37,858 bases of DNA from contig CASDSD010000019.1 in NCBI GenBank assembly GCA_949283205.1, positions 1 through 37,858 on the forward strand, read 5' to 3'. Origin of the DNA: an uncultured Alistipes sp. Lineage in GTDB: Bacteria; Bacteroidota; Bacteroidia; Bacteroidales; Rikenellaceae. A program made the position numbers and the translations under genes. A model generated the notes under the pieces. That model saw nothing but the letters and a program-made list of their open reading frames with translations, was not told the DNA's origin and ran no database searches. This document shows, piece by piece, positions 1 to 37,858 of the stretch; position 1 is the stretch's first letter; every line of letters starts with the position of its first letter.

Positions 1-2172
1 CCGCGTATCCACGGGTCCCACCTCCACGGCAAGCGTATCGGCCGCCTCGGGCTCCGCCTCGATGAAGCCCCGGGCGCGCAGCAGCGCCCTGTCGTCGGGA
101 TCCGCACCCCGGAAGGCGCGGTACATATCCATGCCGCTGCGGGTGCCGCCCCGCGAGAGGATCTCGCGGCGGAACCGTCCCGCCACCTCGCGGCTGAAGA
201 GGTCGCCGCTCTCCACGAAGGCCTGGAAGGCATCCTTGTCCAGCACCTCCGCCCAGATGTAGAAGTAGTATCCCGAGGCGTAGCCGCCGTCGAAGATGTG
301 GCTGAAGTAGGGGTAACGGTAGCGCGGCGCTATCTGCGGGATCAGCCCCCGCCGCTCCGTCAGCGCCGCCCGCTCGAAGGCGTTCACGTCACCCACCTCG
401 CCGTCCGGCAGCGAGTGTATGTCGAGGTCCGACAGCGCCGCCGCCACCAACTCCGTCGTGGTAAAACCCGTATTGAAGAGTTTGCTGCGCTCGATGGCCG
501 CGATCATCCTGTCGGGCATCACCTCCCCCGTGCGGTAGTTCACGGCGTATTGGCGCAGCAGCTCGGGCGACAGCGCCCAGTTCTCCATGATCTGCGACGG
601 CAGCTCCACGAAGTCGCCCTCGACATCGGCCAGGCCGCGGTAGCGCACCTCCGCAAAGAGGCTGTGCAGCGCATGCCCGAACTCGTGGAAGAGCGTCTGC
701 GTCTCGTCGAGCGAGAGCAATGCCGGCGTGCGCCCCGACGGCGGCGTGAAGTTGCACACCACACTCACCACGGGACCCACACGGCGACCCTCCGCATCGT
801 ATGTCTGCTCGGTGAAGGTGCCGCACCATGCGCCGCCCTGCTTGCCCGCGCGCGGGTGGAAGTCGAAGTAGAGCAGGCCGAGCGTCGTGTCGTCCGCATC
901 CAGCACCTCGTACGCCTCGCACTCGTCGTTGTAGAAGGGCACCGTGGCGGGACGGAACGTGATGCCGTAGAGACGGTTGGCAAGGAAGAATATGCCCCCC
1001 TTGACGTTGTCCAGCGAGAGGTAGTCGCGCACCTCGCTCTCCGAAAGGTCGTAGTCCGCCTCGCGCACCTTCTCCGCATAGTACCACCAGTCCCACGGCT
1101 CGAGCGTCGCATCCGACCCCTCGTCGCGCCGCAACAGCGGCTCCATGCGCGCCACCTCGGCACGGGCGCGCTCCAGCGCCGGCGTCCACACCTCGTCCAG
1201 CACGGCATATACCGCCTCGGGCGTGCCCGCCATCTCGTACGCCGTGACGTACGCCGCATAGGTGTCGTACCCCAGCAGCCGCGCCTTCTCGCTGCGCAGG
1301 CGCGCAATCTCCGCAACGACAGCCTTGTTGTCGTGTTCGTCGTCGTGGTTGCACCGCGTGAGGTAGGCCTCGTATATCTCGCGCCGCAGCTCGCGGTTCT
1401 TCGCATTCGTCAGGAAGGGGATCATGCTCGGCTTGTCCAGCGTGAAGAGGTAGCGCCCATTGCGGCCACGCGCCTCCCCCGCCTCCAGCGCCGCATCCCG
1501 CACCGCGGGCGGCAGCCCCACAAGGCTGTCTACCGCCACCTCCAGCGTATAGGCGTTGTTCTCCGCAAGCAGGTTCTCCGCAAAGGTCACAGCAAGCGAC
1601 GACAGCCGCCCGTTTATCTCCTTCAGGCGCGCCTTACCCTCGGGGTCAAGAAGAGCCCCGGCACGCACGAACCGCTCATAGGTCTTCTCCGTCAGCCGCA
1701 GCTGCTCGGCATCCAGCCCCGACTCATGCCGCGCATAATGGACCGCACGCACCTTGTCGAACAGAGCCTCGTTCATCAGCACACCGTCGTAGTGCGCCGT
1801 CATGCGCGGCGTCATCTCCGCCGCCACGGCCTGCATCGCCTCGTCGGTGTCGGCGGCGTTCAGCATGCCGAAGATCGTCCACGTGCGCGACAGTATGCGC
1901 CCCGCATCGTCATAGGCTCGGATCACGTTGTCGAACGTCGGCGCCTCCTTCGACGACACGATGGCGTCGATCTGCTCGTCATGCAGCGACATGCCCCGCT
2001 CCAGCGCCGGACGGAAATCCTCCGTCGATATCTTGTCAAAGGGAGGCGTCCCGAACGGCGTATCCCACGTCTCCGCCAGAAGCGGATTCTCCCCATCCGC
2101 CCCATGGCGGCTACATCCCGACAGCGTCATAACAAAAATCAAAAACAGTGAAAATCGAAATAATCCTCTCAT
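1..2172 (-). CDS. dcp: M3 family metallopeptidase, peptidyl-dipeptidase Dcp type, lipoprotein (C-terminus beyond window)
   Basis: Zinc peptidase that would release dipeptides from the C-termini of peptides. The frame runs from ATG at 2172 to the window edge, giving 724 residues without a stop. The N-terminus is a lipoprotein signal (hydrophobic stretch, then MTLSGC, with Cys at about residue 20), so the mature protein should be lipid-anchored and face the periplasm or outer membrane. The catalytic HEFGH motif lies at residues 496-500 (complement of 673-687), and the third zinc ligand should be the Glu of DFVELPSQ about 27 residues further on. An FxxGYASGYYxYxWAEVL-like segment near residue 635 and the closing ARGF motif are typical of M3 oligopeptidases. 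The family usually ends soon after that motif; here about 20 extra acidic residues follow before the window edge. The gene is read divergently from rsmE. Family assignment is secure; the exact C-terminus is not visible. Confidence 0.95.
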   Translation of the reverse strand, partial: MRGLFRFSLFLIFVMTLSGCSRHGADGENPLLAETWDTPFGTPPFDKISTEDFRPALERGMSLHDEQIDAIVSSKEAPTFDNVIRAYDDAGRILSRTWTIFGMLNAADTDEAMQAVAAEMTPRMTAHYDGVLMNEALFDKVRAVHYARHESGLDAEQLRLTEKTYERFVRAGALLDPEGKARLKEINGRLSSLAVTFAENLLAENNAYTLEVAVDSLVGLPPAVRDAALEAGEARGRNGRYLFTLDKPSMIPFLTNAKNRELRREIYEAYLTRCNHDDEHDNKAVVAEIARLRSEKARLLGYDTYAAYVTAYEMAGTPEAVYAVLDEVWTPALERARAEVARMEPLLRRDEGSDATLEPWDWWYYAEKVREADYDLSESEVRDYLSLDNVKGGIFFLANRLYGITFRPATVPFYNDECEAYEVLDADDTTLGLLYFDFHPRAGKQGGAWCGTFTEQTYDAEGRRVGPVVSVVCNFTPPSGRTPALLSLDETQTLFHEFGHALHSLFAEVRYRGLADVEGDFVELPSQIMENWALSPELLRQYAVNYRTGEVMPDRMIAAIERSKLFNTGFTTTELVAAALSDLDIHSLPDGEVGDVNAFERAALTERRGLIPQIAPRYRYPYFSHIFDGGYASGYYFYIWAEVLDKDAFQAFVESGDLFSREVAGRFRREILSRGGTRSGMDMYRAFRGADPDDRALLRARGFIEAEPEAADTLAVEVGPVDTR

Positions 2173-2212
2173 ATGGTTCCCGTTGTGTTTGTGCAGCCAC
2201 GGGCCGCGACTA

Positions 2213-2228
2213 CAAAAATACAAAAATA
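2213..2228 (-). promoter_or_regulatory. Tandem -7 elements for the M3 peptidase gene
   Basis: On the minus strand two abutting copies of TATTTTTG (complements of 2213-2220 and 2221-2228) fit the Bacteroidota -7 consensus TAnnTTTG. Transcription would start roughly 35-45 bases before the ATG at 2172. Which copy is used cannot be told from sequence. Confidence 0.6.
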
Positions 2229-2397
2229 TGGCGATCCGCCGCCACCACACCCTCCCTTTCTTGCGGACAGACCCCGCACGACGGAACCAATGCCCGGACC
2301 GCCGCCGCCCCGCGCCGGACGCCCGGAGCCGCCGCCACACGCAGACCCCCACGCAAAACCGCCCCCGGAAGCGTTTCCAATCACGCCGAATAATTAC

Positions 2398-2405
2398 TAT
2401 CTTTG
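2398..2405 (+). promoter_or_regulatory. -7 promoter element upstream of rsmE
   Basis: TATCTTTG matches TAnnTTTG exactly and lies 29 bases before the rsmE ATG. No comparable element is seen between rsmE and the following operon, so this promoter may also serve those genes. Confidence 0.65.
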
Positions 2406-2433
2406 CGCCGACAACAACATATCGTACACCACG

Positions 2434-3144
2434 ATGCAACTATTCTACGCACCCGAGATAGATCCGCCCCTCTACACCCTGGGCGAGGAGGAGTCGAAAC
2501 ACTGTGTGCGCGTGCTGCGCATGGGTACAGGCGACACCCTCCACCTCACCGACGGCCGCGGCAACCTCTACCGCGCCCGCATCGTCGAGGCCGCAGCAAA
2601 ACGATGCACCGTAGAGGTCGTACAGACCACGCTCGACTACGGCCGCCTCCCATACGGGCTCACCATGGCCGTGGCTCCCACCAAGAACATCGACCGCTTC
2701 GAGTGGTTCCTCGAAAAGGCCGTCGAGGTGGGCGTAACGCGCATCGTGCCCCTGCTGTGCGACCACAGCGAGCGGCGCTCCATAAACCCCGAACGGGCCC
2801 AAAGGATCATAGTCGCCGCGATGAAACAGTCGCTCAAGGCCTTCCTGCCGCAGTTGGACCCCATGACCCCGTTCCGCACCCTCGTGACCGGCACCACGGC
2901 CCCGGCACGCCTCATAGCCCACTGCGCCGAGACGCCCGAACCGAAGGCATACCTTCCCCGCGCCGTCGGAAAAGGTGCCGAGAACGTAATCCTGATCGGC
3001 CCCGAAGGCGATTTCTCCCCCGGGGAGATCAGCTTCGCGCTCGAAAACCGCTTCGTCGCCGTCACCCTCGGGCAGCAGCGCCTGCGCACGGAGACCGCCG
3101 CCGTCGCCGCCACCATCATGACATCCGTGGCAAACACATTGTAG
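2434..3144 (+). CDS. rsmE: 16S rRNA (uracil(1498)-N(3))-methyltransferase, RsmE family
   Basis: Predicted SAM-dependent methyltransferase for N3 of U1498 in 16S rRNA. The 236-residue protein starts at MQLFYAPEI; the frame is open further upstream, but this ATG follows the promoter element at 2398 and begins exactly where RsmE homology begins. Visible family features are the N-terminal PUA-like part with SKHCVRVLRMGxGD, the segment KNIDRFEWFLEKAVEVGVTRI, the SPOUT-knot sequence LIGPEGDFSPGEI near residue 190, and VTLGQQRLRTETAA near the C-terminus, all of which belong to the cofactor-binding trefoil knot. It is 86 bp upstream of the complex I-like operon on the same strand, probably without functional link. 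Confidence 0.95.
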   Translation: MQLFYAPEIDPPLYTLGEEESKHCVRVLRMGTGDTLHLTDGRGNLYRARIVEAAAKRCTVEVVQTTLDYGRLPYGLTMAVAPTKNIDRFEWFLEKAVEVGVTRIVPLLCDHSERRSINPERAQRIIVAAMKQSLKAFLPQLDPMTPFRTLVTGTTAPARLIAHCAETPEPKAYLPRAVGKGAENVILIGPEGDFSPGEISFALENRFVAVTLGQQRLRTETAAVAATIMTSVANTL

Positions 3145-3230
3145 CATACCTATAACACAACACACCGCGGCCGGCAGCCCCACAGGCGGACCCGCATGGC
3201 CGCCACAAAACTCCAACATACCGCAACGAT

Positions 3231-5219
3231 ATGTATCTGAATCTGTTCCTGGCATTCGCGCTCCTCGCGGCCGTGATATTCGCAATCCCCGTGAGGTGGA
3301 AGGCATGGGCCGCAGCCGCCGCCGTCACCGCCGCAGCCGCAGCCGCCATATTCGTCGGGGCAAAGGTCCTCGCAACGGGGCAAACCGCCGAGATAGTCGC
3401 CATGCAAGGCCCGCTCTTCGGGCCCGAGGCAATCATTGTCGACCCCCTCTCGGCGCTCTTCCTCATAATCATTGCCATAACATCCGTCGCGGCGGCTCTC
3501 TACGCCTGCTCCTACATGAAGGGATACTACGGCAGGAAGTCCTCCGCTCAGTTCTCCATTCACTTCCTCTCGCTGGCCGCCCTCGTGCTGTCGATGATGA
3601 TGGTCGTAACCTCCAGCGGCGGATTCTCGTTCCTGCTGGGGTGGGAGCTCATGACAATAACCTCGTTCCTGCTCATCCTCTTCGACGCCCAGCGCCCCGA
3701 GGTGCTCCGCGCCGCCCTCACATACCTCATAATGATGCACGTGGGATTCGTCTTCCTCGTGGCGGGCTTCGCCGGCATCGACGCCGTATGCGGCACGGCA
3801 GGCTTCGACGCCCTCCCCTACTGCTACGCCTCGCGCCACACCCTCTCGCTCTTCGTCATATTCCTCATAGGCTTCGGCATGAAAGCCGGGCTCTTCCCCA
3901 TGCACGTGTGGCTCCCCGAGGCGCACCCCGCAGCCCCCTCCCACGTATCGGCCGTAATGTCGGGCGTGATGATCAAGACCGGCGTCTACGGCGTCATACG
4001 CGTCGCCGGCGCCATAACCGAGGTCGACCAGCTCCATACGGCCGGGATAATCCTCCTCGCCGCGGGCATCGTCACCGGATTGTGGGGCGCCGTGCAGGCC
4101 GCCGCCCAGAACGACGCCAAGCGCCTGCTCGCATACTCCAGCATGGAGAACGTCGGAATCATCTTCATCGCCCTGGGCGTGGCGGCCCTCGGCGCCGGCG
4201 CCGACGACCCCGTCGTCGCCTTCATAGCCCTCTGCGGCGCACTCCTCCACACGCTCAACCACTCGCTCTTCAAGTCGCTCCTCTACTTCGGCGCCGGAAA
4301 CCTATACTCGCAGATGCACACCACGCTGCTCGACCACTTCGGCGGCGCAGCCAAACGGATGCCCGTCACCGCGGCGCTATTCCTCCTGGCCGCAGCCGCC
4401 ATCTGCGCCCTGCCGCCCCTGAACGGCTTCGTCGGCGAGTTCCTCATATACCTCGGCATGCTCGACAGCGTCAGCAACGGCGTAAACGTACTCTATGCCG
4501 CGGGCGGCATCGTCGCCCTCGCCCTCATCGGCGGCATCGTCCTGCTCGCCTTCGCGAAGCTCTTCGGCGTGGTCTTCCTCGGCACGGCACGCCACCACAA
4601 GGCCGAACGGATAACCGAAGCGGACGGCCTGCGCCTCGCTTCGATGGCCATACCCGCCGCAGGAATAATCCTCGCGGGACTCCTGCCGCAGTACGTCGTG
4701 CGCGTGGCCGCCGCGGCCGCCGCGGAGTTCACCCCCGCAGCCGTATACCTGGTCGATGCCGACCTCGTGCCAACCCTCACGCGCGTATCGCTCACGGCGT
4801 GGCTCCTCATAATAGTCATCGCCCTGCTCTACACGGTCAAGGTGCGGGCACAGCGCCGCCGCATCGTATCCCACGGACCCACGTGGGGCTGCGGATTCAC
4901 CGCCCCCGACACCCGCATGCAATATACCGGCGAGTCGTTCGCCGAGGGGCTCGAGAGCCTCGCCTCGACATTCAACAGCGACATCGTCGAGGGCCGCGTC
5001 GTGGACAAGGGAGAGATCTTCCCGCCCGCGGTGCGGAACTACAACGTCCGCCACAAGGACCGCGTCGGACGCCTCTTCTCGGCATGGTGGATCGAGATGC
5101 TGCGCCTGATAAACCAGCGCATCATGCGCCTCAGGACGGGCAAGATAAACAACTACATATTCTTCGCCCTGATGTTCCTCGTGCTAATATTCATACTGTC
5201 ACTCCTCAACATAATATAA
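3231..5219 (+). CDS. Hydrogenase-4 component B-like / NuoL-family antiporter subunit of an Ehr-type complex
   Basis: Large polytopic membrane protein of 662 residues in the Mrp/NuoL antiporter family, most like HyfB/HycC of group 4 hydrogenases. It should form one ion-translocating channel. Channel features are present: the TM5 glutamate in LLGWELMTITSF, a lysine in the TM7-like segment SAVMSGVMIKTGVYG after HPAAPSHV, the LAYSSMENVG segment, LNHSLFKSLLYFGAGNL, and NGFVGEFLIYLG. The C-terminal part has the HyfB-specific soluble segment (PTWGCGF, MQYTGESF) followed by a last membrane helix. It is the first of six closely spaced genes (stop-to-start gaps of 4, 4, 4, 2 and 43 bp). The ATG at 3231 gives a hydrophobic first helix. 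No promoter was found just upstream, so read-through from rsmE is possible. Confidence 0.92.
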   Translation: MYLNLFLAFALLAAVIFAIPVRWKAWAAAAAVTAAAAAAIFVGAKVLATGQTAEIVAMQGPLFGPEAIIVDPLSALFLIIIAITSVAAALYACSYMKGYYGRKSSAQFSIHFLSLAALVLSMMMVVTSSGGFSFLLGWELMTITSFLLILFDAQRPEVLRAALTYLIMMHVGFVFLVAGFAGIDAVCGTAGFDALPYCYASRHTLSLFVIFLIGFGMKAGLFPMHVWLPEAHPAAPSHVSAVMSGVMIKTGVYGVIRVAGAITEVDQLHTAGIILLAAGIVTGLWGAVQAAAQNDAKRLLAYSSMENVGIIFIALGVAALGAGADDPVVAFIALCGALLHTLNHSLFKSLLYFGAGNLYSQMHTTLLDHFGGAAKRMPVTAALFLLAAAAICALPPLNGFVGEFLIYLGMLDSVSNGVNVLYAAGGIVALALIGGIVLLAFAKLFGVVFLGTARHHKAERITEADGLRLASMAIPAAGIILAGLLPQYVVRVAAAAAAEFTPAAVYLVDADLVPTLTRVSLTAWLLIIVIALLYTVKVRAQRRRIVSHGPTWGCGFTAPDTRMQYTGESFAEGLESLASTFNSDIVEGRVVDKGEIFPPAVRNYNVRHKDRVGRLFSAWWIEMLRLINQRIMRLRTGKINNYIFFALMFLVLIFILSLLNII

Positions 5220-5223
5220 GGCC

Positions 5224-6144
5224 ATGCTTCTGAAGACCCTGCTCAACACGCTGCTCATGGCGGCCGTCGCCATGGCGATCCCCGGCGTCATAACCCGTCT
5301 GCGCGCACGCCTCGCCGGACGGAAGGGCGCCTCCTTCTTCCAGCATCTGCGCGACGCCCGCCTGCTCGCCGCAAAGGGCGCCGTATATTCACATACCACG
5401 ACCGCCCTCTTCCGCATCGCCCCCGCCGTATATCTCGGCGCCGCCGCCGTGGCGATGCTCTTCGTCCCCGTGGCCGACCTCGAACCCCTCATATCGTTCG
5501 AGGGGGACATCGTATGCTTCGCATACACGCTGGCGCTCGCCCGCGCCGCCCTGATCCTCGCCGCAATGGATACCGGAAGCTCCTTCGAGGGCATGGGCGC
5601 CTCGCGCGAGGCCCTCTACGGCGCCCTCGCGGAGCCCGCCCTCATGGTGGGATTCGCAACCCTGGCCATGTTCTGCGGATACACCTCCTTCGCCGATATC
5701 TTCGCCGTCAGGCAGTCCTTCGACCTGCACCTGACGCTCGTCATGCTCCTGGCCGCATACCTCTTCCTGCGCATAACCTTCGTCGAGGCGGGGCGCATGC
5801 CCGTCGAGGACCCCCGCACGCACCTCGAACTTACAATGATACACGAGGTGATGTGTCTCGACTACAGCGGCATCGACCTGCTCATGATACGCCTCGGCGT
5901 ATGGCTCAAGACCGCCGCCTTCGCCATGATCGCCGCCGACGCCGTCGCCGCCGTCAGCTGCTTCAGGTGGTGGTTCGCCGCTCCCCTCGCGATACTCCTC
6001 ACGGGAGTGTCGGTCGCCGTGGTCGAGTCGACACAGGCCCGCAACAAACTCTCGCGCAACACCACATTCATGGTGACGCTCTCGGCCCTCGCCGCCCTCA
6101 TATTCTTCATCGGATACCTGCTCCAGCTCGACATAAACATCTGA
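5224..6144 (+). CDS. NuoH/HyfC-like membrane subunit (hydrogenase-4 component C family)
   Basis: Membrane protein of 306 residues related to HycD/HyfC and to NuoH of complex I, the subunit that joins the peripheral arm to the antiporter modules. Two conserved cytoplasmic signatures are readable: SSFEGMGASREALYG, corresponding to the GALRA loop of NuoH, and EAGRMPVEDPRTHLELTMIHE near residue 190, the charged loop typical of group 4 hydrogenases. About eight hydrophobic helices are apparent. The start codon lies 4 bases after the previous stop, so translational coupling is likely. The conserved loops argue that a quinone- or redox-module docking surface is still maintained, although the partner subunits have lost most metal ligands. 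Confidence 0.92.
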   Translation: MLLKTLLNTLLMAAVAMAIPGVITRLRARLAGRKGASFFQHLRDARLLAAKGAVYSHTTTALFRIAPAVYLGAAAVAMLFVPVADLEPLISFEGDIVCFAYTLALARAALILAAMDTGSSFEGMGASREALYGALAEPALMVGFATLAMFCGYTSFADIFAVRQSFDLHLTLVMLLAAYLFLRITFVEAGRMPVEDPRTHLELTMIHEVMCLDYSGIDLLMIRLGVWLKTAAFAMIAADAVAAVSCFRWWFAAPLAILLTGVSVAVVESTQARNKLSRNTTFMVTLSALAALIFFIGYLLQLDINI

Positions 6145-6148
6145 CGCC

Positions 6149-6778
6149 ATGCTGCTATCGCTCATAATACTCTACGTCATAACGCTCATCTATCTCTCGA
6201 TAGTGGAGCGTTTCCGCAACTACGCCTCCATCATCGCATTCCAGGGGTGGATCCTCCTCGGCATAGCCCTGCTGCGCCTCCACTCGCTCGACTGGGTCGA
6301 ACTCTCGTTCGTGATCCTCGAGACCCTCATATTCAAGGCCGTGATCGTCCCCGCAATCCTCATGCGCGTCATCCGCAAGACCAAGATCAACCGCGTGCGC
6401 AAGTCCGGCTCGTCGCAGTTCAACGCCCTGCTGCTCTCGGTGGCGGCCCTCGCCGCCAGCGCCCTGGCCACCTACTACGTCGCCGACTCCTCCATACACA
6501 TGATATTCTTCGGCGTGGCCCTCTACGCCCTGCTCAGCGGACTCATACTCATAGTGCTGCGCTCGCGCATCTTCACCCACGTGGTGGGATTCCTCGTCAT
6601 CGAGAACGGCGTCTTCCTCTTCTCGATGGCCATCGGCGTCGAGATGCCAATACTCATCAACACCGCCATCCTGCTCGACATCCTCATCTCGGTGCTCATG
6701 CTCGGGCTCTTCATGACAAAGGTCGACGACAAGATACACTCCGTCGACAGCGAGTCGCTCACCCACGTAAAGGACTGA
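6149..6778 (+). CDS. Hydrogenase-4 component E-like membrane subunit (HyfE/NuoK-like)
   Basis: Small polytopic protein of 209 residues, all helices with short basic loops, of the HyfE family, whose C-terminal half resembles NuoK. The NuoK-like part shows GFLVIENGVFLFSMAIGVEMP, containing the buried glutamate of NuoK helix 2 (the E of IENG), and continues LLDILISVLMLGLFMTKVDD. HyfE normally sits between the HyfC-like and HyfF-like subunits and carries part of the proton path. It is 4 bp from its neighbours on both sides. The assignment rests on this pattern, the length and the position in the operon. Confidence 0.88.
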   Translation: MLLSLIILYVITLIYLSIVERFRNYASIIAFQGWILLGIALLRLHSLDWVELSFVILETLIFKAVIVPAILMRVIRKTKINRVRKSGSSQFNALLLSVAALAASALATYYVADSSIHMIFFGVALYALLSGLILIVLRSRIFTHVVGFLVIENGVFLFSMAIGVEMPILINTAILLDILISVLMLGLFMTKVDDKIHSVDSESLTHVKD

Positions 6779-6782
6779 TACA

Positions 6783-8186
6783 ATGATATACATCTTCTTC
6801 GCCCTATGGACAGCCACCGCCGCCGCGACGCTCTTCGCCCGCAGCCGCCGCACGGTGCATCTCTTCTGCTCGATGTACTTCGCGCTGCACGCCGCCTTCG
6901 CCGCCACACTCTTCGCCGGAGGCCTCTACGGCACCTCGTCCGGCGCCTTCTTCTCGTTCGACGCCGCCGGCACGCTCTTCTACGTGCTCATGGCCGTGGT
7001 GGCGGCATTCGTCGCCCTCCACTCGGAGCGCTACCTCAAGGATGACGACATAAAGACATACAGGCTCTATTTCGCCCTGCTCATGCTCCTCACGACGGCC
7101 ATAACAGGCGTCTACTTCGCCGACAACATCGCCGTGACGTGGATCCTGATGGAGGCAACGACCCTCTGCGCCGCAGGCATAATATACCACCGCCGCTCGG
7201 AGGCCTCGCTCGAGGCAACGTGGAAATACCTCTTCGTCTGCTCAACGGGCATCGCAATAGCATACCTCGGCATCCTGCTCCTGAGCGCCGCCGCACGCAA
7301 CGAGTCGCTCGACTACGCCTCCCTGCCCGCGCTCATCGCCGACGGAAACCCCCTATACCTCAAGACCGCATTCCTGCTCATACTCACGGGCTACAGCTGC
7401 AAGATGGAGATATTCCCCCTCTACACCATCGGCGTGGACGCCAACTTCGCCGCACCGGCGCCCGCCTCCGCCCTCATATCCACGGGCCTCGTGAATGCCG
7501 GGTTCCTCGCAATATTCCGCATCTACCGTCTCTTCGCCGCCACGGAGGTCTTCGACTGGGTGCGACACGTCATGGTCATAATAGGCGTGCTGAGCCTCGC
7601 CGTGGGAGCCCTCTTCCTGCGCCGCACAAACAACTACAAGCGCTTCCTGTCGTACTCCACCGTCGAGAACATGGGTATCGCCGCCATAGGCCTCGGCGTG
7701 GGCGGCCTCGGCGTCTGGGCCGCGATCCTGCACGTCACCTGCCACACCCTCATCAAGAGCAGCCTCTTCCTGCAGATGGCCGTCGTCCGCCAGATATACA
7801 ACGGATACCGCATAAACCGCATCGGCGACTACATCAACATCAACCGCATCGGAGCCATAGGCATGATCGGCGGCATGGTCGCCGTGCTGGCATTCCCGCC
7901 CTCGCCCCTCTTCGTGTCGGAGGTGATGATACTCTCGCAGACGATCCTCGACGGCGCGTGGTGGCTCGCCGCCGACATCGTGCTGCTCCTCTGCATCGTG
8001 ATATACTCGATATGCTACCGCGTGATCAAGATGTGCTACCAGCCCAACCAGGACGAACTGCACCTCTCGAAGATCGACTCGCGCCTCTCGTACAGCGCCC
8101 TCACGCTCCTCTGCGCCGCCCTCGTCATAGGGTTCTGGCAGCCCGAGCCCCTGCGCCGCATTATTGACCTGATAGCAAACATGTAA
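6783..8186 (+). CDS. Hydrogenase-4 component F-like / NuoN-family antiporter subunit
   Basis: Second Mrp-type antiporter subunit, 467 residues with about 13-14 helices, closest to HyfF/NuoN. Conserved features include TWILMEATTLCAAGIIYHRRS with the TM5 glutamate, SLEATWKYLFVCSTGIAIAYLG, the lysine in TGYSCKMEIFPLYTIGVDANFAAPAPASALIS, FLSYSTVENMGIAAIGLG, and CHTLIKSSLFL. A NuoM/HyfD-like third antiporter is not present in the operon, so the complex appears to have two antiporter-type channels plus the HyfC/HyfE pathway. The gene starts 4 bp after the preceding stop and ends 2 bp before the large-subunit gene. Confidence 0.9.
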   Translation: MIYIFFALWTATAAATLFARSRRTVHLFCSMYFALHAAFAATLFAGGLYGTSSGAFFSFDAAGTLFYVLMAVVAAFVALHSERYLKDDDIKTYRLYFALLMLLTTAITGVYFADNIAVTWILMEATTLCAAGIIYHRRSEASLEATWKYLFVCSTGIAIAYLGILLLSAAARNESLDYASLPALIADGNPLYLKTAFLLILTGYSCKMEIFPLYTIGVDANFAAPAPASALISTGLVNAGFLAIFRIYRLFAATEVFDWVRHVMVIIGVLSLAVGALFLRRTNNYKRFLSYSTVENMGIAAIGLGVGGLGVWAAILHVTCHTLIKSSLFLQMAVVRQIYNGYRINRIGDYININRIGAIGMIGGMVAVLAFPPSPLFVSEVMILSQTILDGAWWLAADIVLLLCIVIYSICYRVIKMCYQPNQDELHLSKIDSRLSYSALTLLCAALVIGFWQPEPLRRIIDLIANM

Positions 8187-8188
8187 CC

Positions 8189-9706
8189 ATGGCCCGATAC
8201 ATCACCATAGACAACATGTCGCCGGCAGTGCCGCTCGACACCATCCCCGAAGAGCCATACGACGATCTCTTCAACGACCTGGCCGACCGCCTCGCCCTCG
8301 AGCATTGCCACATGGCGCACTACTTCGCCCGCGCGGAGGGAGACCGCCTGCGCTTCTACGTCATCCTGCTCGACGACAAGGCCCGCACCATCATGATAAG
8401 CTCCTTCGCCATGGGCTACCACGACGAGGAGCCACTGCCCTCGCTCACGGCGCTGCGCCCCGCCATGCACCCCTTCGAGCGCGACATCACGGAACGCTAC
8501 GGCGTGCGCTTCGACGCCATGCCCTGGGACAAGCCCCTGCGTCTGCCCTTCGACCGCCGCGACCGCCGCACCAATGTCGGCAACTACCCCTTCTACACCA
8601 TCGAGGGCGACTCGCTCCACGAGGTGAACGTCGGCCCCATACATGCCGGCATCATCGAGCCCGGCGCCTTCCGCTTCATCTGCAACGGCGAGACGGTGCT
8701 CCACCTCGAGATAGCCCTCGGATACCAGCACCGCGGCATCGAGAGCCTCTTCGTCGCCACGGACAACCGCCTGCGCCAGGCCACCCTCGCCGAGACCATA
8801 GCCGGGGACTCCGCCGTGGCAAACGCCACGGCATATGCCGAGGCCGTGGAGAAGCTCGCAGGGCACACCCCGTCGGAGTGCCTCGTGCGCGAGCGCGCCG
8901 CGGCCCTCGAGCTCGAGCGCATGGCCATGCACATAGCCGACACGGGCGCCCTCTCGATGGATGTGGGGTACCAGCTGGGGCAGGTGGCATGCGAGGCCCT
9001 GCGCACCATGACCATAAACACCACGCAGGCGTGGTGCGGCAACCGCTTCGCCAAGGGGCTCATACGCCCCTTCGGCACCAACAAACCCCTCACCGTCGAG
9101 AAGAGGGATATGATACGCCGCAACGTGGCCGAGATCGTGCGCCGCTACGACGAGGTGCGGCACGACATAAAGAGCTCGCCCACGCTGCTGGCACGCTACG
9201 AGCAGTGCGGCGTGGTGCCGCGCGCCGAGATGCTGCGCATCGGCGGCGTGGGCATGGCGGCGCGCGCCAGCGGCGTGGAGCGCGACATCCGCACGTCGCA
9301 CCCCTCGGGGATATTCGCACGGCAGATCGCCCACGAGAGCATCGTCAAGCGCCACGGCGACGTCATGGCCCGTCTGATGATGCGCTGCCGCGAGGTGCTG
9401 CAGTCGGCCGAATACGTAGACCGCATCCTCGCCGGGCACACGCCCGACACGGCGATGCCGCGCCCCGACTACGAACGTCCCCTGGCGCCGGACGCCCTCG
9501 CCGTGAGCCTCGTCGAGGCGTGGCGCGGGGAGCTCTGCCATGTCGCCGTGACAGACGCCGCGGGCCGCATCGCCGACTACCGTATCAAGGACCCGAGCCT
9601 CCACAACTGGCTCGCCCTGGCGCTGGCGGTGCGCGGCGAGGGCATCTCCGACTTCCCGATATGCAACAAGAGTTTCAACCTGTCGTACTGCGGCCACGAC
9701 CTGTGA
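8189..9706 (+). CDS. Hydrogenase-like large subunit (NuoC-NuoD fusion type) lacking both NiFe CxxC motifs
   Basis: Soluble 505-residue protein in the HycE/HyfG/Nqo4-5 family. Residues 1-135 resemble the NuoC/30-kDa domain (HPFERDITERYGVRF), and from about 140 the NuoD/large-subunit domain follows (HEVNVGPIHAGIIEPGAFRF, LHLEIALGYQHRGIE). In true group 4 hydrogenases an RVCGICGFAH motif follows; here residues 203-212 read TIAGDSAVAN, so the two cysteines are Ala205 and Ser208. At the C-terminus the DPCxxC motif is replaced by DFPICNKSFNLSYCGHDL (488-505), which has two cysteines nine residues apart and no CxxC. The protein therefore cannot bind an ordinary NiFe centre. This fits Ehr-type complexes; its substrate is unknown. 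Confidence 0.9.
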   Translation: MARYITIDNMSPAVPLDTIPEEPYDDLFNDLADRLALEHCHMAHYFARAEGDRLRFYVILLDDKARTIMISSFAMGYHDEEPLPSLTALRPAMHPFERDITERYGVRFDAMPWDKPLRLPFDRRDRRTNVGNYPFYTIEGDSLHEVNVGPIHAGIIEPGAFRFICNGETVLHLEIALGYQHRGIESLFVATDNRLRQATLAETIAGDSAVANATAYAEAVEKLAGHTPSECLVRERAAALELERMAMHIADTGALSMDVGYQLGQVACEALRTMTINTTQAWCGNRFAKGLIRPFGTNKPLTVEKRDMIRRNVAEIVRRYDEVRHDIKSSPTLLARYEQCGVVPRAEMLRIGGVGMAARASGVERDIRTSHPSGIFARQIAHESIVKRHGDVMARLMMRCREVLQSAEYVDRILAGHTPDTAMPRPDYERPLAPDALAVSLVEAWRGELCHVAVTDAAGRIADYRIKDPSLHNWLALALAVRGEGISDFPICNKSFNLSYCGHDL

Positions 9707-9749
9707 CGCGCGGCACGAGGCGACAGGAAACAGATAACAGATACAAGAG

Positions 9750-10511
9750 ATGATAATACCCAAGATAAAGGTTCTGCGCAGCCACGGCACGCAATACATC
9801 CCCGACCTGACGAAGGTGACCCTCACCGACGAGTTCCGCGGGCGTCCCGAACTGACCGCCACGGACGACATGTCGGACGTCGCCGCCGCAGCCGCACTAT
9901 GCCCCACGCGGGCCATCACCGCGGCGCCCTTCACGCTCGACCTCGGGCGCTGTCTCTTCTGCGGCGAGTGCGCCCTGCGCGCACCCCGCAACATACGTTT
10001 CACGAACGACTACCGCATCGGCTCCGCCGCACGCGAGAGCCTCGTCGTGCGCCCCGGCGACAGCGCCATAGACTTCCGCCACGACACCGTCCGCCCCGAG
10101 ATACCGCGTCTCTTCGGCCATGCGCTCAAGCTGCGCCAGGTGTCGGCCGGCGGCGACGCCTCCAACGAGATGGAGCTAAACGCCACGGGCAACGTCAACT
10201 TCGACTTCGGCCGCTACGGCGTCGAGTTCACCGCCTCGCCCCGCCACGCCGACGGCATAGTCATAACGGGCCCCGTGTCGCAGAACATGTCCGCCGCCCT
10301 CGAGATATGTTACGACGCCGTGCCCGATCCCAAGATCGTCATCGCCTGCGGCGCCGACGCCTGCTCCGGCGGCCTCTTCGCCGGGAGCCGCGCCGTGGAC
10401 CGCACCTTCTTCGAGCGGCACCGCGTCGACCTGTGGCTCCCGGGAGCACCCGCACACCCCATGATCTTCATCGAGGGGGTCATGAACCTCGTCGGCAGGA
10501 TACGGCGATAA
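9750..10511 (+). CDS. Ferredoxin-like domain fused to NuoB/HyfI-like small subunit with degenerate cluster sites
   Basis: 253-residue fusion. Residues 40-85 are a half-emptied 2[4Fe-4S] ferredoxin domain: the first motif keeps only the terminal CP cysteine (Cys51, in LCPTRAI), and the second keeps CLFCGEC (68, 71, 74) but has RAP instead of CP. In bacterial ferredoxins those four cysteines ligate the same cluster, so one complete [4Fe-4S] site should remain. Residues 125-253 are NuoB/HycG-like (RYGVEFTASPRHADGIVITGPV, VPDPKIVIACGADACSGGLF), but the four proximal-cluster ligands are replaced by Asp136, Asn139, Asp203 and Ala233 (PGAPA for PGCPP). Three non-canonical cysteines (187, 200, 205) remain. 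Last gene of the operon; a terminator follows at 10550. The family call is firm; the metal content is inferred. Confidence 0.85.
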   Translation: MIIPKIKVLRSHGTQYIPDLTKVTLTDEFRGRPELTATDDMSDVAAAAALCPTRAITAAPFTLDLGRCLFCGECALRAPRNIRFTNDYRIGSAARESLVVRPGDSAIDFRHDTVRPEIPRLFGHALKLRQVSAGGDASNEMELNATGNVNFDFGRYGVEFTASPRHADGIVITGPVSQNMSAALEICYDAVPDPKIVIACGADACSGGLFAGSRAVDRTFFERHRVDLWLPGAPAHPMIFIEGVMNLVGRIRR

Positions 10512-10549
10512 GGAGGCCCAAAGGCCCCGTAATAAACGGCCGCTTCTAT

Positions 10550-10586
10550 CGGCAGGATACCCGGGCGTGGTGTCCTGCCGGTTTTT
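10550..10586 (+). terminator. Intrinsic terminator of the hydrogenase-related operon
   Basis: A 12-bp stem (10550-10561 with 10569-10580, one U-G wobble), a 7-base loop, and a run of T at 10582-10586. It lies 38 bases after the operon's final stop codon. Confidence 0.88.
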
Positions 10587-10650
10587 GTCTTTCCCTTACC
10601 GGAAATTTTCATTGCGACCTTTGGCGGCGGGGATTTTTCTTCTTTTCTAC

Positions 10651-10857
10651 AAAAAACATGTTTGCAACTTTTGGTGGCAAAAGTTGCGCAAAACCATCCG
10701 CAAGGCGTTCTCGCGGGGCCTCAAGCCGCAGCGGCGGAATCGGACGCAAAGCGCTTTTACTTCGTGAAAAGGTCTCCGATTCTCTTCGCCGCCGCGACCC
10801 TCCGCCTTCTTCCGCTGCGAACGCAATGCGGAACCGCTGTAAAACGCTCCGCGTTTT
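10651..10857 (+). repeat. Dispersed intergenic repeat, copy A (about 205 bp)
   Basis: Nearly identical over about 200 bp to 18891-19088, with a few substitutions. It begins with a hairpin (GCAACTTTTG, loop GTGG, CAAAAGTTGC at 10664-10687), continues through AAACCATCCGCAAGGCGTTC and a TTTTACTTCGTGAAAAGG block, and ends at AAACGCTCCGCG. A related start unit (TTGCGACCTTTGGCGGC, then GGATTTTTCTTC) lies just upstream at 10612-10643. No terminal inverted repeats or target duplications were seen. Confidence 0.85.
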
Positions 10858-11029
10858 TGTATTTATTTTCAGAAACTATTTCGGGCCGAACGCAACACCC
10901 GCATTGCAAACAATTTTCGGGGAGTGGGTAAGCCTGACATTTCGGGCGACTATTCACGTCCGAATGGCAAAACCGCATTGCAAAAATTTCGGGAAAAGTC
11001 GCGTGGCGGGGGTTCGCGTGAAAAACCGA

Positions 11030-11051
11030 AGACCTTTTCACGAAGTAAAAG
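11030..11051 (-). repeat. Inverted fragment of the dispersed repeat
   Basis: These 22 bases are the exact reverse complement of 10754-10775 in copy A and of 18984-19005 in copy B. Flanking bases on both sides are similar but diverged, so this looks like an older inverted copy. Confidence 0.8.
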
Positions 11052-11120
11052 TGCGAAGCATTCGGTTTAGCGAAACCCGCCATGCGACCCGAAATTTTTG
11101 CCTTGCGGCAGTATTTTGGC

Positions 11121-11148
11121 GCCACCTTTTTGCTGCCAAAAAGGTGGC
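11121..11148. repeat. Perfect 12-bp hairpin inside the repeat region
   Basis: GCCACCTTTTTG (11121-11132), loop CTGC, then its exact complement CAAAAAGGTGGC (11137-11148). A partial further copy of the right arm (GCCAAAAAGGTATC) follows near 11183. No strong T-run follows on either strand, so it is not clearly a terminator. Confidence 0.8.
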
Positions 11149-11229
11149 AAAAGAATTTTTATTGTGGGATAATTTTACTGCCAAAAAGGTATCAAAAAAC
11201 TCTTTTTCCTTTCCCCGAAAAGATGGATT

Positions 11230-11315
11230 TATGCAACTTTTGGTGGCAAAAGTTGCGCAAAACCATCCGCAAGGCGTTCTCGCGGGGCCTCAAGCCGCTG
11301 CGGCGGAAGCGGGCG
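11230..11315 (+). repeat. Dispersed intergenic repeat, copy C (truncated, about 85 bp)
   Basis: Direct copy of the first part of copy A, including the hairpin (11233-11256) and the AAACCATCCGCAAGGCGTTC block. It diverges after the CGGCGGAAG segment, so the second half is missing. Confidence 0.85.
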
Positions 11316-11370
11316 GGACGCGCGATGGCTTCGCCCAAACGAGAAAAAGAGACGTGACAAAAGCGACAGA

Positions 11371-11405
11371 CAAAAACTCCCTGCCGCATGTTTAGCGGCA
11401 GGGAG
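11371..11405 (-). terminator. Intrinsic terminator of the GH20 gene
   Basis: On the minus strand an 11-bp perfect GC-rich stem (11405-11395 with 11387-11377) with a 7-base loop is followed by TTTTT (complement of 11376-11372). It sits 37 bases past the stop codon at 11442. Confidence 0.92.
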
Positions 11406-11441
11406 CTGTATCCCGATTCCGGAAATCCCTCCCGGAGGCAG

Positions 11442-13766
11442 TTATTCAACCGTGATCTCGTCCACGAAGAGGAAGCCGGGGTAGCCCTTGGCGCCGTGCC
11501 ACTCCGGGATCGAGTGCTCCGACAGGATCACCACCTTCACATAGCGGCATGTCACGCCGTCGAACGAGAGCCTGTGGGTGAAGATGCCGTTGCCGTCGTC
11601 GGCCTTCATTGCGGGGGATGTCTCCGACGCAACCTCGCGGAACTGCTCGCCGTCGTCCGACACCAGAACCGTCGCGCCGCGCGAGTCGAAGATCCAGTCG
11701 CCCTTCTCGACGCAGGTGCGGTACGACACCGACGAGATCTCCGTCGCGGCCCCGAGGTCGATCACCGCCTCGAGGTCGGTGCCGCAGAAACCGATCCAGC
11801 GCCCCGTCTTGTAGTTGCGGTCGCCCGTGAGGCCGTCCACCAGCATCGGCGCCCCGCCGAAGGTGTAGCTCGGGTGCGACGCCTGCAGCAGCTCGATGCG
11901 TTTCATCGCCGCCTTGCCGAAGCGGACCGTATCGGTGGTTATGCGTGAGGCCGCACCGCCCTTGCGCAGGGCAACCGTGCGCAGCACGGCATCATCCGAG
12001 ATATTGAGCGTGCCCTCGATACATGGCGACGAGGCCGTCGGCTCCGTCCCGTCGAGGGTATAGTGTACGGGGGCATCGTCGATGGTAGAGGCGGTCACGG
12101 CGAGCGTCCCCGCTGCGGGGTCGGGCTTAAGCTCGAGCGTCACGTCGAAGATATGGGTGGCGTAGTTCCAGCCCTTCAGGTCATATATACGGCAGAGGCG
12201 CGCCGCACGCCGCAGGAAACGGTCGTAGACCTTCTTTTCGGGGGCGCACCACTGCGACTCCGCCAGCGCCGCCATGCGCGGCAGAACCATATACTGCACC
12301 TGCGCGAAGTCGGGGATGTACTCCGTCCACAGGTTGGCCTGCACGCCCACGATATACCGCTGCTCCTCGGGTGTGAGCGACCGCGGCATCGGCTCATAGG
12401 AGTAGACCCGCTCGATGGGCAGGTAGCCGCCGATGGCCATGGGCTCCTCGGCCGTATTCTTCGCCTGGTAGTAGTCGAAGTAGTGGTAGGTGTTGGGCGT
12501 CATGATGACGTCGTGGTGCTGCCGCGCCGCCTCGATGCCGCCGCCCTCGCCGCGCCACGACATAACCGTGGCTCCCGGGGCCAGACCTCCCTCCAGCGTC
12601 TCGTCCCAGCCGATCATGCGGCGGCCGTGCGACGCCAGGAAATCCGCCGCCTCGTGTATGACGTAGCTCTGGAGCCGCTGCTCCTTCGTATGGTTGCCGT
12701 CGGTGCGCAGCCCCAGCGCGCGGATCCGCGCCTGGCACTTCGGGCAGCTCTCCCACCGCACCTTCGGGCACTCGTCGCCCCCGACGTGGATATACTCCGA
12801 CGGGAAGATCTCCATGATCTCCGCAAGCACGTCCTTGATGAAGGCTATCGTGGCATCGTTGCCCGCGCAGAGCACGTCGTCCGAGATGCCCCACTGCATC
12901 CACACGTCATACGGGCCCCCCGTACACCCCAGCTCCGGATAGGCCGCCAGCGCCGCCTGCATGTGCCCCGGCAGGTCGATCTCCGGGATCACCGTGATGT
13001 AACGCTCCGCCGCGTAGGCCACGATCTCGCGCGCCTCGTCCTGGGTGTAGAAGCCGCCGTAGGGCTTGCCGTCGTACTCGCCCGTGTTGTGGCCGATGAC
13101 GGTCTGCTTGCGCTTGGACCCCACCTCCGTCAGCAGCGGGTACTTCCTGATCTCGATACGCCACCCCTGGTCGTCCGTCAGGTGCCAGTGGAAGCGGTTG
13201 ATGTCGTGCAGCGCCAGCATGTCGATATAGGTCTTCACCTCCTCCACAGAGAAGAAGTGGCGCGAGACGTCGAGGTGCATGCCGCGGTATGCGAAACGCG
13301 GACTGTCCACGATCGTCACCGCCGGCAGCGCGCACCGGCCGGAAGTTACGCCCACGGCCTTGCGCAGCGTCTGGATGCCGTAGAAGACACCCGCCGGCGT
13401 CGTGCCCGTCACCGTCACGCCGTCGGCCGTCACCTCGATGCGGTAGCCCTCGGCATTGCCCCCGGCATCGCCCAGGGCGAGGGTCACGGCTCCACTGCCG
13501 GCGCCGTCCTCGGTGGGAACGAGCCGCAGCCCCGTCTGCTCGCCGATATATTCGGCCAGGAATTCGGCATTGCGCCGCATGGCATCATCCCCCGCGGGGT
13601 AGTTCACCGCCGTGCCCTCCTTCAGCACGAAGGGCGCGCCCTCCGCCGCCGTCACCTCGAGCGGCGCCGGAACGATGTCGTAGTCGGCCGTGGCCGTCGT
13701 GCCGCACGATACGGCCGCAAGGGTCAGCATCGCACAGAATGTTGCGGGTAACAGTTTGATTATCAT
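11442..13766 (-). CDS. Beta-N-acetylhexosaminidase, GH20 lipoprotein with C-terminal discoidin-like domain
   Basis: Predicted exo-enzyme removing terminal GlcNAc or GalNAc from glycans, 774 residues. The start at 13766 gives a lipoprotein signal (MIIKLLPATF..., lipobox LAAVSC, Cys21); an open frame extends further upstream but lacks a signal sequence there. Residues 30-150 form the GH20b-type N-terminal domain. The catalytic barrel follows with YRGMHLDVSRHF, FHWHLTDDQGWRIEI, EIDLPGHMQAAL and the catalytic pair D331-E332 in HVGGDECPKVRW. The last 130 or so residues resemble an F5/8-type C (CBM32-like) carbohydrate-binding domain (GRWIGFCGTDLEAVIDLG, VSDDGEQFREV, RYVKVVI). Such enzymes in gut Bacteroidota work on mucin or N-glycans; no SusC/D pair is next to it here. 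Confidence 0.95.
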   Translation of the reverse strand: MIIKLLPATFCAMLTLAAVSCGTTATADYDIVPAPLEVTAAEGAPFVLKEGTAVNYPAGDDAMRRNAEFLAEYIGEQTGLRLVPTEDGAGSGAVTLALGDAGGNAEGYRIEVTADGVTVTGTTPAGVFYGIQTLRKAVGVTSGRCALPAVTIVDSPRFAYRGMHLDVSRHFFSVEEVKTYIDMLALHDINRFHWHLTDDQGWRIEIRKYPLLTEVGSKRKQTVIGHNTGEYDGKPYGGFYTQDEAREIVAYAAERYITVIPEIDLPGHMQAALAAYPELGCTGGPYDVWMQWGISDDVLCAGNDATIAFIKDVLAEIMEIFPSEYIHVGGDECPKVRWESCPKCQARIRALGLRTDGNHTKEQRLQSYVIHEAADFLASHGRRMIGWDETLEGGLAPGATVMSWRGEGGGIEAARQHHDVIMTPNTYHYFDYYQAKNTAEEPMAIGGYLPIERVYSYEPMPRSLTPEEQRYIVGVQANLWTEYIPDFAQVQYMVLPRMAALAESQWCAPEKKVYDRFLRRAARLCRIYDLKGWNYATHIFDVTLELKPDPAAGTLAVTASTIDDAPVHYTLDGTEPTASSPCIEGTLNISDDAVLRTVALRKGGAASRITTDTVRFGKAAMKRIELLQASHPSYTFGGAPMLVDGLTGDRNYKTGRWIGFCGTDLEAVIDLGAATEISSVSYRTCVEKGDWIFDSRGATVLVSDDGEQFREVASETSPAMKADDGNGIFTHRLSFDGVTCRYVKVVILSEHSIPEWHGAKGYPGFLFVDEITVE

Positions 13767-14019
13767 GTGTAAAAAGTTTACGATACCGGCACGCGCCATC
13801 TCCCGACGCCCGATGCCGCCCCCTCCCCTTCGGAAGGCCGGGCATGCGCACCGTCGTCCGCGTGCACCGTACGGCCGTGCCGTAATCGTACGGAACCCGC
13901 TTGTAACGTGGTAAATGTAATAAAAATCGCGCGCAGAAACAAATCCGCCACCCAATTTCCGCACGGCCCTTCAACCCCGCGCCGCAGACACGCCGACTGC
14001 CCCGTTTTTTATATTTTTT
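13767..14019. other. Intergenic spacer between GH20 gene and promoter repeat
   Basis: No gene seen. On the minus strand TACATTTA (complement of 13912-13919) misses the TAnnTTTG consensus at its last base and could be a weak -7 element for the GH20 gene with a leader of about 140 bases; support is thin. Confidence 0.4.
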
Positions 14020-14181
14020 GGCTGCGCCTTGGACAGGCTGCGCCTCGGCATAAAAAATCAAGCAAGCTTGTTTTTTCTGCCCTCGACTTTCGCTATCTTT
14101 GGCTTCGCCTTAGACAGGAGGCGCCTCGGCATAAAAAATCAAGCAAGCTTGTTTTTTCTGCCCTCGGCTTTCGCTATCTTT
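14020..14181 (+). repeat. Two tandem 81-bp promoter-bearing repeats
   Basis: 14020-14100 and 14101-14181 are direct copies of one 81-bp unit differing at about six positions. Each has GCGCCTCGGCATAAAAAATC, then a short stem (CAAG, loop CAAG, CTTG, flanked by A and T runs), and each ends in CTTTCGCTATCTTT. The duplication therefore doubles a -7 promoter element ahead of the metallophosphoesterase gene. Confidence 0.92.
14094..14101 (+). promoter_or_regulatory. -7 element in first 81-bp repeat
   Basis: TATCTTTG fits TAnnTTTG. It would give a leader of about 100 bases that runs through the second repeat unit and its hairpin. Confidence 0.5.
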
Positions 14182-14182
14182 G
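14175..14182 (+). promoter_or_regulatory. -7 element in second 81-bp repeat, likely main promoter of the metallophosphoesterase gene
   Basis: TATCTTTG followed by C, 19 bases before the ATG at 14202, so the leader would be short. A TTG lies 23 bases upstream, slightly far for a -33 element. Confidence 0.65.
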
Positions 14183-14201
14183 CACTCAAACATCCCGACA
14201 C

Positions 14202-15356
14202 ATGACAACAATAATCATAGCGATAGTGTTTCTCTCGCTGCTGCCCGACATACATATCTGGTACGTGGCGCTCCGGGCCGGCATGCCCGTCATCCTCCCC
14301 GCGATCCTCTCGCTGCCCACGCTCGCCCTGCTGCTGCTCGCAGCCGCGGCCGCGGCAGGACACCCCCACTCCGATACGTTCAGGATATTCTTCGTGCTGC
14401 TGCTCGGCTTCGTGCTGCCGAAGCTCATCTTCGCCATCCTCTCCCTCGCAGGCCGCGCCGCAGCCATTGCCATACCCGCCATAGCACACAAGGGCGACAC
14501 GCTGGCCCTCACCGCCGCCCTCATCGTCGCCGCCACCGCCCTCTACGGCTATCTCTCCGGCTGGAGGAGGCTCTGCGTACGAGAGGTCGAGATATCGCTG
14601 CCGCGCCTGCCCGCAGCCTTCGACGGCTACCGCGCCGTCCACATATCGGACCTCCACCTCGGAACATACGGCAGCGACACCTCATACGTCAGCCGCCTCG
14701 TCGAGAGGGTGAACAGCCTCGATCCCGACGTCATACTCTTCACGGGCGACCTGGTGAACATCTCGGCCGCGGAGACGGAGCCGTATCGCACCATCCTCGC
14801 GCGCCTCAACGCCCCGGACGGCGTGATATCGGTCCTCGGCAACCACGACTACTGCGAATACGGCCGCTACGACACCCGCGACGGCGCACGCCGCAACCTC
14901 GAGGAGGTGATACGGTGCGAACGCGGCATGGGGTGGAATCTGCTGCTCGACGGCAGCGTCACGCTGCACCGCGGCGCCGACTCCATCGCCGTCATCGGCG
15001 TCCAGAACACCGGCCGCCCGCCATTCCCCTCGCGCGGAAACCTCCGCCGCGCCATGCAGGGCCTCCCCGACGGCATCTTCAAGATACTGCTCACGCACGA
15101 CCCCTCGCACTGGAGGCTCGAGGTGCTGCCACGGACAGACATCGACCTCACCCTCTCGGGCCACACCCACGCCGTGCAGCTCCGAATAGGGGGCTTCTCC
15201 CCGGCACGGTGGCTCTATCCCGAGTGGGGCGGCCTCTACACCGACCATGGACGCGCGCTCCATGTATCCACCGGCATCGGGGGCACGGTGCCATTCCGCC
15301 TGGGGGCATGGCCCGAAATAGACATCATAACGCTGCGCCGACACTCCGGCCAGTGA
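14202..15356 (+). CDS. Membrane-anchored calcineurin-like metallophosphoesterase
   Basis: 384-residue protein with four or so hydrophobic helices in residues 1-120, then a YkuE/YaeI-type metallophosphoesterase domain. The five metal-binding signatures are all readable in order: SDLHLG, DVILFTGDLVN, GNHDYCEYG, LLTHDPSHW and LSGHTHAVQ, so a dinuclear metal site should be intact. The catalytic domain probably faces the periplasm, and related proteins act on lipid-linked or UDP-linked phosphates, but the substrate cannot be read from sequence. The ATG at 14202 follows the promoter at 14175 directly; the upstream in-frame extension encodes the repeat and is rejected. The gene is flanked by intergenic sequence and is probably monocistronic. 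Confidence 0.9.
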   Translation: MTTIIIAIVFLSLLPDIHIWYVALRAGMPVILPAILSLPTLALLLLAAAAAAGHPHSDTFRIFFVLLLGFVLPKLIFAILSLAGRAAAIAIPAIAHKGDTLALTAALIVAATALYGYLSGWRRLCVREVEISLPRLPAAFDGYRAVHISDLHLGTYGSDTSYVSRLVERVNSLDPDVILFTGDLVNISAAETEPYRTILARLNAPDGVISVLGNHDYCEYGRYDTRDGARRNLEEVIRCERGMGWNLLLDGSVTLHRGADSIAVIGVQNTGRPPFPSRGNLRRAMQGLPDGIFKILLTHDPSHWRLEVLPRTDIDLTLSGHTHAVQLRIGGFSPARWLYPEWGGLYTDHGRALHVSTGIGGTVPFRLGAWPEIDIITLRRHSGQ

Positions 15357-15505
15357 CACGCCCCCACATTCGGACACGCCCTCGGCGGCACCGCATCGAG
15401 GCTCCGACATGGCCCGATATCGCGCAACATGGCCCGAGAACGCCCGAAGCGGCGCCGCAACACGGAAAAATGACCCCGCGGAGAGATAACCGTAAAAGAT
15501 TTTTG

Positions 15506-15513
15506 TAACTTTG
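15506..15513 (+). promoter_or_regulatory. -7 promoter element of serS
   Basis: TAACTTTG matches TAnnTTTG and lies 29 bases before the serS ATG. The 120 bases between the previous stop and this element show nothing else recognisable. Confidence 0.7.
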
Positions 15514-15542
15514 CTGCCAAAAACCAATAAAGAGCAACCGTT

Positions 15543-16814
15543 ATGTTGACACTCAAGCAACTCAGGGACGACCCGAAGCAGGCCGTAAGACGTCTGGCAA
15601 AGAAGGGCGTCGACGCCGCACCCATCGTCGCACGCATCGAGCAGCTGGACGACGAGAGAAAGGCCATACAGGCCGAACTCGATGCCTGCCTGGCCGAGCA
15701 GAACAGCGCCGCCAAGCAGATCGGAGCCCTCATATCTCAGGGCAAGAAGGAGGAGGCAGAGGAGAAAAAACGTTTCGTGGCATCGCTCAAGGCACGGTCG
15801 GTAGACCTGTCGGCACGCCACCAGTCCGTAAGCAACGAGCTGCAGTCGCAGATCGTCCTGCTGCCCAACTTCCCCGCCGAGATCGTCCCCGAAGGCAAGA
15901 CGGCCGAGGACAACGTCGTGGTGAAACTCGTCGAGAGCTACACCAAGCTCCCCGAAAACGCCCTGCCCCACTGGGAGCTGGCGCGCAAGTACGACATCAT
16001 AGACTTCGACCTGGGAGTAAAGCTCACGGGAGCCGGATTCCCCGTATACAAGGGCAAGGGAGCACGCCTCCAGCGCGCCCTCATAAACTACTTCCTCGAC
16101 TGCAACACCCGCGCCGGGTATCTCGAGGTCGAGCCCCCCGTGATGGTGAACGAGGCGTCGGGATTCGGCACCGGACAGCTCCCCGACAAGGAGGGCCAGA
16201 TGTACCACGCCACCGTCGACAACTTCTACCTCGTGCCCACGGCCGAGGTCCCCGTGACCAACATATACCGCGACGTCATCCTCGACGAGAAGGATTTCCC
16301 CGTCAAGATGACGGCATACACCCCCTGCTTCCGCCGCGAGGCCGGATCCTACGGCAAGGATGTGCGCGGCCTCAACCGCCTCCACCAGTTCGACAAGGTC
16401 GAGATCGTGCAGCTGTCCCTGCCCGAGACCTCGTACGAGGCCCTCGACGGCATGGTCGCACATGTCGAGTCGATCGTCCAGTCGCTCGGTCTCCCCTACC
16501 GCATAGTACGTCTCTGCGGCGGCGACATGTCCTTCACCTCGGCCCTGACATACGACTTCGAGGTATACTCCGAGGCGCAGAAACGCTGGCTCGAGGTGTC
16601 GTCGGTATCGAACTTCGAGTCGTTCCAGGCCAACAGGCTCCACCTCCGCTACCGCGACGCCAACAAGAAGATGCAGCTCGCACACACCCTCAACGGCTCG
16701 TCGCTCGCGCTGCCACGCATCGTCGCCGCCATGCTCGAGGATTTCCAGACCCCCGACGGCATACGGATACCCGAGGTGCTCGTACCCTACACCGGATTTG
16801 ATATTATCAAATAA
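15543..16814 (+). CDS. serS: Serine--tRNA ligase
   Basis: Class II synthetase charging tRNA-Ser (and initial charging of tRNA-Sec where present), cytoplasmic, 423 residues, full family length. Residues 1-105 form the long antiparallel coiled coil that grips the tRNA variable arm (LDDERKAIQAELD..., KKEEAEEKKR). The catalytic core has the TAEVPVTN serine-binding segment, motif 2 (TPCFRREAGSYGKDVRGLNRLHQF), EVSSVSNFESFQANR and motif 3 (NGSSLALPRIVAAMLED). The start at 15543 gives the usual MLTLKQLRDDP beginning. It is transcribed from the element at 15506; a separate promoter follows before the ferredoxin gene. Confidence 0.98.
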   Translation: MLTLKQLRDDPKQAVRRLAKKGVDAAPIVARIEQLDDERKAIQAELDACLAEQNSAAKQIGALISQGKKEEAEEKKRFVASLKARSVDLSARHQSVSNELQSQIVLLPNFPAEIVPEGKTAEDNVVVKLVESYTKLPENALPHWELARKYDIIDFDLGVKLTGAGFPVYKGKGARLQRALINYFLDCNTRAGYLEVEPPVMVNEASGFGTGQLPDKEGQMYHATVDNFYLVPTAEVPVTNIYRDVILDEKDFPVKMTAYTPCFRREAGSYGKDVRGLNRLHQFDKVEIVQLSLPETSYEALDGMVAHVESIVQSLGLPYRIVRLCGGDMSFTSALTYDFEVYSEAQKRWLEVSSVSNFESFQANRLHLRYRDANKKMQLAHTLNGSSLALPRIVAAMLEDFQTPDGIRIPEVLVPYTGFDIIK

Positions 16815-16819
16815 TTTCC

Positions 16820-16827
16820 TACATTTG
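16820..16827 (+). promoter_or_regulatory. -7 promoter element of the ferredoxin gene
   Basis: TACATTTG fits TAnnTTTG, 44 bases before the ferredoxin ATG, beginning 5 bases after the serS stop. The following leader is A-rich, as is usual for well-translated Bacteroidota genes. Confidence 0.65.
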
Positions 16828-16871
16828 TATTCGGCTACGACAAACTTTTAACTCTTAAAACAAACGAAACT

Positions 16872-17042
16872 ATGGCTTACAAGATTTCTAACTCGTGCGT
16901 CGCTTGCGGCACCTGCATCGACGAGTGCCCCGTAGAGGCCATCTCGGCCGGCGATATCTACGTCATCGACCCCGACAAGTGCATCGACTGCGGCACCTGC
17001 GCAGGCGTTTGCCCCAGCGAGGCCATCGCTCCCGCGGAATAG
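16872..17042 (+). CDS. 2[4Fe-4S] bacterial-type ferredoxin
   Basis: 56-residue electron carrier with two complete CxxCxxCxxxCP motifs: Cys9, 12, 15, 19 (CVACGTCIDECP) and Cys37, 40, 43, 47 (CIDCGTCAGVCP). It matches clostridial-type low-potential ferredoxins in length and spacing, and would serve pyruvate:ferredoxin oxidoreductase, Rnf or similar partners in the cytoplasm. It has its own promoter and a strong terminator with a UUCG loop, and an A-rich leader, all suggesting high expression as a single gene. It lies 6 kb from the hydrogenase-related operon, so any partnership with that complex is speculation. Confidence 0.96.
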   Translation: MAYKISNSCVACGTCIDECPVEAISAGDIYVIDPDKCIDCGTCAGVCPSEAIAPAE

Positions 17043-17061
17043 GCGACACGCGGAGTCTCAA

Positions 17062-17095
17062 ACGGGGGATGTCCTTCGGGGCGTCCCCCGTTTTT
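17062..17095 (+). terminator. Intrinsic terminator with UUCG tetraloop after ferredoxin
   Basis: A 13-bp stem (17062-17074 with 17079-17091, two U-G wobbles) is closed by TTCG and followed by TTTTT. Very stable. Confidence 0.93.
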
Positions 17096-17151
17096 CATCG
17101 CGCCGCCCGCGCACCACACACCCATCACCCCCGACAATAACCCCGAAAACA

Positions 17152-17712
17152 ATGGAACTGAAGGAATTTATCGACCACGTCGAGCGCCGGCAGAGGCTCG
17201 ACACCCCCGAGATATATGAATTCATGAACCGCATGAGCGACTCGGCGCGCCGCATCACGTGCGAGCTCAACGGCACGTACCACACGCCCGACGAGATCCG
17301 CGACATAGTCTCGCGGCTCTTCGGCTACCGCGTCGACGACACCTTCCGGCTCTTCCCGCCCCTATACACCGACTTCGGCCGCAACATACGCGTCGGCCGC
17401 AACGTCTTCATCAATGCCGCCTGCCACTTCCAGGACCAGGGCGGCGTCACCATAGGCGACGGCTGCCTCATAGGCCACGCCGTGGTCTTCGCAACGCTCA
17501 ACCACGACATGAACCCCGCCATGCGCGCCGCAATGACCCCCGCCCCCATAGTCCTGGGACGCAACGTATGGGTAGGCTCCAACGCCACCATACTCCAGGG
17601 CGTGACCATAGGCGACAACGCCATAATCGCCGCGGGCGCCGTCGTCACGAAGGATGTCGCTCCCGACACCGTCGCGGCAGGCGTGCCGGCACGCTTCATA
17701 CGCCACATCTGA
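17152..17712 (+). CDS. Sugar O-acetyltransferase (maltose/galactoside acetyltransferase family)
   Basis: 186-residue left-handed beta-helix acetyltransferase that would move an acetyl group from acetyl-CoA to a sugar hydroxyl. The N-terminal 60 residues are the Mac-type helical cap (RITCELNGTYHTPDEIRDIVSRLFG); hexapeptide repeats follow from about residue 75 (IRVGRNVFINAACHFQDQGGVTIGDGCLIGHAV). The catalytic histidine should be that of LNHDMNP. The closing IAAGAVVTKDVAPDTVAAGVPARFIRHI is characteristic. It starts 56 bp after the ferredoxin terminator, so it needs its own promoter, which was not recognised. The physiological acceptor is unknown; this family includes general detoxifying acetylases. 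Confidence 0.93.
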   Translation: MELKEFIDHVERRQRLDTPEIYEFMNRMSDSARRITCELNGTYHTPDEIRDIVSRLFGYRVDDTFRLFPPLYTDFGRNIRVGRNVFINAACHFQDQGGVTIGDGCLIGHAVVFATLNHDMNPAMRAAMTPAPIVLGRNVWVGSNATILQGVTIGDNAIIAAGAVVTKDVAPDTVAAGVPARFIRHI

Positions 17713-17910
17713 ACACAAGGCCTGCCGGCGGCCCATCCGCCCCGCAGCATCCACGGAACGGGACTCACGCGCACTCCGCCCGCAGGCCCGGGGAGATGCC
17801 GCACACGGCCGGGAATCGCGGCGCCGAAGCATCCCGCGGGGCCGACATCAGGGTATCGGCGGCGTCAGGATCAATTCGCCCGCGTCGGAGCAAATTCGTG
17901 CCGCGGACGA
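17713..17910. other. Intergenic region, nothing recognised
   Basis: GC-rich spacer between the converging acetyltransferase and DUF4890-like genes. No gene, repeat or second terminator was recognised apart from the minus-strand terminator at 17911-17948. Confidence 0.5.
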
Positions 17911-17948
17911 AAAGAAAAAGGGGAGACGCCACACGGTCGTCTCCCCTT
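17911..17948 (-). terminator. Intrinsic terminator of the DUF4890-like gene
   Basis: Minus strand: AAGGGGAGACG pairs with CGTCTCCCCTT (17948-17938 with 17928-17918) across a 9-base loop, followed by TTTTTCTTT. It is 78 bases past the stop codon. Confidence 0.9.
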
Positions 17949-18025
17949 ATTGCCTCCATGCGGAGGCCGCACGCATACATCACGGGACATCCCGGCCCTT
18001 CGGTCCGGATCCGCCGCCGCGACGG

Positions 18026-18532
18026 CTACTCCTCCTCCGCAGCCGTCGCCGGCGTGCGGTCGATGGTCATGTTGCGGCGCGGGTCGCCCTTAATATCGAT
18101 AGCGGGGCCCTTGCTGCGCCCGGGCGCCGGCGCCATACCGCCGTCCCTCTGAGCCCCGGGGCGCATGCCCCACATGCGTCTGTCGTTGCGCGCAGGCATC
18201 CGGCGGTGCATCTTCCCCGACTGCAGCTGCTCATAACGCTCGTACTGCATCTCGTTGAGAACGCCCTTCATCTGCTGCGACATCTCCTCCTGCTCCTTCT
18301 TCATCTGCTCCATACGTTTCTGACGGGCCTCCGCCTGCTTCAGGCACAGCTTGTAGACCCGGTCGTACTGGTCGTCGCCAAGCAGCAGCTGACGCTTCAT
18401 GCGGTCGGCCTGCATCCTGGCCATCTCCTCCACCGTGGGAGGCTCCTTCGGCTCGCCCTGACGGGGCTGCTCCTGCGCCTGCGCCGCTCCTATAGCCAGC
18501 GTCAACGCCACCATAACAAGATACTTTTTCAT
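18026..18532 (-). CDS. Small periplasmic DUF4890-like protein
   Basis: 168 residues from the ATG at 18532, with a Sec signal peptide (MKKYLVMVALTLAIGAAQAQ, cleavage expected after AQA). The mature part is rich in Met, Gln, Lys and Glu with a helical segment (EEMARMQADRMKRQLLLGDDQYDRVYKL..., QMKKEQEEMSQQMKGVLNEMQYERYEQLQ), the pattern of DUF4890 and, more distantly, of CpxP/Spy periplasmic chaperones. The C-terminal 60 residues are low-complexity, Pro/Gly/Arg-rich. An in-frame ATG nine codons earlier is possible but would put a charged stretch before the signal. Function unknown; a stress-chaperone role is only suggested by the distant resemblance. Confidence 0.8.
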   Translation of the reverse strand: MKKYLVMVALTLAIGAAQAQEQPRQGEPKEPPTVEEMARMQADRMKRQLLLGDDQYDRVYKLCLKQAEARQKRMEQMKKEQEEMSQQMKGVLNEMQYERYEQLQSGKMHRRMPARNDRRMWGMRPGAQRDGGMAPAPGRSKGPAIDIKGDPRRNMTIDRTPATAAEEE

Positions 18533-18580
18533 AATCGAGATATTTTTAGTGTTATACATTGATATCCGGTTCGTTCAGTG

Positions 18581-18588
18581 CAAATATA
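18581..18588 (-). promoter_or_regulatory. -7 promoter element of the DUF4890-like gene
   Basis: Minus-strand TATATTTG followed by C fits TAnnTTTG, about 50 bases upstream of the ATG at 18532. Confidence 0.65.
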
Positions 18589-19601
18589 AGTCACGCGCTC
18601 CAAATATCGGCCTCCCGAACCCGCGAAATGCCCTTTTACAGGGGCGAAACGACCCGCCCCCGCCGGTAAGTTTCTTACTGTCATGAGCCAAACCCGACTC
18701 CTTTCATGCCAACCGGAATGAAACGCCGGGGTGCGGAGCCCCCGACTTATGCCAATTTCTGCGGCGTGGATTTTTCTTCCCTCAAAAGATTTTTGCGACT
18801 TTCGGTTGCCGGGATTCTTTTCTTCTTTCCCCCGAAAAACATGTTTGCAACTTTTGGTGGCGTGGATTTTTCTCCCACCCCCAAAATATGTATGCAACTT
18901 TTGGCGGCAAAAGTTACGCAAAACCATCCGCAAGGCGTTCTCGCGGGGCCTCACGCCGCGCCGGCGGAATCGGACGCAAAGCGCTTTTACTTCGTGAAAA
19001 GGTCTCCGATTCTCTTCGCCGCCGCGGCACTCCGCCTTCTTCCGCTGCGAACGCAATGCGGAACCGCTGTAAAACGCTCCGCGTTTTATGGATATATAAA
19101 AGAAACAGGCGGGAATCTCACGATTGCCGCCTGCCCTCGGAACACAGAGTTCCATAAACTACTAACCCAAACTTAAATAAATGAAGAAACCTCGCTGCGA
19201 CACTGCTTGACGTGCCGCAGTTGTCTTTTACAATCACAAAACGTATGCCGCAACGACTCAATTATGTCGGCACATCATCCTTTGGCCCTTTTGGGACATC
19301 ATTGCACCCATACGGGACAAATCATCCGCGCCGCAACGCCCTGCGCCTCGCACAATGCCGGCAATGTCACGTGCATCTGCCACGCCCGAATGCCTCCGGA
19401 GCTCCGTGGAGGTCCGCGCAGCAGGACCTTGCAAGTGACGGGAATCGTTACGCGTCCACCTCCCGAAAGGGCCGCGGGACACATCCGCCCGCAGGCCTCC
19501 GGGGATCTCCGACGGCGTCTCCCGCACCCCGGGAAAAGCCCTCGCACGGCGCCGCCCGCCACATTATCGTCCCCCTATTGCGCGAATTGGCGAAGTTTTA
19601 C
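18589..19601. other. Gene-free region with dispersed repeats
   Basis: About 1 kb without a convincing gene. It holds repeat copy B (18891-19088), shorter iterations of its start unit at about 18775-18872 (GGATTTTTCT, then GCAACTTTTGGTGGC), and just after copy B a hairpin at 19107-19132 (11-bp arms with one G-G mismatch, loop TCAC) and a small palindrome at 19139-19153. The stretch 19155-19590 shows nothing I recognise; open frames there have no protein-like composition or start context. Confidence 0.65.
18891..19088 (+). repeat. Dispersed intergenic repeat, copy B (about 198 bp)
   Basis: Direct copy of 10660-10857. The hairpin at its start keeps both 8-base arms (AACTTTTG and CAAAAGTT), while the loop changes from GTGG to GCGG; the outer two pairs are interrupted by a G-to-A change. 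The rest differs at only a handful of positions, including the run AAACGCTCCGCG at the end. Confidence 0.88.
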
Positions 19602-19609
19602 TACCTTTG
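19602..19609 (+). promoter_or_regulatory. -7 promoter element of nrnA
   Basis: TACCTTTG followed by C fits TAnnTTTG. A TTG at 19578 is 21 bases upstream and may be the -33 element. The leader to the ATG at 19634 is short. Confidence 0.68.
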
Positions 19610-19633
19610 CACATTCGGTAAAGACCATTACAT

Positions 19634-20662
19634 ATGGAATTATCTCGTCCCGACATCGAGACCCTGCGCGAAATGCTCGCCGTGCCGGCGCGCAAGATCG
19701 TAACCCTCTCGCACACGAATCCCGACGGCGATGCCGTGGGCTCTTCGCTCGCGTGGGCCGAGGCCCTGCGCAGAATGGGTCACAGCGTAACCTGCATCGT
19801 TCCCAACAAGTATCCGTACTATCTGGACTGGATGTCCGGAATACGCGACATGGTCATCTTCAAGCATGACGACAAGGGCCGTGCCCGCACCGCCGTAGAG
19901 CAGGCCGATCTCATATTCTGCCTCGACTTCCACTCGCTCTCGCGCCTCGACGCCCTGAGCGACCTCATCGCGGCAAACACCTCCGCAAAACGCATCCTCA
20001 TAGACCACCATCTCAACCCCGCGGAGCCGTTCGACCTGATGTTCTCGCACCCCGAGTCGTCGAGTACATGTTATCTGCTTTACCGCATTATCGAGGAGCT
20101 GTGGGGTACGGCAAGCATTACCCCCACGCAGGCCGAGGTGCTCTATGTCGGAATGATGACCGACACGGGCAACTTCTCCTTCTCGTTCCTCACGCCCGAC
20201 CTCTACCGCGCCATCGCCGCACTCGTAGAGACCGGCATCGAGATCCCGAGGATATACAACAACGTCTACAACTCCTTCACCGAGGGGCGCGCACGACTCT
20301 TCGGCTATGTCATAAACCGCAAGATGCGCATCCTGCGCCGCGGCACCGTAGCCCACATGTCCCTCACCGAGGAGGAGATGCGCCGCTTCTGGTTCCAGCA
20401 GGGCGACAGCGAGGGCTTCGTAAACTACCCCCTCACCATCAAGAAAATGAGGATGTCGGCCATATTCATCGAGCACCACGACTTCATCCGCGTCTCGCTC
20501 CGCTCGCGCGGCGACGTCGACGTAAACCTCTTCGCCGGACGATACTTCAACGGCGGCGGACACAAAAACGCTGCCGGCGGAAAGTCCTTCGACTCCATGC
20601 CCGACACCATCGCCCGATTCGAACGCGCCGTCGAGGAGTTCGCCGCCGAAGGCCTCCTCTGA
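19634..20662 (+). CDS. nrnA: DHH/DHHA1 phosphoesterase, NrnA-type oligoribonuclease / PAP phosphatase
   Basis: 342-residue cytoplasmic phosphoesterase that would degrade short RNA oligomers to mononucleotides and dephosphorylate pAp; the related GdpP/Rv2837c group can also act on cyclic dinucleotide products. The DHH domain has SHTNPDGDAVGSSLAW (metal-binding), DLIFCLDFHSLSRL and the namesake LIDHHLNP at about residues 120-127, followed by YVGMMTDTGNFSFSF. The DHHA1 domain ends with GRYFNGGGHKNAAGGKS, the substrate-binding glycine loop. All motifs look intact. It is followed after 20 bp by an ABC exporter gene, probably in the same transcript. Confidence 0.94.
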   Translation: MELSRPDIETLREMLAVPARKIVTLSHTNPDGDAVGSSLAWAEALRRMGHSVTCIVPNKYPYYLDWMSGIRDMVIFKHDDKGRARTAVEQADLIFCLDFHSLSRLDALSDLIAANTSAKRILIDHHLNPAEPFDLMFSHPESSSTCYLLYRIIEELWGTASITPTQAEVLYVGMMTDTGNFSFSFLTPDLYRAIAALVETGIEIPRIYNNVYNSFTEGRARLFGYVINRKMRILRRGTVAHMSLTEEEMRRFWFQQGDSEGFVNYPLTIKKMRMSAIFIEHHDFIRVSLRSRGDVDVNLFAGRYFNGGGHKNAAGGKSFDSMPDTIARFERAVEEFAAEGLL

Positions 20663-20682
20663 ACACGAAAACAGCCCCCACG

Positions 20683-22527
20683 ATGAAAAGCCATCTCATG
20701 AAGACATACTGGCGCCTGCTGGGGTTCGCTCGGCCGCTCGGCAGATACACCGTGCCCTACTTCTTCTACTCGGTGCTGCACGCCGTCTTCAACACATTCA
20801 CCTACACGATGATAATGCCCATCGTGAGCTCTCTCTTCTCCGATGGCTACACATTCGTCCCGACATACTCCATGCCGCGGATACGCCTCTCCGGGGAGTG
20901 TCTCAACGAGGTTCTCTGCTACATATACACCGCCGTCTTCGGCGAGCGCTTCAACATAACATACCTGCTCGCTCTCCTCTCCGCAATACTCATCGTCTCG
21001 AACCTGCTCAGCAACCTCTTCCGTTACATGGGGTCCATGACCGTCGAGACCATGCGCATGAGAACCCTCCAGAAGATGCGGAACGACATGTTCGCCCACA
21101 CCATGAGCATGAACGTCGGATACTTCAGCGACCAGCGGAAGGGAGACATCATGTCGAAGATCACCTCCGACGTCATGATGGTGCAGTTCTGCATAACAAA
21201 CACCCTCCAGGTGCTGTTCCGCGAGCCGTTCCTCATAATCGGATACCTGGTCATGATGCTCAAGATATCGTGGGAGCTGACACTCTTCTCGATACTGTAC
21301 CTCCCGCTCGTGGCCCTCGTCATCGGCGCCGTGGTAAAGCGGCTCCGGCACCCCGCCCGCGAGGGACAGGAGCGTATGGGAGACATGGTGACCATAATGG
21401 AGGAGTCGCTCTCCGCCGTCAAGATAGTAAAGGGATACAACGCCTTCGACTACGTCCGCCGCAAGTTCAGCGTCGTGAACGCCCGCATGTCCGACCTGCT
21501 CCTCTCGATGGCACGCAAGCAGCAGCTCGCATCCCCCATGAGCGAGTTCCTCGGAATAACCGCAATATCGGTCGTGCTCATTTTCGGCGGCATGCTCGTG
21601 ACGGGAGGATCGCTCACCGCCTCGTGGTTCGTCGCATACATCGCCGCCTTCTCACAGATCACGCGCCCCCTGCGTTCGATCATAGACCAGTTCGCAAACA
21701 TAAACCAGGGTCTCGCCGCCGGAGAACGCATCTTCTCCATCCTCGACGCCCGCAGCGAAGTCCAGGACAAGCCCCACGCCAAAACCCTCGACACCTTCCG
21801 CGACAGCATAGAGTTCCGGAACGTCTCCTTCTCCTATGACGACACGCGCGAGGTGCTGCACGACATATCCTTCACCGTGCGCAAGGGCGAGACCGTAGCC
21901 CTCGTGGGACCCTCCGGAGGCGGAAAATCAACCATAAGCGAGCTCATACCCCGCTTCTACGACCCCACGCACGGCGATATCCTCATCGACGGCATATCGC
22001 TGCGCGACTACACGCAGCAGAGCCTGCGCGACCATATGGGCATCGTCTCGCAGGATACCGTCCTCTTCAACGACACGATCCGAAACAACATAGCCATGGG
22101 GCGCAGCGACATCCCCGACGAGAGCATCCGCGCCGCAGCCCGCGTGGCAAACGCGCACGACTTCATCGTCGAGTGCCCCGAAGGATACGATACGAACATC
22201 GGCGACCGCGGGTCCAAACTGTCGGGAGGACAGCGGCAGCGCATAAGCATCGCCCGCGCCGTCCTCAAGAACCCCGAGATACTGATCCTCGACGAGGCAA
22301 CATCCGCCCTCGACACCGAGAGCGAGATGCTCGTGCAGGAGGCCCTCACCTCGCTGCTCAAGGGCCGCACGTCGATAGTCATCGCCCACCGCCTCAGCAC
22401 CATACACAATGCCGACCGCATCCTCGTCATCGAGCATGGCCGCATCGCCGAGCAGGGTACGCACACCGAGCTGCTCGCACGCGGCGGCATCTACGCCAAG
22501 CTGATCGAACTCCAGAGCCTCGCATAA
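20683..22527 (+). CDS. ABC exporter, MsbA-type half-transporter (permease-ATPase fusion)
   Basis: 614-residue inner-membrane protein with an N-terminal six-helix exporter domain (residues 15-330, with the coupling-loop sequence GYFSDQRKGDIMSKITSDV) and a C-terminal ATPase domain. The ATPase has Walker A GPSGGGKST, Q-loop IVSQDTVLFNDTI, signature LSGGQRQR, Walker B ILILDEATSALD and the H-loop IAHRLSTI, so one complete site per subunit in the homodimer. Family members export lipid A core or other amphiphiles. The start at 20683 (MKSHLMKTYWRLL) lies 20 bp after nrnA; Met at 20698 is an alternative. Substrate is not readable; a lipid flippase is most likely by family. Confidence 0.94.
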   Translation: MKSHLMKTYWRLLGFARPLGRYTVPYFFYSVLHAVFNTFTYTMIMPIVSSLFSDGYTFVPTYSMPRIRLSGECLNEVLCYIYTAVFGERFNITYLLALLSAILIVSNLLSNLFRYMGSMTVETMRMRTLQKMRNDMFAHTMSMNVGYFSDQRKGDIMSKITSDVMMVQFCITNTLQVLFREPFLIIGYLVMMLKISWELTLFSILYLPLVALVIGAVVKRLRHPAREGQERMGDMVTIMEESLSAVKIVKGYNAFDYVRRKFSVVNARMSDLLLSMARKQQLASPMSEFLGITAISVVLIFGGMLVTGGSLTASWFVAYIAAFSQITRPLRSIIDQFANINQGLAAGERIFSILDARSEVQDKPHAKTLDTFRDSIEFRNVSFSYDDTREVLHDISFTVRKGETVALVGPSGGGKSTISELIPRFYDPTHGDILIDGISLRDYTQQSLRDHMGIVSQDTVLFNDTIRNNIAMGRSDIPDESIRAAARVANAHDFIVECPEGYDTNIGDRGSKLSGGQRQRISIARAVLKNPEILILDEATSALDTESEMLVQEALTSLLKGRTSIVIAHRLSTIHNADRILVIEHGRIAEQGTHTELLARGGIYAKLIELQSLA

Positions 22528-22642
22528 CCCGGGGGCCGCCGAGGTAGGGGGGGGCGAGCAAGATCGAAAAAGGCCGGAAAGAGACCCACGGCAGAACCGG
22601 AAGCGGAGCGATCGGGAATGCCGCGTGACAAAAAAGATACGT

Positions 22643-22669
22643 AAAAAGGAGGCTTTCGGCCTCCTTTTT
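22643..22669. terminator. Bidirectional intrinsic terminator between converging ABC genes
   Basis: AAAAAGGAGGC and GCCTCCTTTTT form an 11-bp stem with a 5-base loop and A/T flanks on both sides. It can end the exporter transcript on the plus strand and the ModF-like gene on the minus strand. Confidence 0.9.
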
Positions 22670-22691
22670 CCATATCCTGACGGACGCGCCG

Positions 22692-24134
22692 TCACTCGCC
22701 CAGGCGCAGCGTGCGGTTGATCACCGCGGGGAGCGACTCGGGATAGTGGGTGACGAAGAGAAGCGTTCGGTTTCCGCGGCGGCAGAAGGCCTCCACGACA
22801 CCCTTCGCACGCGCCCGCACAATCGGATCGAGACCCTGGAACGGCTCGTCCAGAATCAGCAGGTCGGGGTCCTTGACAAAGGCCCGCGCCAGCAGCACCA
22901 GCCGCTGCTCCCCGCTCGAGAGACGCACGAAACTCCGTCCGGCCAGATGCCCGGCCCCCAGCGCCTCCATCCACGGCAGGCACGCCGCACGCTGCTCCTC
23001 CGTGATGCGGCGGCCCCCGCCAACGGCGTCGAAGAGCCCCGAGGCGACGATCTCCACCGCCGGCACGTCATCCGAGAAGGCGCGGTGCATCTCCGGCGAG
23101 AGGTAGCCGATATGGCGTTTTATGTCCCAGATGCTCTCGCCCGTGCCGCGGCGGCGGTCGAAGAGCGTCAGGTCGAGCGCATAGGCCCGCGGGTTGTCCG
23201 CACACACCAGGCTCAGCAGCGTGCTCTTGCCGCTGCCGTTGCGCCCCGTGACGTTCCACGCCTCGCCCGAGGCCACACGCCACGTAAGATGCTCGAAGAC
23301 ATGCCGCGTGCCGTAGCTTATCGAGGCGTCGCGCAGCTCCACCACACGATCATACCGCGGTGCCGCATGCGTCGGCGCCGGCAGCGACGCCTCCGACACC
23401 CTTCCGGAGGGCAGCGCCTCCCGCTCCGCCGCCAGCGCCGAGGCCACATCCGTCGGACCCGAGCAGCGAAGGCCATCCATGACATATACCGTCGAGACCA
23501 TGCGGGGCACCTCCGCCGCCGAGGCCATCGTCAGCACGAAGGTTACGCCCAGATGCTCCGCCACCCGCTCCATAACCTCGCACAACAGCTCCCGTGTCGG
23601 CGGGTCGAGCCCGATGAAGGGGCTCTCGAGGATCAGCACCTCGGGCGCCGTGAGCAGCGCCCGCGCGATATGGTAGCGGCGCAGCTCCCCGCTCGAGAGC
23701 GTCACCAGCTCGCGGTCGAACAGCGGCCGCAGCCCCAGCAGATCGTAAAGTTCCGCGCGCCACGCATCGCTCGCGGCAGCCGCCGCCTGCAGCAGCGACC
23801 CCACCGAAGGCGACATCTCGCGGTCCGAAGCGTTCCACCGCTGCTGGTAGTAGTAGGGCGATTCGGCCGTGCCGTAGGCGTCGTTGAAACATACCGTGCG
23901 CACAGCCTCGTAGAGGCGCGCGCCGCGCCGCCGGAAATTGTACTCCACACTCCCCTGGCGCAGGTAGAGTCCCCCCGAGATCATCTTTACAAGGGTGCTC
24001 TTGCCGCTGCCGTTGCGCCCCGTGACCGCCACATGGCGGCCCCGCCGCAGGCAGAAGTCGGCCGGCGCCGCAAGACGCCGCGCAGGGTCGGCAGCCATGC
24101 CGCCCCGCATCGAAATAAGTGGTTCCTCTTCCAT
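22692..24134 (-). CDS. Double-ATPase ABC protein, ModF-like
   Basis: 480-residue soluble protein with two ABC ATPase domains and no membrane segment, in the ModF (PhrA) arrangement. Domain 1: Walker A GRNGSGKST at 39-47, signature TLSSGELRR near 147, Walker B region VLILESPFIGLD. Domain 2 (from about 265): Walker A GRNGSGKST, signature RLSSGEQRL, Walker B LLILDEPFQGLD and H-loop FVTHYPESLP. The first Walker B reads E170-S171 where D-E is expected, so that site is probably catalytically weak. ModF-like proteins have no well-established transport role, and no permease gene is adjacent. Start at 24134; upstream TATCTTTC misses the -7 consensus by one base. Confidence 0.87.
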   Translation of the reverse strand: MEEEPLISMRGGMAADPARRLAAPADFCLRRGRHVAVTGRNGSGKSTLVKMISGGLYLRQGSVEYNFRRRGARLYEAVRTVCFNDAYGTAESPYYYQQRWNASDREMSPSVGSLLQAAAAASDAWRAELYDLLGLRPLFDRELVTLSSGELRRYHIARALLTAPEVLILESPFIGLDPPTRELLCEVMERVAEHLGVTFVLTMASAAEVPRMVSTVYVMDGLRCSGPTDVASALAAEREALPSGRVSEASLPAPTHAAPRYDRVVELRDASISYGTRHVFEHLTWRVASGEAWNVTGRNGSGKSTLLSLVCADNPRAYALDLTLFDRRRGTGESIWDIKRHIGYLSPEMHRAFSDDVPAVEIVASGLFDAVGGGRRITEEQRAACLPWMEALGAGHLAGRSFVRLSSGEQRLVLLARAFVKDPDLLILDEPFQGLDPIVRARAKGVVEAFCRRGNRTLLFVTHYPESLPAVINRTLRLGE

Positions 24135-24239
24135 TTCGTATTATCGATTATCGAAAGATATCTTTTTCCCGTCACATCCCTCGCGTCACGGCACAGCGTC
24201 CCGCCGCCGACAAACTCACAGCGGCAGGGCGGCACCCCG

Positions 24240-26816
24240 TCAATAAAACAACCCCTTGCGGCCGAAGATCGGATAACCGAAGTTGAAGGTTACGTACATG
24301 TTGTTCCACGAGTCGAGGTCGTACTTCGTAAGCGACAGGCTCACGGGGCCGATACGCGTATGGTAGACCAGCGTCAGGTCGCTGATGTAGCGCATGTAGT
24401 CGCGCGCCTCGGTGCGGTCGCGCAGCATGGCGTAGAAGCTCGCCCGCAGGTAGAAGCTCCGCATCAGCTCGAACGTCGGCATGAGGCCCGCCGCCAGGTA
24501 GCGGTCGGCAAAGTAGTCGGGCATGTAGATCATCTTGGCGTGCGAGATGGGGGCGTAGCGCGGCGACGAGAGGATCGTCGACTCGGGGTTGCCGAAGCGC
24601 GGGTGGTTGGTGTAGACAGCCTCTATGTTGTACCCCATCGAGAACCACGAGCGCCGCCAGTCGCCGGGGTAGTGCTCCCACTGCACCTTGCCGCCGAACC
24701 ACGTGCGCAGCTCCTGCCCGCGCCGCCCCGAGAGGCGTGTGGCGGCATTCTCGTAGGTGTCGCGCCCGTGCACGGCGATGCCCGACACCGAGAGCCGCGT
24801 GCCGCGCGTGGGGTAGATCACCTTGTCGAGCGTACTCCGCTCCAGGGCCACGCGTCCCGCCACGAAGCGGAACCTGTCATGCGTATGGGGCGTGTCGTGG
24901 GGGTCGTAGTCCGCCTGGTAGCCGTAGTAGTTGAAGCCCGTATTGACCGACGCCTCGAAGATGCTCTTGCGCGTCATCGCAACGCCGAAGGCCGTATGGT
25001 AGAATATCTCGTTCGTGCGCGCCTCGATGGCGTTGCGCACGGGCGTGATGTTGCCGAAGGAGCCGTGCAGCGTGGTGCGGTGCGACAGGATCATCTCGTA
25101 ATCGACATACATCGGACGCCGCTTGAGGATCACCGTGCGGCCCCCGATGCTCGCCATGGCCGACACGGGGCTCAGGTAGAGGTCCCCGTGGGCGTACTGC
25201 GCCGTGCGCCCAACGGAGAAGTAGTTGAAGCCCAGGTATGCCTGGTTGAACGCCGTAGAGGAGATGTTGCCCCCGACCAGGAACCGCCAGCGCGGCTTGC
25301 TCTCAAGGTAGAAGGTCATGTCGTAGTTGCCCCGCACGGAGTCGTACCGTACCGACGGGAAGGCGCTCGCCGTGAATTCATCGGTGGCCATGAGCGAGTA
25401 GTACCGCTCCTTCACCGTCTCGAAGTCGAACGGCCCCGACGTGCCGCCATCCCCGTCGCGGCCCTCACCCTTACGTTCGTCGAAGTGCATGAAGGTGCGG
25501 GCGTAGTGGCTCTGCCGCTTGCGGAGACCCTCGATCGTGAAGTCGTTGACCTCCATCTCGGGGCACCGCGCGCGGAACGCCGCACGCAGCTCGGCCGTCT
25601 GCTCCGGCGTGCGGCGCGCCTCCAGCCGCGCCTGGATCTCCGGAATCATCGCAAGGGCATCCTCATACCCCTGCTCGATGATCCTCATCCCCGAGGCGAA
25701 GTCCAGAATGCCGGCATCCACCTCGCGCTTGATCAGCACGCTGCGCCCCTGCGGAAGCACATAGTCCGTGGGGCTGGTAATGAGCGCCATCACCTGCTGC
25801 TCGACCGACGAGTCCTGCGTGGCGTACTCGTCGTCGCCCACGCACTGCGACCCGATCAGGAAGTCGGGCGCGAAATCCTCCACCAGCACCTGCCACGGGA
25901 AGTTGTTGTAGCAGCCGCCGTCCACAAGCACCATGCCCTCGTCGGTGGTGACGGGGCGGAACGCCAGAGGATAGGCCATCGACGCCCGCACCACGAACGG
26001 GAGGTAACCCTCCGAGAACTCCACGGCGCGGTGTCCGTTCATGTCGGTCGCGGCGCACCGGAACGGCACCATAAGGCGGTCGAAGTCGCCGCCGCACGCC
26101 GTCGAGGCCGGCGCGAAGAGCCCCGTCAGCGCGAGGTCTATCTGCGCCGTGTTGATAAAGGCGTGGGGCAGCGCCAGCGACAGCGCGTTCTTGTTGCTCA
26201 CCGAGTCGCGTTTCATCTCGGCGTAGACCGACAGCATCGTCGGCGCCTCCGACCGCTCGTTGTAGTAGAAGCGGTACTTGTCGTCGATGCGCCCCGAGAC
26301 CCACCGCTCGACATCCCCCGAGGCCACGATCGACGTCATCTCCTCCGGGCTGTAGCCCGCGGCGTAGAGCGCCGCCACGATGGCCCCCATCGAGGTGCCC
26401 GAGATGTAGTCCACGGGGATGCCGTTCTCCTCCAGCGCCCGTATGACCCCTATGTGGTAGAGACCCTTTGCGCCGCCGCCCGCCAGGACCAGCCCCACGC
26501 GCGCTTCGGGCCCGAAGTGCTGCAGGTTGATCTGCTCGGCCGCCGTGCGCCCTATGCGCAGCGCCGCGGCATCCATGTCGGCGCTGTCGCGCCGCACCGC
26601 CGCCGCGGCAACGCTGTCACGCACCGCACGCCGTGTCGCACGCCGTACGGAATCGGGACGCGACACACATGCGGAGACCTTCGCCGTTCCGACCACGACA
26701 GGCGCCGTTCCGACCACGACAGGTGTCGCCGCCGTTTCGGGGCACCGCGCCGCACCCCCCGAGGGCACCCCCGCCAAACAGAGTATAAATAGTGCGAAAA
26801 AACGAATGATTCTCAT
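24240..26816 (-). CDS. Patatin-like phospholipase with C-terminal outer-membrane beta-barrel
   Basis: 858 residues. A signal peptide (MRIIRFFALFILCLAGVPSGGA) leads to a patatin domain with oxyanion loop GGGAKG (113-118), nucleophile Ser142 in GTSMG and catalytic Asp299 in VLVDGG, so a Ser-Asp lipid acyl hydrolase dyad is complete. After a linker, including a POTRA-like region around residues 400-450, the second half has alternating aromatic beta strands (e.g. WRFLVGGNISSTAFNQAYLGFNYFSVGRTAQYAHGDLYLSP) and ends in GRKGLFY, with the terminal aromatic residue expected of Bam-inserted barrels. This architecture resembles PlpD-type (type Vd) secretion proteins, though in Bacteroidota the passenger may remain attached. 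It is divergent from pheS. Confidence 0.93.
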   Translation of the reverse strand: MRIIRFFALFILCLAGVPSGGAARCPETAATPVVVGTAPVVVGTAKVSACVSRPDSVRRATRRAVRDSVAAAAVRRDSADMDAAALRIGRTAAEQINLQHFGPEARVGLVLAGGGAKGLYHIGVIRALEENGIPVDYISGTSMGAIVAALYAAGYSPEEMTSIVASGDVERWVSGRIDDKYRFYYNERSEAPTMLSVYAEMKRDSVSNKNALSLALPHAFINTAQIDLALTGLFAPASTACGGDFDRLMVPFRCAATDMNGHRAVEFSEGYLPFVVRASMAYPLAFRPVTTDEGMVLVDGGCYNNFPWQVLVEDFAPDFLIGSQCVGDDEYATQDSSVEQQVMALITSPTDYVLPQGRSVLIKREVDAGILDFASGMRIIEQGYEDALAMIPEIQARLEARRTPEQTAELRAAFRARCPEMEVNDFTIEGLRKRQSHYARTFMHFDERKGEGRDGDGGTSGPFDFETVKERYYSLMATDEFTASAFPSVRYDSVRGNYDMTFYLESKPRWRFLVGGNISSTAFNQAYLGFNYFSVGRTAQYAHGDLYLSPVSAMASIGGRTVILKRRPMYVDYEMILSHRTTLHGSFGNITPVRNAIEARTNEIFYHTAFGVAMTRKSIFEASVNTGFNYYGYQADYDPHDTPHTHDRFRFVAGRVALERSTLDKVIYPTRGTRLSVSGIAVHGRDTYENAATRLSGRRGQELRTWFGGKVQWEHYPGDWRRSWFSMGYNIEAVYTNHPRFGNPESTILSSPRYAPISHAKMIYMPDYFADRYLAAGLMPTFELMRSFYLRASFYAMLRDRTEARDYMRYISDLTLVYHTRIGPVSLSLTKYDLDSWNNMYVTFNFGYPIFGRKGLFY
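26683..26724. repeat. Two 21-bp in-frame tandem repeats in the patatin gene
   Basis: 26683-26703 and 26704-26724 are identical except for the last base. They encode two copies of a seven-residue VVVGTA-containing unit just after the signal peptide, in a linker likely tolerant of length change. Confidence 0.9.
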
Positions 26817-26825
26817 ATTTTTTAG

Positions 26826-26833
26826 TAACTTTG
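26826..26833 (+). promoter_or_regulatory. -7 promoter element of pheS
   Basis: TAACTTTG followed by C fits TAnnTTTG, 58 bases before the pheS ATG. Confidence 0.68.
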
Positions 26834-26855
26834 CACACTAACACCGTGCACGCTA

Positions 26856-26863
26856 CAAAAGTA
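26856..26863 (-). promoter_or_regulatory. -7 promoter element of the patatin gene
   Basis: Minus-strand TACTTTTG fits TAnnTTTG, about 40 bases before the ATG at 26816. It lies downstream of the pheS element, so the two transcripts would overlap for about 20 bases. Confidence 0.6.
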
Positions 26864-26891
26864 CGAAAATATATAAAACCGCAAAATAGCC

Positions 26892-27917
26892 ATGATTGAC
26901 AGAATCAACGATCTGTTGAAGCGCGTCGAGGAGTTCCGCCCCAAGGCCGCTGCGGAAGTCGAGGAGTTCCGGATAAAGATCCTCGGCAAGAAGGGCGAGC
27001 TGAACGCCCTCATGGAGGAGTTCAAGAAGGTCGCACCCGAACAGAAACGGGAAATAGGGCAGCGGCTCAACGCCCTCAAAACAGCTGCGCAGGAGCGTAT
27101 AAACGCCCTCAGGAGCGCCGTGCAGCAGGCTGCCGACAGCGCCGCCGCCGAGGCCGGCGACATGACACGGCCCGGTACGGCCGACAACATCGGCACCCGA
27201 CACCCCATATCGCTCGTGCGAAACCAGATCGTCGACATCTTCTCGCGCCTGGGATATACCGTGGCCGAAGGTCCCGAGATCGAGGACGACTGGCACGTTT
27301 TCTCGGCCCTCAACTTCCCGCCCGAGCACCCCGCACGCGACATGCAGGACACGTTCTTCATCGAGAAGAACCCCGACATACTCCTCCGCACCCACACCTC
27401 GTCAATACAGGTGAGGGCCATGGAGCGCAGCAAACCTCCCATCCGCATCGTATGCCCCGGACGAGTCTTCCGAAACGAGGCAATATCATACCGCGCACAC
27501 TGCATATTCCACCAGGTCGAAGGCCTCTACATCGACGAGGGCGTCTCGTTCGCCGACCTCAAGCAGTCGCTCCTCTACTTCGCAAAGGAGATGTTCGGCG
27601 AGGAGGTGTCGATACGTCTGCGGCCGTCGTACTTCCCCTTCACCGAGCCCTCGGCCGAGATGGACGTCTCGTGCAACCTCTGCGGCGGTAAGGGTTGCAA
27701 CGTCTGCAAGGGTACCGGATGGCTCGAGATCATGGGATGCGGAATGGTCGACCCCAACGTCCTCGAGGCAAACGGAATAGACTCGAAGAAGTATTCGGGA
27801 TTCGCATTCGGCATGGGTATTGAGCGCATCGCCATGCTCAAGTACGGCGTCAAGGACCTGCGTCTCTATTTCGAGAACGACGTGCGTTTCCTGCGCCAGT
27901 TCGAGAGCGTCCTGTAA
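26892..27917 (+). CDS. pheS: Phenylalanine--tRNA ligase alpha subunit
   Basis: 341-residue catalytic subunit of the heterotetrameric class II synthetase; the beta subunit is not in this window. An N-terminal coiled coil (residues 1-85) binds tRNA. The core has RHPISLVRNQIVDIFSRLGY, EIEDDWHVFSALNFP, DTFFIEK, LLRTHTSSIQVRAM, motif 2 (GRVFRNEAISYRAHCIFHQVEG), the phenylalanine-binding FTEPSAEMDV and motif 3 (GFAFGMGIERIAMLKYG). A CNLCGGKGCNVCKGTGW insert with four cysteines sits before motif 3; a similar cysteine-rich insert occurs in many bacterial PheS proteins and may bind zinc. The start is the first ATG after the promoter at 26826. Confidence 0.98.
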   Translation: MIDRINDLLKRVEEFRPKAAAEVEEFRIKILGKKGELNALMEEFKKVAPEQKREIGQRLNALKTAAQERINALRSAVQQAADSAAAEAGDMTRPGTADNIGTRHPISLVRNQIVDIFSRLGYTVAEGPEIEDDWHVFSALNFPPEHPARDMQDTFFIEKNPDILLRTHTSSIQVRAMERSKPPIRIVCPGRVFRNEAISYRAHCIFHQVEGLYIDEGVSFADLKQSLLYFAKEMFGEEVSIRLRPSYFPFTEPSAEMDVSCNLCGGKGCNVCKGTGWLEIMGCGMVDPNVLEANGIDSKKYSGFAFGMGIERIAMLKYGVKDLRLYFENDVRFLRQFESVL

Positions 27918-28043
27918 CAAAACGCCCTCTGCCGACGTTATATCTGCGACGGGCGGCATGTCGCGGCCGGCGGTGACGGATTCGCTCCGGCCCGCGCCGG
28001 AGTCGGAAACAGGCCCGCACGGGAAAAATGAGAGAGTAAAGAG

Positions 28044-30167
28044 ATGGTGAAAAGAGGCGCAACATATCGCAGACTGCTTACGGCAGCGGCCGCCATGATA
28101 ATCACGGCGGGCTTCGCCGCACCCGTACTGCACCCGTGCCCGCAAAACCCCGCACAGGCGGCTGTAATAGCCGCCGATACCGCCGGCAGCAACCCTGCGA
28201 ATGATGACGGCGGCAATATGCAGAAGCAGAGACGGAAGAACCGCCGCAGGGATGCCGCAGCCCCGCAGACGGGATCACAGAACGGACGGCAGCAGGGCAT
28301 GGAAGGAAACCGTGCCGCCGACACGCTGCAGGAGAGCGCAGCCGCGGCGGATACCTCGCTCCGGCGCTTCGACTCGTGGCCCGAGGAGCTGCGCCCGAGA
28401 CTCGACATACCCGACTCGCTGCGCGCAGCATACGCATTCACCGACGGCCTCAAGCGCGCCGCAATATACGGCGACTCGGCCACAGCCAGGACCCTCTTCG
28501 AGAAGGCCCTCGCCGCTGACGGCGACTACGCCCCCGCACTCTACGAGATGGCGTCGCAATATCTCGAGCGGGATCCCGTCAAAGCCATACAGTATGCCCG
28601 CCGGGCGTATCTCACCGACACCACAAGCCGCTGGTACACCAGCATATACGCACAGTCGCTGATCGTCGCGGGCAACTACGACGACGCCCTGCCCGTATTC
28701 CGCCGTCTCATACGCATGGATGCCGACAACCCCGACAACTACCGCATCCTGGCCATACTCTACCAGCAGCGCCAGCAGCCCTATTCCGCAATATCGGTAC
28801 TCGACTCGGCCGACATGCGTATGGGCAAGATCCCATACCTGAGCGCCCTCAAACGCCACCTGCTCGTCGCCACGCGACAATACGACCGCGCCATAGCCGA
28901 GGCGCAGGAGGCCGTCGACGCCGCCCCATACGAGCAGGCAAACATCCTCTCCCTCGGGCAGGCATACGCCGCGGCGGGACGCGACTCCATCGCCCGCGCC
29001 ACGCTGCGCCAGGCCGTGGCAATGGACTCCACGAACATCGACGCCCTGGCCGCATATGCCGACTTCTGCTCCGAGAGGCGCGACATGACGGAGTACATGG
29101 CCGCACTGAAGCTCCTCTTCGCGAACGAACGGTTCCCCCTCGAGCGCAAGATAGCCCTCTTCGAGAGGCTCACCTCGAGCCGCGAGTTCTACGGTGAGAA
29201 CTACTACGCCATAGGCGGACTGGCGTCCACCCTCGTCATAAAGCACCCCAACGACAAACGTGTCGTGGACCTCTACGGCGACTACCTCATCGCGGGCGGC
29301 GACGTCGAGAACGCCCTGCGCCACTTCAAGCTCCACCTCGACGACCAGCCCCCGCAGATGGACTACTACATGGCCGTCATCGACATCGAGACATATCTCC
29401 AGAGGCCCGACTCGGTAGACAGGTACGTGCAGCGCGCCGTCAGCCTCTTCCCCGACGACCCCGTGCTATACATACGCAAGGCCAACAGGCTCTATGTCAA
29501 GGGCGACTACGACGCCGCCGTCGCGGCATTCGACGAGGCCCTCAAATATGCCGGCACGGACTCCCTGCGCGGACAGCTATGGGGATACATCGGCGACACA
29601 TACCACCAGATCGCCGAGTTCGCCTCCGGGCGCAGCGAACGCCCCGACTCCATCCCCGAGAAGAGCCGCCTCGGCGCCCGCAAGGCCGCAAAACGATCAT
29701 ACGAAGCCTATGAGACCGCCCTCGCGCTCTATCCCGACAACGCCTCCGTGCTGAACAACTATGCATACTACCTCTCGCTCGAGAACCGCGAGCTGGAACG
29801 CGCCCTCGAGATGTCGTCGCGGGCCCTCGCCCTCGAGGAGGGGAACGCCACCTTCATCGACACCTACGCCTGGATACTCTACCTGCTCGGCCGCTACGAC
29901 GAGGCCCGCACGAGCATGAGGCAGGCCCTCTCGCTCGACCGCACGAAGAGCCCCACGCTGCCGCTCCACTACGGCGACATACTCTACGCCCTGGGCGAGA
30001 ACTTCATGGCCGAGACCTACTGGCGCAAGGCGCTCGACATGGGGGCCGACAAGGACCAGGTGGAGGAGCGCCTGGCACGCCTCAAGGGGCCGCAACAACA
30101 GCCGCAGGAACCCGCGAAGAAGGGCAGGAGGGAGCGCGGCGACACCGACGGCGCAAAGGGGAAATAA
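28044..30167 (+). CDS. Tetratricopeptide-repeat protein, secreted
   Basis: 707 residues. An N-terminal basic-hydrophobic segment (RRLLTAAAAMIITAGFAAPVL) is a signal peptide or anchor. A low-complexity Gln/Arg/Asn-rich linker (about 45-105) precedes a long TPR array from about 130 to 690, e.g. ATARTLFEKALAADGDYAPALYEMASQYL, AIQYARRAYLTDTTSRWYTSIYAQSL and ERALEMSSRALALEEGNATFIDTYAWILYLLGRYDEA. The tail is basic and rich in Gln, Lys and Arg. Bacteroidota genomes often carry such a TPR gene just before an M23/EnvC-type gene, as here (22 bp to the next start), suggesting a scaffold for cell-wall or outer-membrane assembly. No enzymatic domain seen. There is 126 bp of spacer after pheS without a clear promoter. 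Confidence 0.88.
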   Translation: MVKRGATYRRLLTAAAAMIITAGFAAPVLHPCPQNPAQAAVIAADTAGSNPANDDGGNMQKQRRKNRRRDAAAPQTGSQNGRQQGMEGNRAADTLQESAAAADTSLRRFDSWPEELRPRLDIPDSLRAAYAFTDGLKRAAIYGDSATARTLFEKALAADGDYAPALYEMASQYLERDPVKAIQYARRAYLTDTTSRWYTSIYAQSLIVAGNYDDALPVFRRLIRMDADNPDNYRILAILYQQRQQPYSAISVLDSADMRMGKIPYLSALKRHLLVATRQYDRAIAEAQEAVDAAPYEQANILSLGQAYAAAGRDSIARATLRQAVAMDSTNIDALAAYADFCSERRDMTEYMAALKLLFANERFPLERKIALFERLTSSREFYGENYYAIGGLASTLVIKHPNDKRVVDLYGDYLIAGGDVENALRHFKLHLDDQPPQMDYYMAVIDIETYLQRPDSVDRYVQRAVSLFPDDPVLYIRKANRLYVKGDYDAAVAAFDEALKYAGTDSLRGQLWGYIGDTYHQIAEFASGRSERPDSIPEKSRLGARKAAKRSYEAYETALALYPDNASVLNNYAYYLSLENRELERALEMSSRALALEEGNATFIDTYAWILYLLGRYDEARTSMRQALSLDRTKSPTLPLHYGDILYALGENFMAETYWRKALDMGADKDQVEERLARLKGPQQQPQEPAKKGRRERGDTDGAKGK

Positions 30168-30189
30168 CGCCCGCCACACAAGAGAACGC

Positions 30190-31344
30190 ATGAAGAGATC
30201 GATCCACATAATCCTCTCCGCAGCCCTCGCCCTCATCATGGCGGCGGCCGCGGCAGACACCGCAACGGCGCAGACGGCGCAGGAGAAACAGCGCATCGAG
30301 GCGCAGCGGCGCAAGATCGCCGAACTCGAGGCGCAGATCGCCCAGGAGGAGAAACGCCTCTCGGGCATCAAGCGCGACAAGTCGACGGCGCAGCAGCGCG
30401 TGCGGTCCATAACGCGCCAGATCGACTCGCGAAACCAGATACTCGCACGCACCGAGAGCGAGATGGGGCTCATCGCCCGCAACATCGCCCGCAACGACTC
30501 GATCATTGCGACAACGCGCGGCGACCTCGAGACCGAGCGCGAACGCTATGCCGAGATGGTGCGCGAAGCATACCGCAACTACCGTCAGAACAACTATATA
30601 ACATACCTTCTCGCCTCGCGCGACTTCTCCGATGCCGCCCGGCGCATAGCCAACATACGGGCCGTGGCGACGCTGCGCGCCGAGCGCATGCGCCGCATAG
30701 ACTCCATGGCCGTGGCGCTCGAGCGGCAGCAGCTGGAGCTGGCATCGCGGCGCCACGCCCTCGACTCGATCCAGAGCCGCGCCGAGGCACAGCGCGCGGC
30801 GCTGCGAAACGACGTCTCCGCGGCGCAGAAGACAATGAACCAGCTCTCCTCGCGCGAGAAGGCCGCCCTGCGCGAGAAGATGCAGCGCGAGGAGCAGCTC
30901 GACGCCGCCATCGACGAGCTGCGCAAGCTCACGAAGGGAAATACGGCGGGTGCGTCGTTCTCGCGGTCGACCTCGAACCTGAACCTCCCCGTGGACGGCG
31001 GCCGCGTGCGCGAGTACAAGAAGAACATGGCCGAGATCGTCGCCTCGCAGGGGGCCACCGTACGCTCGATATACGAGGGCAAGGTAGTCGAGGTGCGGCG
31101 CAACCGCATTTCGGGCAAATTCGACGTTTTCGTCGCACATGGCGAGTATATAACATCGTACGCCAACCTCGAGAGTACAAGCGTCGAAAAGGGCCAGAAA
31201 GTGGCAAGAAACGGCACCCTCGGCACCGTCGGCTCGTCGGTCAACCTCACGACCATGCAGCCCGAGTACAAACTCGTATTCGGAATATACTCGCCCTCGC
31301 CCAAGGAGGTGCTCAACGCCGCCGACTGCTTCAAGAAAAAGTAG
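30190..31344 (+). CDS. EnvC-like murein hydrolase activator (coiled coil plus degenerate LytM/M23 domain)
   Basis: 384 residues with a signal peptide (ALALIMAAAAADTATAQ), two long coiled-coil stretches (about 28-115 and 165-255, e.g. EKQRIEAQRRKIAELEAQIAQEEKRL) and a C-terminal LytM-fold domain (about 280-380). In active M23 peptidases the zinc is held by an HxxxD pair and an HxH. Here the first region reads VREYKKNMAEIVASQGATVRSIYEGKV without the histidine, and the last has PEYKLVFGIY instead of LHFEI; only the HGEYITSYANL histidine remains. It should therefore activate a cell-wall amidase rather than cleave peptidoglycan itself, as EnvC and NlpD do. It follows the TPR gene by 22 bp. Confidence 0.9.
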   Translation: MKRSIHIILSAALALIMAAAAADTATAQTAQEKQRIEAQRRKIAELEAQIAQEEKRLSGIKRDKSTAQQRVRSITRQIDSRNQILARTESEMGLIARNIARNDSIIATTRGDLETERERYAEMVREAYRNYRQNNYITYLLASRDFSDAARRIANIRAVATLRAERMRRIDSMAVALERQQLELASRRHALDSIQSRAEAQRAALRNDVSAAQKTMNQLSSREKAALREKMQREEQLDAAIDELRKLTKGNTAGASFSRSTSNLNLPVDGGRVREYKKNMAEIVASQGATVRSIYEGKVVEVRRNRISGKFDVFVAHGEYITSYANLESTSVEKGQKVARNGTLGTVGSSVNLTTMQPEYKLVFGIYSPSPKEVLNAADCFKKK

Positions 31345-31362
31345 GCGGCCACGGCCGCAGGC

Positions 31363-31426
31363 CAAACGGGCAAACGGGCAAACGGACAAACGGCCAAACG
31401 GCCAAACGGGCAAACGGACAAACGAC
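31363..31426 (+). repeat. Octanucleotide tandem repeat CAAACGGN x 8
   Basis: Eight consecutive 8-bp units CAAACGGN (N = G, G, A, C, C, G, A; the last unit is CAAACGAC) without indels, in the 127-bp gap between the EnvC-like gene and ybeY. The eighth position varies while the other seven are fixed. Confidence 0.95.
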
Positions 31427-31471
31427 GGCCCTCCCGCAACACGCGAAAATCACGAAAAATTCAATCGAAAT

Positions 31472-31909
31472 ATGGTAAGGTATTACAACGACTCATGCTC
31501 GTACCGCCTGCCCGACAAGCGGCTCACCTCGGCATGGCTGCGCAGCGTCGCCGAGCAGGAGGGATACACGCTGGGGGATGTCTCGTACATATTCTGTTCG
31601 GCGGAGCGGCTTCTCGAGATGAACCGCCAGTACCTCGGGCACGACTACTTCACCGACGTCATAACCTTCGACTACAGCGACCGCAAGGGTGCGCGCACCG
31701 TCAGCGGCGACATCTTCATCGACGTGGAGACCGTCGCCGACAACGCCCGCATATACGGGTCGACGCCGCTGCAGGAGATGCGGAGGGTGGTGGTGCACGG
31801 CGTGCTGCACCTCTGCGGACAGAAGGACAAGACGCCCCGCACCGAGCGGCAGATGCACCGCAAGGAGGACAAATACCTCGCACAGTTCCCCAAAAAAGAG
31901 ACGCGATGA
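31472..31909 (+). CDS. ybeY: rRNA maturation endoribonuclease YbeY
   Basis: 145-residue zinc endoribonuclease involved in 16S rRNA 3'-end processing and ribosome quality control. It shows the family segment LLEMNRQYLGHDYFTDVITFDYS and a GDIFIDVETV strand. The metal site is HGVLHLCGQKDKTPRTERQMHRKED, where the third His of the usual HGxLHLxGYDH is shifted: QKDK replaces YDH, and a His lies further on in QMHRKED, a variant common in Bacteroidota. The start at 31472 follows an A-rich leader. Its stop overlaps the mnmG start by four bases (ATGA), so the two are translationally coupled. Confidence 0.95.
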   Translation: MVRYYNDSCSYRLPDKRLTSAWLRSVAEQEGYTLGDVSYIFCSAERLLEMNRQYLGHDYFTDVITFDYSDRKGARTVSGDIFIDVETVADNARIYGSTPLQEMRRVVVHGVLHLCGQKDKTPRTERQMHRKEDKYLAQFPKKETR

Positions 31910-33852
31910 CCCCGCTGCAGGAGAGTTCCCGCGGCGCCGCCACGGCACCGCAGACGCACGACGCCCGTGCGTGGAACGACTATGACGTGATAGTGGTGGG
32001 GGCGGGCCATGCGGGATGCGAGGCCGCCTCGGCCGCAGCACGCATGGGGTGCCGCACGCTGCTGCTCACGATGGACCTCGAGAAGATGGCCGCCATGTCG
32101 TGCAACCCCGCCGTGGGCGGCGTGGCAAAGGGGCAGATCGTGCGCGAGATAGATGCCCTCGGAGGGCGCATGGGACATATAACAGACTGTGCCACAATAC
32201 AGTTCCGCATGCTCAACCGCTCGAAGGGACCCGCTATGTGGAGCCCCCGCGCGCAGTGCGACAAGGCGCTCTACTCGCGTCTGTGGCGCCGCGAGGCCGA
32301 ACATACCGACAACCTCCACCTCTGGCAGGATGCCGCCGTCGGGCTGCACTTCGACACCACGGGCGCACGCCCCCGCGTGACGGGCCTCGTGACGCGCATG
32401 GGCGTGGAGTTCACGGCCCGCGCCGTGATCCTCACAAACGGCACCTTCCTCTCGGGGCTCATGCACTGCGGCGAACACCACGCCGAGGGGGGACGCGCCG
32501 GCGACGCCGCCTCCCACGGCATCACCGAATCGCTCCGCGCCGTCGGCTTCGAGGCCGGGCGCATGAAGACCGGAACCCCGGCACGTATCGACGGCCGCAC
32601 CATCGACTTCGACCTCCTGGAGCGCCAGGAAGGGGACGCGGAGCCGTCGAAGTTCTCCTTCTCGCCTGACATACAGCCCGTTAAGGAGCAAATGGAGTGT
32701 TTTCTCGTCTACACCTCGCCCGAGGTACACGACATCCTGCGGCGCGGCTTCGACCGCTCGCCCCTCTTCAACGGAACCATACGGGGCATCGGGCCCCGCT
32801 ACTGCCCCAGCATCGAGGACAAGCTCCGCACCTTCGCCGACAAGCAGCAGCACCAGCTCTTCCTCGAACCCGAGGGGCGCGACTGCAACGAATACTACCT
32901 TAACGGCTTCTCGTCGTCGCTGCCGTACGAGATACAGATCGAGGCGCTGCACGCAATCCGCGGCCTCGGGCACGCCCGCGTCTACCGCCCGGGCTACGCC
33001 ATCGAGTACGACTACTTCCCGCCCACGCAGCTGCGCCACACCCTCGAGACCAAACCGGTCGAAAACCTCTACTTCGCGGGCCAGATAAACGGCACCACGG
33101 GATACGAGGAGGCCGCGGCACAGGGCCTTATGGCAGGCATAAACGCCGCACGCAGGCTCCGTGGCGAGGAGGGCATCGTCCTGCGCCGCGACGAGGCATA
33201 TATCGGCGTACTCATAGACGACCTCGTCACCAAGGGCGTAGACGAACCATACCGCATGTTCACCTCACGCGCCGAGTACCGCATACTGCTGCGGCAGGAC
33301 AACGCCGACCTGCGCCTCACGCCCCTCGGCCGCGAGATAGGCCTCGTGGATGACGTCATGTGGGAGGCATTCGAACGCAAGCGCTCACGCACGGCCGAGC
33401 TCCTCGACTTCGCCCGTACGCAGAGCGTACACCTGGCCGAGATAAGCGAATACATGCTCTCGCGCGGCATCGAACCGCCCGCACAGGGGACGAAACTGTA
33501 CAACCTCATCGCCCGGAACGAATTCACAATCGGGGAGCTCGCCGAAGCGCTGCCGCGCCTCGCCCGCTTCATACGCGAACACGGCATAACGCGCGAGGTG
33601 GAGGAGCAGGTCGAGATACAGATCAAGTACCGCGGCTACATCGAGCGCGAGCGGCTGCTCGCAGAGAAACTCCACCGTCTGGAGAATATCGTCATCCCCG
33701 ACGGCATCGACTTCATGGCGATGCAGGCCCTCACGATAGAGGCGCGGCAGAAACTCTCGCGCATACGGCCGCAGACGATAGGGCAGGCGTCGAGAATCCC
33801 GGGCGTCTCCCCCGCCGATATCAACGTCCTGCTTGTCGCCTTCGGCCGCTGA
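31906..33852 (+). CDS. mnmG: tRNA uridine-5-carboxymethylaminomethyl(34) synthesis enzyme MnmG (GidA)
   Basis: 648-residue FAD enzyme which, with MnmE, adds carboxymethylaminomethyl (or aminomethyl) to wobble U34. The FAD-binding Rossmann motif DVIVVGAGHAGCEAA begins near residue 26, followed by MSCNPAVGGVAKGQIVREIDALGG, RMKTGTPARIDGRTIDF, RPGYAIEYDYF and LYFAGQINGTTGYEEAAAQGL; the C-terminal MnmE/tRNA-binding helical domain ends in SRIPGVSPADINVLLVAFGR. The ATG at 31906 overlaps the ybeY stop and gives about 20 more N-terminal residues than usual. In many bacteria mnmG/gidA lies near oriC and parS; the parS-like repeats directly downstream fit that. Confidence 0.97.
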   Translation: MTPLQESSRGAATAPQTHDARAWNDYDVIVVGAGHAGCEAASAAARMGCRTLLLTMDLEKMAAMSCNPAVGGVAKGQIVREIDALGGRMGHITDCATIQFRMLNRSKGPAMWSPRAQCDKALYSRLWRREAEHTDNLHLWQDAAVGLHFDTTGARPRVTGLVTRMGVEFTARAVILTNGTFLSGLMHCGEHHAEGGRAGDAASHGITESLRAVGFEAGRMKTGTPARIDGRTIDFDLLERQEGDAEPSKFSFSPDIQPVKEQMECFLVYTSPEVHDILRRGFDRSPLFNGTIRGIGPRYCPSIEDKLRTFADKQQHQLFLEPEGRDCNEYYLNGFSSSLPYEIQIEALHAIRGLGHARVYRPGYAIEYDYFPPTQLRHTLETKPVENLYFAGQINGTTGYEEAAAQGLMAGINAARRLRGEEGIVLRRDEAYIGVLIDDLVTKGVDEPYRMFTSRAEYRILLRQDNADLRLTPLGREIGLVDDVMWEAFERKRSRTAELLDFARTQSVHLAEISEYMLSRGIEPPAQGTKLYNLIARNEFTIGELAEALPRLARFIREHGITREVEEQVEIQIKYRGYIERERLLAEKLHRLENIVIPDGIDFMAMQALTIEARQKLSRIRPQTIGQASRIPGVSPADINVLLVAFGR

Positions 33853-33995
33853 GTTTTTCGATACCGCCAATATCCCTTTCTGCAGTCGCCCCGGCCGCTG
33901 CGTTTTTTCGACAGGCTGATATCAACATTATCACGACCGCTTCGGACAGCGCTGCGGATATTTTGACCGGCCGGCGGCTTGAAACAACCCATATG

Positions 33996-34034
33996 AAAAC
34001 ACTCCCGCAATCCTTCAGGTTGCGGGAGTGTTTT
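33996..34034. terminator. Strong terminator after mnmG
   Basis: A perfect 15-bp stem (33996-34010 with 34020-34034) with A-run and T-run ends, so it can work on both strands. It lies 143 bases past the mnmG stop. Confidence 0.93.
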
Positions 34035-34105
34035 CGACATATACAGCCTCTCCCGAAACGAAACAACATCTTTTTCCGGCAATACTGCCCATTATCCTCC
34101 GAAGA

Positions 34106-34121
34106 TGCTCCACGTGGAGCA
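34106..34121. promoter_or_regulatory. parS-like site 1
   Basis: TGCTCCACGTGGAGCA, a perfect 16-bp palindrome. It agrees with the B. subtilis-type parS TGTTTCACGTGAAACA at 12 of 16 positions, and with the common variant TGTTCCACGTGGAACA at 14 of 16. Confidence 0.7.
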
Positions 34122-34182
34122 AGAAAAGTAGCCGATCTTGCAATGCAATAATTAGGATAAAGAGCTGCCCGTCCCCGAAAAA

Positions 34183-34198
34183 TGCTCCACGTGGAGCA
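34183..34198. promoter_or_regulatory. parS-like site 2
   Basis: TGCTCCACGTGGAGCA, identical to site 1, exactly 77 bp downstream of it. Confidence 0.7.
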
Positions 34199-34259
34199 AA
34201 AACAGCAACCGATCTTGCAATGCCGGAATCAGAACGAAGAGCTGCCCGTCCCCGAAAAA

Positions 34260-34275
34260 TGTTCCACGTGGAGCA
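34260..34275. promoter_or_regulatory. parS-like site 3
   Basis: TGTTCCACGTGGAGCA, one base different from TGTTCCACGTGGAACA and 13 of 16 against TGTTTCACGTGAAACA. It is 77 bp after site 2. Confidence 0.73.
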
Positions 34276-34340
34276 AAAAAACCGCCGATCTTGCAATGCA
34301 ATAATTAGGATAAAGAGCTGCCCGTCCCCGAAAAATGGAC

Positions 34341-34370
34341 AAAAAAAATGCCGCCCGAAATTGGCGGCAT
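34341..34370 (-). terminator. Intrinsic terminator of metG-ilvE
   Basis: Minus strand: ATGCCGCC pairs with GGCGGCAT (34370-34363 with 34355-34348) across a 7-base loop, followed by a run of seven to eight T. It is 98 bases past the ilvE stop. Confidence 0.9.
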
Positions 34371-34467
34371 TACTGTCGTTGTACGGCGTCGCCGGAACGA
34401 CGCGCAAAATGAAACGTTTCAAATACGTGCCGTGCGGGAGTATAAAACCCGCGGGCGAAGAAAAAAG

Positions 34468-35484
34468 TTACTCCTCGACAACGGTGGTCCAGCCGTACTT
34501 GTCCTCGCAGCGGCCGTACTGGATATCCTGCAGTTTGTTGTAGAGTGCGAGGCAGGTCTTGCCGACGGTCTTGCCGTAGGTGACGGTCTTGCCGGTATCG
34601 AGGTCATAGACCGACTCGATAGGCGAGATGACGGCGGCGGTACCGCATGCGCCGGCCTCCTCGAAGGTATCGAGCTCGTCGACGGGGACGGGGCGCTCCT
34701 CGACCTTGAGGCCCATGTCGGCTGCGAGCTGACGCAGGCTCATGTTGGTGATCGACGGAAGTATCGAGGGCGACTTGGGCGTAACATAGGTGCCGTTCTT
34801 TATGCCGAAGAAGTTTGCGGCGCCGCACTCCTCGATATACTTGTGTTCACATGCGTCGAGGTACATGACGTTCGAGTAACCCAGGTCGTGGGCCTTCTCG
34901 CCCGAGAGGATGCTCGAGGCGTAGTTGCCGCCGGCCTTGATATCGCCTGTTCCACGTGGAGCAGCGCGGTCCTGCTCACGGTCTACAACGACCTTGATCG
35001 TCGTCATGCCGCCCTTGAAGTAGGGACCCACGGGCGAGCAGAAGACTATGAACATGGCCTCGTGCGACGCCTTTACCCCCAAGCCTACCTTCGAGCCGAA
35101 CAGCAGCGGACGCAGGTAGAGCGACGCGCCCGACTCGTAGGGCGGGACATACTCGATGTTGCGCTTGACGACCTCGTAGCACGCCGCCGTGAACATCTCC
35201 ACCGTCGGCACCGGCAGGCAGAGCTTGCGCGCCGACGCCTGCATGCGCCGCGCATTGGCATCCATGCGGAAGATACGCACCTTGCCGTCCACACCGCGGA
35301 ACGCCTTCAAACCCTCGAAGGCCTCCAGACCGTAGTGCAGGCATGTCGTCGACATGTGCATCCTGATATACTCGTCCTCCGTGACCTCCATGTCGCTCCA
35401 CTTCCCGTCCTTGTAACTGTAGCGGACGTTGACGTCGGTCTTCATATAGTCGAAGCCTATCGACTTCCAATCAATCGCTTTCAT
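34468..35484 (-). CDS. ilvE: Branched-chain amino acid aminotransferase
   Basis: 338-residue PLP enzyme of fold type IV (class II BCAT) exchanging amino groups between glutamate and the keto acids of Leu, Ile and Val. Visible signatures are CLHYGLEAFEGLKAFRG, SLYLRPLLFGS, the phosphate-loop region, AAPRGTGDIKAGGNYASSI with the catalytic lysine (GDIKAGGNY), IEECGAANFFGI and the C-terminal GTAAVISPIESV. The length is normal. The usual AAPGGTG reads AAPRGTG here, exactly where the DNA forms a parS-like palindrome (34948-34963). It starts 63 bp after metG on the same strand with no TAnnTTTG element between, so the two probably share a transcript. Confidence 0.97.
   Translation of the reverse strand: MKAIDWKSIGFDYMKTDVNVRYSYKDGKWSDMEVTEDEYIRMHMSTTCLHYGLEAFEGLKAFRGVDGKVRIFRMDANARRMQASARKLCLPVPTVEMFTAACYEVVKRNIEYVPPYESGASLYLRPLLFGSKVGLGVKASHEAMFIVFCSPVGPYFKGGMTTIKVVVDREQDRAAPRGTGDIKAGGNYASSILSGEKAHDLGYSNVMYLDACEHKYIEECGAANFFGIKNGTYVTPKSPSILPSITNMSLRQLAADMGLKVEERPVPVDELDTFEEAGACGTAAVISPIESVYDLDTGKTVTYGKTVGKTCLALYNKLQDIQYGRCEDKYGWTTVVEE
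34948..34963. promoter_or_regulatory. parS-like site 4, inside ilvE
   Basis: TGTTCCACGTGGAGCA, the same 16 bases as site 3, within the ilvE reading frame where it encodes the AAPRGT part of the PLP-site region. It lies 673 bp from the end of site 3. Confidence 0.68.
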
Positions 35485-35547
35485 AATATGCTGATTTTCA
35501 TTATTTTATGCTTACGTTCGGTATCTTGTCACCCCGTCGTGCGGCCG

Positions 35548-37590
35548 TCATCCGACCTGCGAGCCGTCGGTGACCTTCTCCTCGGGCCGCATCATCACAA
35601 GACCCCGCACGGCGTCCTCCGCCATGAGGATCATGCCCTCGGACCGTATCCCCTTGAGCTCGCGCGGCGCGAGGTTCACCAGCACCGGCACCTGGCGCCC
35701 CACAAGCTCCTCGGGCTTGAAATACTCCGCTATGCCCGAGACTATGGTGCGGCGGTCGATACCCGTATCGACGGTCAGCTTGAGCAGTTTCTTGGTCTTG
35801 GCGACCTTCTCGGCGGCGACGATGGTCGAGATGCGTATGTCCATCTTCGAGAAGTCGTCGAACGACACCTCCTCCTTCTGCTCCGCCACGTGCGACGCCG
35901 CCTCGGCGGCGGCATTCGCGGCCTTCGCCGCCGCGAGCTTCGCCAGCTGGCGCTCGATAACGTCGTCCTCGATCTTCTCGAAGAGGAGCTGCGGCTCGCC
36001 GATCTCGTGGCCCGCGGCGATGACCGACATCGAGCCCAGGTCGTCCCACGTAGGCCGCTCGATAGCGAGCATGCGCAGGATCTTCTCCGACGAGAAGGGC
36101 ATGAAGGGCTCTATGGCCACGGCCACGTTGGCCGTGATCTGCAGCGCTATGTTAAGGATGGTCTCCACGCGTGCCGGGTCGCTCTTGACGACCTTCCACG
36201 GCTCGGTGTCGGCCAGGTACTTGTTGCCTATGCGGGCGAAGTTCATGGCGTCCTTCAACGCCTCGCGGAAGCGGAAGTTCTCGATGTTGCCCTCCAGCTC
36301 CGAGCGTATGCCCTGGAGTTCGGCCACGGTGGCGCGGTCGTAGTCGGTCATCGCGCCGCACGCCGGAACCCGGCCCCCGAAGTACTTCTTCGTGAGCACC
36401 AGGGCGCGGTTGACGAAGTTGCCCAGCACCGCCACCAGCTCGTTGTTGTTGCGCGCCTGGAAGTCCTTCCAGGTGAAGTCGTTGTCCTTGGTCTCGGGGG
36501 CGTTGGCGCAGAGCACGTAGCGCAGCACGTCCTCCTTGCCCGGGAAGTCGTCCAGATACTCGTGCAGCCATACGGCCCAGTTGCGCGACGTGGAGATCTT
36601 GTCCCCCTCGAGGTTCAGGAACTCGTTCGCCGGCACGTTCTCCGGCAGGATGTAGCCCCCGTGCGCCTTCAGCATCGACGGGAAGACGATGCAGTGGAAG
36701 ACGATGTTGTCCTTGCCGATGAAGTGCACCATCTTGGTGTCCTCGCTCTTCCAGTACTTCTCCCAGTCGGGCGTGAGGTCCTTCGTCGCCGAGATATAGC
36801 CGATCGGGGCGTCGAACCACACGTAGAGGACCTTCCCCTCGGCACCCTCCACCGGGACGGGGATGCCCCAGTCGAGGTCGCGGCTCACGGCACGCGGCTG
36901 CAGTCCCAGGTCGAGCCAGCTCTTGCACTGGCCGTAGACGTTGCTCTTCCACTCCTTGTGGCCCTCGAGGATCCACTCCCGCAGGAAGGGCTCGTACCGG
37001 TCCAGAGGCAGGTACCAGTGCTTCGTCTCGCGCTTCACGGGAACCGATCCCGACACGGCGCTGTGGGGGTCTATCAGCTCGTCGGGCGAGAGCGTCGAAC
37101 CGCACTGCTCGCACTGGTCGCCGTAGGCGCGCTCGTTGCCGCAGCGCGGGCATGTGCCCACGATATAGCGGTCGGCAAGGAAGGTCTGCGCCTCCTCGTC
37201 GTAGTACTGCATCGAGGTGCGCTCGATGAACTTGCCCTCGTCGTAGAGCTTGCGGAAGAAATCCGATGCCGTCCTGTAGTGCGTGGGCGACGACGTGCGC
37301 GAATAGATGTCGAACGAGATGCCCAGACGGCGGAACGACTCCTTGATTATCTCGTGGTAGCGGTCCACGATCACCTGCGGCGAGACACCCTCCTTGCGCG
37401 CCTTGATGGTGATGGGCACGCCGTGCTCGTCGCTGCCGCACACCGAGATCACGTCCCGGCCGCGCAGCCGCAGGTAGCGGGTGTATATGTCCGACGGCAC
37501 GTATACGCCCGCCAGGTGCCCGATATGGACGGGGCCGTTGGCATAGGGCAGCGCCGAAGTTATGAGATAGCGTTTGAACTCTTTGGCCAT
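35548..37590 (-). CDS. metG: Methionine--tRNA ligase with C-terminal tRNA-binding domain
   Basis: 680-residue class I synthetase. The start at [28 protein letters not shown] is chosen because homology begins there and the -7 element lies 67 bases upstream; the frame is open for 23 codons more. It has the HIGH motif (residues 22-25), a zinc knuckle with CPRCGNE and CEQCGS, the methionine-pocket sequence [16 protein letters not shown], and the KMSKS-type loop as [10 protein letters not shown]. Residues 570-680 form a Trbp111/EMAP-II-like OB-fold domain ([41 protein letters not shown]), joined by an Ala/Glu-rich linker. It is probably the first gene of the metG-ilvE transcript. Confidence 0.98.
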
Positions 37591-37656
37591 AAAACTTTTG
37601 AAGATTAATGCCGGCCGCCGGCACGCGGCGCCGACCGTAAAAACCGTAATTTGTTC

Positions 37657-37664
37657 CAAAAATA
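37657..37664 (-). promoter_or_regulatory. -7 promoter element of metG
   Basis: Minus-strand TATTTTTG fits TAnnTTTG, 67 bases before the metG ATG. Confidence 0.65.
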
Positions 37665-37858
37665 CAACATTTTATTGCGATTGGGAAAATTTTTCGGCAC
37701 AAAATCCCGCCGCTTCCGCTCCAGCGGGGCGTTTCGGGGCGGTGCCGCAAGGGAAAGGTGCTGGACGGCACGCGCACGTGAGGGGCTTCGGGACTGAAAA
37801 AAGGCGCAGGAGGCGACGGGCGGATACGGCGCGGGTACGGCGCGGGCATGAAAGGAAA
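37665..37858. other. Upstream region to the window edge
   Basis: No gene, repeat or terminator recognised; too short to judge what lies beyond. Confidence 0.4.

Follow-up and report, generated by a model that had tools for sequence, protein, structure and literature searches.

An N2-less type of energy-converting hydrogenase-related (Ehr) complex in Alistipes and other Bacteroidales

A central question in complex I research is how ion pumping far from cluster N2 is linked to the electron transfer near it. Ehr complexes have a large subunit without NiFe ligands and antiporter-like membrane subunits, as does the Alistipes operon described here, which differs from Ehr proper in lacking both the N2 site and the first ferredoxin cluster. 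The function of Ehr proper is called unknown in the portions available of PMC12342949, PMC10284858, and PMC4378227. In the available part of PMC6349859, the ferredoxin:NADP+ oxidoreductase Mbx of Pyrococcus is placed among the hydrogenase-related complexes, and a proposed FDH-Ehr complex is reported. Escherichia coli formate hydrogenlyase (7z0s) and hydrogenase 4 have subunits homologous to those of the operon, which differs from them in having no NiFe site, no N2 site, no formate dehydrogenase gene among the nearby ORFs scanned, and a small subunit fused with ferredoxin. Respiratory complex I (Nuo), encoded separately in the same genome, shares NuoB, NuoCD, NuoH, and antiporter relatives with the operon, whereas the latter has neither an NADH module nor the N2 site. 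Mrp cation/proton antiporters share antiporter-type subunits and possible electron-free ion exchange (PMC7419157, available in part); unlike Mrp, Ehr retains NuoH-, NuoCD-, and NuoB-like subunits, and the definition of Mrp (no peripheral arm, Mrp gene set) leaves the operon outside.

We analyzed a 37,858-nucleotide contig of an uncultured Alistipes (CASDSD010000019.1; here, the window). Its ORFs include the following six genes:

3231..5219, + strand: HyfB-like antiporter subunit, 662 aa (Proton_antipo_M, E=1.7e-51)
5224..6144, + strand: HyfC/NuoH-like membrane subunit, 306 aa (NADHdh, E=9.9e-22)
6149..6778, + strand: HyfE-like membrane subunit, 209 aa (hydrogenase 4 membrane subunit NF008556, E=7e-13)
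6783..8186, + strand: HyfF-like antiporter subunit, 467 aa (Proton_antipo_M, E=8.8e-34)
8189..9706, + strand: HyfG/NuoCD-like large subunit, 505 aa (Complex1_49kDa/30kDa family; NiFe cysteines 0/4)
9750..10511, + strand: ferredoxin-NuoB fusion small subunit, 253 aa (Oxidored_q6; sequence and fold matches)

All six ORFs of this operon (3231-10511, +) have intact frames and are spaced by 4, 4, 4, 2, and 43 nt, confirming the complete operon described in an earlier sequence-only reading. Subunits were named from Pfam and NCBIfam; the NCBIfam matches (hydrogenase-4 subunits B, E, and F) all fall under the models' own cut-offs, including that of the HyfB-like subunit to the subunit B model (E=3e-145), and the Pfam scan of the HyfE-like subunit gave no match. 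The Hyf-type order B-C-E-F-G-small subunit, antiporter-like subunits included, is found again in many loci from several phyla, so the arrangement is not due to chance. Gene order, loss of NiFe ligands, and tree placement agree with the Ehr-type assignment of the sequence-only reading; judged by sequence, the operon encodes an Ehr complex, one of a recognized family that lacks NiFe ligands.

When the large subunit is aligned to FHL subunit 5, its NiFe cysteine positions carry the following residues:

8801-8803, 8810-8812, 9683-9685, and 9692-9694, + strand: codons of A205, S208, S499, and G502, at the four NiFe cysteine positions

The first three were read within that alignment and G502 by extension beyond its end; a second alignment, of 178 large subunits, gives the same A, S, S, and G, numbered one lower as it starts at residue 2. 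Cysteine occurs at position 1 in 7 of the 178 aligned proteins and at positions 2, 3, and 4 in none. A group 4 [NiFe] hydrogenase is recognized by two CxxC motifs binding NiFe, which the window protein lacks, and the earlier claim that the complex cannot be such a hydrogenase holds. In a large-subunit tree with two Ech-type rows as outgroup and published Ehr reference sequences left out, the window groups with Ehr-like proteins of other phyla, apart from the Ech type.

The small subunit retains one Fe-S site and has lost the ligands of another:

9900..9971, + strand: remaining [4Fe-4S] ligands C51, C68, C71, and C74
10155..10166, + strand: D136 and N139 in place of N2 ligands 1 and 2, S138 lying between them (alignment)
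10356..10358, + strand: former N2 ligand 3, now D203 (alignment)
10446..10448, + strand: former N2 ligand 4, now A233

Thus, the window has none of the four cysteines that bind the proximal [4Fe-4S] cluster N2 in NuoB-like subunits. The first ferredoxin cluster is also lost, leaving a single predicted [4Fe-4S] site, as the sequence-only reading had noticed along with the loss of the proximal ligands. MbhJ of Mbh (6cfw_J) is the best match of the small subunit both in sequence and in fold (TM 0.81 by target length); all four cluster cysteines are present in MbhJ, compared with 0/4 in the window protein. The AF2 model has a mean pLDDT of 89.4; its least certain part, residues 131-150 with block means of 66 and 49, contains D136 and N139.

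We surveyed 192 distinct Ehr small subunits among the matches listed. Within this set, the ferredoxin-NuoB fusion is present in 190/192 among the matches listed, and we therefore reject the earlier suggestion that the fusion marks an extreme form of Ehr: it is the norm. C51, C68, C71, and C74 are Cys in 190/190 small subunits having the domain, again among the matches listed. All four N2 cysteines are present in 69/192 of the matches listed, and in 120/192, including the window, they are not kept (here, the acid type). Among these 120 listed matches, N2 position 1 is Asp or Glu in every protein, position 3 is Asp or Glu in 119, position 2 varies (Cys in 80, another residue in 40, often Ala, Val, Gly, or Ile), and position 4 is Asn in 101. 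In Alistipes, position 4 is Ala or Thr, and N233 is lost; D203 exchanges with Glu. Elsewhere in the acid-type small subunit, clade-specific changes are few. Because many genomes share this state, a sequencing artefact is ruled out.

The small-subunit tree took in 35 of the 120 acid-type proteins, which together make up a single clade, centred on Bacteroidales, within N2-bearing Ehr (SH-aLRT 91), with the outlier L023 outside. This protein is unfused, has DCDD at the N2 site, and branches close to the root, with a long branch of its own; therefore, its N2 change may be separate. In L090 and L201 (Planctomycetales MAG, relative of Opitutaceae MAG), the N2 site reads Glu-Glu-Trp, D-x-S is not kept, and the large subunits are placed apart (p-AU 0.0002). 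L102 has CACW, with two cysteines kept, two lost, and no acids gained. The N2-bearing L227 falls inside the acid type in the large-subunit tree, where a single acid-type clade is not rejected (p-AU 0.158). As these trees place it, the loss of N2 is derived, having arisen among N2-bearing Ehr, and it recurs elsewhere; the window belongs to what its sequence marks as a distinct, N2-less Bacteroidales type of Ehr. The sequence-only reading saw the ligand loss itself and missed both its derived origin and its recurrence. Our literature search, which covered its sources in part and lay outside Marreiros 2013 and Coppi 2005, by which Ehr was reportedly defined, found no account of N2 loss in Ehr.

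The membrane arm retains the charged residues that the sequence-only reading had pointed out. Across the acid type, HyfB-like E139, K218, H232, K249, K297, E306, H340, H344, K348, and E403 are conserved in 62/62 rows, HyfE-like E152, D177, and K63 in 64/64, and HyfF-like E124, E144, K148, K207, D219, E295, and K325 in 70/70; HyfC-like E129, E137, E188, R191, H200, E202, H207, E208, K229, and E268 keep their charge class or His in 63/63. The NuoH-like and antiporter-like subunits thus carry the charged residues of a predicted ion-translocating arm. We also counted how many of the columns with 95% or higher conservation in N2-bearing Ehr remain that conserved in the acid type: 56/66 in B, 40/47 in C, and 86/97 in G, the NuoD-like cavity of the large subunit being mostly conserved. 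Retention is lower in F (23/40), where the changes at positions 216 and 218 also occur in the N2-bearing sisters L265 and L267. Estimates of dN/dS are 0.09-0.24 over the six genes (NG86), quoted for the window versus L042 alone since dS was saturated or not computable in many other pairs; these values, together with intact frames in dozens of genomes, indicate that the six genes are under purifying selection.

Clustering of the neighbors up to 5 kb from the operons gave chiefly genes with housekeeping roles, such as RsmE and peptidase M3, and no dehydrogenase gene widely shared by the clustered loci. No formate dehydrogenase, Hyp, or maturation-protease family was found in the 17 + 1 other window ORFs scanned, a subset, in agreement with the sequence-only reading; one of the scanned ORFs had no family match. 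A flavin/2Fe-2S reductase-like gene lies by the operon in three loci (one checked), and a membrane pyrophosphatase-like gene lies near it in three acid-type loci (one Pfam-checked), in both cases too few to build on. An HTH_17-PTS_EIIA_2 gene lies in or near the operon in 23/41 N2-bearing loci with enough flank, directly upstream in 13/31, and was found at 0/70 acid-type loci. Such EIIA proteins regulate K+ transport in other systems. The host genome has a separate Nuo plus two Nqr/Rnf-type proteins. The Ehr large subunit was not found in 9/24 Alistipes genomes, five of which also gave no such small subunit; the complex is therefore dispensable.

Because the NiFe site, N2, and the first ferredoxin cluster are gone and one cluster, most of the cavity, and the pump and coupling residues are conserved, the operon encodes, as far as its genes can tell, a complex I-family machine that is maintained and lacks any recognizable electron path to its cavity. 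Electrons would be unable to take the usual wire into the NuoD-like cavity, and we tentatively favor, with slightly more doubt than belief, a complex that translocates ions and is gated or docked via the remaining cluster, with no electron delivery to the cavity. The peripheral arm would clamp the antiporter-like subunits through its conformation, and the one remaining cluster might sense redox state or dock a ferredoxin partner and so gate exchange of Na+ or K+ against H+, where the gating, the ion, and the driving force are guesses. In the vacated N2 site, D136 and D203 could stand in for the lost cluster's negative charge or hold a cation, which would keep the coupling interface working. 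Consistent with this are the nearly invariant acids at positions 1 and 3 while position 2 varies, the conserved columns, charged membrane residues, and low dN/dS, the two Glu of L090 and L201 with large subunits placed apart, the lack of a widely linked dehydrogenase, the separate Nuo and Nqr/Rnf-type proteins of the host genome, and the HTH-EIIA gene often found by N2-bearing operons. Speaking against it are the invariant cluster, which goes beyond a plain antiporter's need, the less conserved F subunit, the loss of cysteines without acids in L102, Ala or Thr at position 4 in Alistipes, the low model confidence at 131-150, the absence of the HTH-EIIA gene from the 70 acid-type loci, the dispensability of the complex, and the example of Mbx, which does redox work without NiFe. 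The sequence by itself does not favor either of the two roles offered by the sequence-only reading, an ion pump driven by a novel redox pair and a redox-gated antiporter. A bolder proposal, possible and on the doubtful side, is that arm and channel are coupled without electron transfer to the cavity and that a carboxylate pair replaced the [4Fe-4S] cluster more than once; by keeping the cluster's charge, it would let conformational coupling survive removal of the redox chemistry.

Somewhat unlikely, in our judgment, is a pump still driven by redox chemistry, with electrons passing from ferredoxin through the remaining cluster to some acceptor bound nearby or through a mononuclear metal (held by D136, S138, D203, and N233 where present), and this reaction driving the pumping. 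The invariance of the single cluster (190/190 among the matches listed) and the conserved cavity fit such a pump, the pattern D-x-S ... D ... N might accommodate a hard metal ion, and redox work without NiFe is already known by analogy, since Mbx is a ferredoxin:NADP+ oxidoreductase, next to the proposed FDH-Ehr complex (PMC6349859, in part). However, N233 is lost in Alistipes, D203 swaps with Glu, D-x-S is missing in L090 and L201, and a widely linked gene for a partner oxidoreductase is lacking.

Fe-S clusters can have Asp or Ser as ligands, and position 2 is Cys in 80/120 acid-type proteins among the matches listed, so N2 might persist on an atypical set made up of Asp, Cys or Ser, a second Asp, and Asn. 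We consider this improbable given that many of the other 40 have Ala, Val, Gly, or Ile there, the window has Ala at position 4, and L090, L201, and L102 have Trp in a ligand's place. A role in assembly or as a regulatory scaffold, with neither pumping nor electron transfer, would accord with a function called unknown for Ehr proper (PMC12342949, PMC10284858, and PMC4378227, in part), but is very unlikely considering the charged residues kept by antiporter-type and NuoH-like subunits in nearly all rows. Finally, stepwise ligand loss among relatives would suit a decaying group 4 hydrogenase, an explanation we reject with hardly a reservation: looking for the intact-ligand homologues or relaxed selection expected of decay, we found no NiFe site throughout the aligned family (0/178 with Cys at positions 2 to 4), purifying selection with intact frames, and conservation of the very residues that replace the ligands.

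Ehr itself is already known; the new part is an N2 [4Fe-4S] site replaced by acidic residues, which raises the question of what drives the pump. A lineage that keeps the coupling residues and has lost N2 offers a natural test of complex I coupling. If, as in the reading we favor, the complex moves ions, coupling needs no electrons at N2; if it still does redox chemistry, that chemistry is new. The N2-less type also shows what widespread Ehr complexes can do without, and its carriers include gut Alistipes and many other Bacteroidales.

By its sequence, the window complex is an energy-converting hydrogenase-related (Ehr) complex, and it is one in which cofactor sites are missing and the remainder is kept. 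Its genes and their neighbors are arranged as follows:
upstream of the operon: rsmE
3231-10511, + strand: six tightly spaced genes for HyfB-, HyfC-, HyfE-, HyfF-, and HyfG-like subunits (B, C, E, F, and G) and a ferredoxin-NuoB fusion, the small subunit
downstream, on the opposite strand to the operon: a family 20 glycoside hydrolase gene
A scan of 17 other window ORFs returned housekeeping or unrelated families and, for one ORF, no match.

At the NiFe positions, the large subunit (G) has A205, S208, S499, and G502. Among 178 aligned large subunits, cysteine was never found at three of the four positions and occupied the first in 7. PMC12342949, PMC10284858, PMC4378227, PMC7304191, and PMC6349859 state that Ehr lacks NiFe ligands. 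The function is termed unknown in the first three, and PMC7304191 considers interaction with H2 likely impossible. PMC6349859 proposes an FDH-Ehr complex and classes Mbx, a ferredoxin:NADP+ oxidoreductase, as hydrogenase-related; PMC12542776 describes a similar complex in Nitrospira.

Among the best 80 of at least 580 relatives, similar large subunits occur across many phyla, in both MAGs and genomes, and their gene order is often the same as here. Small-subunit matches (E ≤ 1e-40) were present in 89 of 393 genomes at the order level, 16 of 395 at the class level, and 6 of 177 in the surroundings of an Opitutaceae MAG; outside the genus, the distribution of Ehr is patchy. The nearest named relative among the matches listed is the Alistipes sp. 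SUG166 MAG (85% identity in G, 89% in the small subunit). Of 24 other genomes in the genus, 15 encode the large subunit at 61 to 73% identity, and a repeat search of five of the nine without it, using a small-subunit profile, found no such protein; the complex is therefore accessory. One genome of the genus has its small-subunit gene (L271, G007 C11 50324-51079) on a separate contig from the other five genes. Many operons have two consecutive HyfB-like genes (L051, L054, L059, L060, L062, L063, L065, and others), an unrelated gene, pectinesterase-like by eye, separates the large- and small-subunit genes at L025 (11715-12812), and a Verrucomicrobia MAG carries a tandem pair of operons (L117, 8734-18913), the second of which clusters with L192, away from the rest.

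We examined N2, the terminal [4Fe-4S] site of the NuoB-like domain, in small subunits gathered from the loci in hand (220 matches above 150 bits, 192 distinct), a biased sample that draws on the best 80 of at least 580 relatives and, at the order level, on about 70 of the 89 matching genomes. All four N2 cysteines were kept in 69 of the 192 (N2-bearing), and 120 lacked the intact set (acid type). Written as the residues at ligand positions 1 to 4, the window pattern is DNDA (D136, N139, D203, A233), and the acid-type patterns were DCDN (76), DADN (8), DVEA (6), DNDN (5), DIEA (5), DVDA (3), DTDN (3), DGDN (2), and 12 single patterns. Position 1 was acidic in all 120 and position 3 in 119 (the exception being L261), position 2 varied (Cys in 80), and position 4 was Asn in 101. 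Glu at position 3 accompanied Ala or Thr at position 4 in 13 of 18 cases versus Asn in 1 of 101, which is weak evidence for compensation because these cases fall mostly within one genus. The remaining three subunits were NEEW (L090, Planctomycetales MAG), CACW (L102, the Opitutaceae MAG), and SEEW (L201, from the genomes sampled around that Opitutaceae MAG). Our search of literature other than the founding Ehr papers returned no description of N2 loss in Ehr.

Most acid-type subunits came from Bacteroidales-order genomes, and three fetched order-level genomes have an intact N2 (L227, L265, L267). A few acid-type subunits from MAGs labeled otherwise (Phycisphaerae L050, Flavobacteriales L060, Lutibacter L065 and L068) may reflect transfer or misbinning. 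In a small-subunit tree of 90 rows, built with the N2 columns removed and including 36 of the 120 acid-type sequences, all acid rows except L023 formed a single clade (35 rows, SH-aLRT 91) adjoining L265/L267, L124, and L227, and five state changes were required overall. The large-subunit tree (88 rows) required seven, because L227 was placed inside the acid rows; constraining the acid rows to one clade was not rejected (p-AU 0.158). Large-subunit clades joining L090 with L201 (p-AU 0.0002) or L102 (p-AU 0.00003) were rejected, indicating that the Glu-Glu-Trp sites arose separately or that the small subunit alone was transferred. Both trees come from rapid searches, and many of their branches are weak. 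The L023 gene (G036, 7228-7758) comes first in its operon, lacks the ferredoxin domain, reads DCDD, and has a long branch.

The first ferredoxin motif, with which a subunit has two ferredoxin clusters, was complete in 44 of the 69 N2-bearing subunits, incomplete in 25, and complete in none of the 120 acid-type subunits. The remaining cluster kept four cysteines in all 190 subunits with that domain; L023 and L270, the latter near a contig end, have no ferredoxin domain in the reading frame taken. One-ferredoxin-cluster forms with N2 occur (e.g., L078, L091, L120), and one undated reading of the losses is NiFe, then ferredoxin, then N2. L124, L227, L265, and L267, the closest N2-bearing relatives beside the acid clade, carry the first motif, so the window's line may have lost its ferredoxin cluster and N2 at nearly the same time.

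Gene neighborhoods also included HTH_17-PTS_EIIA_2 fusion genes, assigned by Pfam on three examples:
L071 528-1214, L078 3278-3982, among others: fusion genes linked to N2-bearing operons
L090 509-1992: two copies
Where flanks sufficed, such a gene lay within or beside the operon at 23 of 41 N2-bearing loci and 0 of 70 acid-type loci; L090 and L102 likewise carry it. In the first sequence cluster of these fusion proteins, 13 of 16 members had the His motif sought. A search of the window's own genome with one such protein found no match. To our knowledge, the PTS is generally absent from Bacteroidales, so the gene's absence from the acid type may mean little.

Of the columns 95% conserved in N2-bearing Ehr, those still so in the acid type were 86/97 in G, 56/66 in B, 40/47 in C, 8/12 in E, 23/40 in F, and 32/45 in the small subunit, where N2 ligands were four of the 13 lost. 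Membrane-arm charged residues are nearly all retained, with the exception of F, which is altered at 214, 216, and 218; the changes at 216 and 218 are shared by N2-bearing L265 and L267. Values of dN/dS (NG86, versus L042) ranged from 0.09 (E) to 0.24 (G). AlphaFold2 predicted a confident small-subunit fold (34 rows, mean pLDDT 89.4), with MbhJ as the top fold match.

The best reading of these sequences is that the complex would exchange or pump ions without electron delivery to the cavity. Electrons entering at the single remaining cluster would meet no further cluster en route, and in complex I geometry the gap from that cluster to the cavity would be about 20 Å or more. The peripheral arm would act as a clamp, and the remaining cluster as a sensor or docking site. 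The main rival is a redox route, which would run either via a metal bound at the D136/D203 site or to an acceptor close to the remaining cluster. Around D136 and N139, the model has block means of 66 and 49 (residues 131-150) and pLDDT below 50 at residues 143-147; this low predicted confidence counts against a rigid new site.

The window also contains an intergenic 205-nt dispersed repeat (10653-10857, 11222-11426, 18883-19087; later copies 96% and 63% identical to the first) that holds a 44-nt inverted repeat and a 35-mer occurring three times, versus 0 in 100 shuffles. A metallophosphoesterase ORF has two tandem 81-nt copies (94%) at its 5' side (14017-14178), and the true start of that gene probably lies further in than the ORF start.
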